Source: Corynebacterium sp.
GTDB taxonomy: Bacteria; Actinomycetota; Actinomycetes; Mycobacteriales; Mycobacteriaceae
DNA length: 64,000 nt
Direction: 5' to 3'
Assembly: GCF_030532325.1 (NCBI RefSeq)
Contig: NZ_JAUNLS010000001.1
Coordinates: 228,633 to 292,632, forward strand
Shown here: in pieces, positions 1 to 64,000 of the stretch
Position numbering within the stretch: the stretch's first letter is position 1
Layout of the letters: every line of letters starts with the position of its first letter
Notes under the pieces: generated by a model
Seen by the model: the letters and a program-made list of their open reading frames with translations, nothing else
The model's database searches: none
Told to the model about the DNA's origin: nothing
Program-made: the position numbers and the translations under genes

Positions 1-603
1 GAGCTGCATGATGTGCTGGCGCATTCCCTCACGTTGCTCAAGGTGCAGGCCAACGCGGGCTTGGTGGCGGCGCGCGAGGAGCCGCAGGCCGCGCGCGAAG
101 CCCTCGAGAATGTGCGAGATACCGCCGATGCTGCGCTTGGCGATGTCCGCTCCATCGTCCATGCCCTACGCGGCTCGGAAGGCAACGCCTCCTCCGCGGA
201 CCGCCAACCCACACAACAGCTGGCAGATCTTCCTGAACTCATTGCCGGATTCCGCGATGCCGGTTTGCTCGTCGCAGCCGATAGTGCTCCACCACCCTCG
301 CCCCCACTGCCGGCACTGACGCAGTTGGCCGTGGTGCGCATCGTCTCAGAAGCCCTCACCAACGTCGTGCGGCACCAAGGTCCCGGCACCGAGGTTCAGA
401 TCAGTATCAACTACTCTCCTCAGGTGCGCATTGACGTCGAGTCCCGCACCACTCACCCCTCGCCCAGCGGCGCTCACGGCACCGGCAACGGATTGACTGG
501 GCTACACGAGCGCGCGGAATCCCTCGGCGGAGCACTTTCCGTCTCAGGGGATGCCCACCACTTCCGCCTGTGTGCCACACTTCCTCCAGGAGCTCTGTCA
601 TGA
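1..603 (+). CDS. Two-component sensor histidine kinase, C-terminal part (start lies before the window)
   Basis: About 200 codons are open from the first base, so this is the 3' part of a larger gene. The opening residues ELHDVLAHSLTLLKVQ are the phospho-acceptor H-box of the NarX/DesK-type (HisKA_3) dimerisation domain, with His at residue 3 or 8. An N-box-like stretch follows at about residues 108-130 (SEALTNVVRH). A G-box (GTGNGLTGLHERAESLGG) is at about 158-176. The protein should autophosphorylate and pass phosphate to the regulator whose ATG overlaps its stop by four bases (ATGA), so the two are translationally coupled. The sensor domain is outside the window and the stimulus is unknown. 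The ABC transporter just downstream is a likely target. Confidence 0.9.
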   Translation, partial: ELHDVLAHSLTLLKVQANAGLVAAREEPQAAREALENVRDTADAALGDVRSIVHALRGSEGNASSADRQPTQQLADLPELIAGFRDAGLLVAADSAPPPSPPLPALTQLAVVRIVSEALTNVVRHQGPGTEVQISINYSPQVRIDVESRTTHPSPSGAHGTGNGLTGLHERAESLGGALSVSGDAHHFRLCATLPPGALS

Positions 604-1265
604 CTATCCGAGTTCTCCTTGCTGATGACCAAGCGCTGCTCGTCACAGCGTTGTCCACAATCCTCAACACACAGCCCGATATTGACGTGGTCAGCACCGC
701 TGATAACGGCCGTGCTGCCGTCGCAGCCTGCCGTGAACATCTCGTTGACGTCGCTGTTCTCGACATTCGCATGCCGGGAATGGATGGCATCGCCGCGGCC
801 CGCCTCATCCGGGCACAGCATCCCACGGTGCGCATCATCATCTTGACCACGTTTAATGATGATGGCTTGGTCCGCGAGGCACTCGAGGCCGGCGTTCACG
901 GCTTTCTTCTCAAGGACGCCGACCCAGACCAGCTATGTGATTCAGTCCGCTGCGTCGCACGCGGCGAATCCGTGCTCGCCAGCGCAGTCACGGGCGGGGT
1001 GCTGGACGCGTACCGCGCAGCAATCGGCGGGCGCGGCGAGCTCAGCCCAGCCCAGCGCCAGGGGATCGCACAAATTACCTCCCGCGAGCGTGACGTCCTT
1101 CTGCTGGTGGGCCAAGGTGCAACCAATCCGGAGATTGCCGAGGCCCTCCACATCGCACCAACCACCGTGAAAACACATGTCTCCGCACTCATGAGCAAGC
1201 TGGCAGCTCGCGACCGGGTAGCACTCGTACTCACAGCGCTCAAGGCCGGCCTCCTACCGCGGTAG
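600..1265 (+). CDS. NarL/LuxR-family response regulator
   Basis: A 221-residue protein with a receiver domain at about residues 1-118: acidic pocket D9-D10, phosphoacceptor D55 in VLDIRMPGMDG, switch Thr83/84 and conserved Lys105 in FLLKD. A LuxR-type helix-turn-helix follows at about 155-215 (SRERDVLLLVGQG, then TTVKTHVSALMSKL). It should bind DNA when phosphorylated by the kinase encoded immediately upstream. The ATG at 600 was chosen because it gives the four-base overlap and a normal family N-terminus (MTIRVLLADD); an earlier in-frame start at 570 would add unrelated residues. The ATPase gene starts 70 bp further on in the same direction, so it probably controls that transporter. That is inferred from position only. 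Confidence 0.93.
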   Translation: MTIRVLLADDQALLVTALSTILNTQPDIDVVSTADNGRAAVAACREHLVDVAVLDIRMPGMDGIAAARLIRAQHPTVRIIILTTFNDDGLVREALEAGVHGFLLKDADPDQLCDSVRCVARGESVLASAVTGGVLDAYRAAIGGRGELSPAQRQGIAQITSRERDVLLLVGQGATNPEIAEALHIAPTTVKTHVSALMSKLAARDRVALVLTALKAGLLPR

Positions 1266-1335
1266 GAGAAGAAGCCTCAGAGTTTCCTCCGCCGCGCCGA
1301 TGTGCTTCCTATGCGGGCAGCGCAGTGTTGACGCT

Positions 1336-2034
1336 ATGGCTGAAAACAGAACGCATCCCACCCTCACTCTGTCTCACGTGGCCGCCGGCTACGGCTCCGA
1401 TCCAATTCTCCAGGACATCTCGCTGGAGCTACGCGGCGGCAAGGTCTTTGCTCTGCTGGGCAGAAACGGCGTGGGAAAGTCCACGTTGCTCTCCACCATC
1501 GTCGGCCTGATCACTCCGACGGCAGGCCGCATTGCGCACACGGGGCATATTGGAGCAAGCATCAACGAGCCCGCCCTGTACGAGCACTTGAGTGCCCTCG
1601 ACAACCTCCTCGTACATACGCGTCTTTTAGGGCTTCCCCGCGCTGAGGCCGGGCGCGCACTGCGCGTCGTAGGCCTAGACGCTCGCAGCCGCGCAAAGGT
1701 AAAGACCTTCTCCACGGGCATGCGGGCCCGCCTTGCTCTGGCACAAGCCATCCTGGGAGATCCGGAAATCCTCATCCTCGACGAGCCACACAATGGCCTT
1801 GATCCGCAAGGCATCGCCCAGCTGCGTGTCCTCCTTCGTTCGTGGGCACGCGAGGGGCGATTGGTTATCGTAAGCTCTCACCAGCTTGGTGAGGTCCTGC
1901 ACCTCGCCGATGACGTAGCCATCCTCGCCGCAGGACGAATCAGCTACAGTGGACCGCTCGAAGAGCTGGCCCCAGAGGGCAACCTCGAAGAGGAGTTCTT
2001 CCGTCTATCCGCGCTGGAGGGCAGCCGTGCCTAG
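1336..2034 (+). CDS. ABC transporter ATP-binding protein, drug/lantibiotic-immunity (BcrA-like) type
   Basis: A 232-residue nucleotide-binding domain: Walker A GRNGVGKST at about residues 41-49, signature FSTGMRARLALAQA (an LSGGQ variant typical of CcmA/BcrA-type immunity ATPases), Walker B ILILDEP with following D-loop, and a switch His in VIVSSHQ. It powers the membrane partner whose GTG start overlaps its last codons. The ATG at 1336 was chosen over 1300 because homology to the family begins a few residues later. BcrA/LanF-type ATPases typically serve peptide-antibiotic efflux or self-immunity, and the adjacent two-component system fits an antibiotic-inducible detoxification module. The substrate cannot be read from the sequence. 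Confidence 0.88.
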   Translation: MAENRTHPTLTLSHVAAGYGSDPILQDISLELRGGKVFALLGRNGVGKSTLLSTIVGLITPTAGRIAHTGHIGASINEPALYEHLSALDNLLVHTRLLGLPRAEAGRALRVVGLDARSRAKVKTFSTGMRARLALAQAILGDPEILILDEPHNGLDPQGIAQLRVLLRSWAREGRLVIVSSHQLGEVLHLADDVAILAAGRISYSGPLEELAPEGNLEEEFFRLSALEGSRA

Positions 2035-3487
2035 AACACGACAGCGCGGCAATGCACGTGCAACGATTCCGCTCAGCAACTATCTGCGCAGCGAACTTAC
2101 CCGCGCTCACGGCTCGGCCTTGCAGTGGCTGCCGCTGCTCAGCCTCCCCCTCGCGTTGCTCACCTTCATTCTCGCACGCGTGACTGGCAGTGGAGGAGCG
2201 GAACGCTCCAGCGTCCTGCTGTGGCAGGCCATCTTCGTCACTGGTCTACTCGCGCCCCTCGCTGCGGTGTTTGCTTCCACTGCGGAGGCGCGCGAGAAAG
2301 CCGCGCACGGCGGCGGTATCTCCTACCGCGGGGTAAGTTCCTATCGGCTACGCCTCGCACGGTTCGTGGTGGTTGCGACCTCGATTGGCGCATTCTGCCT
2401 CATCAACTTTGGGCTCAGCGCTCTGGCTGCTTGTGGTGAAGCCCCACGCATCCTTCTCATCGGCGCGGTCTGCTGGCTGGCCATGAGCGCCATGGCTGGT
2501 TTCAGCGCAGCGGCCGCACGGCGTTGGGGCACGGTCCCTGCCTTGGTCGCGGCGGTGGTCTGGCAAGGGCTAAGCATCATTCCTTCCGTGGTGGAAGGAC
2601 CACGGTGGTGGATCCTTCCCATGGCTTGGCCCATGCGGCTACTTTTGCCCCTCATCGGTGTGCACACGAACTCCACGCCTCTGGAGGAGGACGCCACATT
2701 GGCCACTGCCGACGCATGGGCGCCGTTGCTCCTGTGCCTACTGCTTGGTGTCTCCGGAGCGTGCAGTGCGATCTTCGCTTCCCCGCGCCACCCGCATAGC
2801 TCCCGGCGAACACGCGCTTCCCAGACAACTGATCTGTGCCTTGTCCCCGCTGTTCTCCGGAGGGCAGAGGCCGGGCCGCGTTACCCGCTGCGCGCTCTAG
2901 CGCCAGTGATACTGCATCCAGGAGTGCGCGCATGTTTGGTGCTCGCGGCGATATTAAGTGGGGCGATTGCCTGGATTTACCCCACCAAGTACGTCCAGGG
3001 CTGGTGTGTCTTTGGGCTCTTCCCGCTGGGTGCCGGGCTGCTGGCGGTGCTGGTGTGGCCGGTGCTCAAACCTGCCTGGGGGCTGCTGCGCACTGAATAT
3101 CCCCATATAACGCAGAGCGTCCTGATCTTGTGCGCGCTCATTGTGGCAGCAGTAGTGTGCATGGGTTGGCTTCTGGGCCTCTCTTCCCCCGGAGCCGTGA
3201 TGGCGCTGGCCACAACGTTGTGCTTCTTCCTCGCCGCAGTACTGTGCATGGTGAAGTGGGGAGCAGCAGTGACCCTGGCGCTGAGCATCATCCTCACGAT
3301 TTTCTCCGCCACCATCGGCGGCGATGTGCTCGCGGATTCTGCGTTGTGGATCCTCGCTATGCCTGCGTGGCCGGAAATTGCCACCAGCGCCGCACGCTTC
3401 CCCATTGCCCTAGTCCTGAGCATCGCGATGAGTGCCGCCGCGTGGATTGGCGCATCCACACTGCTCCCCAAGCTACTGACGCGCTAA
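2027..3487 (+). CDS. ABC transporter permease, two fused six-helix halves
   Basis: The protein is about 486 residues if translation starts at GTG 2027, which overlaps the ATPase stop by 8 bases. It consists almost wholly of hydrophobic helices in two blocks: about 6 in residues 15-245 and about 6 in 290-480, separated by a basic, non-membrane linker around residues 250-290. Immunity transporters of the LanFEG class use two separate permeases of about 250 residues each, so this looks like both halves joined. It should form the channel for the upstream ATPase. Its stop codon overlaps the convergent dnaE2 stop by 4 bases, leaving no room for a terminator. A general drug-efflux role is equally possible. 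Confidence 0.8.
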   Translation: MPRTRQRGNARATIPLSNYLRSELTRAHGSALQWLPLLSLPLALLTFILARVTGSGGAERSSVLLWQAIFVTGLLAPLAAVFASTAEAREKAAHGGGISYRGVSSYRLRLARFVVVATSIGAFCLINFGLSALAACGEAPRILLIGAVCWLAMSAMAGFSAAAARRWGTVPALVAAVVWQGLSIIPSVVEGPRWWILPMAWPMRLLLPLIGVHTNSTPLEEDATLATADAWAPLLLCLLLGVSGACSAIFASPRHPHSSRRTRASQTTDLCLVPAVLRRAEAGPRYPLRALAPVILHPGVRACLVLAAILSGAIAWIYPTKYVQGWCVFGLFPLGAGLLAVLVWPVLKPAWGLLRTEYPHITQSVLILCALIVAAVVCMGWLLGLSSPGAVMALATTLCFFLAAVLCMVKWGAAVTLALSIILTIFSATIGGDVLADSALWILAMPAWPEIATSAARFPIALVLSIAMSAAAWIGASTLLPKLLTR

Positions 3488-6400
3488 CGAAAATCCCGCG
3501 AACCGCGCGAGAGCCACTCCCCCAGCGCCAGGGGCTCGAACTTATCGGCGCTCACGGTCACGGCGCCGGAGGCGTTGTGCACGATGCCCCGTACCACCAG
3601 CGCCTTCGATGTGCGGGCCAGCACCTTGTGGCGCTCCCACAGGCCGGGCGAGACCATGACGTTCATCAGCCCTGTCTCATCCTCCATGCCCAGAAACGTT
3701 ACCCCGGAGGCCGTGCGCGGGCGCTGCCGGTGGGTGATGATCCCTGCGATGCGCACGCGGGTGCCGTCGGGGACCTCGTGGAGTTGGACGGCGGTGCGGA
3801 TATCGTCGCGGTCGAGTGCTGCGCGCACCAGCTCCATCGGCTGGGCGTTGTGGGTAACACCGGATGCGGCGACGTCGGCAGCCATGAGCTCAAAAGCACT
3901 CATGCCCGGCAGCGCGGGGGCGTCAATGGCAGACAGCCCCGGCAGCATCCCGGCGCGCTCCGTGGCGGCCACGCCCGCCTGCCACAGCGCCTGCCGGCGG
4001 GTCACCCCAAAGCAGTCCAGCGCGCCGGCGGCGGCGAGGGCCTCGACGTGCTCGACGCTGAGATCGGCACGCCGGGAGAGATCCGCGATGTCGCTAAACG
4101 GGCGCTGCGCGGCCGCGGCCTCGATGCGCTCGGCGGCCTTCTCCCCCAGGCCATTGATGAGATTGAGGCCGAGGCGGATGCCGACGGCGTCGGTGGTGGG
4201 GGCGTCGCCAAGCCCGGCGCGAGGGTATTTCTCCGGGCGCGCCTGCGTGCCGGAGGCGTTGACGTCCAGCGGGAAGATGCGCACCCCGTGGCGGCGAGCG
4301 TCCTGGATGAGGGACTGCGGGGAGTAAAAGCCCATCGGCTGCGCGCGCAGCAGGCCCATGCAAAACTCCGCCGGGTAGTAGCGCTTAAACCACGCGGAAA
4401 AGTACACCAGGGAGGCAAAGGACTGCGAGTGGGACTCCGGGAAACCGTAGGCGGCGAAGGCGACGATCTTGTTCCACAGGCGGTCAGCCACCTCCCCCTC
4501 AATGCCGTTGGTGGCCTTGAGCCCATCGTAGAAGCGCTGCTTGAGCGCGGCCATCCGGGCAGGCGAGCGCTTGGAGCCCATCGCGCGGCGCAGATCATCG
4601 GCTTCGGCGCCGCTAAAACCGGCGGCGTCGACAGCAATCTGCATCAGCTGCTCCTGAAACAGCGGGATGCCCAGGGTCTTGCCCAGGGATTTCTCCAGCA
4701 CGGGGTGGTCATAGGTCACCGGCTCGCGCCCGTCGCGGCGGCGCAGGTAGGGGTGCACCGAGCCGCCCTGAATGGGGCCGGGGCGGATGAGCGCGACCTC
4801 CACGACGAGGTCGAAGAAGACCCGCGGTTTCAGCCGCGGCAGGGTGGACAGCTGCGCGCGGGACTCCACCTGGAACACACCGACGGCGTCGGCCTGGCAG
4901 AGCATCTCGTAGACTGCTGGGTCCGCAAGATCCAGCTCCCAGAGGTTGATCTCCTCGCCGGTGGTCTCCCGCACCAGGTCGATCATGTGGTGCAGTGCCT
5001 CCAGCATGCCCAGGCCCAGCAGGTCGAACTTCACCAGGCCCGCCGCGGCGCAGTCATCCTTGTCCCACTGCAGCACCGAGCGGCCCTCCATGCGCGCCCA
5101 CTCGGTGGGCACCACGTCGGCGATGGGCCTATCGCACAGCACCATGCCGCCGGAGTGGATGCCCAGGTGGCGCGGCTGGCCCAGGAATTGTTCCGCCAGC
5201 TTTTCCACGTCACTCGGCGGCTGACTCAGCCCCTTGGACCAAGAATCCGCCGCACCCTGCGGGTAGCCCAGGGCCCGGGCGGCGTCGCGGGTTGCACCCT
5301 TGCGGCGGTAGGTGATCACGTTGGCCACCTGAGCGGCGCGCTCGCGCCCGTGGGTGTCATAGACGTACTGAATGACCTCCTCGCGGCGGCCGGATTCGAT
5401 GTCGATGTCGATGTCCGGCGGGCCGTCGCGGTCCGGGGAGAGGAAGCGCTCGAAGAGCAGGCCCGCGGAGATCGGCTCGGCGTTGGTGATGCCCAACGCG
5501 AAGCACACCGCGGAGTTCGCCGCCGAGCCACGCCCCTGGCACAGGATGTTTTCCCGCTTACAAAAATCCACCAGATCGCACACGATGAGGAAGTAGCCGG
5601 GAAAGCCCAGCTGCCCGATCACCCCCAGCTCGTAGCGGATCTGCTCCCAGGCGCGCTCGCGCACGTCTGCCGGCCGCGAGGCGTAGCGGCGCTCGGCGCG
5701 CTGCCAGGTGAGATGTTCCAGCCAGCTCATCTCCGTGTGACCTTCCGGCACCGCGCAATCCGGCAGGTTGGGGGCTAAGGCCTCCCAGGTAAAGGAGCAT
5801 TCCTGCAACACCTGCACGGTCTCCGCGATGAGCTCGGGGCGGTCAGGCAGCATCTGCCGCATCTGCTCCCCGGAGCGCAGCCAGCCGGCACCCATGGGGT
5901 GCGCGCTGGGGGCGGCCTCCGCCACGGAAAGCCGCTGGGCAAGGGCCTGCTTGGCCGCGGCGAGGCGGGCACGCTGCCGGGTGGCGGCCGCGGGGCGGGC
6001 GGTGGCGATGGCCCGCATGTTGTTATATTTATCCAGCATGAGGTGGTGATCAGCGTCTTGTGGGGTCATGGTGCAGGCATACTCCAAAACCATGCTGTCT
6101 ATTTTTATTCTTTCGAGCACATCATCGATTCGCTCCATCCACCGCCAGTCCAGCAGGAAGAGGCACTCCTCCTGTAGCTGCGCGGCGATCTCCTCCAGCG
6201 GAGGGTAGGCCACCCCGCCCTTCTCCCCGGCGTCCATGCGAGCGCGCGCGATGAGGCGCGAAAGCCGGCGGTAACCCTCCGGGGTGCGCGCCAGCACGGT
6301 CAGCGGGGCCGGGCCCACGCTGAGCTCCGCGCCAAAGACGGCGGGCAGGCCCACCGTGGCAGCGGCTTCCGCGAACTTCATCAGCCCGTAAAAGCCATCC

Positions 6401-6666
6401 CTATCTACCAGCGCCAAGCCCTCAAGGCCCAGCTCCACCGCGCGGGCCACCAGCTCCTCCGGCTCGGAGGCGCCCTGCAGGAAGCTATAGGAGCTCACGG
6501 CGTGCAACTCCGCAAAGGGCACGCTGCTGCGCCCGCGCCGCACGGCCCCGGCGGTGCCGGCCGCCTCCCCGCGGTGCGCCACCGGGACCGGCGTGGGCGT
6601 GGGCCTGCCAGATAGAATGCGCTCCACGCGCGACCACGGCAGCGCCGCTCCCCCATTGAATCTCAT
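3484..6666 (-). CDS. dnaE2: Error-prone DNA polymerase III alpha subunit DnaE2
   Basis: A 1060-residue C-family polymerase that performs mutagenic translesion synthesis with ImuA' and ImuB. A PHP domain starts at about residue 50 (ELHAVSSYSFLQGAS). The catalytic aspartates sit in GPPDIDIDIES at about 416-425, and fingers motifs (KFDLLGLGM, DDLRRAMGSKR) follow. An OB-fold lies near the C terminus (VRIAGIITHRQRP). The length matches DnaE2 rather than the roughly 1180-residue replicative DnaE1. ATG 6666 was chosen because it begins the conserved MRFNGGAALPW N-terminus; an upstream extension to 6735 would run through the LexA-like box at 6682-6697. That box, 15 bp from the start codon, predicts SOS induction. 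imuB and imuA' lie 5.4 kb away instead of adjacent. Confidence 0.95.
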   Translation of the reverse strand: MRFNGGAALPWSRVERILSGRPTPTPVPVAHRGEAAGTAGAVRRGRSSVPFAELHAVSSYSFLQGASEPEELVARAVELGLEGLALVDRDGFYGLMKFAEAAATVGLPAVFGAELSVGPAPLTVLARTPEGYRRLSRLIARARMDAGEKGGVAYPPLEEIAAQLQEECLFLLDWRWMERIDDVLERIKIDSMVLEYACTMTPQDADHHLMLDKYNNMRAIATARPAAATRQRARLAAAKQALAQRLSVAEAAPSAHPMGAGWLRSGEQMRQMLPDRPELIAETVQVLQECSFTWEALAPNLPDCAVPEGHTEMSWLEHLTWQRAERRYASRPADVRERAWEQIRYELGVIGQLGFPGYFLIVCDLVDFCKRENILCQGRGSAANSAVCFALGITNAEPISAGLLFERFLSPDRDGPPDIDIDIESGRREEVIQYVYDTHGRERAAQVANVITYRRKGATRDAARALGYPQGAADSWSKGLSQPPSDVEKLAEQFLGQPRHLGIHSGGMVLCDRPIADVVPTEWARMEGRSVLQWDKDDCAAAGLVKFDLLGLGMLEALHHMIDLVRETTGEEINLWELDLADPAVYEMLCQADAVGVFQVESRAQLSTLPRLKPRVFFDLVVEVALIRPGPIQGGSVHPYLRRRDGREPVTYDHPVLEKSLGKTLGIPLFQEQLMQIAVDAAGFSGAEADDLRRAMGSKRSPARMAALKQRFYDGLKATNGIEGEVADRLWNKIVAFAAYGFPESHSQSFASLVYFSAWFKRYYPAEFCMGLLRAQPMGFYSPQSLIQDARRHGVRIFPLDVNASGTQARPEKYPRAGLGDAPTTDAVGIRLGLNLINGLGEKAAERIEAAAAQRPFSDIADLSRRADLSVEHVEALAAAGALDCFGVTRRQALWQAGVAATERAGMLPGLSAIDAPALPGMSAFELMAADVAASGVTHNAQPMELVRAALDRDDIRTAVQLHEVPDGTRVRIAGIITHRQRPRTASGVTFLGMEDETGLMNVMVSPGLWERHKVLARTSKALVVRGIVHNASGAVTVSADKFEPLALGEWLSRGSRDFR

Positions 6667-6681
6667 GCACCAACCATAGGA

Positions 6682-6697
6682 TCGAACACCCGTTCCC
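6682..6697 (-). promoter_or_regulatory. LexA (SOS) box in front of dnaE2
   Basis: TCGAAC-ACCC-GTTCCC on the + strand matches the actinobacterial LexA palindrome TCGAAC-N4-GTTCGA at 10 of 12 defined bases. It ends 15 bp before the dnaE2 ATG. Between box and ATG lies TATGGT (minus strand), a possible -10 only about 8 nt from the ATG, so the transcript could be leaderless. LexA control of dnaE2 is established in related actinobacteria; the site here is read directly. Confidence 0.75.
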
Positions 6698-6728
6698 GTC
6701 AAGACAGCTCGGGGCGGCGCGAAACTAG

Positions 6729-6744
6729 TAGACAAAGCGGTTCA
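6729..6744 (+). promoter_or_regulatory. Possible McbR-type operator upstream of the methionine importer
   Basis: TAGAC-AAAGCG-GTTCA matches the C. glutamicum McbR consensus TAGAC-N6-GTCTA at 8 of 10 bases: the left half is perfect and the right half has two changes. It lies 108 bp before the first metQ, in the 185-bp divergent gap with dnaE2. McbR represses sulfur-amino-acid genes in C. glutamicum, including methionine uptake. The position fits, but one degenerate site is weak evidence. Confidence 0.4.
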
Positions 6745-6851
6745 ATCATTGCTAGGTTTTCCCCAGCGCACCGCACAACACTGCATGAATAAAAGTGTGT
6801 GAATAAAACTGTGCCAACGAATTTTTAGTACCAGAAGGGACCCCGCCCACC

Positions 6852-7733
6852 ATGAGCATTCGCCGCATCGTCGCTGCTGCGTCGGCAGCCGCCATCGCCG
6901 CCACCGGCCTGGCCGCTTGCTCCTCCGACTCGGAGGACTCCGCCAAGGAAATCACCAAGGAATCCACCATCCGCATTGGCACCACCGACGCCAACATGGA
7001 GGAGTGGTCGGTGTTCCAGGACCTGGCCAAGGAACAGGGTTACAACATCGAGCTGGAGAACTTCTCCGATTACAACACCCCCAACCAGGCGCTGGACCAG
7101 GGTGATCTGGAGGCCAACAAGTTCCAGCACCTCAAGTTCCTCGCCGAGTACAACAAGGGCAACGGCACCGACCTCGTCCCGCTGGCCGCCACCGAGATTT
7201 ACCCGCTGGCCCTGTACTGGAAGGACCACAGCGACATCAAGGACATCGAGGGCCAGGAAGTCGCCATCCCCAACGACTCCACCAACCAGGGCCGCGCCAT
7301 CGGCCTCTTGGTGCAGCAGGACCTCGTCACCCTCAAGGAGGGCACCGGCCTGACCCCGAGCCCACTGGACATCGACGAGAAGAAGTCCAAGGTCAAGGTC
7401 ACCCCGGTGGATGCCGCCCAGACCCCGGCCGCCTTCGGCGAGGGCAAGCCCGCCGTCATTAACAACTCCTTCCTGGAGCGCGCGGGCATCGACCCGAAGT
7501 CCGCCGTGGCCCAGGATGATCCGAACTCCACCGAGGCCGAGCCCTACATCAACGTCTGGGCCGTGCGCTCCGAGGACCTGGACAACCAGACCCTCAAGGA
7601 GCTGGCCGAGCTGTGGAAGGACAAGTCCGTGGAAGAGGCCATCCTGCGCTCCTCCGGCGGCACCGCCGTTCCGGTTGAGCGCCCCCAGGAAGAGCTGCAG
7701 GAGATCCTCGACCGCCTCGAAGAGCAGGTCTAA
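6852..7733 (+). CDS. metQ: Methionine ABC transporter substrate-binding lipoprotein (first copy)
   Basis: A 293-residue NlpA/MetQ-family lipoprotein. The signal peptide MSIRRIVAAASAAAIAA is followed by the lipobox LAAC, so the mature protein is lipid-anchored at about Cys23. Family blocks include FQHLKFLAEYN, AIPNDSTNQGRAI and the C-terminal EELQEILDRLEEQ. It captures methionine for the MetNI importer encoded downstream. A second, clearly related metQ starts 6 bp after its stop, so one transporter appears to be served by two tandem receptors. A strong purine-rich stretch (AGAAGGGA) lies just before the ATG. An McbR-like site upstream suggests repression when methionine is plentiful. Confidence 0.92.
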   Translation: MSIRRIVAAASAAAIAATGLAACSSDSEDSAKEITKESTIRIGTTDANMEEWSVFQDLAKEQGYNIELENFSDYNTPNQALDQGDLEANKFQHLKFLAEYNKGNGTDLVPLAATEIYPLALYWKDHSDIKDIEGQEVAIPNDSTNQGRAIGLLVQQDLVTLKEGTGLTPSPLDIDEKKSKVKVTPVDAAQTPAAFGEGKPAVINNSFLERAGIDPKSAVAQDDPNSTEAEPYINVWAVRSEDLDNQTLKELAELWKDKSVEEAILRSSGGTAVPVERPQEELQEILDRLEEQV

Positions 7734-7739
7734 AGCACC

Positions 7740-8642
7740 ATGAAGCTTCAACGCATCGCGGCGGCCTTCGCCGCCAGCCTGGTCACGCTCGGCGGCCTGA
7801 GCGCGTGCTCCTCGGCCTCCTCTGAGGTCTCGGCGGGCACGGCGGAGGATCCGATCATCATCGGCACCACCGACGCCGAGCTGCCCGAGTGGGCTGTGCT
7901 CAAGGATCTCGCCTCCGAGGAGGGCATCGAGATCGAGATGAAGAGCTTCACCGACTACGCCACCCCCAACCAGGCTCTGGCGGAGGGCTCCACCGATACC
8001 AATAAGTTCCAGCACCTGAAGTTCCTCGCGGAATACAACGTGGGCAACGGCACCAGCCTGGTGCCCATCGCCGCCACGCAGGTCTACCCGATGCCGCTGT
8101 TTTGGAAGGGACACACGGACATCACGGGCATCGAGGGCCAGGAAGTCGCCATCCCCAACGACTCCACCAACCAGGGCCGCGCCATCAACCTCCTGGCCGC
8201 CAACGGCCTGCTCACCCTCAAGGAGGAGGGCAAACTCACCCCCGACCCCGCCGACATCGACGAGGCGAAGTCCACGGTGACGGTCCTTCCGGTGGACGCT
8301 GCGCAGACCCCCTCGGCCTACGGCGAGGGCAAGCCGGCCATCATCACCAACTCCTTCTTCAAGCGCGCGGGCATCGACCCCACCACGGCCGTGCTTTCCG
8401 ACGACCCCGAGAACCCCAAGGCCGATCCCGCCATCCTCTTCGACCCGTACATCAACGTCTGGGCCGTCCAGGAAAAGGACAAGGACAACGAGAAGATCAA
8501 GAAGCTCGCCGAGCTCTACCTCTCCGACGAGGTCAAGCAGGCCGTGCAGGACACGACGGGTGGCACCACCATCTTCGTGGACACCCCGCAGGCCGAGCTC
8601 CAAGAGATTCTGGACCGCCTCGAGGACGAGGCCGCCAAGTAA
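7740..8642 (+). CDS. metQ: Methionine ABC transporter substrate-binding lipoprotein (second copy)
   Basis: A 300-residue paralog of the preceding gene: signal peptide MKLQRIAAAFAASLVTLG, lipobox LSAC, and the same family blocks (FTDYATPNQALAEG, FQHLKFLAEYN, AIPNDSTNQGRAI). It has an insert before the conserved YINVWAV (NPKADPAILFDP) that copy 1 lacks. The two copies align along their whole length but differ throughout, so the duplication is not recent. The second copy may have a different ligand preference, such as D-methionine, methionine sulfoxide or another stereoisomer; that is conjecture. It is followed by a 93-bp gap before metN that contains the metN ribosome binding site. Confidence 0.9.
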   Translation: MKLQRIAAAFAASLVTLGGLSACSSASSEVSAGTAEDPIIIGTTDAELPEWAVLKDLASEEGIEIEMKSFTDYATPNQALAEGSTDTNKFQHLKFLAEYNVGNGTSLVPIAATQVYPMPLFWKGHTDITGIEGQEVAIPNDSTNQGRAINLLAANGLLTLKEEGKLTPDPADIDEAKSTVTVLPVDAAQTPSAYGEGKPAIITNSFFKRAGIDPTTAVLSDDPENPKADPAILFDPYINVWAVQEKDKDNEKIKKLAELYLSDEVKQAVQDTTGGTTIFVDTPQAELQEILDRLEDEAAK

Positions 8643-8735
8643 CGTGCGTGCACATCCCCCCGCCCACAGCTGGTGGCCGGGGGTTTCGTCCGTCACCAGC
8701 CACCTACTCATCACAGTCTAAGGACATCCTTCGAA

Positions 8736-9806
8736 GTGACATCACCATCGCAGAGCAAACTTCCGCAGAGCAAACCTCAACCCCGCCAGGGCACCCGGAT
8801 CGAATTCCGCAACGTCACCAAGGTCTTCAAGAACAAGAAGACCACGACGACCGCCCTTAACGAGGTCTCCCTGACCGTCGAGCCCGGCGAGATCATCGGC
8901 ATCATCGGTTTTTCCGGCGCCGGCAAGTCCACGCTCGTGCGCATGATCAACGGCCTGGATAAGCCCACCTCCGGTCAGCTGCTGCTCGACGGCACCGACA
9001 TCGTCCCGCTGCCCGAGTCCAAGCTGCGCGGAATCCGCCGCAACATCGGCATGATCTTCCAGCAGTTCAACCTCATGACCTCGCGCACCGCGGCGGGCAA
9101 CGTGGAGTACCCGCTGCAGCTGGCTGGCGTGCCCAAGGCAGAGCGCAAGAAGCGCGCCCAGGAGCTGCTCGAGTTCGTCGGTCTGGGTGACAAGGGCTCA
9201 AACTACCCGGAGCAGCTCTCCGGCGGCCAGAAGCAGCGCGTCGGCATCGCCCGCGCCCTGGCCACCAACCCCTCGCTGCTGCTGGCCGACGAAGCCACCT
9301 CCGCCCTCGACCCCACCACCACCCGCGAGGTCCTCGACCTTTTGCGCAAGGTCAACCGCGATTTCGGCATCACCATCGTGGTCATCACCCACGAGATGGA
9401 CGTCGTGCGCTCGATCGCCGACAAGGTCGCGGTCATGGAGCACGGCCGCGTCATCGAATCCGGCAGCGTCTACGAGGTCTTCTCCAACCCGCAGACCGAG
9501 GTCGCCTCCAAGTTCGTGGCCACCTCCCTGCGCAACACCCCGGACGTCGTCGAGGCCGATGACCTGCTCGCCCACGAGGGCCGACTGTTCACCATCAACC
9601 TCACGGAGAGCTCCGGCTTCTTCTCCGCGGCCAGCACGCTGGCCGAGCGCGGCGTGTCCATCGCCGTCGTGCACGGCGGCATCACCACGCTGCAGCGCCA
9701 CTCCTTTGGCAAGATCACCGTCCGCCTCAACGGGCCTGACGACGCCATCGAGCAGTTCTACTCCACTCTGCAGACCACCACCGACATTGAGGAGATCCAA
9801 CGATGA
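8736..9806 (+). CDS. metN: Methionine ABC transporter ATP-binding protein MetN
   Basis: A 356-residue ATPase with Walker A GFSGAGKST, Q-loop IFQQFNLM, signature LSGGQKQR, Walker B LLADEAT and switch His in VITHEMD. A C-terminal NIL regulatory domain covers about the last 85 residues (GRLFTINLTESSGFF onwards) and mediates trans-inhibition by methionine in MetNI. GTG 8736 was chosen because AAGGAC lies about 10 nt upstream and the longer reading from 8673 would add residues with no family match. It overlaps metI by four bases (ATGA). The N-terminal extension before the first beta strand is rich in Ser/Gln/Pro and looks disordered. Confidence 0.93.
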   Translation: MTSPSQSKLPQSKPQPRQGTRIEFRNVTKVFKNKKTTTTALNEVSLTVEPGEIIGIIGFSGAGKSTLVRMINGLDKPTSGQLLLDGTDIVPLPESKLRGIRRNIGMIFQQFNLMTSRTAAGNVEYPLQLAGVPKAERKKRAQELLEFVGLGDKGSNYPEQLSGGQKQRVGIARALATNPSLLLADEATSALDPTTTREVLDLLRKVNRDFGITIVVITHEMDVVRSIADKVAVMEHGRVIESGSVYEVFSNPQTEVASKFVATSLRNTPDVVEADDLLAHEGRLFTINLTESSGFFSAASTLAERGVSIAVVHGGITTLQRHSFGKITVRLNGPDDAIEQFYSTLQTTTDIEEIQR

Positions 9807-10483
9807 CCACCACCTACCTCGCGGAAGCGAACTGGAACCGGCTCGGTGACACGCTTGTCGACGCCATCAAGGACACCCTCATCATGGTGGCCACCACCAT
9901 GGTGCTCGCCGGCATCATCGGCCTCGTGCTGGGCATCCTGCTCTACACCACCCGCCCCGGCGGAATCCTGCAGAACAAGCCCATCTACGTCATCATCAAC
10001 GTGCTGGTGAACTTCGTCCGCCCGATCCCCTTCATCATCCTGCTGGCCTTCGTGCAGCCGCTCACCGTGGCCGTGCTGGGCGGCTCGATCGGCCGCGGGC
10101 CAGCCACCTTCGTCATGGTCATCGCAGCCACCTTCGCCGTGGCACGCATCGTCGAACAAAACCTCGTGGCCCTAGATCCGGGTGTTATCGAGGCCGCGCG
10201 CTCCATGGGTGCTTCCCCGTGGAAAATCATCACCACGGTGATTGTTCCTGAGGCCCTCGGCCCCCTGGTGCTGGGCTACACCTTCCTGTTTATCGGCATC
10301 GTCGACATGTCCGCGATGGCCGGCTACGTCGGCGGCGGCGGCCTGGGTGACTTCGCCATCGTCTACGGCTACCGCGCCTTCGAGTGGGAGGTCACCGTGG
10401 TGGCCACCCTCATCATCATCGTGCTGGTGCAGGCCGCACAGTTCTTTGGCAACTGGCTCTCCGCCAAAATCATGCGCCGCTAA
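9803..10483 (+). CDS. metI: Methionine ABC transporter permease MetI
   Basis: A 226-residue inner-membrane permease with about five hydrophobic helices and the EAA-type coupling loop EAARSMGASPWKIITTVIVPEALGPL at about residues 131-156, which docks on MetN. Family blocks FVRPIPFIILL and GGGGLGDFAIVYGY are present. It starts inside the metN stop (ATGA), so the order metQ-metQ-metN-metI forms one operon on the + strand. The gene ends 11 bp before the convergent stop of the next gene, so no classical terminator fits between them. Confidence 0.93.
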   Translation: MTTTYLAEANWNRLGDTLVDAIKDTLIMVATTMVLAGIIGLVLGILLYTTRPGGILQNKPIYVIINVLVNFVRPIPFIILLAFVQPLTVAVLGGSIGRGPATFVMVIAATFAVARIVEQNLVALDPGVIEAARSMGASPWKIITTVIVPEALGPLVLGYTFLFIGIVDMSAMAGYVGGGGLGDFAIVYGYRAFEWEVTVVATLIIIVLVQAAQFFGNWLSAKIMRR

Positions 10484-10494
10484 CGCGGCAGGAA

Positions 10495-11355
10495 TCACGC
10501 GCTGCTAACAGCCTTCGCCACCAACGCCGTCGAGGTCTTCGGCTCATCCCCACACGAGGAGATGGTGCCGGAGACCTCACGCGTATCCAGCTCCACGCTC
10601 CACGCGCGGCCGTCGGCATGGCGCACCGTCACGCGGCTTCCCGCCGCCGCGGCACCCTCCACCGGCTCGACGGTGAGATCCCCGTAGTACAGGGCCTCGG
10701 AGGCGTCGAGAAGCTGGCGGGCCACCGCCAACTCCGCCACCTGCCCGGCCGGGGAATACAGGCCGCACCCGCGGTTGGCCGGGTAGAAGTACTCCCCGCG
10801 CAGGCTGGCGCGCATGAGCTGGCGCCCCGCCTCGGCGTTGAGGCGGCCGAAGGAATAGCCCCACGGCATGAGCAACACCGAGGGCGCAAAACGGTGCCCC
10901 TTGGTGTGCGAGGTCTCCCACACGTTCTCCCCAAACTCCTCCGCCAACTCGGCGGCCAGCGGGCGGCCCTTGAGTGCACAGCACACATCGCGCTTGGCGT
11001 GGGTGCACACCAGCGTCAGCGGCAGGCACTCGCCCTCCGGGTGCTCCAGATCCAGGTCGAGGATCTCCTCCGGGGAGCGCAGAACATGCGCCTTGACCAG
11101 GCCCTCTTTCGCCCACACCACGAAGCAACGGTAGTGGCCGCAATCGCTATGACCCTGCCGGCCGGGGCGGCGGATAAGTTGCAGGGAGGCCGTGCCCAGC
11201 TTCTTCTTCAACGCAGCGGTGAGCTCTGGGCCGAAGGTATCGCCGTCAAGGACGTCGCGCGACCATCCCTTGGGCCACTCGAAGAGAACGTAGACCTCGG
11301 CCTTCTTAGCAGTGCCGGGCAGAGGCTCTACCTGAACGTCGGAGCAATGCGTCAT
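10495..11355 (-). CDS. Sucrase/ferredoxin-like (Suc_Fer) protein
   Basis: A 286-residue protein of the sucrase-ferredoxin-like family, a thioredoxin-fold relative of [2Fe-2S] ferredoxins. The N-terminal part contains HCSD and later GHSDCGHYRC. The family hallmark is CTHAKRDVCCALKGRP at about residues 133-148, followed by ETSHTKGHRFAPSVLLMP with conserved His residues, probably metal or cluster ligands. The C-terminal part (residues 200-286) is less conserved. The biological role is not established; proteins of this group have been linked to iron-sulfur or apoptotic sucrase functions only loosely. It is a single gene, convergent with metI and divergent from the AMIN-like gene, with no apparent link to methionine uptake. 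Confidence 0.8.
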   Translation of the reverse strand: MTHCSDVQVEPLPGTAKKAEVYVLFEWPKGWSRDVLDGDTFGPELTAALKKKLGTASLQLIRRPGRQGHSDCGHYRCFVVWAKEGLVKAHVLRSPEEILDLDLEHPEGECLPLTLVCTHAKRDVCCALKGRPLAAELAEEFGENVWETSHTKGHRFAPSVLLMPWGYSFGRLNAEAGRQLMRASLRGEYFYPANRGCGLYSPAGQVAELAVARQLLDASEALYYGDLTVEPVEGAAAAGSRVTVRHADGRAWSVELDTREVSGTISSCGDEPKTSTALVAKAVSSA

Positions 11356-11465
11356 GGCGGACAGTCTAGTCCACCGCGGGCCTGCGTCACTGCGTTCGCA
11401 ACAATGTGGTTACGATGCCCTAAGTCCCACTCCGGCCTGCGCAGCATCCGATTACTGTCAAAGGC

Positions 11466-12065
11466 ATGCCGAATCTAACTCTCGTGCGCGCAGCCGCCGT
11501 CTTTCTCGCCGGCGCTGTCATCCTGCAAGGCTGCGCGGCCTCAACGGACACTGGTTCCGGCCCCACCTCCACCGTGGCGGCTACGCTTTCTGGTGCATCC
11601 TCCTCCACCGCCCCAGCCGGCATCTCACCGCTGGGCAGCGCCAACCTCGACCTTAAGACCCTGCGCCCGGCGGTGCCCTCGCAGCTGGTGGTCACCGACG
11701 TGCGTGTGGGCAAGCACGAGGGCTTCGAGCGGGTGGTTTTTGAATTCGTCGGGGACGGCTCCCCCGGCTGGTTCATCGACTACACAGAATCCCCCGCCCA
11801 GCAGGGCTCGGGCACTCCCATCAAGCACGGCGGCTCCACTGCCCTCAACGTCAACATCGATGGCACCACCTACCCCTTCGAGCTGGGGATGGAGGACCCA
11901 CACATCGGCACCGTCAAGGGCGATGGCGGCGCGGTCACCGAGGTCACCCCGGCCGGCACCTTCGAGGGGCGCTCCCAGTTTGTCATCGGCATGGCAGAGC
12001 GCCACGCTTATTCCGTCGAAGTGCTCACCGGGCCCACCCGCTTGGTCATCGACATCCTCAACTAG
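11466..12065 (+). CDS. AMIN-like domain lipoprotein
   Basis: A 199-residue exported lipoprotein. The N-terminal signal (MPNLTLVRAAAVFLAGAVIL) ends in the lipobox LQGC. A Ser/Thr/Ala-rich linker runs to about residue 65. The folded part resembles the small beta-rich AMIN-like domain of actinobacterial lipoproteins (TDVRVGKHEGFERVVFEF, then VEVLTGPTRLVIDIL at the end). The family is thought to sit at the cell surface; no enzyme activity is known. Its stop overlaps the convergent imuB stop by four bases. It stands alone between the Suc_Fer gene and the mutagenesis cassette. Confidence 0.75.
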   Translation: MPNLTLVRAAAVFLAGAVILQGCAASTDTGSGPTSTVAATLSGASSSTAPAGISPLGSANLDLKTLRPAVPSQLVVTDVRVGKHEGFERVVFEFVGDGSPGWFIDYTESPAQQGSGTPIKHGGSTALNVNIDGTTYPFELGMEDPHIGTVKGDGGAVTEVTPAGTFEGRSQFVIGMAERHAYSVEVLTGPTRLVIDILN

Positions 12066-13606
12066 GTATAGGTAGCCTCCACAGACCAGCGCCCGGCGGC
12101 CCACACCAGCAGCCAGGCGCGCTGGCCGCGCTCGGACTCCCCCACCACCTGCAGGCGGGCGCAGCGCTGCTCGCCCCAGGCCTCCACCGGCCACGGCCCG
12201 GCCCAGCCGATCACCCGGTAGCGCTGCCGACTCCAGCTCACCGCGGCGGGCTCCCCGGATAGCAGCGCCTCGGCGGTGACAAAGAGCTCGGCCGCGGAGG
12301 CATCAACAATCCGGATGCGCGCCGCCGGGTGTGCCAGCTGGGCCGGCAAAGGAGCCGGGATCCTCCCCGGCCAGGTGCCCTGCGGGGCGGGTTCACGCTG
12401 CTCGCCGTAGGGGACGTACTCGATCCTTCCGGCCACCCCGCGCCCGCCACCATCCCGTGGCTGCAGCACACGGTCCACCCCCAGCTGCGACTGGACGCGG
12501 GAAATCACCCGCTTGGCCTGCTCCGTGGAGGCCGCAGCCCCCCACAGCCCACGGGCCTCAGGCGCGGCGGTCTCCACTGGCTCCAGCAGCAGCTTCACCA
12601 CCCCGCCGCCCTCGCCCGCGCGGGCGCTGCTTAGCCACCCATCCAGCTGCCAGCGCACGCGATCAGCCGTGGCGGACTCGCTCAGCGCTTCCTGGGTGCG
12701 CCACACCCGCTCCACGCGCTCACCCCGCTCAAACTCCGCACACACCCGCAGCCGCAGGCACACCTGCCCCGCCGCGCGCAGGCGCACGTGCAGGCGCGCT
12801 GCCAGCTGGCGCGCCGCGAAGGCCGCCGCATCCACGCGCTCCAGCGGCTCCTCAAAGTTCTCCTCCACGGCCAGATCTGGGCGCGCCAGCTCGGGGGCCA
12901 CCCTCCTATCGGGGGCGGCGCTCGCGATGGCGTGGCAGCGCTTGCCCGCCTCACCAAACCGGGTGCTCATCTGCCGCAGCGGCAGCTCCGCCAGCTCGCC
13001 GAGGGTGCGCAGACCCAAAGCGCGCAACTGCGCGACCAGCTCCGGCGGGCAGCCCAGGCAGACCTCCGCCGCGAGCACGCCGAGCGGCTGGGCGGCCAGG
13101 AACTGCCGGGAGCCTCCCTCCGGGACCACCGCGCCCAGCCCCTCGTGGCGCGCGGCAATCAGTGCGGTAGCGATTTCATCCGCCACCCCGATGGTGGCGT
13201 CGAGCCCGGCGTGGGCGGCTGCGTCCACGAGCATCTCCGCGGCGGTATCCTCCCCGCCGTGGAAGCGGCCCGCGGCGGCGGCATCCACAATCACCAGGCC
13301 CGGGCGCAGCACCTCCACCGAGGAGGCCACCGCGTCCAGGCCCACCGCTATCTGGGCAAAGACTGCTCCGTCGCGGTCGGGGTTGGCCTCCTCCACACGC
13401 AGCTGCGGGGCCACCGCCTGCGCCTGCCGCACCCGCATGCCGCGGCGAATCCCCGCCCGGCGCGCGGCGGCGTTACACGCGAGCACCTGGTGCTGGCGCA
13501 CCACGGCGCACGCGCCCTGTTCCTCCTGCGTCTTCCCCTTGACCGGCAGGCCTTCCCGCAGGGCCTGGACGGGCCAGTCTGGAAACCACAGGGCCGCGAC
13601 TCTCAC
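12062..13606 (-). CDS. imuB: ImuB, Y-family polymerase-like mutasome subunit
   Basis: A 514-residue DinB/UmuC-related protein. The N-terminus RVAALWFPDWPVQAL has the ImuB form of the first Y-family motif, where the catalytic acidic pair of active polymerases is missing. ImuB is known as a non-catalytic adaptor that links DnaE2, ImuA' and the beta clamp. Little-finger and C-terminal regions follow; QLGVDRVL at about residue 385 is where ImuB proteins usually carry the clamp-binding segment. The GTG start overlaps the imuA' TGA (GTGA), so the two are co-translated. The gene is expected to be SOS-controlled from the LexA-like site at the imuA' 5' end. Its stop overlaps the convergent lipoprotein gene. 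Confidence 0.9.
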   Translation of the reverse strand: MRVAALWFPDWPVQALREGLPVKGKTQEEQGACAVVRQHQVLACNAAARRAGIRRGMRVRQAQAVAPQLRVEEANPDRDGAVFAQIAVGLDAVASSVEVLRPGLVIVDAAAAGRFHGGEDTAAEMLVDAAAHAGLDATIGVADEIATALIAARHEGLGAVVPEGGSRQFLAAQPLGVLAAEVCLGCPPELVAQLRALGLRTLGELAELPLRQMSTRFGEAGKRCHAIASAAPDRRVAPELARPDLAVEENFEEPLERVDAAAFAARQLAARLHVRLRAAGQVCLRLRVCAEFERGERVERVWRTQEALSESATADRVRWQLDGWLSSARAGEGGGVVKLLLEPVETAAPEARGLWGAAASTEQAKRVISRVQSQLGVDRVLQPRDGGGRGVAGRIEYVPYGEQREPAPQGTWPGRIPAPLPAQLAHPAARIRIVDASAAELFVTAEALLSGEPAAVSWSRQRYRVIGWAGPWPVEAWGEQRCARLQVVGESERGQRAWLLVWAAGRWSVEATYT

Positions 13607-14295
13607 ACTGCCTCCAGGCGACGGCGCTGTCCGCAGGTCACCACACCGCGCACGGGGTTGCGCCCCTTGGAGTCCACGTGCACGTCAATGTCCAGGCCAC
13701 GGATGCGCCCGCTTCCCTTGCCCACGCCGCGGAAGGTGACCACCTCAGCCCGCAACGCGGTGGAGGTCCCCGGCAGGCGCGTACCCACGGTGAGCACCGC
13801 AGCCTGCCCGCCGCGCAGCTTGGCCAGCACCGGACGCGCCCGGGTGGGCGAGAGCTCGCCCGTGCCGCGGTGGATCACCAGATCCAGCCCCTCACACAAA
13901 ATCCCCGTGACCGCCCAGGGATCCGCCCCGGCATCGGGCACCGTGACCACCCGGGAGACATCGCCTTCCTCGGCCACCTGTGCGAGCGATAGATTCGGCC
14001 AGCCCACCACCCCAACGTGTCCACCGTGCGCGCTAACATGCGTGATGAGTTCTACCGCCAAGGCGGCACACTCGCTGCACGCCACCGCCTGACGGCGCGC
14101 CAGGCCACCTGCGGGAAGCAGCCCGGCCAGCGCGGATGGCACCCCCACCACCTCAACCGCGGGCTGCACCTTAGGCTGGCGCGCAGGCGCGGCGGAGTTC
14201 TCCACAGCGTCAATGCGGGCACGCAGGGCCGCGATGCGCTCGGCCCTACTCAAGCCGGCCACCGCCCCATCAATGCGAACGCCTGTTTGATTCAT
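13603..14295 (-). CDS. imuA': ImuA', RecA-like mutasome accessory protein
   Basis: About 230 residues from ATG 14295, or 219 from GTG 14262. It is RecA/SulA-like in the core (GLLPAGGLARRQAVACSEC, then HVGVVGWPNLSLAQVAEEG), without a canonical Walker A lysine. In mycobacteria ImuA' together with ImuB and DnaE2 carries out damage-induced mutagenesis. Gene order imuA'-imuB with overlapping stop/start is as expected. The start is uncertain: a LexA-like box (14275-14290) falls inside codons 2-7 of the long form, while the GTG at 14262 sits 12 bp beyond the box, close to the 15-bp spacing seen for dnaE2. Homology-like sequence begins at about GLSRAERIAALRARI, which favours the shorter form. Confidence 0.85.
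   Translation of the reverse strand: MNQTGVRIDGAVAGLSRAERIAALRARIDAVENSAAPARQPKVQPAVEVVGVPSALAGLLPAGGLARRQAVACSECAALAVELITHVSAHGGHVGVVGWPNLSLAQVAEEGDVSRVVTVPDAGADPWAVTGILCEGLDLVIHRGTGELSPTRARPVLAKLRGGQAAVLTVGTRLPGTSTALRAEVVTFRGVGKGSGRIRGLDIDVHVDSKGRNPVRGVVTCGQRRRLEAV
14275..14290 (-). promoter_or_regulatory. LexA (SOS) box at the imuA' 5' end
   Basis: GCGAAC-GCCT-GTTTGA on the + strand matches TCGAAC-N4-GTTCGA at 10 of 12 bases. A further half-site GTTCGA lies at 14337-14342. The box overlaps the first codons if imuA' starts at 14295 but precedes a possible GTG start at 14262. With the dnaE2 box it puts both halves of the mutasome under one regulator. Confidence 0.6.
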
Positions 14296-14360
14296 GCACC
14301 TATTATGAACCCCGCCCCGGACACGTGCAATTGCGTGTTCGAATGGTAGCGTTAACCGGC

Positions 14361-14762
14361 ATGAACACCCTGCGCACGAACACCACGCCCATCCCCACCC
14401 CGCTCTGGGTCCGCGCGGGTTCCTCCGCCCTTTCCGGTGCTGCCATCGCGGTGGGCGCCAGCCGCCTGCACTTCGGTCTCGCCCTCGGGCTGAGCTTGGT
14501 GCTCATCCTCCTCGCGTGCAGCCTCACGCTCCTGCACCCCTACCGCCAGGAGCTGCGGGACTACGCCCAGGACCACAACGTCACCATGCTGCCCACCATC
14601 GCCCAGCTGCTGCCGCTCATGGTGCTGTGGCTGCTCTTCATGCTCGCCCCGCTGTTCAGCCTGCCGGTCTGGGGCTGCGTGGTGGTATTCCTCCTCGTCA
14701 CAGCGGCCACCTACGTGCTCTTCCCACACGTCGACGGCAGCCGCAAACTGGCCTTCGCTTAA
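14361..14762 (+). CDS. Small multi-pass membrane protein of unknown function
   Basis: A 133-residue protein with four predicted membrane segments (roughly residues 22-36, 38-55, 80-100, 104-121). A soluble loop rich in charged residues (HPYRQELRDYAQDHN) lies between helices 2 and 3. Arg and Thr are enriched at the N-terminus. ATG 14361 was chosen over the upstream 14325 because the hydrophobic pattern starts soon after it. It is transcribed divergently from imuA' through a 65-bp gap that also contains the half LexA site. I do not recognise a family; it could be one of the DUF-type actinobacterial membrane proteins. Confidence 0.6.
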   Translation: MNTLRTNTTPIPTPLWVRAGSSALSGAAIAVGASRLHFGLALGLSLVLILLACSLTLLHPYRQELRDYAQDHNVTMLPTIAQLLPLMVLWLLFMLAPLFSLPVWGCVVVFLLVTAATYVLFPHVDGSRKLAFA

Positions 14763-14783
14763 GCCTTTGCCTGAGGCGCGCGC

Positions 14784-15920
14784 TTAGGGCCAGGGCCGCA
14801 GCACATCGTTCGTCGGCCAGCCGCTGCGGTCGAGGTCGGAAGTGACCTCCACCTTGCGCGGGCCGTCCTCCTCCAGGCGGATGGCGACAGAGGAATCGGA
14901 AATCAGCACGCTATCGCCACGGGTATCGATGAGCCGGCCGGCCACGTAGCTCACTTTTTCGTCGGCAAGCGCGGCGTCGGTGTCAAAGAAATCATCGCCC
15001 ACCTGCGCAGGAAACACGCCGAAGGGCATCGTCATCGACAGCTTGGCGGCGCGCTCCTTCTGGTTGGAGGGGCCGGAAAGCTCAAAGTCGGCCTCGCTGC
15101 CAAAAGGCGTGGAGTCCTGGCTGGCGCAGACAAAATCAAAGCTCTGGAAGCCGCACACGTAGGAGCCTGTGGCCGAGGGCACGCGGAAAGTAACCTCGTT
15201 AAGGTCCGCGCGCTCCTCGTCCCAGGGCTTCACCCGCGCGTTGCCAAACCCCACGCGGCGCCCGCCGTCGCTACCCGGTAGCGACTTGCCCAAATCGAGG
15301 TAGACATCCGTGCCGCCCTGAACATCAGAGTCAACCTCGTCGATCTCCTCGCTGGGCTCCACAAAGGTGCCATCGCGGGTGTAGTCCACCGTGATGTCGC
15401 CGTAGGTCACCGTCGCGGTCTCGCCCTCGATGGAGACGTCATCCACGCTCGGGGCCACCTTGACCTCATCGCCGTCGAAACCTGCATCAAGGTACTCCGT
15501 GCCCGCGAAGAACAGCACCGCCTGCCCCTGCTTCACAAAGCCGTCCTCGTCATAATCCCCCACGTCCACCACCACATAGCTAAGCTCCGCGCAGGGGTCG
15601 AAGCGGTTCTTCGTCATCTTAAGGGAGGCAAAAGGGAAGTCGCTGGAAACGTCGCCAGCCAGCGGGGCCTTCATCTGCATGAGGTAGTAGCCGGCATAGG
15701 TGTTGCCCAGGTCCATGAAGGGATCCGCGCACTCCTGCGGGGCCTGCGCCCTATCTTTGGTGACGTTGCCGGACATCACGTCAATCATGGCAAATTGCGG
15801 TTCAGCGCTCTGCGTGGACTGCGCTTCTGGGTCAAAGGCCGGTTCCTCCTCGGCGGGGGAAGAACAGGACACGAGCGCAAGAGACGCAGCAACAGCCGGC
15901 GCCACCAAGGCTTTACGCAT
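14784..15920 (-). CDS. Putative secreted lipoprotein of unknown function
   Basis: A 378-residue lipoprotein with signal peptide MRKALVAPAVAASLALV and lipobox LVSC, followed by a short acidic linker (EEEPAFDPEAQ). The mature part is rich in Asp, Glu and Val and looks like an extracellular beta-rich domain. Four Cys are visible outside the lipobox: ECAD and PCAEL early, CGFQ and VCAS later. They could pair as disulfides outside the cell. ATG 15920 was chosen because AAAGG lies 7 nt upstream and it gives a proper signal peptide; an earlier start at 15959 would bury it. It is divergent from the threonine aldolase. No family is recognised and no function can be claimed. Confidence 0.7.
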   Translation of the reverse strand: MRKALVAPAVAASLALVSCSSPAEEEPAFDPEAQSTQSAEPQFAMIDVMSGNVTKDRAQAPQECADPFMDLGNTYAGYYLMQMKAPLAGDVSSDFPFASLKMTKNRFDPCAELSYVVVDVGDYDEDGFVKQGQAVLFFAGTEYLDAGFDGDEVKVAPSVDDVSIEGETATVTYGDITVDYTRDGTFVEPSEEIDEVDSDVQGGTDVYLDLGKSLPGSDGGRRVGFGNARVKPWDEERADLNEVTFRVPSATGSYVCGFQSFDFVCASQDSTPFGSEADFELSGPSNQKERAAKLSMTMPFGVFPAQVGDDFFDTDAALADEKVSYVAGRLIDTRGDSVLISDSSVAIRLEEDGPRKVEVTSDLDRSGWPTNDVLRPWP

Positions 15921-15999
15921 GATGAGCCTTTCTAGGAGAGAGACGGACTCCAACAGCATATCGCCCGCGGCGGCGCTGGGTGCTGACTACACTAGCCGC

Positions 16000-17040
16000 A
16001 TGATTCACTTTGGCAACGATTACCACCGCAGCGCTCACCCCCGCGTGCTCGAGGCCATCGCCCGCGCCGAGGGCCCCTTCGACGGCTACGGCCTCGACCC
16101 GCTGTGCGCGAAGGCAGCCGCGGCCATCCGCGGCGCTTGTCAGGCGCCGGAGGCCGGCGTGCACTTCCTGGTGGGCGGCACCCAGACCAACGCCACGGTG
16201 ATAGCCTCCCAGCTGCGCCCCTGGGAGGGCGTGATTTCCGCGGACGGCGGGCACATCGCCACCCACGAGACGGGCGCCATCGAGCACGCCGGCCACAAGG
16301 TGCTCACCCTGCCCGCCGATCTGGGAAAAATCAGCGCTGAGCAGGTGGATTCCTGCGTGCGCGAGTACCACGACTCGGGCGTCGAGGAGCACATGCCCGA
16401 GCCCGCCATGGTCTACGTGTCCCAGCCCACCGAGTACGGCACCGTCTACTCCCGCGCGGAGCTGCGCGCGCTGCGGGAGGTCTGCGATGAGCACGGTCTT
16501 TCGCTGTTTGTCGACGGCGCCCGCCTGGGCTATGCGCTCTCCGCCAGCGATGTCACCCTCCCGGAGCTTGCCACGCTTGCCCACGTCTTCTCCATCGGCG
16601 GCACCAAATGCGGCGCCCTCTTCGGCGAGGCGGTGGTCTTCCCGCGCACGAGTACCTCCGCGCGCGTGAGCGACGCCCGCTTCCGCAACGCCATGAAGCA
16701 AAACGGCGCCCTGCTGGCCAAGGGCTGGCTGCTCGGCGCACAGTTCACGGCCCTGTTCACCGACGATCTCTACGCCACCATCTGCGCCCAGGCCAACGCA
16801 CAGGCCCGGCGGATCGCGCAGGCTTTCGCGACGGCGGGCATCGACATGCTCTTTGACTCCCCCACCAACCAGCAGTTCGCGCTGCTCACCCGTGAGCAGG
16901 AGGAAGCGCTCTCGGAGCAGTTTGTCTGCCAGTTCTTCGAGGAGCACCAGGGCCTGCGCGCGGTGCGTTTCTGTACGAGCTGGGCCACGGATGAGGAGGA
17001 CGTCGACGCCCTGTGCGCTGCGATTTCCGCGCTCAAGTAG
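16000..17040 (+). CDS. ltaE: Low-specificity L-threonine aldolase (beta-eliminating lyase family)
   Basis: A 346-residue PLP-dependent enzyme that splits L-threonine/allo-threonine to glycine and acetaldehyde. The PLP lysine is K203 in FSIGGTKCGALFGE. The cofactor aspartate region is SLFVDGARLGYAL at about 168-180. The N-terminal GNDYHRSAHPRVLEAI matches family starts. Start ATG 16000 gives the normal N-terminus; a longer in-frame reading from 15700 runs through the divergent lipoprotein promoter and is not credible. Some threonine-aldolase-like proteins act on other beta-hydroxy amino acids, so substrate assignment is by family only. It stands alone in the operon sense. Confidence 0.88.
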   Translation: MIHFGNDYHRSAHPRVLEAIARAEGPFDGYGLDPLCAKAAAAIRGACQAPEAGVHFLVGGTQTNATVIASQLRPWEGVISADGGHIATHETGAIEHAGHKVLTLPADLGKISAEQVDSCVREYHDSGVEEHMPEPAMVYVSQPTEYGTVYSRAELRALREVCDEHGLSLFVDGARLGYALSASDVTLPELATLAHVFSIGGTKCGALFGEAVVFPRTSTSARVSDARFRNAMKQNGALLAKGWLLGAQFTALFTDDLYATICAQANAQARRIAQAFATAGIDMLFDSPTNQQFALLTREQEEALSEQFVCQFFEEHQGLRAVRFCTSWATDEEDVDALCAAISALK

Positions 17041-17073
17041 CGGGCGCGGACGGCCTGCCTTAGGGTGTGGGGC

Positions 17074-18120
17074 ATGGAACTGGGGGGTTATCTGAAAGCG
17101 CTGGCGCATGGGCTCGACGTGGTCGAGCAATGCGCCGGGCTCACGCACGAGCAGCTCGTGGCGCTGGGCGCACGGCCGGGCTTTGCGCAGCAGCTGCTGG
17201 AGCTGCACCACATCTACTTCGCCGCCACCGCCTTCAGCGGGCGGCAGCGCACCGCGCGCACAAGCAGCCACGACGTGCACACGCTGCTGCGCATCGAGGA
17301 GCACTGCGCGCGGCTGCCGCAGGCCCAGGCGTGGAAGCTGCGCGCGGAGCTGGCGCTGACCCCGGCGGAGCAGATCGACGCCGTGGCCCGGCGGCGCCTC
17401 AAGGAGTTGCGGCCGGCACGAGCGCCCGAGGCCGGCGTGCGGGTTACCCGCCGCAGCGAGGGCAACCACACGATTTCCATCACGGATAGCCCGCTGCGGA
17501 TTGCGGATCTGCTCGGCGCGTTCAAGGCCCGCAATCCAAAGGACCTGCTTGCCGGGGTGCATGACGTGGCCTTCTCCGGCGGCGGCGCGCCAACCACCCT
17601 GCAGACCAACGTGCTCGTTCACCTCGATGAGCTGGTGCAGATCCTCAACGGCGACGGCGAGGAGATCGAGCTGCAGCTGACCAACGGCGCCACCATCACC
17701 GGCGCCGAGTTTGTGCGGCGCACGCTTGCCGACGTCGGCCTCGTCACCCTCATCCACCCCCACCACGGCTCGGTCAACCTCTACCAGGATGAGCGCTTTG
17801 CCAACACCAAGCAGCGCTTGGCCAAGATGGCGGAGTACCCGCGCTGCGTGTGGAAGGACTGCCTGAAGCCGGCGGAGGAGGCGCAGTTCCACCACATCGA
17901 GCGCTGGGAGGACGGCGGCTTCACCAACCTGGACAACCTGGTGCCGCTGTGTGCCTATCACAACGCCGTCAATGACGACGATCCCGCCAAGCCCACCGGC
18001 CGCGGGCGGATAGTTCGGGTCGGCGGCCGGGTGGCGTGGTTGCCGCCGTGGGGTGGCCCGCCGCAGCTGGTGCCCAGCCGCGCCCACGACGCCCACCCGA
18101 GCCCAGAAGCCGGCCCCTAG
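17074..18120 (+). CDS. DUF222/HNH endonuclease domain protein
   Basis: A 348-residue protein with the layout of the very common actinobacterial 13E12/DUF222-HNH group: a helical N-terminal domain (residues 1-190) and a C-terminal HNH motif at about 258-305 (YPRCVWKDC, FHHIERWEDGGFTNLDNLVPLCAYHN). The conserved HH, N and H of the HNH nuclease are present, with Cys pairs for zinc. The tail is Pro/Gly-rich and disordered. ATG 17074 is preferred over 17065. These genes often travel as scattered paralogs and are not proven mobile elements. No partner gene is adjacent. Function: probable DNA endonuclease, substrate unknown. Confidence 0.82.
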   Translation: MELGGYLKALAHGLDVVEQCAGLTHEQLVALGARPGFAQQLLELHHIYFAATAFSGRQRTARTSSHDVHTLLRIEEHCARLPQAQAWKLRAELALTPAEQIDAVARRRLKELRPARAPEAGVRVTRRSEGNHTISITDSPLRIADLLGAFKARNPKDLLAGVHDVAFSGGGAPTTLQTNVLVHLDELVQILNGDGEEIELQLTNGATITGAEFVRRTLADVGLVTLIHPHHGSVNLYQDERFANTKQRLAKMAEYPRCVWKDCLKPAEEAQFHHIERWEDGGFTNLDNLVPLCAYHNAVNDDDPAKPTGRGRIVRVGGRVAWLPPWGGPPQLVPSRAHDAHPSPEAGP

Positions 18121-18292
18121 GCATCAGCCGGCCCAGCCAGCCGCGATTTCGCGCTGCTCAGGGAGCATAAAACACAGAATGGACCCACATCAGCCGCCGT
18201 CCGGGGGGACGCGCGGCTACCTCTGCGTGCCCCGCCCCCGTACCCGCCACCGTGTGCCTGCCTCCCCGCGTGCCTGTCACCGCATACGCCAA

Positions 18293-18318
18293 AGGCCCCG
18301 CCCTTCAGAGCGAGGCCT
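18293..18318 (-). terminator. Third hairpin beyond guaA
   Basis: AGGCCCCG and CGAGGCCT pair around a 10-nt loop with one mismatch. Read on the minus strand it is followed by TTT. Together with the two hairpins at 18332-18376 it forms a row of three stem-loops downstream of guaA. It also faces the end of the HNH gene and could stop transcription from that side. Confidence 0.5.
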
Positions 18319-18331
18319 CTCAGCGTTGGGC

Positions 18332-18376
18332 AGCGGGAGCGCTCAGCTCCCGCTGAATGCGAGCGCTCAGCTCGCA
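18332..18376. terminator. Twin hairpins with identical loops after guaA
   Basis: Two perfect stem-loops stand 3 bp apart: a 9-bp stem AGCGGGAGC/GCTCCCGCT (18332-18354) and a 7-bp stem TGCGAGC/GCTCGCA (18358-18376). Both carry the same 5-nt loop GCTCA. The guaA stop ends 10 bp away. A terminator or mRNA-stabilising 3' structure is likely. The shared core GAGC-GCTCA-GCTC suggests duplication. Confidence 0.65.
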
Positions 18377-18386
18377 CTGGCGGGGA

Positions 18387-19949
18387 TTACTCCCACTCGA
18401 TGGTTCCCGGCGGCTTCGAGGTCACGTCAAGCACGACGCGGTTGACATCCTTGACCTCGTTGGTGATGCGGGTGGAGATCTTCTCCAGGACGTCGTAAGG
18501 CAGGCGGGTCCAGTCCGCGGTCATCGCGTCCTCAGAGGAGACCGGGCGCAGCACGATCGGGTGGCCGTAGGTGCGGCCGTCGCCCTGAACGCCGACGGAG
18601 CGGACGTCGGCAAGCAGCACCACCGGGCACTGCCAGATCTCGTCATCCAGGCCGGCGTTGGTCAGCTCGGTGCGGGCGATGAGATCCGCCTGGCGCAGCA
18701 CCTCAAGGCGCTCCGCGGTGACCTCGCCGATGATGCGGATACCCAAGCCCGGACCCGGGAAGGGCTGGCGGGCGACGATCTCCTCCGGCAGGCCCAGCTC
18801 GCGGCCCACGGCGCGCACCTCATCCTTGAAGAGCAGGCGCAGGGGCTCGACGAGCTCGAATTCGACGTCGTCAGGCAAGCCGCCGACGTTGTGGTGGGAC
18901 TTGATGTTGGCCGTGCCGTCACCGCCGCCGGACTCCACCACGTCCGGGTAGAGGGTGCCCTGCACGAGGAAGGCGGTGTGCTCGCCGCCGAGGGCCTGGT
19001 CCACGGCGCGCTCAAACGCGCGGATGAACTCCGCGCCGATGGCCTTGCGCTTGGCCTCCGGATCGGTCACGCCGGCCAGCTTGGACAGGAAGGCCTCGCG
19101 CTCGTCGGCGGTAATGAGCTTGGCGCCGGTGGAGGCAACAAAGTCCTTCTCCACCTGCTCGCGCTCGCCGGCGCGCAGCAGGCCGTGGTCCACGAAGACA
19201 CAGGTGAGGCGGTCACCGATGGCGCGCTGCACGAGGGCCGCGGCCACGGCGGAGTCAACGCCGCCGGACAGGCCACAGATGGCGCGGCCATCGGGGCCGA
19301 TCTGCTTCTGGATATCGGCGATGAGCTGCTCGGCGATGTTATCCGCCGTCCAGTTCTGCTCCAGGCCCGCCACCTCGGTGAGGAAGCGGGTGAGCACCTC
19401 CTGGCCGTGCGGAGAGTGCAGGACCTCCGGGTGGTACTGGACGCCAGCCATGCGCTTGTCCAGGCACTCGAAAGCGGCCACGGGAGCGCCCTCAGAAGAC
19501 GCGGTGACCTCGAAGCCCTCCGGGGCAACAGAGACGGAATCGCCGTGGGACATCCACACCTTGTGGGTGGACTCCAGGCCGGCGTGCAGCACGCCACCGG
19601 AAACGGTGAGGTCGGTGCGGCCGTACTCGCGGGTGCCGGTGGAGGCCACCGTGCCGCCGAGGGCCTGGGTCATGGCCTGGAAACCGTAGCAGATGCCGAA
19701 AACGGGAATGCCCAGCTCCAAGAGCTCAGGCTTGAGGGCGGGGGCGCCGTCCGCATACACAGAGGACGGGCCACCGGACAGGACGAGGGCGGCCGGGTTC
19801 TTGGCCTTGATCTCCTCGACAGACGCAGAATTGGGCACGACCTCGGAGTAGATGTTGGCCTCGCGCACGCGACGAGCAATGAGCTGCGCGTACTGAGCGC
19901 CAAAATCCACCACGAGGACAGGACGCGGAGTAGTGGTTGGGTTAGTCAC
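18387..19949 (-). CDS. guaA: GMP synthase (glutamine-hydrolysing)
   Basis: A 520-residue amidotransferase that converts XMP to GMP. The class I glutaminase domain has Cys87 in GICYGFQ and His173/Glu175 in QYHPEV. The ATP-pyrophosphatase domain has the P-loop SGGVDS at about 228-233. The C-terminal dimerisation domain ends in the conserved GTIEWE. Length is as expected. It lies downstream of guaB3 and guaB2 in the same direction, with 78 bp to guaB3, so the three form the guanine nucleotide branch. Three stem-loops follow its stop. The opposite strand contains a long open frame (18357-20009), which is a GC-driven shadow. Confidence 0.97.
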
Positions 19950-20027
19950 GGCAAACAGTCTAACTCACCAACCGCCCCGCGAAGAAGCGCGGCGAAGCAG
20001 CCCGCATAGCGAGCGCTGAGTACACGC

Positions 20028-21158
20028 TTAGCGCACCGCCAGGCCGACCTTCTGGAAGGACTTCAAGTCGGTGTAGCCGCACTTGGCCATGGCGCGCTTG
20101 AGGCCGCCGACCAGGTTGAGCTCACCCAGGGGTTCGTTGGAGGGGCCGTGCAGGACGACCTCCAGGCTCGGAGACGCGCCCTCGTTGAGCGGGGCGTAAT
20201 CCCAGGGTCCCAGGCCCACGGCCTCGATGATGCCGCGCGGGAAGCGCGGGTGGCCGGCCGTGGAGGGCCAGTACCAGCCGTTGCCGCCGGCCTCCGCCGC
20301 GCGGGCCAGGACCGGGCCCAGGACCACGCCGTCGGCGCCGCAAGCGATGGCCTTGGCGATGTCCGCGGAGGTGTGGATGTCGCCGTCGGCCAGCACGTGC
20401 ACGTAGCGCCCACCGGTCTCATCGAGGTAGTCGCGGCGCGCCGCGGCGACGTCGGCAATGGTGGTGGCCATCGGCACGTCGATGCCCACCGTCTCCGCGT
20501 TGGTGTTCACGCCCGAGCCGACGATGATGCCGGCCGCGCCCGCCCGCATGAGGTGCAGCGCCGTGGTGTAGTCCGCCACGCCGCCGGCGATGACCGGGGT
20601 GTCCAGGGTGCCGATGAACTCCTTGAGGTTAAGCGGCTCCCCACCGGACTGCACGTGCTCGGCGGAAATCAGAGTGCCCTGGATGAAGAGAATCTCCGCG
20701 CCAGCCTTGATGACCACCGGCGCCAGCTCGCGGGCGCGCTGCGGGGAGACGCGCACCGCCACGGTCACGCCGGAGTCGCGCACCTGGGCGATGCGCTCCG
20801 CCAGCAACTCCTCGTTGAGCGGCGCGGCGTGCAGCTGCTGCAGGGTGGTGAGATCATTCGGGTTCCCCGCCACCTGCGCCAGGGCGCCCTCGAGATCCTC
20901 GTGGCGGCCCCACAGGCCCTCGGCGTTGATGACGCCCAGGCCGCCCTGCTTGCCCATCTCGATGACGAACTCGGGCGTGGCCAGGGCATCGGTCGGGTGC
21001 GAGACCAGCGGAATGTCGAAGGTGTAGGCGTCGATGTTCCACGAGGTATCCACGTCCTTGGAGGAGCGGGTACGGCGGTTGGGCACCAGGGACACCTGGG
21101 CCAGGTCATAGGTGACGCGGGCATCGCGCCCGACGCCGATTTCAACGTAATCGCGCAT
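20028..21158 (-). CDS. guaB3: GuaB3-family IMP dehydrogenase-related protein
   Basis: A 376-residue TIM-barrel protein of the GuaB3 family found next to guaB2 in actinobacteria. N-terminus RDYVEIGVGRDARVTYDL is diagnostic. IMPDH-like phosphate-binding loops remain (GAAGIIVGSG, GADGVVLGPV). The CBS pair is absent and no GPGSICTTR catalytic-cysteine loop is present, unlike guaB2. Its physiological role is unsettled; GMP reductase activity has been reported for relatives elsewhere but I cannot confirm it here. It is separated from guaB2 by 34 bp and belongs to the same transcription unit. Confidence 0.93.
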   Translation of the reverse strand: MRDYVEIGVGRDARVTYDLAQVSLVPNRRTRSSKDVDTSWNIDAYTFDIPLVSHPTDALATPEFVIEMGKQGGLGVINAEGLWGRHEDLEGALAQVAGNPNDLTTLQQLHAAPLNEELLAERIAQVRDSGVTVAVRVSPQRARELAPVVIKAGAEILFIQGTLISAEHVQSGGEPLNLKEFIGTLDTPVIAGGVADYTTALHLMRAGAAGIIVGSGVNTNAETVGIDVPMATTIADVAAARRDYLDETGGRYVHVLADGDIHTSADIAKAIACGADGVVLGPVLARAAEAGGNGWYWPSTAGHPRFPRGIIEAVGLGPWDYAPLNEGASPSLEVVLHGPSNEPLGELNLVGGLKRAMAKCGYTDLKSFQKVGLAVR

Positions 21159-21192
21159 GATTAATCCTTATCGCTGTGTCGCTGCCGCCGCG

Positions 21193-23249
<2,057 letters not shown>

Positions 23250-23294
23250 CCGCCGCGCGTAGCCGGCTTAGATCCGCCACGCCCGTGTTGCGCG

Positions 23295-23341
23295 AAAAAT
23301 CCCCTGTACCAGCGATGTTGCGCTGGCGCGGGGGATTTCTT
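23295..23341. terminator. Bidirectional terminator between DUF5319 gene and rsdA
   Basis: Outer arms AAATCCCC (23297-23304) and GGGGATTT (23331-23338) enclose an inner stem CCAGCG/CGCTGG. A-tracts lie on the left and T-tracts on the right, so it can end both convergent transcripts. Confidence 0.85.
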
Positions 23342-23392
23342 TCGGCGTGATGCGGGCCGGTTGCAGGCCCTGCTGCGCCCGGCCGCGGGGCC

Positions 23393-24193
23393 CTACTGCT
23401 GGAACTGCGGCGGGGGCAGCAGGCCGTTGTCACCGTTGCCGCCATGGCCGCCGTTGCCTTCAGATTCCTCGTTGCCGTTGTCACCCGGGGAGGTGGGCTC
23501 GGTCTGCTGGCCAGTCGGCGGGAACAGCGGGTTGCCCGGGTTCACGGTGCTGGTGACCACCACGGTGGAGACCACGGTCTGGTTCTCCGTCACGGTCACC
23601 GGTGCCGGCGACTCGGTGGGCTCCTTCTCCGGTTCCTTTTCCACCGTGGCGGTGGCAGTGACCGTGGTGCGGTTGGTGGTGGCGGCTTCGCGCTGCTTCT
23701 CGTCAGCCTTGTTCTTGTTCACCTGGTTGACCAGCTTGCGGGCCTCCTCCAGCAGCTGGCGGGTGCCGTCCATGTCACCTTCGGCGGAGCGCTTGTCCAT
23801 CTCCTCCAGGGTCCCAGCCAGCTCCACCACAGAGGGGTTCTCCTTCTCGGTGGAGATCACGCCGGTGTTGATGGCCACCGCGCCGGCGCCAGCGATGAGC
23901 ACCGTGGCTGCGGCCGCACCGACGAGGCCGTTGAGGAAGGGGCGGTTGCGGCGACGTTTGCGGGCGGCGCCCAGCGAGATGACCTCCGGCTCCATCTCGG
24001 CGCCCTCAATGAGCGGGGCGGGCGGCATCTGCTTCTCGACGTCCTCCCGCAGCTCCAAGAACAGCGCCGCGAGCTCATCCTCCCCGTCGGAAGGGTCCTG
24101 GCCTTGAGAGAGGTGAGTAAGGAATGCGTCATCATCGACCAAAGGCTGCAGCTGCTCGGCGATGCCGGGCTGGTTCTGCTCCTTCTTAGCCAT
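23393..24193 (-). CDS. rsdA: Anti-sigma-D factor RsdA
   Basis: A 266-residue single-pass membrane protein. The acidic N-terminal segment (about 15-60, DEDELAALF-like region LAALFLELREDVEK) is the sigma-binding part. A basic stretch RKRRRNR precedes the transmembrane helix at about 82-108. The exported part contains a coiled, charged region (ELAGTLEEMDKRSAEGD), then a Thr/Val/Pro-rich and finally Gly/Asn-rich tail ending at QFQQ. RsdA homologs (Rv3413c) hold SigD inactive and release it through regulated degradation. The order sigD-rsdA, 120 bp apart on the same strand, matches the conserved pair. Confidence 0.9.
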   Translation of the reverse strand: MAKKEQNQPGIAEQLQPLVDDDAFLTHLSQGQDPSDGEDELAALFLELREDVEKQMPPAPLIEGAEMEPEVISLGAARKRRRNRPFLNGLVGAAAATVLIAGAGAVAINTGVISTEKENPSVVELAGTLEEMDKRSAEGDMDGTRQLLEEARKLVNQVNKNKADEKQREAATTNRTTVTATATVEKEPEKEPTESPAPVTVTENQTVVSTVVVTSTVNPGNPLFPPTGQQTEPTSPGDNGNEESEGNGGHGGNGDNGLLPPPQFQQ

Positions 24194-24313
24194 GATGTCC
24201 TCCCTTCCTAGGGTTGGTAGCGCTGCCGCTGCGAACGCTGGTAATACGACTGCAAATACGACCGCTGTGATTTAACAAGAGATATGTGCCGACAAAGTTC
24301 CGAAGCGCCGACC

Positions 24314-24886
24314 TCATTGCTGCGAATCTGGCTGAGAATTGAGAGTTTTTCTCAACTGTGCCAGTGCACGGTGTTGGGCCACGCGGACAGCCCCCGGGGT
24401 GGAATCCACAATTTCTGCGGTTTCCTCCGCGGACAGGCCCACGAAAACTCGCAGAATGATGATGTTCCTCGCCTTGTCACTTAATGTATCGAGCAAAGCG
24501 CGGACTCTGTTACTTCCGTCCATCGCCAAAGCCGATTCTTCTGGGGTGGCGGACTCCTCGGCGTTTTCCGGCACCTCATCGGTGGGGTTGGACTGGTCGC
24601 GGCCCATCGCGCGGTGGGCGTCGGTGACCTTGTTGAAGGCGATGCCATAGACGTAGGCCATGAAGGGCCGGCCCTTGTCCTCATAGGAGTCGATGGAGGT
24701 GGCCACTGCGAGGCACACCTCCTGGGCCACGTCCTCCGCGGTGGGCTGGCGCCCGCCGCCGATGCGTGCGCGGCAGTAGCGCAGCACCTGCGGGTGGATG
24801 ATCCGCATGATGCCCTGGAGGGCGCGTCGGCTGCCGTCGACAGCGTGCGGAACCAGGTCCGCCAATTTCTGATCGCTATCGCTCAC
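24314..24886 (-). CDS. sigD: ECF RNA polymerase sigma factor SigD
   Basis: A 190-residue group 4 sigma factor. Region 2 contains the DVAQEVCLAV and GRPFMAYVYGIAFNKVTDAHR motifs (about 52-95). Region 4 with the -35 recognition helix-turn-helix is at about 125-180 (LSAEETAEIVDSTPGAVRVAQHRAL). In C. glutamicum and M. tuberculosis SigD controls envelope (mycomembrane) genes; that role is carried over from the family. Its upstream neighbour on the other strand is whcB, at a long 509-bp gap. Regulation is by the adjacent RsdA. Confidence 0.93.
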   Translation of the reverse strand: MSDSDQKLADLVPHAVDGSRRALQGIMRIIHPQVLRYCRARIGGGRQPTAEDVAQEVCLAVATSIDSYEDKGRPFMAYVYGIAFNKVTDAHRAMGRDQSNPTDEVPENAEESATPEESALAMDGSNRVRALLDTLSDKARNIIILRVFVGLSAEETAEIVDSTPGAVRVAQHRALAQLRKTLNSQPDSQQ

Positions 24887-25395
24887 TGTTGATTCCCTCT
24901 AGAGCAAGCAGCAGGGTGCAGCAGGCTCGCCACCGCCCGCGCCGCCGCTTTCTCGTATTTCTTTTTCAGATTTATTCGTGCATATTTTTCAGCTCTATTA
25001 GCTGCACCCTATTACTGCGGCTATCATGCCACATCTGACGTGCAGCCCAAAGCATATCCAAAACAGCATATCCAACTACGCACCCGCGGCCGCATTTCCC
25101 GGGCGCATGTCAACGGGCCTGTCCTGCGCTTTCACCCCAGCATTAAACTCACCAAGGAAAGTTCATAAAGCGTTCACCTTAGGCATCGACGCAGGTCACC
25201 CCACACAAAACCCAGAACAGTACCGGAAGTCCACCTGGTAGAAAGCAACGCGTAACTTTCAGTTCATCCACGGGGGCAAGACTGCTGTGCGTCTCTACAG
25301 AAGCGCCCCGGGGCGTTCCGCCTCGCCGACTCAACTCGCATGGTGCCGCGCGGATGGCATCCCAGCGGGCGCAGACCCATGAAGGAGAATCTCAC
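24887..25395. other. 509-bp divergent intergenic region sigD / whcB
   Basis: No credible gene. An AT-rich patch lies at 24950-25010. A 10-bp perfect inverted repeat AGGGTGCAGC (24913-24922) / GCTGCACCCT (25001-25010) is separated by 78 bp and brackets that patch. The sigD and whcB promoters must be here but I could not assign clear -10/-35 pairs. AAGGAG-like ribosome binding site for whcB at 25382-25388. A 71-codon open frame at 25026-25241 has no ribosome site or family resemblance and is not called. Confidence 0.5.
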
Positions 25396-25701
25396 GTGTC
25401 TCAGCCGCAACTACTTCCCGGACCCAACGCGGATTTTTGGGATTGGCAGCTGCAAGGAGCCTGCCGTGGCGAGAATTCTGACGTCTTCTACCACCCGGAC
25501 GGAGAGCGCGGCCGCGCCCGCGCCCAGCGCGAGAACCGCGCCAAGGCCATCTGCTTCTCCTGCCCGGTCATCGAGTTGTGCCGCGAGCATGCCCTGGCCT
25601 CCGCCGAGCCCTACGGCGTGTGGGGCGGCATGAGCGAGTCCGAGCGCGTCGCCGCGCTGCGCTCGCGCCGCAATCGCGCTTCAGTCAGCGCAAACGTCTA
25701 G
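25396..25701 (+). CDS. whcB: WhiB-family iron-sulfur transcription regulator WhcB (WhiB3-like)
   Basis: A 101-residue Wbl protein. The four cluster ligands are Cys23, Cys53, Cys56 and Cys62 (GAC, then ICFSCPVIELC). The beta-turn YGVWGGMSESER at about 73-84 and a basic C-terminal DNA-binding tail (RSRRNRAS) are present. GTG 25396 was chosen because GAAGGAG lies about 8 nt upstream. The location beside sigD and upstream of groES/groEL identifies it with C. glutamicum whcB and M. tuberculosis whiB3. Wbl proteins sense redox state or NO through the [4Fe-4S] cluster and act with the primary sigma factor. Downstream the backbone is interrupted by a low-GC insert. Confidence 0.88.
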   Translation: MSQPQLLPGPNADFWDWQLQGACRGENSDVFYHPDGERGRARAQRENRAKAICFSCPVIELCREHALASAEPYGVWGGMSESERVAALRSRRNRASVSANV

Positions 25702-25937
25702 GCCCCGGATCTGAATCCCGCGCTCGTCTCTACGTTTCTTCCTTGGCGTCCCTTATTTCGGTTTTCTGCAGCCAAGAATTCTTAACCCAAGCGTCGAGTC
25801 CACTATTCTGGTTCAACCTCAACCGGCTCGGTGAACCGGTAGCATGATGGGGCTGAAATCCTTTTCATAAACTCACTCGCTCACAGTCGACAATGCAGCG
25901 GTATTTCGAGACTCGACGTCTTGGGCAATTTTCCTCC

Positions 25938-27557
25938 TCAGTCGATGTTGCGCTCTAAATTAAACCATTGAGGAACAACACCACTCCCGGCATTCGTCTC
26001 ATATAGCGGAAACATAGTATTCACTCCACGCGTTTCTGAAGCGCTAGGAAGGAAAACTTGAGTTTCCACCACTCCTCGGAGCGTAAATGACCGCCCAGTA
26101 TTGATTTGTTTGCCGTCGCTGGTACGGAAAGCTTCATAGATAGGGGTCTCGTAAACCCGATCGGTTCCCTCCATGCGATCTTGACAAAGACCCTCAAAAT
26201 ACTTCTTGATGGAATACAGGTTCCAGATACCGTGCTTGTGATAAATCTTGTCATAGCCCCAAGGTTTACTTCCTGTAGTGTTGTACCACCCCCGCCGCAG
26301 AACCACAGGAACACCGCACCTGTCTTTCGTAGACAGGACCACTGCATCGGTATACGCGTTGCCCCCCAGCCGTGGGGACGGATCGAAGTGTGCGGTTCGC
26401 GTGCTCAAGGCCGCCTCCGGGAAGAAAGCCGGGGAAGAGCTTTTCTAGTTGTTGGCCGTGAATACTTCCCTTCTCAAAGGTTTGTTTTCTCCAACCGTCG
26501 GCTTCTTGGACAGGATCCCCCGTAGGGTATCCGACATCACCGGCAATAGCGCCTGAGTACACCCATTGTAAAAGAACGTCGCCGGTTATAGCGTGCGCTC
26601 CGTAATGTGGATGCCAGATCATTATCCCACGCTGAAATAGGTTATATCGTCCTATTCCGTCGGGGGCCGGTTCTTCACTGCTGATGGGAAAACCCAGCAC
26701 ACTGTTCTGCGCCCCGAGTTCTTGCCATTTGTCATAAATCCGCCCCTGGATACCCGCCTGTACAGCAGGAATAGCATTGCGAGTGTAGATATGACCACCT
26801 TGGTAGTCCTGCTTGAACCAGGCATCCCCCAAGGCGATGTCATTAGTGAGCGGGTAGCCGAAGTAACCTCTTTCCCAACCGTGCGCTGCCCACACGACAG
26901 TGGCAGGAATACTCACGCTGTGAGCCCCGGTAGTGGGATGCCAGTAAATAAACCCGTTGACAAACTCAGAGCGCTTACCCACCTTGTCCGGATTGGTCAG
27001 CTCGTTGCTTTTGGGAAAAGCCAGGAAACTGCGTGGCCCTCCCAGAGAATCATAGAGTTGGCGAATTGCTCCGCAGACCTCAAAAGGCGATGGCCAGTAC
27101 ACTCTACACTGAGGGGCAGCAGACAGGGCAACGCCGCTTCGCTCTTGAGCTTGCAGGCGTGCTTCTTTGGTTTCTGCCAGATCTGCTTCTTGTTTAGTGA
27201 ACCCGGCGGGTACCTGTTGCCTATCGCTGCGCATCTGCCCAGGAACAACAGTTGCGTGTGGTGAGACTGTCGGCGTCCACTGTTCGCCGCGATGCGGGTG
27301 CAGCTCATTATTCTGGACGTCTACTGAAGGCCTCTTAGCCCACTCTGGAAGGATTGGGATGACAAGAGCATCAGAGGGATTCTCGTGGGCAGTTCCCGCA
27401 TCGGGTGCAGTCGCTTCAGCTGTTCCACCAAATACGCTTGCTTGCGTATTAGTTAAACCAGGCAGAGAGACAGACTGTGCTACCGCGCTTACGGGGGCAG
27501 CAACGACCAGTATGACCGATGAGAAAAAGCAAAGAACCGAGACAAGAAAGAATTCAT
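25938..27557 (-). pseudogene. Secreted LGFP-repeat protein, interrupted by two single-base frameshifts
   Basis: The gene would run from ATG 27557 (RBS CGAGG at 27566-27570) to the TGA... stop region at 25938. Three frames must be joined: a signal-peptide start (MNSFLSRFFAF), the main block, and the C-terminal block from about 26431 down. A shift at the A5 run 27524-27528 (one base missing) restores a normal signal peptide ending VVAAPVSAVAQ; a shift at the G4 run 26431-26434 (one extra base) joins EKLFP to AFFPEAALSTR. The main block has four LGFP-type repeats (LAFPKSNE, FGYPLTND, LGFPISSE, VGYPTGDP), which bind the corynebacterial cell envelope. The last about 160 residues (LRRGWYN, GYDKIYHKHG) form an unidentified domain. 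Base composition is lower in GC than flanking genes. Sequencing error is a possible alternative to genuine decay. Confidence 0.7.
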
Positions 27558-27774
27558 AACACAAACCTCGAGAAAAACGAGAATGGACGAGACCTGCGCC
27601 TGTTTCAACACATAGCGGCAACCGGCAAACTCCGCTACTCAACCTCAGTCGCGGGCATTGGAATCCACAGGCAACATATACACTCGCTTCCAGGGGATGC
27701 CCTAGGCTACGAGCAAGGATGTAAAAAGCCTTCGCAGCTTCGCAGGTATACAGCAGAGCTTTGGTAGGTAAATC

Positions 27775-28248
27775 ATGGAGCATATTGAGCTTATCGACGG
27801 GAAATGGGTCACGACGGATGACTGGAACATTACCCTCTTTGGGCGATATATGAACTCACTTTTGAAAAGATATCAGCCGTCCGAAAATGGTCTTTCTCCA
27901 GAAGATTTTGAACTTCGTGCAGCTTGGAGAACCCACAAACACGTCTTTGCTGTATTCTCCGTCAAAACATCCACAGGGCTCGCCTTCGTCGGAATGGAGA
28001 TTGACCCACTACCTGGAGCCGTTGTTCCATCGGAAGGGCTCAACGTCTCGTCAGAAGAGCAAACAGCGGTGTCTGCGTGGACCGATCAACTTGCGGGCGA
28101 TGCCATAGCACATAGAATCGATTACACCGCCGGAGATAAAATTCAGTGGCGTTGGAAAAGCACCGAGGGTGTTCCTCGCTATTTCTCCGACCTCAAAACA
28201 ATGAATACCGAGGTCTACCTTCCTTCCACACCACACGACGAAGCGTAA
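27775..28248 (+). CDS. Hypothetical protein in low-GC insert
   Basis: A 157-residue protein with no recognised family. It is soluble, mixed alpha/beta by composition, rich in Trp (about seven) and acidic residues, without signal peptide or membrane segment. Segments of note: HIELIDGKWVTTDDWN at the start and IQWRWKSTEG near the end. It is transcribed away from the broken LGFP gene through a 217-bp shared promoter region and has the same low GC, suggesting the two arrived together. A role as partner or immunity protein of the LGFP protein is conceivable but not shown. It converges on the UvrA-like gene with 53 bp between stops. Confidence 0.6.
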   Translation: MEHIELIDGKWVTTDDWNITLFGRYMNSLLKRYQPSENGLSPEDFELRAAWRTHKHVFAVFSVKTSTGLAFVGMEIDPLPGAVVPSEGLNVSSEEQTAVSAWTDQLAGDAIAHRIDYTAGDKIQWRWKSTEGVPRYFSDLKTMNTEVYLPSTPHDEA

Positions 28249-28301
28249 GCGGTGCATGAGGTGCGCCGAATGCGCGCGCCGCGTCCGGTGGTGCGGCATC
28301 T

Positions 28302-30647
28302 CTAGGCCACGTAGCTGGCCAGATAGCGCCCGGTCACGGACTCGGCGGCCGGCCCGCTGCCGGCCTGGGCCTCCACGAGCTCGCGCGGCGAGCACGCCGC
28401 CACCACCTGGCCGCCGGCCGAACCGGCTCCCGGGCCCACGTCGATGACGTAGTCCGCGTGGGCAATCACCGCGAGGTGGTGCTCCACGCAGATAACGCTC
28501 ATACCGGAATCCACCAGGTAGTCGAGCAGATCGAGGAGCGCGGAGACGTCGGCAAGATGCAGCCCCGTGGAGGGCTCATCGAGGATGATGATGTCCGCCA
28601 CCGCCTTCTTATCCGCCAGGTGCACCGCCAGCTTGAGGCGCTGACGCTCACCGCCGGAGAGCGTGTTGAGCGGCTGGCCCAGGGTGATATAGCCCAGCCC
28701 CACCTTGACCAGGTGCTCGCAGATCTTGCGGGCCGCGGTGACCTTCGCCTCCTGAAAGAACTCCACGGCCTCCGCCGCCGGCAGCGCGAGCACCTCGGCG
28801 ATGTTCTTGCCGGCCAGGGTGTGCTCGAGCACCTCCTGGGCAAAACGGCGTCCCTCGCAGACCTCGCAGGGCACGTCCACCCCATCCATGAAGCCGAACT
28901 CCACGTAGACCACGCCCGCACCCGAACACTTGGGGCACGCGCCCTCGGAGTTAAAGGAATAGAGCCCCGGCGTGGTGCCCGCGTTGGCCTTGGCAAAGGC
29001 CTTGCGGATGGAATCCAGCGCCCCAGTGTAGGTAGCCGGGTTGGAGCGCCGCGAGCCGCGAATCGCCCCCTGGTCCACCACCAGGATCCGCTCGTTATCC
29101 GGCAGGCAGCTCAGCAGCGAGGACTTGCCGGAGCCGGCCACGCCGGTGATAGCACCCAGCACCCCCAGCGGGATATCCACGTCCACGCCGCGCAGGTTAT
29201 TCGCCCGCGCGTCCCGGATGGGCAAGAACTCTGCCGGCGTGCGCACGTTGGGCTTGAGCTGCGGCCTATCCGCCAGGTGGCGCCCGGTGAGGGTATCGGC
29301 CGCACGCAGCTCCTCCACCGTCCCGGCAAAGACCACCTCTCCCCCGCGGGGGCCGGCCAGCGGGCCCATGTCCACGACGTAATCGGCAATCCCGATGGTC
29401 TCCGGCTTGTGCTCGATGACCAGCACGGTGTTGCCCTTGTCCCGCAGCTGCAGCAGCAACGCGTTGAGCTTGGCGACGTCATGCGGGTGCAGCCCCGCGG
29501 TGGGCTCATCGAAGACATAGGTGACATCCGTCAGCGCCGAACCCAGATGCCGCACCATGCGGGTGCGCTGCGCCTCACCGCCGGAGAGCGTGCCGGTGGG
29601 CCGGTCCAGGCTGAGGTAGCCCAGGCCGATCTCGATGGCGTTGGCGACGGCGCGGCGGAGGGACTCGACAAGCGGGGCGGAGCCGGGATCGGTAATCCCC
29701 TCCAGCCACGCGGCGACCTCGACGAGCTCCATAGAGCAGACCTCGGCGATGGACTTGCCCGCCAGCAGCGATTCGCGGGCGTGGCGCGCCAGGCGGGTGC
29801 CACCGCACTCGGGGCACTCGACGGCCACCACCGCGCGCTCCACGAACTCGCGCATGTGCTTTTGCAGGCTGGCCTTGTCCTTAGAGAGCACCGAAGCTTT
29901 CATCCGGGCCACCAGCCCCTGGTAGCTCATGGAGACCCCGCCCACCTTGACCTTGACGTCGGTGAGGTAGAAGAGCGCCTCGCGCTGCTCCTCGGTGAAC
30001 TCGCGCACCGGCTGATCCGCCGGGTAAAGGCCGGATTCCGCGTAGGCCTTCCACATCCAGGAGCCCACCTTCATTCCGGGGTAAAGGATGGCGCCGTCGT
30101 TGAGGCTCAGGGAGAAATCCACCAGCTCGTGCAGGTCGATATCGTACACGCGCCCGGTGCCCTCGCACTCCGGGCACATGCCGCCGGTGCGCTCGAAGCT
30201 GCGCACTTCCTTGGATCCGTTGATCTCAATCGCGCCGCGCCCCGAGGCCGAGGGCACGTTGAAGGAATAGGCAGCCGGCCCGCCGGCGTTAGGCTGCGCC
30301 AGCCGGGAGTAGAGCACGCGTAGCGAGCCCAGGATGTCTGTGGCGGTGCCGAAGGTCGAGCGCGCGTTGGCCACCATCGGCTCCTGCCCCACCACGATGG
30401 CAGCGGTCAGCCCTTCGAGCTGGTCCACGTCCGGCCGCGCCAGCGACTCCATGAAGCCCTGGACAAACCCCGGGTAGGTCTCGTTGATGAGCCGCTGGGA
30501 CTCCGCGGCGACGGTGCCAAAGACCAGGGAGGACTTTCCGGAGCCGGAGACACCGCTAAAGACCGTCAGCCGGCGCTTGGGGATGTTCACCGAAACGTTG
30601 CGCAGGTTGTTATCCCGCGCGCCATGAACGCGAATGTATTCTTGCAC
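28302..30647 (-). CDS. UvrA-like ABC ATPase (short UvrA paralog)
   Basis: A 781-residue twin ABC ATPase of the UvrA family, clearly shorter than the roughly 950-residue excision-repair UvrA. Walker A motifs are GVSGSGKSS (about 32-40) and GVAGSGKSS in the second half. Signatures LSGGEAQR and LSGGERQR are present, as are Walker B LDEPSTGLH and FDEPTAGLH. Zinc Cys pairs CPECEGTGRV and CPKCSGAGVV are kept. The shortened N-terminal half suggests loss of the UvrB-binding insertion, as in the DrrC/class II UvrA proteins that are linked to DNA-intercalating drug resistance. Start ATG 30647. The opposite strand carries a long non-coding shadow frame. Confidence 0.88.
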   Translation of the reverse strand: MQEYIRVHGARDNNLRNVSVNIPKRRLTVFSGVSGSGKSSLVFGTVAAESQRLINETYPGFVQGFMESLARPDVDQLEGLTAAIVVGQEPMVANARSTFGTATDILGSLRVLYSRLAQPNAGGPAAYSFNVPSASGRGAIEINGSKEVRSFERTGGMCPECEGTGRVYDIDLHELVDFSLSLNDGAILYPGMKVGSWMWKAYAESGLYPADQPVREFTEEQREALFYLTDVKVKVGGVSMSYQGLVARMKASVLSKDKASLQKHMREFVERAVVAVECPECGGTRLARHARESLLAGKSIAEVCSMELVEVAAWLEGITDPGSAPLVESLRRAVANAIEIGLGYLSLDRPTGTLSGGEAQRTRMVRHLGSALTDVTYVFDEPTAGLHPHDVAKLNALLLQLRDKGNTVLVIEHKPETIGIADYVVDMGPLAGPRGGEVVFAGTVEELRAADTLTGRHLADRPQLKPNVRTPAEFLPIRDARANNLRGVDVDIPLGVLGAITGVAGSGKSSLLSCLPDNERILVVDQGAIRGSRRSNPATYTGALDSIRKAFAKANAGTTPGLYSFNSEGACPKCSGAGVVYVEFGFMDGVDVPCEVCEGRRFAQEVLEHTLAGKNIAEVLALPAAEAVEFFQEAKVTAARKICEHLVKVGLGYITLGQPLNTLSGGERQRLKLAVHLADKKAVADIIILDEPSTGLHLADVSALLDLLDYLVDSGMSVICVEHHLAVIAHADYVIDVGPGAGSAGGQVVAACSPRELVEAQAGSGPAAESVTGRYLASYVA

Positions 30648-30709
30648 GCACTCATCCTAGGTGCTCGCCGGCCGCTGGGCACATGAGAAACACTGCGCGC
30701 ATGGGAAAC

Positions 30710-30751
30710 GCCCCGCGCGCTGCCTGCCGGAGCAGGCGAGCGTGCGGGGCG
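30710..30751 (-). terminator. Terminator after groEL
   Basis: GCCCCGC...GCGGGGC arms (30710-30750) with an inner GCCTGC/GCAGGC stem and loop near 30729-30732. Read on the minus strand it is followed by GTTTCC. It ends the groES-groEL transcript before the UvrA-like gene. Confidence 0.7.
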
Positions 30752-30772
30752 CAAAGAGAAGCAGGGCCAGCG

Positions 30773-32688
<1,916 letters not shown>

Positions 32689-32800
32689 GATGTTTCCTCC
32701 AGTAAGTCTGTACGCAATACGTAGGTGTGCGCGAGCCGAGCTCGCAGTGGGTGTCCAGCACAGCCGTCGTCGCGGGTGAACAACTGTGGTTCAACACTGA

Positions 32801-32827
32801 CTAGCACTCTACCCCCGAGACTGCTAA
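32801..32827 (-). promoter_or_regulatory. CIRCE operator of the groES-groEL operon
   Basis: CTAGCACTC-N9-GACTGCTAA matches the CIRCE palindrome TTAGCACTC-N9-GAGTGCTAA at 16 of 18 positions. HrcA repressor binds this site and is displaced on heat shock. Position just upstream of groES is as expected. Confidence 0.88.
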
Positions 32828-32878
32828 CCCTCAACGTCGCCCGGCGCAGCGCGCTTTGAGACAGACGTAGCCGCGCCT

Positions 32879-33307
32879 TTAGACAGACTTATCGGAGTTG
32901 ATGACCGCATTGCGCCACAGGTTGTATTCCTCCGGCATGTCCTCGCGGTAGTTCTTCACCGCGCGGATGCCGTGCTCCACGGCGGCGATGACCTCATCGA
33001 TGTTGTGGTCCTCGCCGTCGGCGGCCACGAAGATCACCGGGCCGCAGATGGCGCGGATCGGATCCTGTAGAAAGGCGGAGTTGCCGGTGTCGGCGGCGTT
33101 GCGCGCGAGGGAGGCCACGGGGTTCGGCTCCGCGCCCTCTGCCTTGGCGTTGGGGTTGAAGAGCGCAGCGTAGGTGGAACCATCCTCCTGGAAGGCCACG
33201 GACACGCGGTCCTCGGTGGCACCGCCCAGGAACTCGGCGGCGGAGTCCAGTTCGAAGTTGACGGAACGACGAGTCAGATCAGGATTGACAAGAAAACCGG
33301 CGGTCAT
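32879..33307 (-). CDS. Conserved actinobacterial hypothetical protein
   Basis: A 142-residue soluble acidic protein starting MTAGFLVNPDLTRRSVNFELD. It contains a mostly helical C-terminal half (HNIDEVIAAVEHGIRAVKNYRE, then MPEEYNLWRNAVI) and a central strand-rich section with a single Cys in AICGPVIFVAADG. No family is recognised by sight. It lies between groES and tsaD on the same strand, with 190 bp towards groES and 145 bp towards tsaD. No function is proposed. Confidence 0.72.
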   Translation of the reverse strand: MTAGFLVNPDLTRRSVNFELDSAAEFLGGATEDRVSVAFQEDGSTYAALFNPNAKAEGAEPNPVASLARNAADTGNSAFLQDPIRAICGPVIFVAADGEDHNIDEVIAAVEHGIRAVKNYREDMPEEYNLWRNAVINSDKSV

Positions 33308-33432
33308 GGCGAAAGAGAGCTCCTTGAAAGGCCAGGTGGGCAGTATCGCGTGAAACGTTACCGCCGGTCAGAGCTAGCTGCATCCGCTGCAGGGAAAACT
33401 TTTGGTGAACAGTGCGCTCTGCCGAGCACGAA

Positions 33433-33462
33433 GCTGCCTGGCGCGCGGCTGCCTAGCGCGCG
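33433..33462. repeat. 15-bp direct repeat at the 3' end of tsaD
   Basis: GCTGCCTGGCGCGCG and GCTGCCTAGCGCGCG stand end to end (one difference). The second copy contains the tsaD stop codon at 33453-33455, so the last codons of tsaD lie in a small tandem duplication. Confidence 0.7.
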
Positions 33463-34502
33463 GCCACCAGTGGCACCTCGGCCTCCAGCTGGGTGTCCGT
33501 GGGGCAGTCCAGCCCGGAGGGCGCAGCGCCCTCGTGGATGAGCTGCGCGGCCACCGCCGCGATCATAACGCCGTTATCAGTACAGAGCTTGAAGCGCGGC
33601 ACGCGCAGCTCGATGCCCGCGGACTCGCAGCGCTTGGCCGCCAGGGCGCGCAGCCGCGAGTTAGCCGCCACGCCGCCGCCGAGCAGCAGCACTTGGGCGC
33701 CGGTGTCCTGGCAGGCGCGCACGGCCTTGGCGGTGAGCACGTCCGCCACCGCCTCCTGGAAGGAGGCGCAGATGTCCTCGATGGAGACCACGCGGCCTTC
33801 TTTTTCCGCCTTCTCCACGTAGCGCGCCACCGCGGTCTTGACCCCGGAGAAGGAGAAGTTGTGCCGGTTGGGCCCGCGCAGATCCTCCGCGCGGGACAGC
33901 CCCCGCGGAAAGTCGATGCTCGGGCTGCCCTGCGCGGCCAACTTGTCGATGATCGGCCCGCCCGGATAACCCAGCCCCAGCAGGCGGGAGACTTTGTCGT
34001 AGGCTTCACCGGCGGCGTCGTCAAGCGTGGTGCCCAGCTCCTTCATCGGCTTGCCCACGGCCTCAACCTCCAGCAGCTGGGTGTGCCCGCCGGAGACCAG
34101 AAGCGCCACAGCGTGCGGCAGCTCCTCGCCCTCCAGGTTGGCCACCGCGACGTGCCCGCCCAGGTGGTTGACCCCATAGAAGGGCACGCCCCACGCGGAG
34201 GCGAAGGCCTTGGCCGCCGAGGCGCCCACCAGCAGCGCACCGGCCAGGCCCGGGCCCACGGTGGCGGCCACGGCATCCGGCTTGTCGATTCCCGCCTCCT
34301 CCAGCGCCGCGCGCATGACCTGCGGCATGGCCTCGAGGTGCGCACGGGAGGCGATCTCCGGGACCACGCCGCCGAAGCGGGCATGCTGCTCCATGGAGGA
34401 GGCGACGGCGTCGGCGAGGATCTCCATGTGGCCGTCCTCGGAAAGGCGGATGATGCCCACGCCGGTCTCATCACAGGAGGACTCGATACCCAGAATGATC
34501 AT
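33453..34502 (-). CDS. tsaD: tRNA N6-adenosine threonylcarbamoyltransferase TsaD
   Basis: A 349-residue ASKHA-fold enzyme that transfers threonylcarbamoyl to A37 of ANN-reading tRNAs. N-terminal [15 protein letters not shown]. Metal-binding His pair in GVNHLGGH (about 113-120 counting from the start). [13 protein letters not shown] at 47-59 and the phosphate-binding SGGHTQL at about 139-145 are all present. It shares a four-base overlap with rimI upstream and works with TsaB and TsaE, all encoded nearby. The gene ends in a short tandem duplication. Confidence 0.95.
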
Positions 34503-35005
34503 CGCTGGTTCCTTTCGCTGGTGCGGGGCCTGACCATGGTGTGTGCGTCGGCCCCGGAGGGTTGGTAGTAGTTGCGGCGGATGCCGGTGTGGATGAAGCC
34601 ATAGGCCTCGTAGAGCGAGATGGCCGGCACGTTGCCCACGCGCACTTCGAGGAAGACGGGGGCGTCATACATGTCGGCCACATAGACGATGTTGTCCATC
34701 ATCATCCGGGCCACCCCACGGCGCTGAGCCTCGGGCGCCACGCCGATGGTGTGGATTTCAAACTCCGGGGAGTCCGCGGGCCCCAGCTTGCCGATGCCCG
34801 CGTAGCCCAGCAGCGGCCGCGGCGGCGCGGGATCCGCGCCCTCCGGGTCTTCGGGGGCCTCATCCACCGCGATGTAGAACGTGTGCGCGGCGGCGATCTC
34901 CTGCTCGAAGGCCCGCGCGGGCCAGGGGCTCTCCCCCGGGAAGAGGACTTTCTCCAGCTCGGCGCAGCGCGCGGCGTCCGCGGCCTCCAAGGGGCGCAGC
35001 CTCAT
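34499..35005 (-). CDS. rimI: Ribosomal-protein-alanine N-acetyltransferase RimI-like
   Basis: A 168-residue GNAT acetyltransferase. The acetyl-CoA loop [14 protein letters not shown] (about 97-110) carries the R/Q-x-x-G-x-G/A pattern. C-terminal [16 protein letters not shown] is the usual RimI ending. It should acetylate the N-terminus of S18 or related targets. ATG 35005 was chosen since [14 protein letters not shown] begins the conserved domain; an upstream extension to 35242 reads through tsaB. It stands 10 bp after tsaB and overlaps tsaD by four bases. Confidence 0.9.
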
Positions 35006-35015
35006 CGCATACCCC

Positions 35016-35720
35016 CTAAAGCAGCCCGGCGACGTCCGGCAGCGCGGACGAGCGCGGCTTCGGCTTCGGCGGCACCGCATCCGGGCGGCGCAGGTAGAGC
35101 GGAACCAGGGGCTCCGGAGTGCAGTCCAGCTGCGCCACGCCCACCAGGCCCGCAGCCCGCGGGGTGGCCCACTCGCGCGGCAGGCCGGCCAGCTGCTCGG
35201 GCAGGCGCGGGGCGATAGCCTCGGGGATGACGATGTGCTCAAGCCCTCCGGCAGCCTCCCCTGCGGCTTCTTCCACCGCAGCGAGGAGATCCTCCGGCCG
35301 GGTCACCCCGGGGCCGGCCAGGCGCTCCTCCCCTTGGAAGATGGCCCAGTAGACTTCCTTGCGGCGGGCGTCGATGGCCACCAGCCGGGTCCCCTCACCA
35401 CGGGCGGCCACTCCCCGATTGATAGCGTCAAGCGTGCACACGCCGTGCACCGGTAGCGAGAGCGCAACCCCGAGCGCGGAGGCGGTGGCCATGCCCACGC
35501 GCAGCCCGGTGAAGGGGCCGGGGCCCGTGCCGACGACGATGGCGTCGAGGTCGGCGTAGCTCCGCGCGGCCCCAGCAAGCAAGGCCTCAATGGTGGGGAT
35601 GAGCTGCTCGTTGTGGGCGCGGGTATCGCCGATCACCCGGTCCACCGCCTGCCCGGTCTCGGTGTCCACCAGGCCCGTCACCAGATCGGTGGTGGCGGTA
35701 TCTATTGCCAGAACCAGCAT
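35016..35720 (-). CDS. tsaB: tRNA threonylcarbamoyladenosine biosynthesis protein TsaB
   Basis: A 234-residue TsaB, the inactive TsaD paralog that forms the platform for TsaD and TsaE. Diagnostic N-terminus LAIDTATTDLVTGLV and GPGPFTGLRVGMATASAL at about 65-82. The C-terminal YLRRPDAVPP segment is typical. It lies between an unknown membrane-anchored gene and rimI on the same strand. Confidence 0.93.
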   Translation of the reverse strand: MLVLAIDTATTDLVTGLVDTETGQAVDRVIGDTRAHNEQLIPTIEALLAGAARSYADLDAIVVGTGPGPFTGLRVGMATASALGVALSLPVHGVCTLDAINRGVAARGEGTRLVAIDARRKEVYWAIFQGEERLAGPGVTRPEDLLAAVEEAAGEAAGGLEHIVIPEAIAPRLPEQLAGLPREWATPRAAGLVGVAQLDCTPEPLVPLYLRRPDAVPPKPKPRSSALPDVAGLL

Positions 35721-35740
35721 GCTTGTTATCCCTTGACTTC

Positions 35741-36229
35741 TTAGCCCACGAACTGCCAGGCGTCACCCACGCGCTGGAACTGCAGCGGCTGGCCGGGCTG
35801 TACCGGGTAGACATCGGGTTTGCCCTCAGGAATGTACTCTGCCAACACGCCGCACATATCAATGCTCTGCGGATCCATCTTTTCGGCGGCAGCCGAGCCG
35901 AACTGATCAACGGCCAGGTAGTATCCGGCGCCCTCCGGAACCTTGCCGTCAACAAAATCCACGCCCATGGGATCCAGGCCGGACTCCTTCAGGTCTTGCT
36001 CGGTGGTGCCGGGGCAGACCACCAGGCCCTGCATCCAACGATCACCGTAGACATCCTGCGGAACGAGAACGGCAAACTGCAGGTTATCGGGGTACTTCTC
36101 CAACGTGGCAGCAACGGTGCTTTCCATCAACGGCTTGTCACGGAACTGCGTCAATGCGATCAACAGTGCGAGAAAAACGGCGAATCCGCCAATGACAACG
36201 GTGGTGATGAACTGAGCAACCTTGCTCAT
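35741..36229 (-). CDS. Membrane-anchored hypothetical protein
   Basis: A 162-residue protein with one N-terminal membrane helix at about 6-25 (FITTVVIGGFAVFLALLIAL) and an extracytoplasmic domain. That domain has two Cys (VVCPGTT and DMCGVLAEY) able to form a disulfide. It was started at ATG 36229, where the MSKVAQ opening and hydrophobic helix begin; the longer reading from 36337 adds an unlike region. It sits between the AspT-type transporter and tsaB on the same strand, 20 bp before tsaB. No family is recognised. Confidence 0.7.
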   Translation of the reverse strand: MSKVAQFITTVVIGGFAVFLALLIALTQFRDKPLMESTVAATLEKYPDNLQFAVLVPQDVYGDRWMQGLVVCPGTTEQDLKESGLDPMGVDFVDGKVPEGAGYYLAVDQFGSAAAEKMDPQSIDMCGVLAEYIPEGKPDVYPVQPGQPLQFQRVGDAWQFVG

Positions 36230-36290
36230 AAAAACTGCGCTCCTTTGTTGGGGGTCGGACGCGTACATCCTACTCGACGCCCCCACCGCA

Positions 36291-37883
36291 TCACACGATA
36301 AGCAGCGCGAGCATCTGGCAGGCGAGGATCTTGCCAATCATCGCGGTGGGATACACGGTGGCGTAGCCGCGCTCGGCCAGCTGGGTGCCGGTCTGCGGGT
36401 TGAGGTAGGCCATAATGGCCGGGTTGGTGGTCATGCCGGCCACCACGCCCATGCCCTCATCAAACTTGAGCTTGAACAACACCATGCTGACCAGCAGCAG
36501 GCCCAAAGCAGAGATCAGGGTCAGGGCCAGGCCCACCCCGATGTAGGTAAAGGAGGCCGGATCCTGCAGCGCCTCACGGAAGGAGCCGCCTGCCGAGGTG
36601 CCCACGCCGGCCAGAAAGAGGGTAAGCCCCAGGGCGGACAGGGTCTGCTTGGCGTGGAAGGGCAGCTGCCAGTTCACGGGCCCGCTGCGCCCCAGCGCGC
36701 CGAGAATAAGTCCCATCACGATGGGCCCACCGCCAAAGCCGAAGGTCAGGGCGCTCCCGCCAGGCAACGGGATGGGGATGACACCGAGCAGCAGGCCCAG
36801 CAGCAGGCCCAGGGAAAAGGGCAGGAGGTCCACGTTGCCCAGCGTGGTCTCGGAGTCACCCAGGTAGCGGCGCACGGAGTCGAGGCGGTTGGGAGTGGTG
36901 ACCACGCGCACGCGATCCGAGTAGTTCAGCACGGTGTCCTCAGCAGGAACCACGTCGGAGTCACCGGCGCGCACGCGGGCGATGAGGAAGCCGTGCTCGG
37001 CGATGTCCAACTCATCTAACCGGTGGCCTGCCACCTCCGGGTTGGAGACAGTCACGCGGCGGAAGATGAGGCCGTCGCGGTCGTGGAGGTTGACCTCGGC
37101 TTCCTCGCCCAGCTGCGCGATGGCCGCCGCCAGAGCGTCCGCGGTGCCGTTGAGGATAAGCACCATGCCCGCACGCAGCGGCTCATCCGCCTGGGCCAGC
37201 TCGTGAGAGTCCGGCCCGTGGACCACGCGGGTAACCACCACGCGCTGGCCGGTAATGGCGGGCACCTGCGCCAGTGTGGCGTCGACGTCGCGCGTGACCC
37301 GCAGCGCCTTCCACTCCAGCGGGGCGGCGATCATGCCTTCCTCCGTGGCGTCCTTGATGTGGTTCACCTTGAGCAGCTTCGCGCCGATGGCCGCCACGAG
37401 GATGGTGCCGATGACGCTTCCCGGGTAGGTCAGCGAGTACCCCACGACGGGGCTGGTATCACCGCCGATAGCTTCCACGATGGCCGCCATGCCCGGCGTC
37501 GAGGTGATAGACCCGGCCAGGGTGCCCACGCCAATAGCGGGATCCAGGTTGAATGCCCTGATAAAGAAGGCCGTGACGGCGGCCAACACCACCAGCATCA
37601 CCACGATCAGCAGCGAAAGCTTCCACCCACGGCCCCGGAAATCACGGAAGAAGCTGCGGCCAAAGTTGAGGCCAATGACATAGACAAAAAGCGCGAGACC
37701 GAATTGATAAATGAGAGGCGGGATGACGATCTCCGGGTTGGCGGCAGAAAGGCCCAGGGCCACGAACATGGCCGCGGCCGCGCCGAGGGAGACACCTGCA
37801 ACGCTAGTCTTGCCTACCGCTAATCCCACCGCCATGATGAGAAACAAGGTGAGGAGGGGCTGGCTGGCAAGAAAATCTAACAT
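36291..37883 (-). CDS. AspT/YidE-type transporter with TrkA-C domains
   Basis: A 530-residue transporter with about ten membrane helices in two blocks (residues 1-185 and 375-530). A soluble double TrkA-C regulatory region at about 190-360 lies between them (RVTVSNPEVAGHRLDELDIAEHG). The duplicated GSITSTPGMAA and GMTTNPAIMAYL motifs mark the aspartate-alanine antiporter (AAE) family, which also includes corynebacterial succinate exporters. Substrate is unproven here. Start ATG 37883 lies 1 bp before the tsaE stop, so it is in the alr-tsaE transcription unit. Confidence 0.85.
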   Translation of the reverse strand: MLDFLASQPLLTLFLIMAVGLAVGKTSVAGVSLGAAAAMFVALGLSAANPEIVIPPLIYQFGLALFVYVIGLNFGRSFFRDFRGRGWKLSLLIVVMLVVLAAVTAFFIRAFNLDPAIGVGTLAGSITSTPGMAAIVEAIGGDTSPVVGYSLTYPGSVIGTILVAAIGAKLLKVNHIKDATEEGMIAAPLEWKALRVTRDVDATLAQVPAITGQRVVVTRVVHGPDSHELAQADEPLRAGMVLILNGTADALAAAIAQLGEEAEVNLHDRDGLIFRRVTVSNPEVAGHRLDELDIAEHGFLIARVRAGDSDVVPAEDTVLNYSDRVRVVTTPNRLDSVRRYLGDSETTLGNVDLLPFSLGLLLGLLLGVIPIPLPGGSALTFGFGGGPIVMGLILGALGRSGPVNWQLPFHAKQTLSALGLTLFLAGVGTSAGGSFREALQDPASFTYIGVGLALTLISALGLLLVSMVLFKLKFDEGMGVVAGMTTNPAIMAYLNPQTGTQLAERGYATVYPTAMIGKILACQMLALLIV

Positions 37884-37884
37884 G

Positions 37885-38367
37885 TTAGGTCATCCACTTC
37901 CACGAGATCAGGCGTACATCGTCCTCGGAGTCACGGTTGATGCGCACCAAGAGGTACTCATCCGAGAGCTGCTCGAAGAAACCCCCACCCCACTCGGCCA
38001 CCACGACAGCATCCTCGATTTCTGTGTCCAGATCGAGGCTATCGAGCTCGCCGAGCGGATCAGTGGACTGATCGAGCAAACGGTAGGCATCCACGTGCAC
38101 GAGCGCTGGGCCGCCGACCAGCGAGCGATGCTCGCGGGCGATGACGAAGGTGGGCGAGGTCACCGGCCCCTTGACCTGCATGCCGCGGGCAATCCCCTGG
38201 GTCACGGTGGTCTTGCCTGCGCCCAGCGGCCCATCCAGAATCACCAGATCCCCGGCCTCCAGGGCAGCCCCCAGCTCGGCGCCGAACTCGTGCGCGTGCT
38301 CCGGAGTGGCGATCTCTCGCTGCCCCTCACGGGGGAAGCCGCTACGCAAGATCGATTCCTCCCTCAT
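37885..38367 (-). CDS. tsaE: tRNA threonylcarbamoyladenosine biosynthesis ATPase TsaE
   Basis: A 160-residue P-loop ATPase needed for t6A synthesis. Walker A GPLGAGKTT is at about 46-54, then SPTFVIAREH and the family HVDAYRL (about 92-98). The C-terminal EWGGGFF is kept. ATG 38367 was chosen; it lies inside the end of alr, a 26-bp overlap, so the two are translationally coupled. An upstream extension to 38436 is unlike the family. Confidence 0.92.
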   Translation of the reverse strand: MREESILRSGFPREGQREIATPEHAHEFGAELGAALEAGDLVILDGPLGAGKTTVTQGIARGMQVKGPVTSPTFVIAREHRSLVGGPALVHVDAYRLLDQSTDPLGELDSLDLDTEIEDAVVVAEWGGGFFEQLSDEYLLVRINRDSEDDVRLISWKWMT

Positions 38368-39436
38368 ACTCGCGCCGCGTGCGCCCGCTGGGGCAGCACA
38401 ACACTTCGTAGTTGATGGTCCCGGTGGCCTGCGCAAGCTGGGTTGCGCTCATTCCTCCAGTACCAAAAATAATGGCTTCGTCTCCGGCCTGCACCCCAAA
38501 CTCATTATCCTCGAGCGATATCACAATCTGGTCCATGCACACCCGGCCCACCTGCGGGTAGAGCTTGCCGCCGATGCCCACCTGGAGCCCGCCCTGGAAG
38601 GCGCGCGGCAGGCCGTCTGCGTAGCCCACGGCCACGGTAGCCAGTTGGCCGGGCTTCTCCGCGGTCCAGGTCAGGTCATAACAGGTCCCCTCCCCTGCCG
38701 CGATGGGCTTGACGTTAAAGACGGTGGCCGCCCAGGTCATCGCCGGCTTGAGGCCGTGGTCCAGCCCCGGAATTGGCTCGTGGCCGTAGAGCGCGAGGCC
38801 CACGCGCACCATCTCGAAGCGCGCGCTGGGGCGGCTGAGCGCCGCCGGGGAGTTGGCCAGGTGGTTGACCGGGCACTCCAGCCCCAGCTCGCGGGCGCGC
38901 GCCAGGGCGCGGCGGAACTGCGACTCCTGCTCGTCGTTGTGGGGGTGCTGTGGCTCATCCGCGCACGCAAAGTGGGACATCAGGCCCAGGACGGTGATCT
39001 GGGGGGCGCTGCGAAGCAGGCTAAAGACCTCGTCCCACTGCGCCGGATCCACCCCGGAGCGGTGCAGGCCGGTCTCCACCTCGATGTAGACGCTGGCGGG
39101 CACGTCCGTCTCCACTAAGGCGCGGGCGTGAGCCAGGGAGGGCACGGCCACGTGGATGCGGCTGGCCAAAGCGCCGGTGATATCGGCCTCGGCGTCCCAC
39201 ATCCAGGCCACGATGGGCTGATCGATGCCGGAGTTGCGCAGCGCAACCGCTTCCTCCAGGGTGGCCACGCCAAAGGCGTCGGCCCCGGCCTTGGCCATCA
39301 CCGGGGCCACGCGCTGCATGCCGTGGCCGTAGGCATCCGCCTTGACCACGCACATCAGCTGCGCGGGGGCCACGGCTTCCTTCACTGTGGCCACATTGTG
39401 GGCGATGGCATCCAAATCGATCCGAGTACGAAGCAT
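38342..39436 (-). CDS. alr: Alanine racemase
   Basis: A 364-residue PLP enzyme making D-alanine for peptidoglycan. The PLP lysine is Lys32 in VVKADAYGHG. The second catalytic block is VAVGYADGLPR, and C-terminal domain residues RVCMDQI are conserved. ATG 39436 gives MLRTRIDLDAIAHN, the normal start. It is the first gene of the alr-tsaE-transporter-unknown-tsaB-rimI-tsaD run, and 48 bp downstream of glmS. Confidence 0.95.
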   Translation of the reverse strand: MLRTRIDLDAIAHNVATVKEAVAPAQLMCVVKADAYGHGMQRVAPVMAKAGADAFGVATLEEAVALRNSGIDQPIVAWMWDAEADITGALASRIHVAVPSLAHARALVETDVPASVYIEVETGLHRSGVDPAQWDEVFSLLRSAPQITVLGLMSHFACADEPQHPHNDEQESQFRRALARARELGLECPVNHLANSPAALSRPSARFEMVRVGLALYGHEPIPGLDHGLKPAMTWAATVFNVKPIAAGEGTCYDLTWTAEKPGQLATVAVGYADGLPRAFQGGLQVGIGGKLYPQVGRVCMDQIVISLEDNEFGVQAGDEAIIFGTGGMSATQLAQATGTINYEVLCCPSGRTRREYEGGIDLA

Positions 39437-39484
39437 GAACCTATTGTGCCACCGGTTTCCCCACGGCAAAATTGACCGCGCGCT

Positions 39485-41356
<1,872 letters not shown>

Positions 41357-41420
41357 AAATCGGAATTTTAGCGCATGACGTGTGGATCACGGTGGTATCG
41401 CCCGGGGTGTGACCGAGCGC

Positions 41421-42605
41421 CTATTCGGCTGCCTTTGCGAAGGCCTGCGAGAGCGCAGCGAACAGCGGGTGCTCGCTACCGATTCCGGTGAGCTCAGTCA
41501 CTAGCGCGTCGGAGGCAGCGCGATCTCCGCGCACGGCGGCGAGTTTGGATTGCAGCTCCACGGATTCGGCGTCTTCAGGCACATCGAAGGCCAGCGCCGC
41601 CGAGACCGCGCCAACGAGAGCCGTTGCCTCGTAGCCGCGCTCCGCCAGCTCGGCCGCGGGCCCGATGAAGCGCTCATTACGTGAGATCTTGCGCAGCGGG
41701 GCACGGCCCACACGCTCGGTGGTGTCCGGTAGATCCGGGTTCTGGAAGCGGGTGAGAATCTTGTCCACGTAGGCCTGCTGGACCTTCGGGTCAAAGTTGA
41801 ACTTCTCCACAATGAGCTGCTTGGTTTCCGCCAGCACCGCGGAAACCTTGGCAAAGACATCCTTATCCGCCAGCGCCTCAGCGATCTTCTCCTTGCCGGC
41901 CTGCTTGCCAAAGTAGGCCGTGGCGGCGTGCCCGGTGTTCACGGTAAAGAGTTTGCGGGTGATGTAGGGCGCCAAGTCCTCCACCCAGGTTATGCCCGGG
42001 ATGTTCGGCACCTCTACCCCGGCGGCGGCAAACGGCGCGGATTCCACGGCCCACTCGTGGTAGGTCTCCACGGTGACGTCGAGGGCACGCTCGCCCTCAC
42101 GGCGCTCCTGGTTGGGCACGATGCGGTCTACCGCAGTGTTGGCAAAAAAGGCTACTTCGTCCGCGGCCGGGTAAACCTCCCGGATAGCGGCCGCCAAGCC
42201 GTCGGTGGCGTTGATGGCGTTTTCGCAGGCCATGATGGCCACCTTGCCCTTGCCGGCTGTAGCGCGCTTTTCCAAGCCCTTGGCGATAGTCGGCGCGATG
42301 ATGCGCAACACGGTGGGGCCCACAGCCGTGGTAATGAGGTCGGCCTCAACGATCTGCGCGTAGAGCCCCTCGAGGTCCTCGGCGGAATTGATCCCGGAGA
42401 AGCCAGTCACGGTGACGTCGCGGGCGTCCGCCCCGACCTCGTGAACGGTATAGGAATCAAACTCATTGAGGGCATCGATCAGCGGCGCGGCGACATCCGC
42501 AAAGACCAGCTTGTAACCCGCCTCGTGCAGGAGCACGCCGACGAATCCGCGGCCGATGTTTCCGGCACCGAAGTGCAGTGCTGTAGGTGCTGTGGGTGCA
42601 GTCAT
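41421..42605 (-). CDS. mtlD: Mannitol-1-phosphate 5-dehydrogenase
   Basis: A 394-residue long-chain polyol dehydrogenase that converts mannitol-1-phosphate to fructose-6-phosphate. The NAD-binding loop is HFGAGNIGRGFVG at about 11-23. The MACENAINAT and NTAVDRIVPNQ blocks at about 130-165, and the catalytic-site NTGHAATAYFGK, are family hallmarks. Its start codon overlaps the stop of mtlA by one base, so the two genes form the operon mtlA-mtlD. It ends 64 bp before the glmS start region. Confidence 0.92.
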   Translation of the reverse strand: MTAPTAPTALHFGAGNIGRGFVGVLLHEAGYKLVFADVAAPLIDALNEFDSYTVHEVGADARDVTVTGFSGINSAEDLEGLYAQIVEADLITTAVGPTVLRIIAPTIAKGLEKRATAGKGKVAIMACENAINATDGLAAAIREVYPAADEVAFFANTAVDRIVPNQERREGERALDVTVETYHEWAVESAPFAAAGVEVPNIPGITWVEDLAPYITRKLFTVNTGHAATAYFGKQAGKEKIAEALADKDVFAKVSAVLAETKQLIVEKFNFDPKVQQAYVDKILTRFQNPDLPDTTERVGRAPLRKISRNERFIGPAAELAERGYEATALVGAVSAALAFDVPEDAESVELQSKLAAVRGDRAASDALVTELTGIGSEHPLFAALSQAFAKAAE

Positions 42606-44602
42606 TAACTATTCACCTTCTCAAAAATGGCGAGGATTTCTTCCTTCGTGGTGGCCTTCTCCAGCTTCTCCACGGTCTCAGCCTTGCCAAAGATCTTGGC
42701 GATCTTGGACAAGGTCTTCAGGTGCGAGCCATCCGCGCCGGCGATGCCGACAATGAACGTAGCGGGCTTGCCGTCCCAGTCTACGGGCTCGTCCAGGCGG
42801 ATAAAGGAGATGGCGGATTCCTTGATGGCGTCCTTGGCCTCGTTGGTGCCGTGCGGGATGGCCAGGCCGTTGCCCATGAAGGTGGACACGGACTTCTCGC
42901 GCTCGTGCATGGCGTCCACGTAGGACTGATCCACCGCACCGGCGGCCACCAGCAGCGCTCCGGCCTGATCGATGGCCTCGTCACGGCTGACGGCGTGCCC
43001 GCCAAGGACGATCGTGTCCGCGCTCAGCACCTGTTTGGTCTGCACTGCGGTGCCACCCTGCGCGGCTGCCTCTGCGGTCTCGCCCTGCTTGGCGACGTCC
43101 TCCTGGCCTGCCTCTACAGGCTCGGACGCGGCGGCTGCGGTACCAGTTTGCTGCTGGCGGATAAGCTCAACGACCTCATCGTAGCGCGGGGAGCCCATGA
43201 AGTTATCCACGGTGACGTGGATGGCCGAGGGCGTCACCGGCGCAGCGCGATCCGCCAAGTCCTGGTGGACGACGACGAGATCGTAGTCATCCTTGAGGTT
43301 GTTGATCGCGGAGTTAGTCACGGTCACGACGCCGCCAAAGCCGGCCTCCTTGATCTTGTTGCGCAGCACGGAGGCACCCATAGCAGAGGAGCCCATGCCG
43401 GCATCGCAAGCGAAGACTACGTTGCGGATCTCCGGAGTTTCTGCGGCCGAGCCACCAGTCAGGGCACCGGCGACGGAGGACTTCTTGCCCTTCATGGACT
43501 CCATCTCCGCAGTTGCCTTTTCCAGATCGTCCTCGCCCTTGGTGAGCTTGAGGATCGGCGCTGCAATGAGGAAGGACACGGCCGTCGACGCCAACACGGC
43601 GATGGTCACGCCCAGGTAGGAATCAGAGGCCACGGTGCCGTAGATGGCGATGATGGATCCCGGTGCCGCCGGGGAACGCAGGCCAACGTCCATCATGGTG
43701 TTGATGGCCACGCCGGTCATGCCGCCGCCCATGACGGCCAGCAGCAGCTGCGGGCGCATCAAGACATAGGGGAAGTAGATTTCGTGAATACCACCGACAA
43801 AGTGGATGAGGGCAGCACCCGGGGCGGTTGCTCGCGCGGAGCCCGCGCCGAAGATCATGAAGGCCAGCAGGACACCCAGGCCGGGGCCGGGGTTGGCCTC
43901 CAGCAGGTAGAGCACGGACTTACCGGTCTGCGCTGCCTGGTCGGTGGCCAGCGGGGTGAGCACGCCATGGTTGATGGCGTTGTTGAGGAAGAAGACCTTG
44001 GCCGGCTCGATGAGCGCGGAGGTCAGCCACAGCAGATTGTGGGTAATGAGGAATTCCACTGCCTTGCCGGCAACATCCATGATGAAGTTCATCACCGGGG
44101 TCAGCAGGTACATGGAGGCGATGGCGCCGACGAAGCCAAAGATGCCCAGGGAGAAGTTATCCACCAGCATCTCGAAGCCCGGGCGGATCTTGCCCTCCCA
44201 CAGCTTCTCCAGCTTCTTGAACAGCCACGCGGCCAGCGGGCCACAGATCATGGCGCCAAGGAACATCGGCGAGGCGTGTCCGTCTTCACCGATCCACTCC
44301 GGGGCGGAGGTACCCATGATGACACCCATGGTGGTGATCGCACCGACGACGCCACCGCGGACATCGTGGATGAGCTTGCCGCCGGTGTAGGCGATGAGGA
44401 TCGGCAGCAGGTAGGTCACCATCGGGCCAACGAGGGTGTTGATGTGCTCGTTGGGAGTAAAGCCTTTAGGGATGAAGAACGCCGTAATGATGCCCCAGGC
44501 AATGAAGGCACCGATATTCGGCATGATCATTGAGGACAGGAAGGTACCGAATTTCTGAACGGCGACGCGCGCGCCGCCTTTCTTTGCTTGTGTCTCAGCC
44601 AC
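42605..44602 (-). CDS. mtlA: PTS mannitol transporter EIICBA
   Basis: A 665-residue fused phosphotransferase permease. The IIC membrane domain is at about 1-350 (IMPNIGAFIAWGIIT, then FLNNAINHGVLTPLA). The IIB domain has the phosphocysteine Cys399 in FACDAGMGSS. The IIA domain has the phosphohistidine His584 in GLAIPHGTNEAK. Linkers between domains are Ala/Gln/Glu-rich. It takes up and phosphorylates mannitol, passing mannitol-1-P to MtlD. The all-in-one IICBA form is usual in proteobacteria and firmicutes. A 204-bp divergent region to the hydrolase-like gene contains its promoter. No MtlR is visible here. Confidence 0.92.
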   Translation of the reverse strand: MAETQAKKGGARVAVQKFGTFLSSMIMPNIGAFIAWGIITAFFIPKGFTPNEHINTLVGPMVTYLLPILIAYTGGKLIHDVRGGVVGAITTMGVIMGTSAPEWIGEDGHASPMFLGAMICGPLAAWLFKKLEKLWEGKIRPGFEMLVDNFSLGIFGFVGAIASMYLLTPVMNFIMDVAGKAVEFLITHNLLWLTSALIEPAKVFFLNNAINHGVLTPLATDQAAQTGKSVLYLLEANPGPGLGVLLAFMIFGAGSARATAPGAALIHFVGGIHEIYFPYVLMRPQLLLAVMGGGMTGVAINTMMDVGLRSPAAPGSIIAIYGTVASDSYLGVTIAVLASTAVSFLIAAPILKLTKGEDDLEKATAEMESMKGKKSSVAGALTGGSAAETPEIRNVVFACDAGMGSSAMGASVLRNKIKEAGFGGVVTVTNSAINNLKDDYDLVVVHQDLADRAAPVTPSAIHVTVDNFMGSPRYDEVVELIRQQQTGTAAAASEPVEAGQEDVAKQGETAEAAAQGGTAVQTKQVLSADTIVLGGHAVSRDEAIDQAGALLVAAGAVDQSYVDAMHEREKSVSTFMGNGLAIPHGTNEAKDAIKESAISFIRLDEPVDWDGKPATFIVGIAGADGSHLKTLSKIAKIFGKAETVEKLEKATTKEEILAIFEKVNS

Positions 44603-44806
44603 AGTTTTTCCTTTTCTTTGACCTGGCGCGGAAGCATGCGCTCCGCGCTAAGAGACTTCCTACGGAAATCCTATTACCCAATAAGGAAAACAGGTACTTT
44701 AGCGGCGGTTTTGCTTCATGAACAAGCCCAGCACGCAGGGGACGTGCTCGTGGGCGCCCGCACGTTCATCCGCGCGTTGCATGCTCTTTCCTCTATTCTG
44801 GAGGGC

Positions 44807-45640
44807 GTGTCTGCGAATTTGAAGAAGCATCTAGCAACGTTGTCCAAGCGTGGTCCCCACCGTGTCATGGTGGGTGACCTCTCCTACGCCGGTATCGAGG
44901 GCAAGGTGTACACGCCCGCTGAGGGCAAGGGCCTTCCTGCTATCGCCTTCGCGCACGACTGGACGAAGAAGGTCAAGGATTACCACGCCACCCTGCGCCA
45001 CCTGGCTAGCTGGGGCATTGTGGTCACCGCACCGGATACGGAAACCGGCGTGATGCCGAACCACCGCAACTTCGCTGCCGACGTCGAGTCCGCGCTGCAG
45101 ATTGCCACCAACGTGCGCATGGGCAGCGGCAAGATTTCGGTCTCGCCTGCCAAGCTGGGCATCGTGGGCCACGGCATGGGCGGCGGCGTGGCGGCGCTGG
45201 CCGCGGTGGACAACGACAAGGTCCGCTCCGTGGCCGCCGTCTACCCCGCGGATACCGCGCCCTCAGCCGCACAGGCGGCACGCAAGATTAACGCCCAGGG
45301 CCTGATTATCGGCTCCGGCCGCGACGATATCTTCGCCGCCGGCAACCCCGCGAAGCTGGCCTACAACTGGCGTGGCCCGGTGGCTTACCGCGAGATTGCT
45401 AAGGGCACCCAGTCCGGCTTCAGCGAGGACACCGCCTTCAAGCTGACCCTGGGTTCCGGCCTCTTCCAATCCTCCCAGGTGGAGACCGCCCGCGGCCTCA
45501 TTACCGGCTTCCTGCTGGCCACCCTGAACAACGAGTCCAAGTACAACGGCTTTGCTGAGCCCGAGGCCACCGCCAAGGGCGTGGAGAGCTTCGTGGGCGA
45601 AGAGCTGGCTGAGAAGGCCAGCTTCCGCCGCGACGCCTAA
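44807..45640 (+). CDS. Alpha/beta-hydrolase-fold protein lacking the nucleophile serine
   Basis: A 277-residue protein of the dienelactone/PET-hydrolase-like group. Fold markers include AIAFAHDWTKKVKDY and the nucleophile elbow LGIVGHGMGGGVAAL at about 116-130. The elbow normally reads G-H-S-M-G, but the codon is ggc (Gly), so the catalytic Ser is absent. The acid loop GSGRDDIF is kept. The expected SH near the last loop is replaced by GTQSGF, so the catalytic His also seems missing. It is therefore a probable pseudo-enzyme with a binding or structural job. GTG 44807 was chosen for good family agreement (MSANLKKHLATLS). It runs divergently from mtlA and converges on the T7SS-like operon. Confidence 0.75.
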   Translation: MSANLKKHLATLSKRGPHRVMVGDLSYAGIEGKVYTPAEGKGLPAIAFAHDWTKKVKDYHATLRHLASWGIVVTAPDTETGVMPNHRNFAADVESALQIATNVRMGSGKISVSPAKLGIVGHGMGGGVAALAAVDNDKVRSVAAVYPADTAPSAAQAARKINAQGLIIGSGRDDIFAAGNPAKLAYNWRGPVAYREIAKGTQSGFSEDTAFKLTLGSGLFQSSQVETARGLITGFLLATLNNESKYNGFAEPEATAKGVESFVGEELAEKASFRRDA

Positions 45641-45663
45641 GCCGCCGCCCCCGGGGGGCGGCC
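45641..45663. terminator. GC-rich hairpin between convergent genes
   Basis: GCCGCCCCC (45644-45652) pairs with GGGGGCGGC (45654-45662) with a one-base loop: a near-perfect palindrome of 9 bp arms. No U tract. It can block both convergent transcripts, or may be only a recombination-prone palindrome. Confidence 0.55.
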
Positions 45664-45927
45664 TCACTGCGGGTCATAGGCGGAGCGAAGCACCGACTTC
45701 ACTGACTTGTAATTCTTATTCGGGCGGGAAGCTCCGCCCGCGCCCCAGCCGCCCTGGGTTCTTCTTTCTGCTGAGCCAGTGTTCGCCCGGGCACTCTCAG
45801 CTGCTCGCTGCGCAGACTTTTCCAGGTCCTCTTGGGCCTTGGCCATTGCTTTTTCAAATTCCAGCAGCCGGGCAGCAGTGCGCTGCCGGAAGCCGCGGGC
45901 AAACTCATCAAAATCATTGCTGGGCAT
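45664..45927 (-). CDS. Small charged protein at the end of the T7SS-like operon
   Basis: An 87-residue protein without signal or membrane segment. Residues 5-55 form one long predicted helix with heptad spacing (FRQRTAARLLEFEKAMAKAQEDLEKSA). Residues 56-87 are Gly/Asn/Lys-rich and basic. ATG 45927 is chosen over 45933, as it overlaps the preceding stop (TAATG), which implies translational coupling. It is the third gene of the operon that begins at 47857. Its size and helical nature suggest a binding partner or chaperone for the large protein, but there is no homology evidence. Confidence 0.65.
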   Translation of the reverse strand: MPSNDFDEFARGFRQRTAARLLEFEKAMAKAQEDLEKSAQRAAESARANTGSAERRTQGGWGAGGASRPNKNYKSVKSVLRSAYDPQ

Positions 45928-47546
45928 TACCACTGACCTGCCTTTCGGGCGCGTACGGAAGAACCTTGTGAACTACTCTCAGCGCCTGCCTCAGGTGCTG
46001 GTGCGGGAGCCGGTGCCGGCGGCTCGGGTGCCGGTGGGGCTGGAGCTGGATCGGGGGCTGGCTCAGGCGCCGGCGGGGCGCTGGGCGCTGCCGCGGCCTG
46101 CATGTGAGCAACCTTCTCCGGCGGCGGGGTGGGCTCCTCCACCTGGGCCAGCTCTGGCGGCGGTGGGATAACCCCGTCCGCCGGTGGCTGTGGCTCCTCC
46201 GGGCAGGGCTCCGGCTCAGGTTCCGGCGCTGGTTCTGGGGCGGGCTCCGGAGGCGGTTCGGGAGCAGGCTCCGGGCACAGCTCGGGGAGGTTTTCGAGGA
46301 AGTTCGCGGCGGCGTCGACAAGCAAGCCCACGCCCACAATCGCAACGCCCACCCCGAGCACACCGAGCACACCAGAGCACGTATCTTCCACCGTGCACTC
46401 GGACTGCGCTGGCTCCTCCGGGCAGGGCTCCGGGGCTGGTTCCGGCTCAGGCTCTGTCTCTGGCTCAGGCAGCGGCTCGGGTTGTGGCTCGGGCTGCTCC
46501 GGCGCCGGGGTGCACGTGCACTGGGAAGGCTGCCCACACTGGCAGGAGTTGTTGTCCGGCTCGGGTGTCTCCACCTGGCACGGTTGAGTCGGCGGCACCA
46601 CAGGCTCCGGCGGGGTCTGCGCCGGGGTGGTCGGCGGCACCGGCTTCTTCTCTGGCGGGCATGGTTCCGGTGTCGGTGCAGGCTTGGGCTGAGATTGTGG
46701 TTCCGGCTGAGGTTGTGATTCCGGCTGTGGCTCAGGCTTGGGCTGTGGGGTTGATTGCGGAGCGGGCTCTGGCGGGCACTCCGCCTGCGCAGTGCCGGTG
46801 CCAGGATTGCTCGGTGCTAGCTCGCAATCCTCCACGCCCGAAGGCCTTTCCGGGGTGGACGGGCAGGAGCTCTCCTTCGGCGGCTCACACGCCTGAGGGC
46901 AGGCCACCTCAGGTGGGGTCTCCGGCAGGGGCTTGTCACACATGGCAGAGCAGCGCTTCTCAAACTCGGCGTAGCACTGCTCAATGGCTGTATCGCGGTC
47001 CCGGCAGGTCTCCGCAATGGTGCCGTTGGTCTGCTCAATGAGGGAGCCGCCGATGCGCGAAAGAATCGGCACAATGAGCGCGCCCAGCGGGTGGCGGGAG
47101 GCAACCATAGTCAAGATGTTGAGCAGCGGCACCACCGCGGAAATGAGCTCCGCCACGGCGGTATCGGCCACATCGACGACCTCCTGAACCGCATCCGAGC
47201 ACTGCTGCGCCGACTCGGTGAGCTCATCGCCTTCGCGGCGCTCCTCCTCAAAATCCTCCTGTACGCCCCAAAGATGATCCGCCAACGCTCCCCCAGCGAT
47301 GCTGGCCAGGGTCCCCAGGAGGAAGTCCTTCAGCCCCGTCCCGCCGCGGCCAGGGCGCCGCCCGCCCACGGCGGAGACAGTGTGGGTGACCAGATCCTGC
47401 GGCCTGATGCCATCGACAGAACCCACCATGGTGTCCAACAGCCCGATGGGAGTGCTGGGGCCGGCGTAGGTGCCCTGGCTCGCCGCCTGAAACTGGGATA
47501 CCGCCTGGGAATAGTCCCCCAGGAGCGACTTGGTCATGGTGGACAT
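45927..47546 (-). CDS. Large Cys/Pro/Glu-rich protein, candidate ESX-4 substrate or surface protein
   Basis: A 539-residue protein. Residues 1-200 are mostly helical with Gln/Ala/Ser composition (YSQAVSQFQAASQG, then EDFEEERREGDELTES) and a hydrophobic stretch SAVVPLLNILTMVASRHPLGALIVPI. Residues 205-410 are a low-complexity Pro/Glu/Gln region studded with about 20 Cys, many in CPPEP/CPEEP units. A hydrophobic helix (GVLGVLGVGVAIVGVGLL) at about 410-432 precedes a second Pro-Glu-Ala tail. No signal peptide is present, so export by Sec is unlikely. It overlaps its neighbours by one base on each side. The operon shares a promoter element with the esx genes. The opposite-strand Leu/Arg-rich frames are shadows. 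Confidence 0.7.
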   Translation of the reverse strand: MSTMTKSLLGDYSQAVSQFQAASQGTYAGPSTPIGLLDTMVGSVDGIRPQDLVTHTVSAVGGRRPGRGGTGLKDFLLGTLASIAGGALADHLWGVQEDFEEERREGDELTESAQQCSDAVQEVVDVADTAVAELISAVVPLLNILTMVASRHPLGALIVPILSRIGGSLIEQTNGTIAETCRDRDTAIEQCYAEFEKRCSAMCDKPLPETPPEVACPQACEPPKESSCPSTPERPSGVEDCELAPSNPGTGTAQAECPPEPAPQSTPQPKPEPQPESQPQPEPQSQPKPAPTPEPCPPEKKPVPPTTPAQTPPEPVVPPTQPCQVETPEPDNNSCQCGQPSQCTCTPAPEQPEPQPEPLPEPETEPEPEPAPEPCPEEPAQSECTVEDTCSGVLGVLGVGVAIVGVGLLVDAAANFLENLPELCPEPAPEPPPEPAPEPAPEPEPEPCPEEPQPPADGVIPPPPELAQVEEPTPPPEKVAHMQAAAAPSAPPAPEPAPDPAPAPPAPEPPAPAPAPAPEAGAESSSQGSSVRARKAGQW

Positions 47547-47857
47547 CAGCTTCTCACCTGCCCTTGGCGCGCAAAGTCCTGGGCAAGCTGCGCGTCCACC
47601 GCACTCAGCGCCGCGAACTGATCCCGCGCGGCTTGCGCATTGCGCTCGATATTGTTCAGCCGCCACGCACCACGCTGGTGTAGCTGCGTGAGCAGAGTCT
47701 GTATGCGCACCCCGTGGCCGCCGAAGTCCCGCCCTGTCGAAGCCGCCGGGAAATCCGGGACGTCCGCGCCATGGGCATGTGCTTGTTCGCGTGCTTGCTC
47801 CATCACGTTGCTCAGCAAGCGTGGGGCTTCTTCCTCATCAAAAAACACTTCGGGCAT
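47546..47857 (-). CDS. EspC/WXG100-like small protein, first gene of the operon
   Basis: A 103-residue protein, MPEVFFDEEEAPRLL at the start, with two helical stretches joined around GRDFGGHGV. The second helix (LTQLHQRGAWRLNNIERNAQAARDQFAALSAVDAQLAQ, about 62-100) resembles the C-terminal helix of EspC/WXG-type T7SS proteins, ending in a D-x-x-L pattern instead of YxxxD. The N-terminal helix is acidic. ATG 47857 is chosen over 47965 because AAAAGGAGGG lies upstream and the longer form reads into the glmM terminator. It has its own ECF-type promoter at 47898-47932, 40 nt upstream. The assignment to T7SS is by context and shape only. Confidence 0.6.
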   Translation of the reverse strand: MPEVFFDEEEAPRLLSNVMEQAREQAHAHGADVPDFPAASTGRDFGGHGVRIQTLLTQLHQRGAWRLNNIERNAQAARDQFAALSAVDAQLAQDFARQGQVRS

Positions 47858-47897
47858 ACGCGCCCTCCTTTTAATCCGCGGCCTGTCATTTCCTGCC

Positions 47898-47932
47898 CTT
47901 ATTGGACTGTGCAAGCCAGGCAACGGTTCCCG
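47898..47932 (-). promoter_or_regulatory. ECF-type (SigM-like) promoter of the T7SS-like operon
   Basis: On the minus strand GGAACC (47925-47930) and AGTCC (47904-47908) are spaced by 16 bp. This 35-bp block is 28/35 identical to the one ahead of the esx pair (51575-51609). -35 GGAACC is the usual ECF/SigM-type element in mycobacteria, where SigM turns on ESX-4 esx genes. Confidence 0.7.
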
Positions 47933-47939
47933 AAGACGC

Positions 47940-47972
47940 AAAAATACCGGGGACCCACAGGTCACCCGGTAT
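47940..47972 (-). terminator. glmM terminator
   Basis: ATACCGGG-GACC-CACA-GGTC-A-CCCGGTAT: 12 bp of pairing with one bulged A and a 4-nt loop. On the minus strand it is followed by TTTTT, so it is a textbook intrinsic terminator for glmM, 36 bp after its stop. It isolates the following operon, whose promoter begins 8 bp beyond. Confidence 0.92.
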
Positions 47973-48007
47973 CGCGTGTGTGAAAGGCGGGCTGGCTTGA
48001 GCCGGAC

Positions 48008-49351
<1,344 letters not shown>

Positions 49352-49415
49352 AAATTCAATTATGCACCCTAAGTCTCATGCGTCACAGTTCAGGGTTGTG
49401 AGTGCCCACCAACGG

Positions 49416-49456
49416 CGAAAGCCGCCGCCTTCCACGAGGGAAAGCAGCGGCTTTCG
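49416..49456 (-). terminator. Hairpin after rpsI
   Basis: Perfect 10-bp arms CGAAAGCCGC (49416-49425) and GCGGCTTTCG (49447-49456) flank a 21-nt loop. It lies 22 bp after the rpsI stop. No strong T tract follows, so it could be a processing or partial-termination element that lets some transcripts enter glmM. Confidence 0.65.
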
Positions 49457-49478
49457 AAGAAAAGCACTAAGCGAACGA

Positions 49479-50015
49479 TTAACGCTTGGAGTACTGCGGG
49501 GCACGACGTGCCTTGTGCAGACCAGCCTTCTTGCGCTCCACGGCACGAGCGTCACGGGTGAGCAGGCCAGCCTTCTTCAGGGCGGCGCGGTCAGCCGGGT
49601 TGTAGACGTTCAGTGCGCGGGCGATAGCCAGACGCAGGGCGCCGGCCTGGCCGGTCGGGCCGCCGCCAGCGACGGTGACCTTGATGTCGAACTGACCCTC
49701 GCGCTCGAGGATGGTCAGCGGCTGCAGGATGTCCTGCTGGTGCAGCTTGTTCGGGAAGTACTCGTCGAAAGCGCGGCCGTTGACCACGATCTCGCCGGAG
49801 CCGGCGATGAGGCGAACACGAGCGACGGCGCGCTTACGGCGACCGACGGTCTGGATCGGGCCCTCGTGGATCGGAGCGGCGGTCTCAACCTCTGCCTCAG
49901 GGGCAGCGGCAGCCATGGAATCACCGATGGTGTTGGTGAACTCCTCGGTTGCGGCGGTTGCTGCAGCGATGTCGGCAGCGTCGGCTACGTTGTTGTCGAT
50001 GTTCTGCTCGGTCAT
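49479..50015 (-). CDS. rpsI: 30S ribosomal protein S9
   Basis: A 178-residue S9. The conserved body starts at [12 protein letters not shown] at about 58-69, passes [19 protein letters not shown], and ends with the invariant APQYSKR tail, whose Lys-Arg touches the P-site tRNA. The first about 50 residues are a long acidic, Ala-rich extension typical of actinobacterial S9. Start codon overlaps the rplM stop by one base (TAATG). Confidence 0.97.
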
Positions 50016-50458
50016 TACTGTGCCACCTGCTTAAGCTCAAAGGTTTCCGGCTTCTGGCCGGCGTACGGGTGCTCTTCGCCTGCAAAGACGTGCAGCTTCT
50101 TGATGGAGGCGTTGGAAAGCTTGTTGTGCGGCATCATGCCCTTGACAGCTTCCTCGATAACGCGGACCGGGTTGGCGTCCAGGGACTGACCAAGGGTCAG
50201 GGACTTCAGGCCACCCGGGTAACCGGAGTGACGGTAGCGCATCTCGCGCTCGCGCTTGTTGGAGGAAACGTGGATCTTGTCGGCATTGATGATGACGATG
50301 TGGTCACCGCAATCAACGTTCGGCGCGAACTGCGGCTTGTGCTTGCCACGCAGCATGTCAGCCACGGTGGAAGCGAGCTTGCCCAGTACCACGTCGGTAG
50401 CGTCGATGACGTACCACTTGCGGGTGATGTCACCGCTCTTCGGGTGGAAAGTAGACAA
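50015..50458 (-). CDS. rplM: 50S ribosomal protein L13
   Basis: A 147-residue L13, the normal length. It starts at TTG 50458, placed 5 nt after AAGGAG on the minus strand and giving the family start [15 protein letters not shown]. Blocks [17 protein letters not shown] and the C-terminal HPYAGQKPE are conserved. An upstream in-frame reading to 50560 adds non-ribosomal residues. It is the first gene of the rplM-rpsI operon and lies directly downstream of the ESX-4 locus, as in Mycobacterium. Confidence 0.95.
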
Positions 50459-50840
50459 AATGACTCCTTGAAAGTCTGTCTCGGAACTGCCGGCCATCGC
50501 TATGCCATCCCTACGCAGTACATACAGCGGCCGGTGGAGACCTGCAGCACGCGCGCACAATCAACGTGCGGACACATAGGGGGCTAATGCTACCGGCGGG
50601 ACGCCGAAAAACCAAAACGCCGACATCGCCGCCTGCCTGGGTGCTTCTCCCACTGGGCTGCGGGGAATGGGAGCTGCTCCCAGACAGGAAGCGATGCCGG
50701 CGCCTCTCAAAGCGGGGTGCGTCCGCCTCCCTGCCCCACCGTGTGCCTTAGGTGCGTGTGGTGAGGTGTGGATAAGCGCCGCTTCAAGAGCCGCAGTGCA
50801 AGTAATGCCAGTGTGTGGGCGTGGCCTGTGGGCGTGGCCC
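50459..50840. other. 382-bp intergenic region rplM / esx pair
   Basis: It holds the rplM leader with AAGGAG (about 50464-50469), and a long imperfect palindrome at 50632-50688. From 50570 to 50625 the minus strand is T-rich. I see no gene. Both the esx transcript end and the rplM promoter should lie here. Confidence 0.5.
50632..50688 (-). terminator. Long hairpin after the esx pair
   Basis: CCTGCCTGGG (50632-50641) pairs with CCCAGACAGG (50679-50688) with one mismatch. An inner CTCCCA/TGGGAG stem makes a long rod. On the minus strand T-rich sequence follows within about 15 bp, consistent with termination of esx transcripts about 150 bp after the last stop. Confidence 0.6.
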
Positions 50841-51128
50841 TTAGCCCCAGCTGGCGGCGGCGCGACGGTTGACGTCGCTCATGTTGTCATTGCCCTGGGA
50901 GACGGTGGTGGAGATGGTGGCCAGCACGGTGTTGAGCTCAGCGGCGGCCTTGTCCCACTTGGCCTGCGCCTCGTTGTAGGCCACTGCTGAATCGCCTTCC
51001 CAGGTGGCCACCATGGGCTGCAGGGTGGACTTGAGGTCACCGAGCAGCCCATTGATGCGACCCGAGGTGGAGTTGATGTCTGCAGCGGCATTGGAGATGG
51101 CGCCGAACTGGTACTTGATTCCGGACAT
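50841..51128 (-). CDS. WXG100 protein EsxA/EsxT-like (ESX-4)
   Basis: A 95-residue WXG100 protein with the W-x-G turn as WEG at about residues 43-45, flanked by two helices (AISNAAADINSTSGRINGLLGD and AYNEAQAKWDKAAAELNTVL). No signal peptide is present. It should form a heterodimer with the partner encoded 44 bp upstream and be exported by the type VII machinery. It corresponds by position to M. tuberculosis esxT (Rv3444c). The C-terminal YxxxD/E export signal is not evident in this one; the export signal may come from the partner or other protein. Confidence 0.93.
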   Translation of the reverse strand: MSGIKYQFGAISNAAADINSTSGRINGLLGDLKSTLQPMVATWEGDSAVAYNEAQAKWDKAAAELNTVLATISTTVSQGNDNMSDVNRRAAASWG

Positions 51129-51172
51129 GTCTGTTCCTTCCTTGTGGTGTGTGCCTGGTGTGTGGAGTTGTT

Positions 51173-51490
51173 TTAGAGAGCCAGGCCGGCGCCGCCGACG
51201 TTGTCAAAAGCCTGCGAGTTCTCCGCCTCAACGTGGTCGAAGTTGCGGGCGTTATCGCGGATGTTCTCGCTGATGGCGGTCAGTGCCTCACGCAGCTGCT
51301 GTGCGGAGGTGTTGTAGCGCTGCATCAGGTTGTCAAAGGACACCTGTGCGCGGCCCGCCCAGCTGGCGCGAACGGAATCAACCACGCCCTGCAGGCGGGT
51401 GAGCTCACCCTGGACTTCATCATTAGTGGAGTCGACGCGGCCGGCGGTGGCCACCATGACGTCGGCTTCAGTACGGAACGTCTGAGTCAT
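51173..51490 (-). CDS. WXG100 protein EsxB/EsxU-like (ESX-4)
   Basis: A 105-residue WXG100 protein with WAG at about residues 45-47 between two helices (EVQGELTRLQGVVDSVRAS and VSFDNLMQRYNTSAQQLREAL). A C-terminal extension (FDHVEAENSQAFDNVGGAGLAL) is where the export signal normally sits. It corresponds to esxU (Rv3445c). ATG 51490 was taken (MTQTFRTEAD), with MI at 51496 an alternative. Its leader is about 85 nt and carries an ECF-type promoter and a small hairpin, so the esx pair can be transcribed separately from eccC. Confidence 0.92.
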   Translation of the reverse strand: MTQTFRTEADVMVATAGRVDSTNDEVQGELTRLQGVVDSVRASWAGRAQVSFDNLMQRYNTSAQQLREALTAISENIRDNARNFDHVEAENSQAFDNVGGAGLAL

Positions 51491-51549
51491 AATCACTTCC
51501 CTTTCTTGGGCATGACCTGTGTCATGAACTGTGTGTGTATTTCCCCCGA

Positions 51550-51568
51550 AAAAGCCTTCCGTGGCTTT
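51550..51568 (-). terminator. Small hairpin in the esx leader
   Basis: AAAGCC-TTCCGT-GGCTTT (51551-51568), on the minus strand followed by TTTTTC-like sequence. It lies between the ECF promoter and the esxB start, so it could terminate read-through from eccC or attenuate esx transcription. Confidence 0.45.
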
Positions 51569-51574
51569 CTCACT

Positions 51575-51609
51575 CTTATTGGACTGCGCTAGCGGGCAAT
51601 CGGTTCCCG
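51575..51609 (-). promoter_or_regulatory. ECF-type (SigM-like) promoter of the esx pair
   Basis: Minus-strand GGAACC (51602-51607) is 16 bp from AGTCC (51581-51585), the same spacing and motifs as 47898-47932. The flanks CTTATT and CGG are also shared. It lies between the Rv3446c-like stop (51629) and esxB, about 85 nt from the start codon. SigM-type sigma factors drive ESX-4 esx genes in M. tuberculosis. Confidence 0.7.
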
Positions 51610-51628
51610 CCCGCGCAAAGTTTTCTGA

Positions 51629-52735
51629 CTACTTCTTCACCAGGGACTCCGCCGCCATCCGGCAGGCAGCCTTATGCACCACGTTGGGCTGATGCTGGGT
51701 GTGGCAGCCTACGGACATCTGGTGGCCTTTATCCTCCCAGGTGATCCACGTGACCACCGAGCCGTCCCCGGGTTCCTCGGTGTAGCGCAGGCGGCCGGAC
51801 TCCTCGGTGACGTCCTTGAGCGCGGGATCCTCCTCCACCTGGGCCTTGATTTCCGTGAAGAGGGCCTCGATGGGCACGTTGTAGAGCGGATCCGCGGCCA
51901 GCAGGATGCGCAGCTGGGGGTCCTCGCCAGTGGCAGTGACCAACCCATCTTTCACCGCAGTCTGGAATCCCTGCGGCAACACCACGTTCATCCCCTCCAC
52001 GTCAATGCTCTTTTGCCCCGCCTTGGCCCCGTATGCCCCGGCCGCCCCCGAGTCCCCGGCAGGCGCGTCTGGCTGGGCCGCCGCGGAGTGCTGGGCGCTG
52101 GTCGCCGTCACAGTGCTCGCATTCATTTCTGCTTCGGCGGCATCCTTCTTGCCCACCGCCCACCAGGCCACCACCGCCACACCGAGCACCACAGCGGCGA
52201 TGAGCAGGTAGAAGGGGTCTATCCCGCCGGGCAGGCGCAGCTGTGGCAGGCCCGCCAACCCGGCGCGCCGCTTCTTGTCCTTCGGCGTCGAGCCTGCCCG
52301 GCGCCCGGCGCGGGTGCGCGGCTCCTCGGGTCTGTCCCCGGCCAGACCGTGCACCTCGGCGGCGGCACTGGCATCGGCACTGACGTCGGCGCCACCGTGG
52401 GCCTCCGGTTCTTCGGTGGATAGCACCTGCACGCCCACCGCGGCGAGCTGACGGCGCACGATGTCCACGGCCTCGTGGGAGACCTCGGTGCCGGAGGAAT
52501 CGGCGATGACCACCGCCTCAACCTCCGGCCAGTCCGGACCGCAGAGCTTCGCGCATTGATCGATGACATTGTTCAGCGCCCAGCCATCAACAATGCCCGT
52601 GCCCGGGAGGTCGTAGCGGTAGACCGTCTCGGGGCCTTCGAAGATGGTTGCGGCGTCGAGCACCGTGATGCTTAGTACTTCGTTTTCTGATCCGCTCTCA
52701 CCCAGGGTGATCCGCGCGGCGTGGGTCGTGGTCAT
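51629..52735 (-). CDS. Type VII secretion-associated protein (Rv3446c-like)
   Basis: A 368-residue bitopic protein. Residues 1-110 form a cytoplasmic domain (ITVLDAATIFEGPETVYRY), followed by a disordered acidic/basic linker. A membrane helix lies at about 182-200 (FYLLIAAVVLGVAVVAWWAV), and a periplasmic domain is at about 240-368 (VEGMNVVLPQGFQTA). The domain order and position between eccC and esxU match the T7SS-associated Rv3446c family of ESX-4. Function is not known. ATG 52735 overlaps the eccC stop by four bases, so it is translated from the eccC message. Confidence 0.88.
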   Translation of the reverse strand: MTTTHAARITLGESGSENEVLSITVLDAATIFEGPETVYRYDLPGTGIVDGWALNNVIDQCAKLCGPDWPEVEAVVIADSSGTEVSHEAVDIVRRQLAAVGVQVLSTEEPEAHGGADVSADASAAAEVHGLAGDRPEEPRTRAGRRAGSTPKDKKRRAGLAGLPQLRLPGGIDPFYLLIAAVVLGVAVVAWWAVGKKDAAEAEMNASTVTATSAQHSAAAQPDAPAGDSGAAGAYGAKAGQKSIDVEGMNVVLPQGFQTAVKDGLVTATGEDPQLRILLAADPLYNVPIEALFTEIKAQVEEDPALKDVTEESGRLRYTEEPGDGSVVTWITWEDKGHQMSVGCHTQHQPNVVHKAACRMAAESLVKK

Positions 52736-55700
52736 GAGTCTTCTCCTTCAGTGGTTTCTGTCGTGGATTCTGTTTTGGGGCACAGCACCTGCGCCAGCCC
52801 GTGGTTGCGCCCGCGCACCACCCACTGGCCGCGCCCGGGCGGCAGCGCGGTGGGCTTGATGCCAAAGATGGGGCCCTCGTCCCGCTCGGCGTCGAGAAGC
52901 AACACGGCAGGCTGCAGGTCACGCACCGCGGAGAGGAACTGGCCAAACATCGCGCGCCCGATTCCGCCGGCCTTGCGCGCCAGCAGCAGATGCAGCCCCA
53001 CGTCGCGCGCGTGCGGGAGGATCTCCAGCAGCGGGGCCAGCGCGATATCGGAGACCAAGTCCAGGTCATCGATGGCCAGATAAATATCGGGCCCCTCCCA
53101 CCAGCTGCGCGTGGCCAGCTGCGCCGGGGTGACCTCCGGGCCGGGCAGGCGCTGCTCCAGCGTGCGGACGGTATCGAGGATGGCGCTGGTGGCCGCGCTT
53201 GCCGACGCCGCATACACCGCCACCATCTCCTCCGGCAGCGTCCCCAGGTGTGCGCGCCGCTCGTCGATGACCACCAGACGCGCCTCCTCCCGCGGCAGGC
53301 GAGTGATCTCCGCCATGAGCACTGCCAGGAAGGTGGACTTGCCGGAGCCCTGTGAGCCCACGCACACCGCGTGCTGGTGAGCCTCGTGCTGCCAGACCAT
53401 GACGTCGAGGTCCGGCCCGCCGATTCCCCACGCGATCTCCCCCGCGGGCCGCGGCAGGGTTGCACCACCTGCGGCCTGCGGCAACTCCCGCAGCACGGCG
53501 GGCAGCATCTTGAGCCGGGGCGCGGGCTCCGCGCCCTCGTGCAGGCGGCAGATGTGGGCCAGATCCTGCGGCGACGTCGACGCCCACAGCAGGTTCTCCC
53601 CCGCCAGGTTCAGGCCCCGGCCGGGCTTGGCGGGAAGCTTCTGCTGCGCTTTGCGGTCAATGAGGGAATCCATCGCCTCGCCCAGGCGCAGCTCCACGCG
53701 GGCCGAGATGAGGTCGCGGATGGACGGGCGCATGCTCGTCCACCGCGAGGTGGCAATGATGACGTGGATGCGGGCCGAGGCGCCATCGGCCACCAGGTGG
53801 GTAATCGGCTCGGCCAGATCCTCGTAGTCCGCGCCCGAGGTGCCGATGTGGTGCCAGCCGTCAATCACCAGGAAGGTATGCGGCGGCGCCGGGCGCCGCA
53901 CGAAGCCCGCTACTTCGTCGACGATGCGGCGGATTTTCTCCGGCTCCTCGCGTCCGGCCACCGCCGCCACGTGTGGCAGGCGCCCCAACAGCCCCAGCGT
54001 GCCGCCTCCTAGGTCAATGACGTAGAAGCGGACCTGCTGCGGCTCGTGGCAGGCCGACATGCTGGCCACCACGCTGCGCAGCGCCATCGACTTGCCCGAC
54101 TGCGGCCCGCCGCAGATGGCCAGGTGCCCGCCATCGGTAGAAAAGTCCACGGAGAAGGGGTCCTGGCGCTGCTGGTAGGGCCTATCGATGAGCCCCACCG
54201 CCGCGCACAGCGCCGGGGAGTCCGGTTCACAGACCGCGGATAGCTCCACCACGTCCGGCAGCGGTGGCAACCAGATGCGGCGCGCCTCCTGCCCGCGCCG
54301 GGCAGCCTCCCGCGCGGCGGCGGCAACCACGGCGGCAAGCAGCGTCGTGGACTCATCGATCACCGTGGTGTACTGCGCCTCCTGCTCCTCCCGGCCCCAG
54401 CCGGAGAAAAGCTGCACCCGCGGCGCCTGGGACACGGCGTCTGGCTGAAGGGGAATGCGGCGGCGCAGCGGGCCGGAGACGTACGCTGCCTGGAAGCGCA
54501 CAGGCGCATCGGCATCCGTCTTGAGGTAGCCCGCGCCCGGCTGCGCCGGCAGGTGATAGGCATCGGTCACCCCAAGCACCTGGCGGGACTCCGCGGCAGA
54601 AAAGGTCTTAAGGCCAATGCGGTAGGACAGGTGCGAATCCAGGCCGCGCAGCCTGCCCTCCTCCAGGCGCTGCGAGGCCAGAAGCAGGTGCACGTGTAGC
54701 GAACGCCCCAGGCGCCCCACCGCCACGAAGAGCTCCGCAAAGTCCGGGTGCTGGCCCAAAAGCTCTGAGAACTCATCCACCACGATGACCAGTGCCGGCA
54801 GCGGGCCGTGCGCGGCCACCGCGTCCGCGGAGGCGTTGAACTGGTCCACGTTGGCAAAGTTGCCGGCCGCGCGCAGCAACTCCTGGCGGCGGTTCATCTC
54901 TCCGGAAATCGCGTCATACATGCGCTCCACCAGGGTGGACTCCTCCTCCAGGTTGGTGATGACCGCCGAAGTATGCGGCAGGTCATCGCAGCCTAGGAAG
55001 GTAGCGCCGCCCTTGAAATCCACCAGCACCATGTTGAGCTCGTCCGGGCTGTGCGTGGCCGCCAGGGCCACCACCAGTGTGCGAAGAAGCTCGGACTTTC
55101 CCGATCCCGTAGCACCGATGCACAGCCCGTGCGGCCCCATGCCGCCCTGCGCGGACTCCTTAAGATCCAACAGCAGCGGCTGCCCGGACTCGTCCACTCC
55201 GATGGGCACCCGCAGGCGATCCGCCGGGCTGCGCCCCTGCCACATCCCGGCCGCGATGAGCTCATCCACATCGCCGTAGCCCACCAGATCGATAAGGTCT
55301 CCGCCGCGCCCGCGCCGGGGCGCATTCCCGCCCTCACCGCGCTCGGGGCGCCGGAAGGGAGCCAGACTGCGGGCGCGTAGCACGGCATCGGCGTAGTCCA
55401 CCACATCGCAGGCCCCGATCTCCTCCTCCCCGGCGGCGGTGACCACGCGCAGTTGCTCGTCGGCGTGCAGGTAGATGCCCTCGTCCTCGGCCTGGCGGCC
55501 CAGCTGCGAATAGGGGCTCACGCCCACGGCGATGATGGTGGTGATAGTGGGGTCGTCGACAAGCGCGGCGCTCTCCGCCGGCAGGCCGGGGCCCTCGGCC
55601 ACCACGGCGATGCGGTAGCGCGCGGTGGCGGGGTCACGGGCGTGGGGCAGCCACTTGAGCCATTGCCACTCCTGCTGCGCGCGGCCGTCGGTGGCGCCGT

Positions 55701-56454
55701 GGTGGAACTCGATGCCCACCGTCTCCGGCCCGTGCAGCACCGCCAGGTGCAGCACCATCGCCCGGGCCACACCCCAGGCATCCTCGCCGGCCAGGCCCAG
55801 CACGCGGAAGGCTTGCAGCTGGATCACCACCGGCATGTCCTGCACGCTGCCCACCGCCCGCACGGTGTGGCGCACGCTCACCGCGCACACTGGGTCAAGG
55901 TCCTCTGCCGCGCCGGAATCCGGGACGTTGACGGGAGTGCACAGCGAGACCGGCCCGGTGCCCACTCGCACCTCGAGGGCATCAGCAGCATCGCCGGGGC
56001 GCTCCCACAGGCGGTGGGTGCCCACCAGCGCGGCGAGCTCCCGCGGCGCGGGATTGCGGTGCTCCTCGTGGGCGCGTTGCTTGTCCGCATTGCTCAGCGC
56101 GGTTGCTCGCAGGGCGGCGAGGTGGCGCAGGTAGGTCCGCCGCGTCTCATCCGGGTCCTCCCCACCCGAGGCGGGGTTGAACATCATGAACACGCTGGCC
56201 AGCATCATGAGCGGAAACATCAGGCTCATGGGGCTGACCCGGCGCGCATCCCCGGCGCCGAGGACCATGAGCGCTACCATGCCCAGCATCGCCGCCACCA
56301 TGAAGATGGGCATGAGCAGGCGAATCAGCGGTACCGGCTGCGGGCGCACGGCCTCCGGGACGGCCTCGGCCTCGATGCTGCCCTGCGGTAGCGCCGGCGC
56401 GGGTTCGCGGTGCGGCGTGAACTGTGAATCGATGATGCGCGTATGCGAAAGCAC
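52732..56454 (-). CDS. eccC: Type VII secretion ATPase EccC (ESX-4)
   Basis: A 1240-residue FtsK/SpoIIIE-type motor, the single-chain form (EccCa and EccCb fused). Two membrane helices at about 43-94. Three ATPase modules: Walker A1 GATGSGKS at about 447-454 with Walker B LVIVVDEF at 555-562; Walker A2 GGPQSGKS at 782-789; and Walker A3 GSQGSGKS at 1033-1040. Module 1 is the catalytic one; the third is thought to bind the Esx export signal. Start GTG 56454 has AAGGA upstream. It is the first gene of the eccC-Rv3446c-like unit and runs divergently from eccD through a 168-bp region. Confidence 0.96.
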   Translation of the reverse strand: MLSHTRIIDSQFTPHREPAPALPQGSIEAEAVPEAVRPQPVPLIRLLMPIFMVAAMLGMVALMVLGAGDARRVSPMSLMFPLMMLASVFMMFNPASGGEDPDETRRTYLRHLAALRATALSNADKQRAHEEHRNPAPRELAALVGTHRLWERPGDAADALEVRVGTGPVSLCTPVNVPDSGAAEDLDPVCAVSVRHTVRAVGSVQDMPVVIQLQAFRVLGLAGEDAWGVARAMVLHLAVLHGPETVGIEFHHGATDGRAQQEWQWLKWLPHARDPATARYRIAVVAEGPGLPAESAALVDDPTITTIIAVGVSPYSQLGRQAEDEGIYLHADEQLRVVTAAGEEEIGACDVVDYADAVLRARSLAPFRRPERGEGGNAPRRGRGGDLIDLVGYGDVDELIAAGMWQGRSPADRLRVPIGVDESGQPLLLDLKESAQGGMGPHGLCIGATGSGKSELLRTLVVALAATHSPDELNMVLVDFKGGATFLGCDDLPHTSAVITNLEEESTLVERMYDAISGEMNRRQELLRAAGNFANVDQFNASADAVAAHGPLPALVIVVDEFSELLGQHPDFAELFVAVGRLGRSLHVHLLLASQRLEEGRLRGLDSHLSYRIGLKTFSAAESRQVLGVTDAYHLPAQPGAGYLKTDADAPVRFQAAYVSGPLRRRIPLQPDAVSQAPRVQLFSGWGREEQEAQYTTVIDESTTLLAAVVAAAAREAARRGQEARRIWLPPLPDVVELSAVCEPDSPALCAAVGLIDRPYQQRQDPFSVDFSTDGGHLAICGGPQSGKSMALRSVVASMSACHEPQQVRFYVIDLGGGTLGLLGRLPHVAAVAGREEPEKIRRIVDEVAGFVRRPAPPHTFLVIDGWHHIGTSGADYEDLAEPITHLVADGASARIHVIIATSRWTSMRPSIRDLISARVELRLGEAMDSLIDRKAQQKLPAKPGRGLNLAGENLLWASTSPQDLAHICRLHEGAEPAPRLKMLPAVLRELPQAAGGATLPRPAGEIAWGIGGPDLDVMVWQHEAHQHAVCVGSQGSGKSTFLAVLMAEITRLPREEARLVVIDERRAHLGTLPEEMVAVYAASASAATSAILDTVRTLEQRLPGPEVTPAQLATRSWWEGPDIYLAIDDLDLVSDIALAPLLEILPHARDVGLHLLLARKAGGIGRAMFGQFLSAVRDLQPAVLLLDAERDEGPIFGIKPTALPPGRGQWVVRGRNHGLAQVLCPKTESTTETTEGEDS

Positions 56455-56482
56455 GCTGAATCCTTCCCCCGAATTTTTGCTT

Positions 56483-56512
56483 CGCCTTCTTGTGCGTCGC
56501 CTTCTTGTGCGT
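56483..56512. repeat. 15-bp tandem repeat between eccC and eccD
   Basis: CGCCTTCTTGTGCGT occurs twice head to tail, with a partial third copy (CGC). It lies in the divergent promoter region, 29 bp from the eccC start, where the sigma factor or a regulator could bind. Confidence 0.7.
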
Positions 56513-56622
56513 CGCTGTCACACCGAACCCCCGTTGCGGTGGACATCACGCCACCAGTAAGCCACAATGTGTGGCATCGGGCAAGGGGAGCCCATAAAAA
56601 TTTTCACTCGGGGGAGGATTCC

Positions 56623-58023
56623 ATGAGCGCTACGCTCGCGCATTCTGTTCGCGTCACCGTCCGCATTCGCGCCCACGATATCCGCAAGGAGGCGGATGTC
56701 TCGCTGCCGCTTTCTTCCAGCCTGGGGGAGGTGCTGGAGGAGCTTTTCTTGCTTGTCGACGTCCCCTCCTCCCCCATCCCCTGGCGCGCCACCACCGCCG
56801 CAGGCAAGACGATCCCGCTGACCGTCCCGCTGGAGCGCACCCCAGTGGCCGAGGGCTCCGTGCTACTCCTGGCACCCAAGGAGAAGCCACCGGCCCCGGT
56901 GATTCGCGACGCCGCCGAGGCACTCGCCGAGGATTCCCTCGTCTCCAGTGCCACCAGCCTGCGGGGCCTAGCCATGCTCTGGGGATGCGCGGGCGTGCTG
57001 GCCGCCACCGCGTTGCTTGCGGCCGCGCTGCCGCTGGCGCTGGCGCTACCCATGAGCACTGTCATCGCCCTGGGCCTGGCGGTGTGGACTCGGCATCCCA
57101 GCGCGCTCGTGCTGGTTTACGTGGGCGCGGCAGCCAGCGGCTGGTGCATCGTCGGGCCCCGCGGCACCGAGGCAGCGCTGGGCATCGCCGCCGCCTGCCT
57201 GGGCGTGGTGGGCATGAGCCTGCTCAGCCACGCGCTGCGCCTGGGCTCGCTGCGCGGGGTTGCCGCGGCACTGAGCTGGTGCGTCTTACTGCTCTGCGCG
57301 GCGAGTGGCTACGCTCTCAACACGCTTGGCCCTGCCGGGGCCCGCGCGCCGCTGACTGCCGGCGCCGCGGCGCTGCTGGCCTGTACTGTCATCTTGCTGG
57401 CCTGCGCGCCGGCGCTGTCCACCCGCGCGGCCGGGATTCGCGTCCCGCGCCTGCCCACCGCGGGCCAGGACCTCGCGGTTTCCGATGAGCCGGACGCCCA
57501 ACCGGAAAGCTCCACCCGCTGTGCCTCCCGCTCCGCGGCGTGCTACGAGGGTATCGCCCTGGGCATTGCCTGCGCGGCCGTGCCCGCGCTGTGTTTTCTC
57601 GGCGTCGGCAGCATTCTGGTGGAGGGCTTCTCCGGAGCCGGCTTTGTGCAAGCCCTGTGCCTATGCGTCGCTGGCGCGGTGGTCATCCACTCGGTGCGGC
57701 ATGCGCGCCACCGCGCCGCGTGGGCGCTCGGCGCCGTGGCGGTCACCGCGGCCTGCGCCGTAGCCGGCATCGCGGCGCAGACCTGGCGGCAGCTGGCCGC
57801 AGCCGGCCACTCGCCGGGGCTGAGCGCGTGGATCCTCACGGCGGTAGCAGTAGCGGTCATCGCCGGCATGCTGGCGGGCGCGCTCTGGGCGCCGCGGCTG
57901 GGCAGCGTGGAGCCCACGGTCATCGTGTGGTGGGAGCGCGCCGAGTCGCTGGCCATCGCCGCCAGCCTCCCACTAGCCGCGCACATCGTGGGTGTGTTCA
58001 TGATGATCCGGGGCCTCGGCTAA
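56623..58023 (+). CDS. eccD: Type VII secretion membrane protein EccD (ESX-4)
   Basis: A 466-residue protein with a ubiquitin-like cytoplasmic domain at about 1-105 (VRVTVRIRAHDIRKEADVSLP) and about eleven membrane helices from 120 to the end. This is the channel-forming core of type VII secretion. ATG 56623 follows GGGGGAGGATTCC, a strong ribosome site. Its stop overlaps the start of mycP by one base (TAATG). Residues 280-310 form a polar cytoplasmic or periplasmic loop. Confidence 0.93.
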   Translation: MSATLAHSVRVTVRIRAHDIRKEADVSLPLSSSLGEVLEELFLLVDVPSSPIPWRATTAAGKTIPLTVPLERTPVAEGSVLLLAPKEKPPAPVIRDAAEALAEDSLVSSATSLRGLAMLWGCAGVLAATALLAAALPLALALPMSTVIALGLAVWTRHPSALVLVYVGAAASGWCIVGPRGTEAALGIAAACLGVVGMSLLSHALRLGSLRGVAAALSWCVLLLCAASGYALNTLGPAGARAPLTAGAAALLACTVILLACAPALSTRAAGIRVPRLPTAGQDLAVSDEPDAQPESSTRCASRSAACYEGIALGIACAAVPALCFLGVGSILVEGFSGAGFVQALCLCVAGAVVIHSVRHARHRAAWALGAVAVTAACAVAGIAAQTWRQLAAAGHSPGLSAWILTAVAVAVIAGMLAGALWAPRLGSVEPTVIVWWERAESLAIAASLPLAAHIVGVFMMIRGLG

Positions 58024-59264
58024 TGGCTGCGCCAAGGCACCACCGCGGCGGGCGCGCCGTCCTAGCGGCAGTGTTGTGCGCGGTGCTGACGCCGCTGGCT
58101 CCGCTCGCGACACTCACTCCGCTGGCCCCCGCGCCCGCGGCCGCCGCCCGCGAGCCCGATATCGCCTGCGCCCGCACGCAAACCAGCGCCCAGGGGCCAG
58201 TGCCCAGCGCGCAGCAGGCCGCCTACCGTGCGCGCCTTCACTCCTTTGCCACCGGCCGCGGGGTGCGCGTCGCGGTCATCGATACCGGAGTCTCCCCGCA
58301 CCCGCAGCTGGCTCACCTCAGCCCCGGCGCGGACTTCGTCACCGCTGAGGAGCCCGATCCGCTCCGGGACTGCGACGTGCACGGCACCGTGGTGGCCGGG
58401 GTGATCGCTGGGCGCGAGAGCGGGGTGGCGCCCGATGCAGAGATCTACTCCATCCGCCAGACCAGCGCGCACTACCGCTACCGCAGCGAGGAGGAAGACT
58501 CCGGCGCGGGAACCCTGGCCACCCTGGCTGCCGCGATTGACGACGCCGTCCACAACCACGCCAAGGTCATCAACATCTCCGTGGTCTCCTGCGTACCGCC
58601 TGCCGCCGCCTCCCGCGTGGACACCGCCGGGCTGGACGCCGCCTTGCGCCGCGCCGAGGAGGCCGGGGCCGTTATTGTCGCCGCCACCGGTAACGCGGCG
58701 GCCGGCGGCTGCGCCAAAGAGGACGTGGTCTTTCCCGCCAACGCGGAGACCGTCCTGGCCGTCGGCGCGCTGGCCACTCCGCATGACCTTGCCGAATACT
58801 CCATCCCCGCCGCGCACACCGGGCTGGCCGCGGAGGGCCACGTGCCGCTGGCTCTCGATCCCGCCGGCGGCTGGGCCACCGGCAAGTTCGCCCCGAATTC
58901 CAGCAGCGGCGCGCAGGGCGCAAGCGCCAGTGCAGAGCCTCTGGCCTTTCACGGGACCTCCTTTGCCGCGCCGGTGGTCAGCGGCACCGTGGCCTTGCTG
59001 GCGCAGCGCTACCCCGAGGATTCCCCCGCCCAGCTGCGCGCCCGCATTCTTGGCTCTGCCGAGCCCAGCCACGGTGTGGTCGACCCGCTTAACGCACTCA
59101 CCTTCGTGCCCAGCAATTCACCTGTTCCCACCAACGAGCTGGAGGTCCTCCCGAGCGCACAGCACTCCAGCCCGGCGGTGGCAAGGCTGGGCTCGCTAGC
59201 CCTCGTGCTGGCCGCATCGTTGGTTGTGGCTGCTCTGCGGGCCGGTCAGCGGCGCGCAGGCTAG
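58023..59264 (+). CDS. mycP: Mycosin protease MycP (ESX-4)
   Basis: A 413-residue subtilisin-like serine protease with a signal peptide in about 1-42, catalytic triad Asp87 (VAVIDTGV), His120 (HGTVVAG) and Ser313 (HGTSFAAP), oxyanion Asn224 (ATGN), and a C-terminal membrane anchor at about 388-408. MycP stabilises the ESX membrane complex and may process substrates. It converges on eccB with a four-base overlap of stops. Cys at 49, 117, 190 and 230 may form disulfides as in other mycosins. Confidence 0.95.
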   Translation: MAAPRHHRGGRAVLAAVLCAVLTPLAPLATLTPLAPAPAAAAREPDIACARTQTSAQGPVPSAQQAAYRARLHSFATGRGVRVAVIDTGVSPHPQLAHLSPGADFVTAEEPDPLRDCDVHGTVVAGVIAGRESGVAPDAEIYSIRQTSAHYRYRSEEEDSGAGTLATLAAAIDDAVHNHAKVINISVVSCVPPAAASRVDTAGLDAALRRAEEAGAVIVAATGNAAAGGCAKEDVVFPANAETVLAVGALATPHDLAEYSIPAAHTGLAAEGHVPLALDPAGGWATGKFAPNSSSGAQGASASAEPLAFHGTSFAAPVVSGTVALLAQRYPEDSPAQLRARILGSAEPSHGVVDPLNALTFVPSNSPVPTNELEVLPSAQHSSPAVARLGSLALVLAASLVVAALRAGQRRAG

Positions 59265-60556
59265 CTTGCGTGGGCGGCGCGCAGGGCGGCCTCGCGGCTC
59301 AGCTCTGAGCCCTCCGGCAACAGGCGCAGAATCTCCCAGGGCACCTGCGCCGGGTTCTCCACGCCCAGCGCCTTAAGCCCGGCGGCCTGCGGCACGCTGT
59401 GGCGAATGCCGGTGGCGGAAACCACGTGGTAGCCGTGCCCACTATCCACGGCCACTCCGCCAGCACTAAGCCCCGCAAAGCGCTGTGCCACCGAGTCACC
59501 GGCCAGCTCCACGGTGGAGCCCACCGGGGCCAGTAGCGCTGCGCCCGCGCCGGACTCCGGGCGCGCAACCGCGCACAGCCACCCGGCCTCGGGCCCGAGG
59601 AAATCCAGTGCGTGGGGTGGGAGGTGGAAGGGAGAGGGGGCGTCGCCAAGCAGGGCGATTTCTTGTGACTCCGCCGAGAGGCGCTGGGCACCCAGGCCCA
59701 CGAGGATCTCCGCCTGGGTGGCGGTCACCGGGCTCACCCCAGACTCCGTGCGCGCCCACAGGCCCTCCCCGCTGTCGAGGATCTGCGGGGGTTGCTCGGG
59801 AAAGCGCAGCGGCTCGAGCTCGGTGAAGGCGTTGAGCAGCTGCGGGGGAATGTGCCACACGTGCACCTGCGGGTTAATCCCCAGCGCGCGGCGCACCACC
59901 CTGCCCTGGGTGCTCGTGGGATCCGGCAGCGCCACCCGGCCCTCCTGCGTGAGCAGCCAGTCGGTGCCCTCCACCTCGGCCACAGCACCCCGGCTGTCCC
60001 CGACGTTGCTGGCCTGCGCGTTGGCCACCACGGTGACAATCCCCTCCGGGCGAGCCGCGGTCATGCTGGTCGGCGAGCTCTCCCCGGCACCCGCCGGCTC
60101 CTCGAAGCACGCCGCCCACCCGGTCGCACCGGGGCTGGTGCTGGCCAGGAGATTGGGCGCGTCATCAATGCCCAGCGGGGTCCCCAGATGCACCTGGCTT
60201 AAGAAGCTCTCCCCCGCTGCGGCGGGCTCCACGGCTTCGCCCGCGATGAGCCGCGCGGAGGCAACGTTGGCCACCGGGTGGTACTGCTCATTGACCTGCA
60301 CCAAGAGCTGCCCCTCTGGGCTGCGCACCAACGCCGCGTCCCCCGGCTGCGGATCCGGCTGCAACCACGCCACCAGGCCGGAGCCGATGGAAAGAAAAGC
60401 CACCGCGATGACCCCAAAGATGAGCGCGCGGCGGCGGGTGGCCAGCGGATCGTGGATCATGCGGATATCGCCAAAGACCAGGCCGTGCTCAACCCTGCGG
60501 ACCAGAAACTTGTGACCCGAGACCTGGGCCTTGGTGGTGGGCAACGCGCGTGCCAT
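59261..60556 (-). CDS. eccB: Type VII secretion protein EccB (ESX-4)
   Basis: A 431-residue single-pass protein. The cytoplasmic N-terminus ALPTTKAQVSGHKFLVRRVEHGLV is the family signature. A membrane helix lies at about 43-65, followed by a large periplasmic repeat domain with a Cys pair (about 152 and 312). It completes the core complex with EccC, EccD and MycP. EccE is absent, as is normal for ESX-4. The ATG follows GGGGAGGATTC, matching the ribosome site of eccD almost exactly. Confidence 0.93.
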   Translation of the reverse strand: MARALPTTKAQVSGHKFLVRRVEHGLVFGDIRMIHDPLATRRRALIFGVIAVAFLSIGSGLVAWLQPDPQPGDAALVRSPEGQLLVQVNEQYHPVANVASARLIAGEAVEPAAAGESFLSQVHLGTPLGIDDAPNLLASTSPGATGWAACFEEPAGAGESSPTSMTAARPEGIVTVVANAQASNVGDSRGAVAEVEGTDWLLTQEGRVALPDPTSTQGRVVRRALGINPQVHVWHIPPQLLNAFTELEPLRFPEQPPQILDSGEGLWARTESGVSPVTATQAEILVGLGAQRLSAESQEIALLGDAPSPFHLPPHALDFLGPEAGWLCAVARPESGAGAALLAPVGSTVELAGDSVAQRFAGLSAGGVAVDSGHGYHVVSATGIRHSVPQAAGLKALGVENPAQVPWEILRLLPEGSELSREAALRAAHAS

Positions 60557-60617
60557 GAATCCTCCCCGACTAACCTGCCCCCGCCACCCCTAGCGGAGAA
60601 ACATCGTTGGGCCAAGA

Positions 60618-61475
60618 CTAGCCCAGATCCACCTCCCGCGCATCGCGGCGATCCCGGGTGACCGCGGCGCGGGCAGCCAGCTCCTCGTCGGCGGGGTACT
60701 CCACGCCCACCAGCGAGAGGCCCTTGGCCGGGGCCAGCGGGATGTGGGAGGAGCGCTTCGTTTCCTGCAGCATGGCGGCAGCAAAGTCGACGTCGCGCTT
60801 GCCCTCGCCCACGCGCAGGCAACAGCCCACCAAGGAGCGCACCATGGACCAGCAGAAGGCGTCGGCGCTCACGTGGGCCTCGTAGAGCTGGGGCTCCCAC
60901 GGGGTGGAGACGTCCCGCCATTCGAAGGCGTGCAGGTCCCTGATGGTGGTGGCGTGCGGCTTGGCCTTGCAGAACGCCGCGAAGTCGTGCAGGCCCACCA
61001 GGGCGGTGGCGGCCTCCTGCATGGCGTCAATATCGACGGGCTTGGGCCAGTGGGCGGTATCGCGCGCCCGGGTGGGCAGGGCTCCGCGCGGGTGGGTGGT
61101 GATCCGGTAGACGTAGTGGCGCTGCAGCGCCGAGAAGCGCGCGTCGAAGCCCTCCGGCGCCTGGCTGCAGCCGTGCACGCGCACATCCTCCGGCAGAAGC
61201 TTTGCTAGCCGACGCACCAATTTCCCCGGCTTCCCCTCAATCGAGCGCTGTTCCAGGGCATGCGCCGGTACGTCGAAGTGCGCCACCTGGCCCGCGGCGT
61301 GAACACCTGCGTCGGTACGCCCGGCCACGGTGAGCTCGATGGGATGGCGCAGGATCATGCTCAGGGTGTCCTCAAGCACGCCCTGCACCGTGCGCAGCTC
61401 CCCTTTTTGCCGCGCCCAGCCGTGGAAGTCGGTGCCGTCATAGGCGAGGTCGAGGCGCAGCCGAAGGGTATCCAT
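60618..61475 (-). CDS. truA: tRNA pseudouridine(38-40) synthase TruA
   Basis: A 285-residue pseudouridine synthase. Catalytic Asp lies in [18 protein letters not shown] at about 51-68 (RTDAG motif). The N-terminal [20 protein letters not shown] and late [12 protein letters not shown]-like block ([22 protein letters not shown]) are standard. In Mycobacterium and other corynebacteria it follows rpoA-rplQ; here an accessory cassette lies on its upstream side, so rplQ, if nearby, is beyond the window or displaced. Confidence 0.95.
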
Positions 61476-61784
61476 GAGCAGTAACTCTACCTGGCTGCAC
61501 CGCGGCTACCACACGCAAGGCCAGCCGCGCCGCTGAGGCCGGGGACGCAGCATACAGAAGTCTATGCCTTAGAAATGCAGACCTCGATGCTGCCAAGCAT
61601 TTGACGTGTTAATGGAAACAATATGCATAGAAGCTTTTGATTATATTCAGTTTCCCTGCCGCCTCGCACCCAAAAGGCGAAGAACTAAAGTTCCGTACTT
61701 TCAGCAGGCTGGACATTCATTTTTGCTGATACGTTCGCAGTGAGCACAATGCTCACGCCTGTCAATCTCTAGTAAGGAGAACAC
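61476..61784. other. 309-bp intergenic region truA / small secreted protein
   Basis: AT-richer than the backbone. It contains the palindrome at 61740-61756 and AAGGAG at 61774-61779. I see no gene. GC falls from about 61550 on, marking the likely left edge of the accessory cassette. Confidence 0.5.
61740..61756 (+). promoter_or_regulatory. Palindrome GTGAGC-ACAAT-GCTCAC upstream of the small secreted protein
   Basis: Perfect 6-bp arms with a 5-nt spacer, 17 bp before AAGGAG and 28 bp before the ATG. It could be a regulator site (dimeric repressor) or an mRNA hairpin. No known regulator is matched. Confidence 0.45.
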
Positions 61785-62151
61785 ATGAGAGTAAAGAAAC
61801 TCGCTTTGACCACAGCAACTCTCGCTGCTTTCGCCGGCATTGCTGCTGCCCCCAGCCGCTGATGCCTCCGCCAGCGATTGTGGCGGCAATCTGGTCTGCA
61901 TTTTTGATGAAGCAAGCTTTGACGGATTCCTAGGCTCCCGTGGCTCTGGCATCGGAATCATGAATTTCTCATCCCGTGCGAATGACAAGACCTCATCTTG
62001 GATCAACAACACTGGAGGGGAAGCAGCTTGGTATCAGCACGCCAACGGCAGCGGAAAATGCCACACTATGACGCGGTTTTCTAACAACAACTACGTGGGC
62101 TGGTGGGACAATGACACGCTGACCTCTTGGCGCACCAACCACGGCTGTTAG
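61785..62151 (+). pseudogene. Small secreted I36-inhibitor-like protein, interrupted by a one-base shift in CCCCC
   Basis: ATG 61785 with AAGGAG gives a signal peptide MRVKKLALTTATLAAFAGI, but the frame stops at TGA 61860-61862. Removing one C of the run 61849-61853 joins it to an open frame ending at 62151. That would give a 121-residue pre-protein with cleavage near AAAP-AADASA. The mature part (about 90 residues) has four Cys (DCGGNLVC early, GKCH, and terminal GC), Trp/Asn/Gly-rich beta pattern (SSWINN, YVGWWDND, LTSWRT). This is the look of the peptidase inhibitor I36 (SMPI-like) family. Two disulfides are likely. Alternatively it is a secreted antimicrobial peptide. The shift may be a sequencing error, phase switch or decay. 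Confidence 0.65.
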
Positions 62152-62191
62152 TTCAATCATCTGAAAAGATTTCCTGAATATTTTTCGCTGC

Positions 62192-62226
62192 ACCGGGAAA
62201 AGGGTCTCGTATCCTTTCCCGGTTTT
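62192..62226 (+). terminator. Terminator between secreted peptide gene and ABC gene
   Basis: ACCGGGAAAAGG and CCTTTCCCGGT pair (11 bp with one bulged A) around a 9-nt loop, followed by TTTT. It sits 41 bp after the peptide stop and 18 bp before the ABC ATG. Partial termination would set peptide mRNA higher than transporter mRNA, as in bacteriocin operons. Confidence 0.85.
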
Positions 62227-62244
62227 CACTTTAGAAAGCAGAAC

Positions 62245-62949
62245 ATGAGCACAATCCTAGTCCAACAGGTCCACAAAACTTTGGGACACGGCCCTCAGGC
62301 TACGCATGCACTCCGGGGAGTGAGTCTGGAGGCAAAGCCCGGAGACTTCGTTGCAATCTCAGGCAAGAGCGGCTCTGGGAAGACAACGCTATTGAACAGC
62401 ATTGCAGGACTCTTACCGGTGGACAGCGGCACCATCACGGTCGGTGATTCCGTCGTCAGCCAAAGTGATGAGACTGAACTTCTTAGTCTTCGGAGGGAAA
62501 CCATCGGTGTAGTACACCAATCCGATCTCATTATCGCGGAGCTCACCGCAGCAGAGAACATTGAGCTGGTACTCGCTGCCGCCGGGTGGGATCCTGCGCT
62601 TACCCGTCAAGAGACCGAGCGCTTGCTCGATCACGTTGGGCTCGCAGGACTCGGGCATCGCTACCCTACTGAGCTCTCCCGTGGACAATGCCAGCGGGTG
62701 GGAATCGCTCGCGCGCTCAGCGGGCAACGATCGGTTCTCCTCGCGGACGAGCCTTCGGCAGCCTTGGACCAAGAAAACTCTCATGCAGTCTTTGCCTTGT
62801 TCCGTTCATTAGCGCGTGCCGGCAGCACGGTGATCGTGACGTCACACGACCCCCTCGTCCTCGAGTATTGTTCGCACTCATTCGAACTCATCGACGGCAG
62901 CCTCCGTGACGCCAACGGCATGAAAAGGAAGGCAAGCACGCGTGCTTAA
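62245..62949 (+). CDS. ABC transporter ATP-binding protein (MacB/LolD-type, with FtsX permease)
   Basis: A 234-residue ATPase: Walker A GKSGSGKTT at about 39-47, Q-loop VVHQSDLI, signature LSRGQCQRVGIARAL at about 143-157 (LSGGQ variant), Walker B VLLADEPSAALD, switch His in VTSHDP. The type pairs with FtsX-like permeases that move peptides or lipids out of the membrane rather than importing. The stop overlaps the permease GTG by 8 bases. With the small secreted protein upstream the setting matches the lactococcin-972-type or other peptide-export/immunity operons. No homology claim beyond the MacB/LolD class is made. Confidence 0.88.
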   Translation: MSTILVQQVHKTLGHGPQATHALRGVSLEAKPGDFVAISGKSGSGKTTLLNSIAGLLPVDSGTITVGDSVVSQSDETELLSLRRETIGVVHQSDLIIAELTAAENIELVLAAAGWDPALTRQETERLLDHVGLAGLGHRYPTELSRGQCQRVGIARALSGQRSVLLADEPSAALDQENSHAVFALFRSLARAGSTVIVTSHDPLVLEYCSHSFELIDGSLRDANGMKRKASTRA

Positions 62950-64000
62950 ACGCCTCATTCTCAAAATCACGCGCAACCAGCCCAGGGTCCGGTTGTTTCT
63001 TGGACTGAGCTTTCTCAGCTTGGTGTTACTAAGTGCGACTTCGACTGCTTCCATGCTCATGGTGCTGTCACCTGCGCAAAGCGTTGCCTCGAAACTCGGA
63101 AGCTACCAACAACGAGCCGATCTGCCATCAACGCTGCATCTTGGCGAAGACCTGTCAGATGCCGTGGCACCATCGCCTGATCCAACGCGATTTGCGGTTC
63201 AGCTCATGTCCCCTGACTTCTACTTTGATTCGGCCCCCGCTCAATCGTTGATGTACTTCGAGGGGTCCTGGGACCATGAAGGTTCCGCTTTTGGTCTTAA
63301 CCTCGACTCGGGTCGGTGGCCCTCCGCAGCGGGGGAGGTGCTAACTACAACGACCACCGGAGAAGTCAATCACGGAAATGCGAGCGCCTTTAGCGGAAAC
63401 TTGAAGGTTCATGTTGTGGGCACCGTCACCAACGCCTACGCCGAAAACTCCAAAGCCGTCTACGCGGCGCCGGGAACGTGGGACCAGACTACGCAGCCAG
63501 CTTTCGCCTCCACTATTGCTGCCCGCCCCATGCTCTTTGACAGTGAGACTGAGGATCCAGGGCAGCTCCAGCAAGCGATAGAAGCCATGGGCATGAGAAG
63601 AGAATCCGACTTCAGCTCAGCCACTTCTATCGAGGCAACCCGTATCTCTGCTACCGACCTACTCCGGCACCCACCGCGCAGCATCATCGAGGACTATTCT
63701 TTCCTGTTCGGCGCATTCGCTGTGCTCCTACCGTTCTTCTTCACCTTCTTTCTCACCGCCGTGCAGCGCCGCGGTGTGCAACGGGCAGAAGATTCTCTTT
63801 ACCAACTCGGAATTCCACGTTCTGTCATGCTGCGCCTCTTCTTCCGGCGTGCGTTCATTACAGTCGGCGCCCTATCTGTACTAGCCCTACTTGTGGGCGT
63901 AGGCATTCCTCACCTCGCGAAAGAATGGCTGGCGAGCATTGCCTCTGGGTTGCGTCCGTTAGCGTGGTGTATCTGTGACCCGGGGTTGTGCTCATGTCGG
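62942..64000 (+). CDS. FtsX-like ABC permease, 5' part (runs off the window)
   Basis: Open from GTG 62942 to the last base (353 codons). An N-terminal helix is at about 17-36 (LFLGLSFLSLVLLSATSTA), then an extracytoplasmic domain of about 210 residues rich in Ser/Thr/Ala. A helix at about 255-278 (LLPFFFTFFLTAVQ) and a cytoplasmic segment (RRGVQRAEDSLYQLGIPRS) typical of FtsX permeases follow, then another helix at about 300-316 (ITVGALSVLALLVGVG). The last about 15 residues read WCICDPGLCSC, unlike a membrane protein, so a junction or shift near 63960 is possible. No stop is seen. Confidence 0.75.
   Translation, partial: MLKRLILKITRNQPRVRLFLGLSFLSLVLLSATSTASMLMVLSPAQSVASKLGSYQQRADLPSTLHLGEDLSDAVAPSPDPTRFAVQLMSPDFYFDSAPAQSLMYFEGSWDHEGSAFGLNLDSGRWPSAAGEVLTTTTTGEVNHGNASAFSGNLKVHVVGTVTNAYAENSKAVYAAPGTWDQTTQPAFASTIAARPMLFDSETEDPGQLQQAIEAMGMRRESDFSSATSIEATRISATDLLRHPPRSIIEDYSFLFGAFAVLLPFFFTFFLTAVQRRGVQRAEDSLYQLGIPRSVMLRLFFRRAFITVGALSVLALLVGVGIPHLAKEWLASIASGLRPLAWCICDPGLCSCR

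Follow-up and report, generated by a model that had tools for sequence, protein, structure and literature searches.

A conserved three-gene operon beside glmM in Corynebacterium as a putative Esp-type substrate module of ESX-4

What is the function of a three-gene operon that lies on the minus strand 3' of glmM, close to the ESX-4 locus of a Corynebacterium species? ESX-4 is regarded as the ancestral ESX system, and to our knowledge few of its substrates are known. We analyzed a stretch of 64,000 nucleotides (the window) from contig NZ_JAUNLS010000001.1. An earlier note on this DNA had described three open reading frames of 103, 539 and 87 residues; these were recovered at 47857-47546, 47546-45927 and 45927-45664, with one-base overlaps between neighbors in the form of TGATG and TAATG. 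The 539-residue protein, said to have a helical head, about 20 Cys in CPPEP/CPEEP units and a central hydrophobic helix, contains 21 Cys, the CPPEP/CPEEP units and one strongly hydrophobic stretch at about residues 390-417, and a model of its N-terminal 225 residues is helical. None of the three proteins begins with a hydrophobic, Sec-like stretch when inspected by eye, in line with the reported lack of a Sec signal. The features of the operon are as follows.

45664..45927, minus strand: gene 3, an 87-aa protein (89 aa if the start is the GTG at 45933) with a C-terminal VKSVLR motif
45927..47546, minus strand: gene 2, 539 aa, a Pro/Glu/Cys-rich protein with a helical N-domain, a hydrophobic helix and a conserved C-terminal tail
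45930..45950, minus strand: conserved C-terminal tail ARKAGQW of gene 2 (tail count, sequence)
46296..46373, minus strand: Gly-rich hydrophobic helix of gene 2, residues 392-417 (sequence)
46935..47546, minus strand: helical N-domain of gene 2, residues 1-204, with a long hairpin at 86-151/155-203 (model)
46959..46973, minus strand: YAEFE, a Yxxx[D/E]-type motif at residues 192-196, close to where the hairpin ends (alignment, sequence)
47546..47857, minus strand: gene 1, a 103-aa helical protein, remote EspC relative (ORF, profile comparison, model)
47905..47931, minus strand: predicted ECF/SigM-like promoter element GGGAACC-N16-AGTC of the operon
47930..47985, minus strand: stretch separating glmM from the operon, which contains a terminator-like hairpin and a T run (MFE -25.4 kcal/mol, z -4.24)

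Gene 3 may start two codons further upstream, at the GTG at 45933 (MVMPSNDF), because 13 of the 21 rows in the Corynebacterium gene-3 alignment begin MVM. The strong terminator-like hairpin between glmM and gene 1 makes it probable that the operon is transcribed as a separate unit. Upstream lies the ESX-4 locus, which comprises eccB, a mycosin, an eccC-like ATPase, a TIGR03931 protein, esxU and esxT, followed by rplM, rpsI and glmM, the last three named by eye; by glmM, the closest named relative is Corynebacterium macginleyi (88 percent). The window eccB matches TIGR03919, and the mycosin matches TIGR03921 at 259 bits, slightly below the cut-off. On the 3' side, a PETase/dienelactone-hydrolase-like gene follows on the opposite strand, with glmS further along. 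The features of the ESX-4 locus used below are these.

50841..51128, minus strand: esxT, WXG100 (Pfam scan)
51173..51487, minus strand: esxU, WXG100 (Pfam scan)
51582..51608, minus strand: the same element, GGGAACC-N16-AGTC, upstream of esxU
51629..52735, minus strand: Rv3446c-type protein (TIGR03931), which serves as the ESX-4 marker (NCBIfam scan)
52732..56454, minus strand: ESX-4 eccC-like ATPase, a name given from its position and by eye
59261..60556, minus strand: eccB (Pfam/NCBIfam scans)

The operon is conserved across many genera. Relatives of gene 1 occur in 28 of 61 Corynebacterium genomes, the source genome included, and in 27 other Corynebacterium loci picked by gene-1 matches BLAST recovered gene 2 at 25 and the complete set of three genes at 21. 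With a gene-2 N-domain profile, 107/151 genomes of the genus set gave a match. The gene order (glmM, small helical protein, large protein, small protein, hydrolase) is found again across Corynebacterium and, with variations, in many genera of the family and in named records from Rhodococcus, Gordonia, Mycobacterium and Mycolicibacter. Pairs of a small and a large gene near glmM, judged from gene order and by eye alone, were also seen in Saccharopolyspora (L148) and Kutzneria (L170). A wider survey covered 41 of 80 glmM loci; no small-large pair was seen in 12 of these 41, which come from other actinobacteria and have no ESX match in the fetched stretch. In Corynebacterium, gene 3 keeps a helix of the form FR-R..R..EFE and a V-S/G-VLR-like end.

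The three window proteins have no Pfam or NCBIfam match above chance level, and their ancestry was approached by profile comparison. For gene 1, the model (14 sequences, pLDDT 89.4) contains helices at residues 10-31 and 43-102, and the Corynebacterium alignment keeps a G-R/K-F motif plus a later H and D. PF10824 (EspC) gave no Pfam-scan match for the window protein and none for 20 Corynebacterium relatives. The Corynebacterium gene-1 profile matches a profile of gene-1 proteins from outer genera with an E value of 1.4e-9 (probability 96, 103 columns; an unrelated control pairing gave 0.22), and 4/13 of those outer-genus proteins match PF10824 directly (best 3e-10; one example scored 24.7 bits against a cut-off of 23.5). 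This chain of profiles points to a remote common ancestry of gene 1 and the EspC family; the note had called gene 1 EspC/WXG-like.

The N-domain of gene 2 was modeled as two long helices (225 aa, 12 sequences, mean pLDDT 82.4), and most rows of its Corynebacterium alignment carry a C-RDRD..CY-like motif. The model helices, with YAEFE near the end of the second, give window gene 2 the hairpin and Yxxx[D/E] typical of type VII substrates; the motif is kept in just 10/21 N-domain rows. The N-domain profile aligns colinearly over 211 columns with its outer-genus counterpart (E 1.1e-5, probability 82), and 11 of 22 outer-genus N-domains match PF06013 (WXG100) at E values up to 1, the best being 5.3e-7. 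PF06013 was absent for the window N-domain and from the 25 of 28 families listed for 21 Corynebacterium N-domains. Homology of the long helical hairpin to the WXG100-like domains of other genera is thus supported by the profiles. Foldseek returned no match at E <= 0.001 for either the gene-1 or the gene-2 N-domain model; chains of PE25, EsxB-type proteins and PPE41 occur among the structural matches, tied with unrelated helical proteins. The large proteins of Corynebacterium vary in Cys count from 5 to 25.

The earlier note had likened the arrangement to type VII substrate operons, and the EspC-like and WXG100-like homologies reinforce that comparison. In the espACD and espE-espF operons of ESX-1, EspC or EspF is the small partner and EspA or EspE the large one. 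By sequence, the parts of the operon described here resemble such Esp-type substrate operons in having an EspC-like small protein beside a large one whose N-domain is helical and, in outer genera, of the WXG type, a small third protein and a link to an ESX system. They differ in that the operon is ESX-4-linked and located at glmM, the large protein is Pro/Glu/Cys-rich with a KAGxW/AEAGPL C-terminal tail, gene 3 is short and not EspD/EspH-sized, and the window proteins lack a Pfam match. PE/PPE pairs of ESX-3 and ESX-5 may offer a second parallel, in that a PE25-like hairpin is predicted along with a long, PPE41-like one carrying a motif of the Yxxx[D/E] type; however, the window proteins have no Pfam PE/PPE match, and the fold similarity is no higher than the helical-protein background. 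The neighboring EsxU and EsxT share with the operon the same promoter element but are single WXG100 domains. Both have been described as ESX-4 substrates in M. abscessus (PMC9401124), as has ExsI in C. glutamicum (PMC12607788).

The note had suggested that the esx genes and the operon have a promoter element in common, and the pattern GGGAAC-N(14-19)-GTC was indeed found between glmM and gene 1 in 34/46 distinct Corynebacterium loci (spacing 18 in 29 and 19 in 5; some of the 46 belong to closely related genomes, and a few have the operon away from glmM), before esxU in 27/38, and at both places in 25/38. Control regions gave none before esxT (0/39), rplM (0/40), rpsI (0/41), glmM (0/44), gene 3 (0/33) and alr (0/11), and 2/28 before glmS; 0.016 matches per region were expected, calculated from all matches in these loci. 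Outside Corynebacterium the pattern lies 3' of glmM in 16/63 loci and near the esxU start in 8/26, mostly ending ..CGTC, and a Mycobacterium record (L186) has it at both places. With a looser form of the pattern, the window has one unexplained match besides these two sites, at 22058 (plus strand). We call the element SigM-like on the basis of the SigM consensus, and it is predicted to be a SigM-type (ECF) regulon promoter like that before esxU.

Across the source genome the strict form, GGGAACC-N16-AGTC, occurs seven times, always with a gene starting 10 to 86 bases downstream, while a reversed-pattern control occurs once. The seven sites precede the operon, esxU, recA, a SAF-domain gene, a GmrSD_C/HNH nuclease gene, a pair formed by an 89-aa EspC-sized gene and an NlpC/P60 gene, and a gene for a 254-aa unknown protein; the 89-aa protein has no Pfam match, and no strict site precedes eccB, eccC or mycP in this genome. 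In mycobacteria, activation of esx-4 genes by SigM has been reported (PMC10117145), and according to a review SigM there regulates ESX-4, a cell wall hydrolase and a nuclease upon cell contact (PMC9514802). In kind, the match between the seven-site set of this one genome and the mycobacterial SigM set is striking. In M. smegmatis, a role for SigM and ESX-4 in DNA uptake or cell-to-cell DNA transfer has reportedly been proposed. We considered that a SigM-like, contact- or stress-induced regulon might couple EsxUT, the operon and the EspC-sized protein with its NlpC/P60 hydrolase to recA, the HNH/GmrSD-type nuclease and the SAF-domain protein, such that ESX-4 would serve DNA uptake or cell-to-cell transfer, with the Cys/Pro-rich protein as a component of the transfer apparatus that spans the envelope; we regard this as unlikely. 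No title describing an ESX-4-recA regulon in Corynebacterium was found among the matches listed. Through this seven-site regulon, a connection of ESX-4 with DNA exchange can be put to a direct test.

Rather than released substrates, the proteins of the operon could be fixed accessory parts of ESX-4, such as assembly or gating factors or an outer-layer conduit. The strong association with the ESX-4 marker described below, the fixed position, and the hydrophobic helix with its long Pro-rich span would suit such parts, but EspC- and WXG100-like ancestry indicates substrates, and the promoter is common to the substrate genes esxUT whereas in the source genome the secretion-machinery genes eccB and eccC, and mycP, have no strict site. 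We judge this alternative very unlikely.

Does the operon follow ESX-4 across the family? Because EccB matches 150/151 genomes of the genus set, co-occurrence of the operon with ESX cannot be assessed within Corynebacterium. The Corynebacterium-only profile found just 7/151 family-wide genomes, six of them Corynebacterium, so an outer-genus alignment was needed. As the ESX-4 marker we used TIGR03931, which is matched at E <= 0.001 in 135/151 genomes and above its curated cut-off in 125. The 140 non-Corynebacterium genomes divide into 121 marker-positive and 19 marker-negative ones; three of the 19 have partial matches only, below 25 bits, and G278, with a similar match, was kept among the positives. 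At a threshold of at least 45 bits, gene 2 is present in 103/121 marker-positive and 2/19 marker-negative genomes (p 2e-10, a value that overstates the association because the 19 negatives come mostly from two clades). Several of the 18 marker-positive genomes without a strong gene-2 match carry the operon on inspection (e.g. G157, G161, G169 and G173), so these misses are partly due to detection. With the gene order beside ESX-4 and glmM, these counts uphold the proposed linkage to ESX-4, and the operon has been co-lost with the ESX-4 marker in most marker-lacking lineages.

Confinement to ESX-4 genomes, which the note had also expected, held in part. In genus g3, no operon was found in any of the nine loci examined (of ten genomes), glmM adjoins the hydrolase gene, and no marker match exceeds 25 bits; EccB is kept in nine of the ten genomes and EccE in nine, and the loss is therefore not one of every ESX system. 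G252, which has no EccB match, keeps a gene-1 ORF and, by eye, just a 47-codon fragment of gene 2, where three g9 relatives have the full large gene. On the other side, three g13 genomes keep a shortened gene 2 together with gene 3, one of them (G162) having no EccB match at all; G186, G214 and G248 have the large gene and no TIGR03931 match. Two g13 genomes retain only a gene-3-like ORF. EccE was considered as a marker of ESX-4 exclusion and dropped, as two g9 genomes have it next to EccB on the upstream side of their ESX-4 locus.

A cell-wall gene set that merely adjoins glmM and glmS and is unrelated to ESX-4 would suit genomes such as G260 (genus g30), in which the ESX-4 marker is far from glmM and the large gene near it, and the shortened operon of G162, which lacks any EccB match. 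The joint absence of operon and marker in g3, the decay in G252, a position in G164 on the side of rplM where ESX-4 lies, and the promoter element shared with esxU all speak against it, and we disfavor this explanation as most improbable.

The extreme C-terminus of the large protein is highly conserved in Corynebacterium. The ..KAGxW tail, scored as G-x-W or G-x-W-x, ends 31/32 large proteins, which were picked solely via adjacency to gene 3, and 1/298 background ORFs (other long ORFs with coding-like base bias). Outside Corynebacterium, 19/27 large proteins have, by eye, Gly as the second- or third-last residue (AEAGPL, LAGDR, LPQVGR etc.) and 8/27 do not, a count that is not tail-blind because in five loci the ORF chosen was not the top-ranked one. 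A copy of the EsxU/EsxT tail was rejected as an origin, Corynebacterium EsxU ending mostly in GLAL and EsxT in SWG; EsxU of other genera often ends in LNL or LNI. EccC recognizes C-terminal signals of EsxB (PMC6954902), and the conserved gene-2 tail could by analogy be an export signal.

Mycobacteria point to another possible role for the tail. In M. tuberculosis the pair Rv3440c-Rv3439c (Ppr2) occupies the same site 3' of glmM, and by position we take Rv3439c to be the glmM-proximal large gene and hence the counterpart of gene 2. The mycobacterial relatives L153 and L186 have a large gene 3' of glmM with a tail of the form ..ELPQVGx and a SigM-like element upstream. PDZ domains typically recognize C-termini. 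In the portions of the literature covered, the Rv3440c-Rv3439c pair appears only as an interactor of the Rip1 PDZ domain (PMC6963305) or as conserved hypothetical, not as an ESX-4 substrate. Given that, according to this review, Rv3439c was found with the domain in a two-hybrid screen, it is possible that the gene-2 tail, too, is a PDZ ligand. The large protein might then be a Ppr2-like envelope signaling adaptor whose C-terminus docks in the PDZ domain of a site-2 protease of the Rip1 type and modulates regulated proteolysis of an anti-sigma factor, perhaps that of the SigM-like factor driving ESX-4, its tie to ESX-4 being regulatory or only a route to the periplasm. The two-hybrid result and the high conservation of the Corynebacterium C-terminus behind a low-complexity stretch both agree with such an adaptor. 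However, the tail varies by genus (KAGxW, AEAGPL, LAGDR, LPQVGR), the passages of PMC6963305 covered do not state which part of Rv3439c binds the PDZ domain, and co-loss with a secretion-system marker exceeds what a signaling role needs. We consider an adaptor role quite unlikely.

The explanation we favor, and hold to be probable, is that the operon is an Esp-type substrate module of ESX-4 within a SigM-like regulon, its secretion being putative. Gene 1 would supply a helical partner resembling EspC, and gene 2 a large one of the EspA/PPE kind; the two would probably pair via their hairpins and exit through EccC4. After export, the Pro/Glu/Cys-rich stalk, probably disulfide-bonded, and the Gly-rich hydrophobic helix would lodge gene 2 in or across the envelope. 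A partner would recognize its extreme C-terminus: EccC, in the manner of the EsxB C-terminal signal, or else a protein with a PDZ domain, for example the Rip1 protease. Gene 3 would probably act as a cytosolic helper. No description of the operon as ESX-4-linked, and no Pro-rich or EspC-like protein tied to ESX-4, was found in the literature covered (listings, abstracts, passages and one full section of PMC12607788).

The operon thus offers concrete candidates for ESX-4 substrates: it spans many genera, has an esxU-type promoter, is mostly gone where the ESX-4 marker is gone, and encodes, in the window, proteins with no Pfam or NCBIfam match. C. glutamicum is reported to have a single ESX locus (PMC12607788). 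The candidates can be tested in non-pathogenic Corynebacterium, and the conserved C-terminal tail of the large protein provides a defined motif for such tests.

The operon beside glmM is faced by a gene resembling a PETase or dienelactone hydrolase, which lies on the strand opposite to the operon in the Corynebacterium loci compared and still adjoins glmM in those loci of genus g3, in the same family, that do not have the operon. Two genomes of another genus of the family, g13, retain between glmM and the hydrolase a sole remnant of the operon, an ORF judged by eye to resemble gene 3, so that gene 3 may act in its own right and have a separate role.

Window 44588-45640, strand opposite to the operon: PETase/dienelactone-hydrolase-like gene
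L115:13450-13716 (g13; locus oriented with glmM on +): gene-3-like ORF, by eye
L125:13366-13644 (g13; locus oriented with glmM on +): gene-3-like ORF, by eye

At two loci of genus g7 (L072 and L102), glmM is adjoined by operon-like genes with a differing tail, ..IPSF, even though no ESX-4 genes were found adjacent to rplM at these two loci.

The SigM-like promoter element was also located before genes elsewhere in the Corynebacterium sp. genome (contig:position).

C13:163287 (L207): element before the gene for a 254-aa protein
C23:26515 (L209): element before a SAF-domain protein gene
C27:50074 (L210): element before a GmrSD_C/HNH nuclease gene
C33:177060 onward (L211 / L218): 89-aa EspC-sized ORF, then a 312-aa protein with an NlpC/P60 domain
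C16:22675 (L208 / L215): element before recA

A Pfam scan of the 254-aa protein gave no match. By eye, an mscL-like gene lies downstream of the SAF-domain gene and the nuclease carries a hydrophobic N-terminal stretch. The element found at esxU stands 10 bp ahead of the 89-aa ORF, which with the NlpC/P60 protein forms a candidate second ESX-4 substrate pair. The start of recA lies 58 bp past an element of the esxU type, and an ORF that is recX-like by eye follows recA; a SigM-like factor may thus feed recombination as well as ESX-4.
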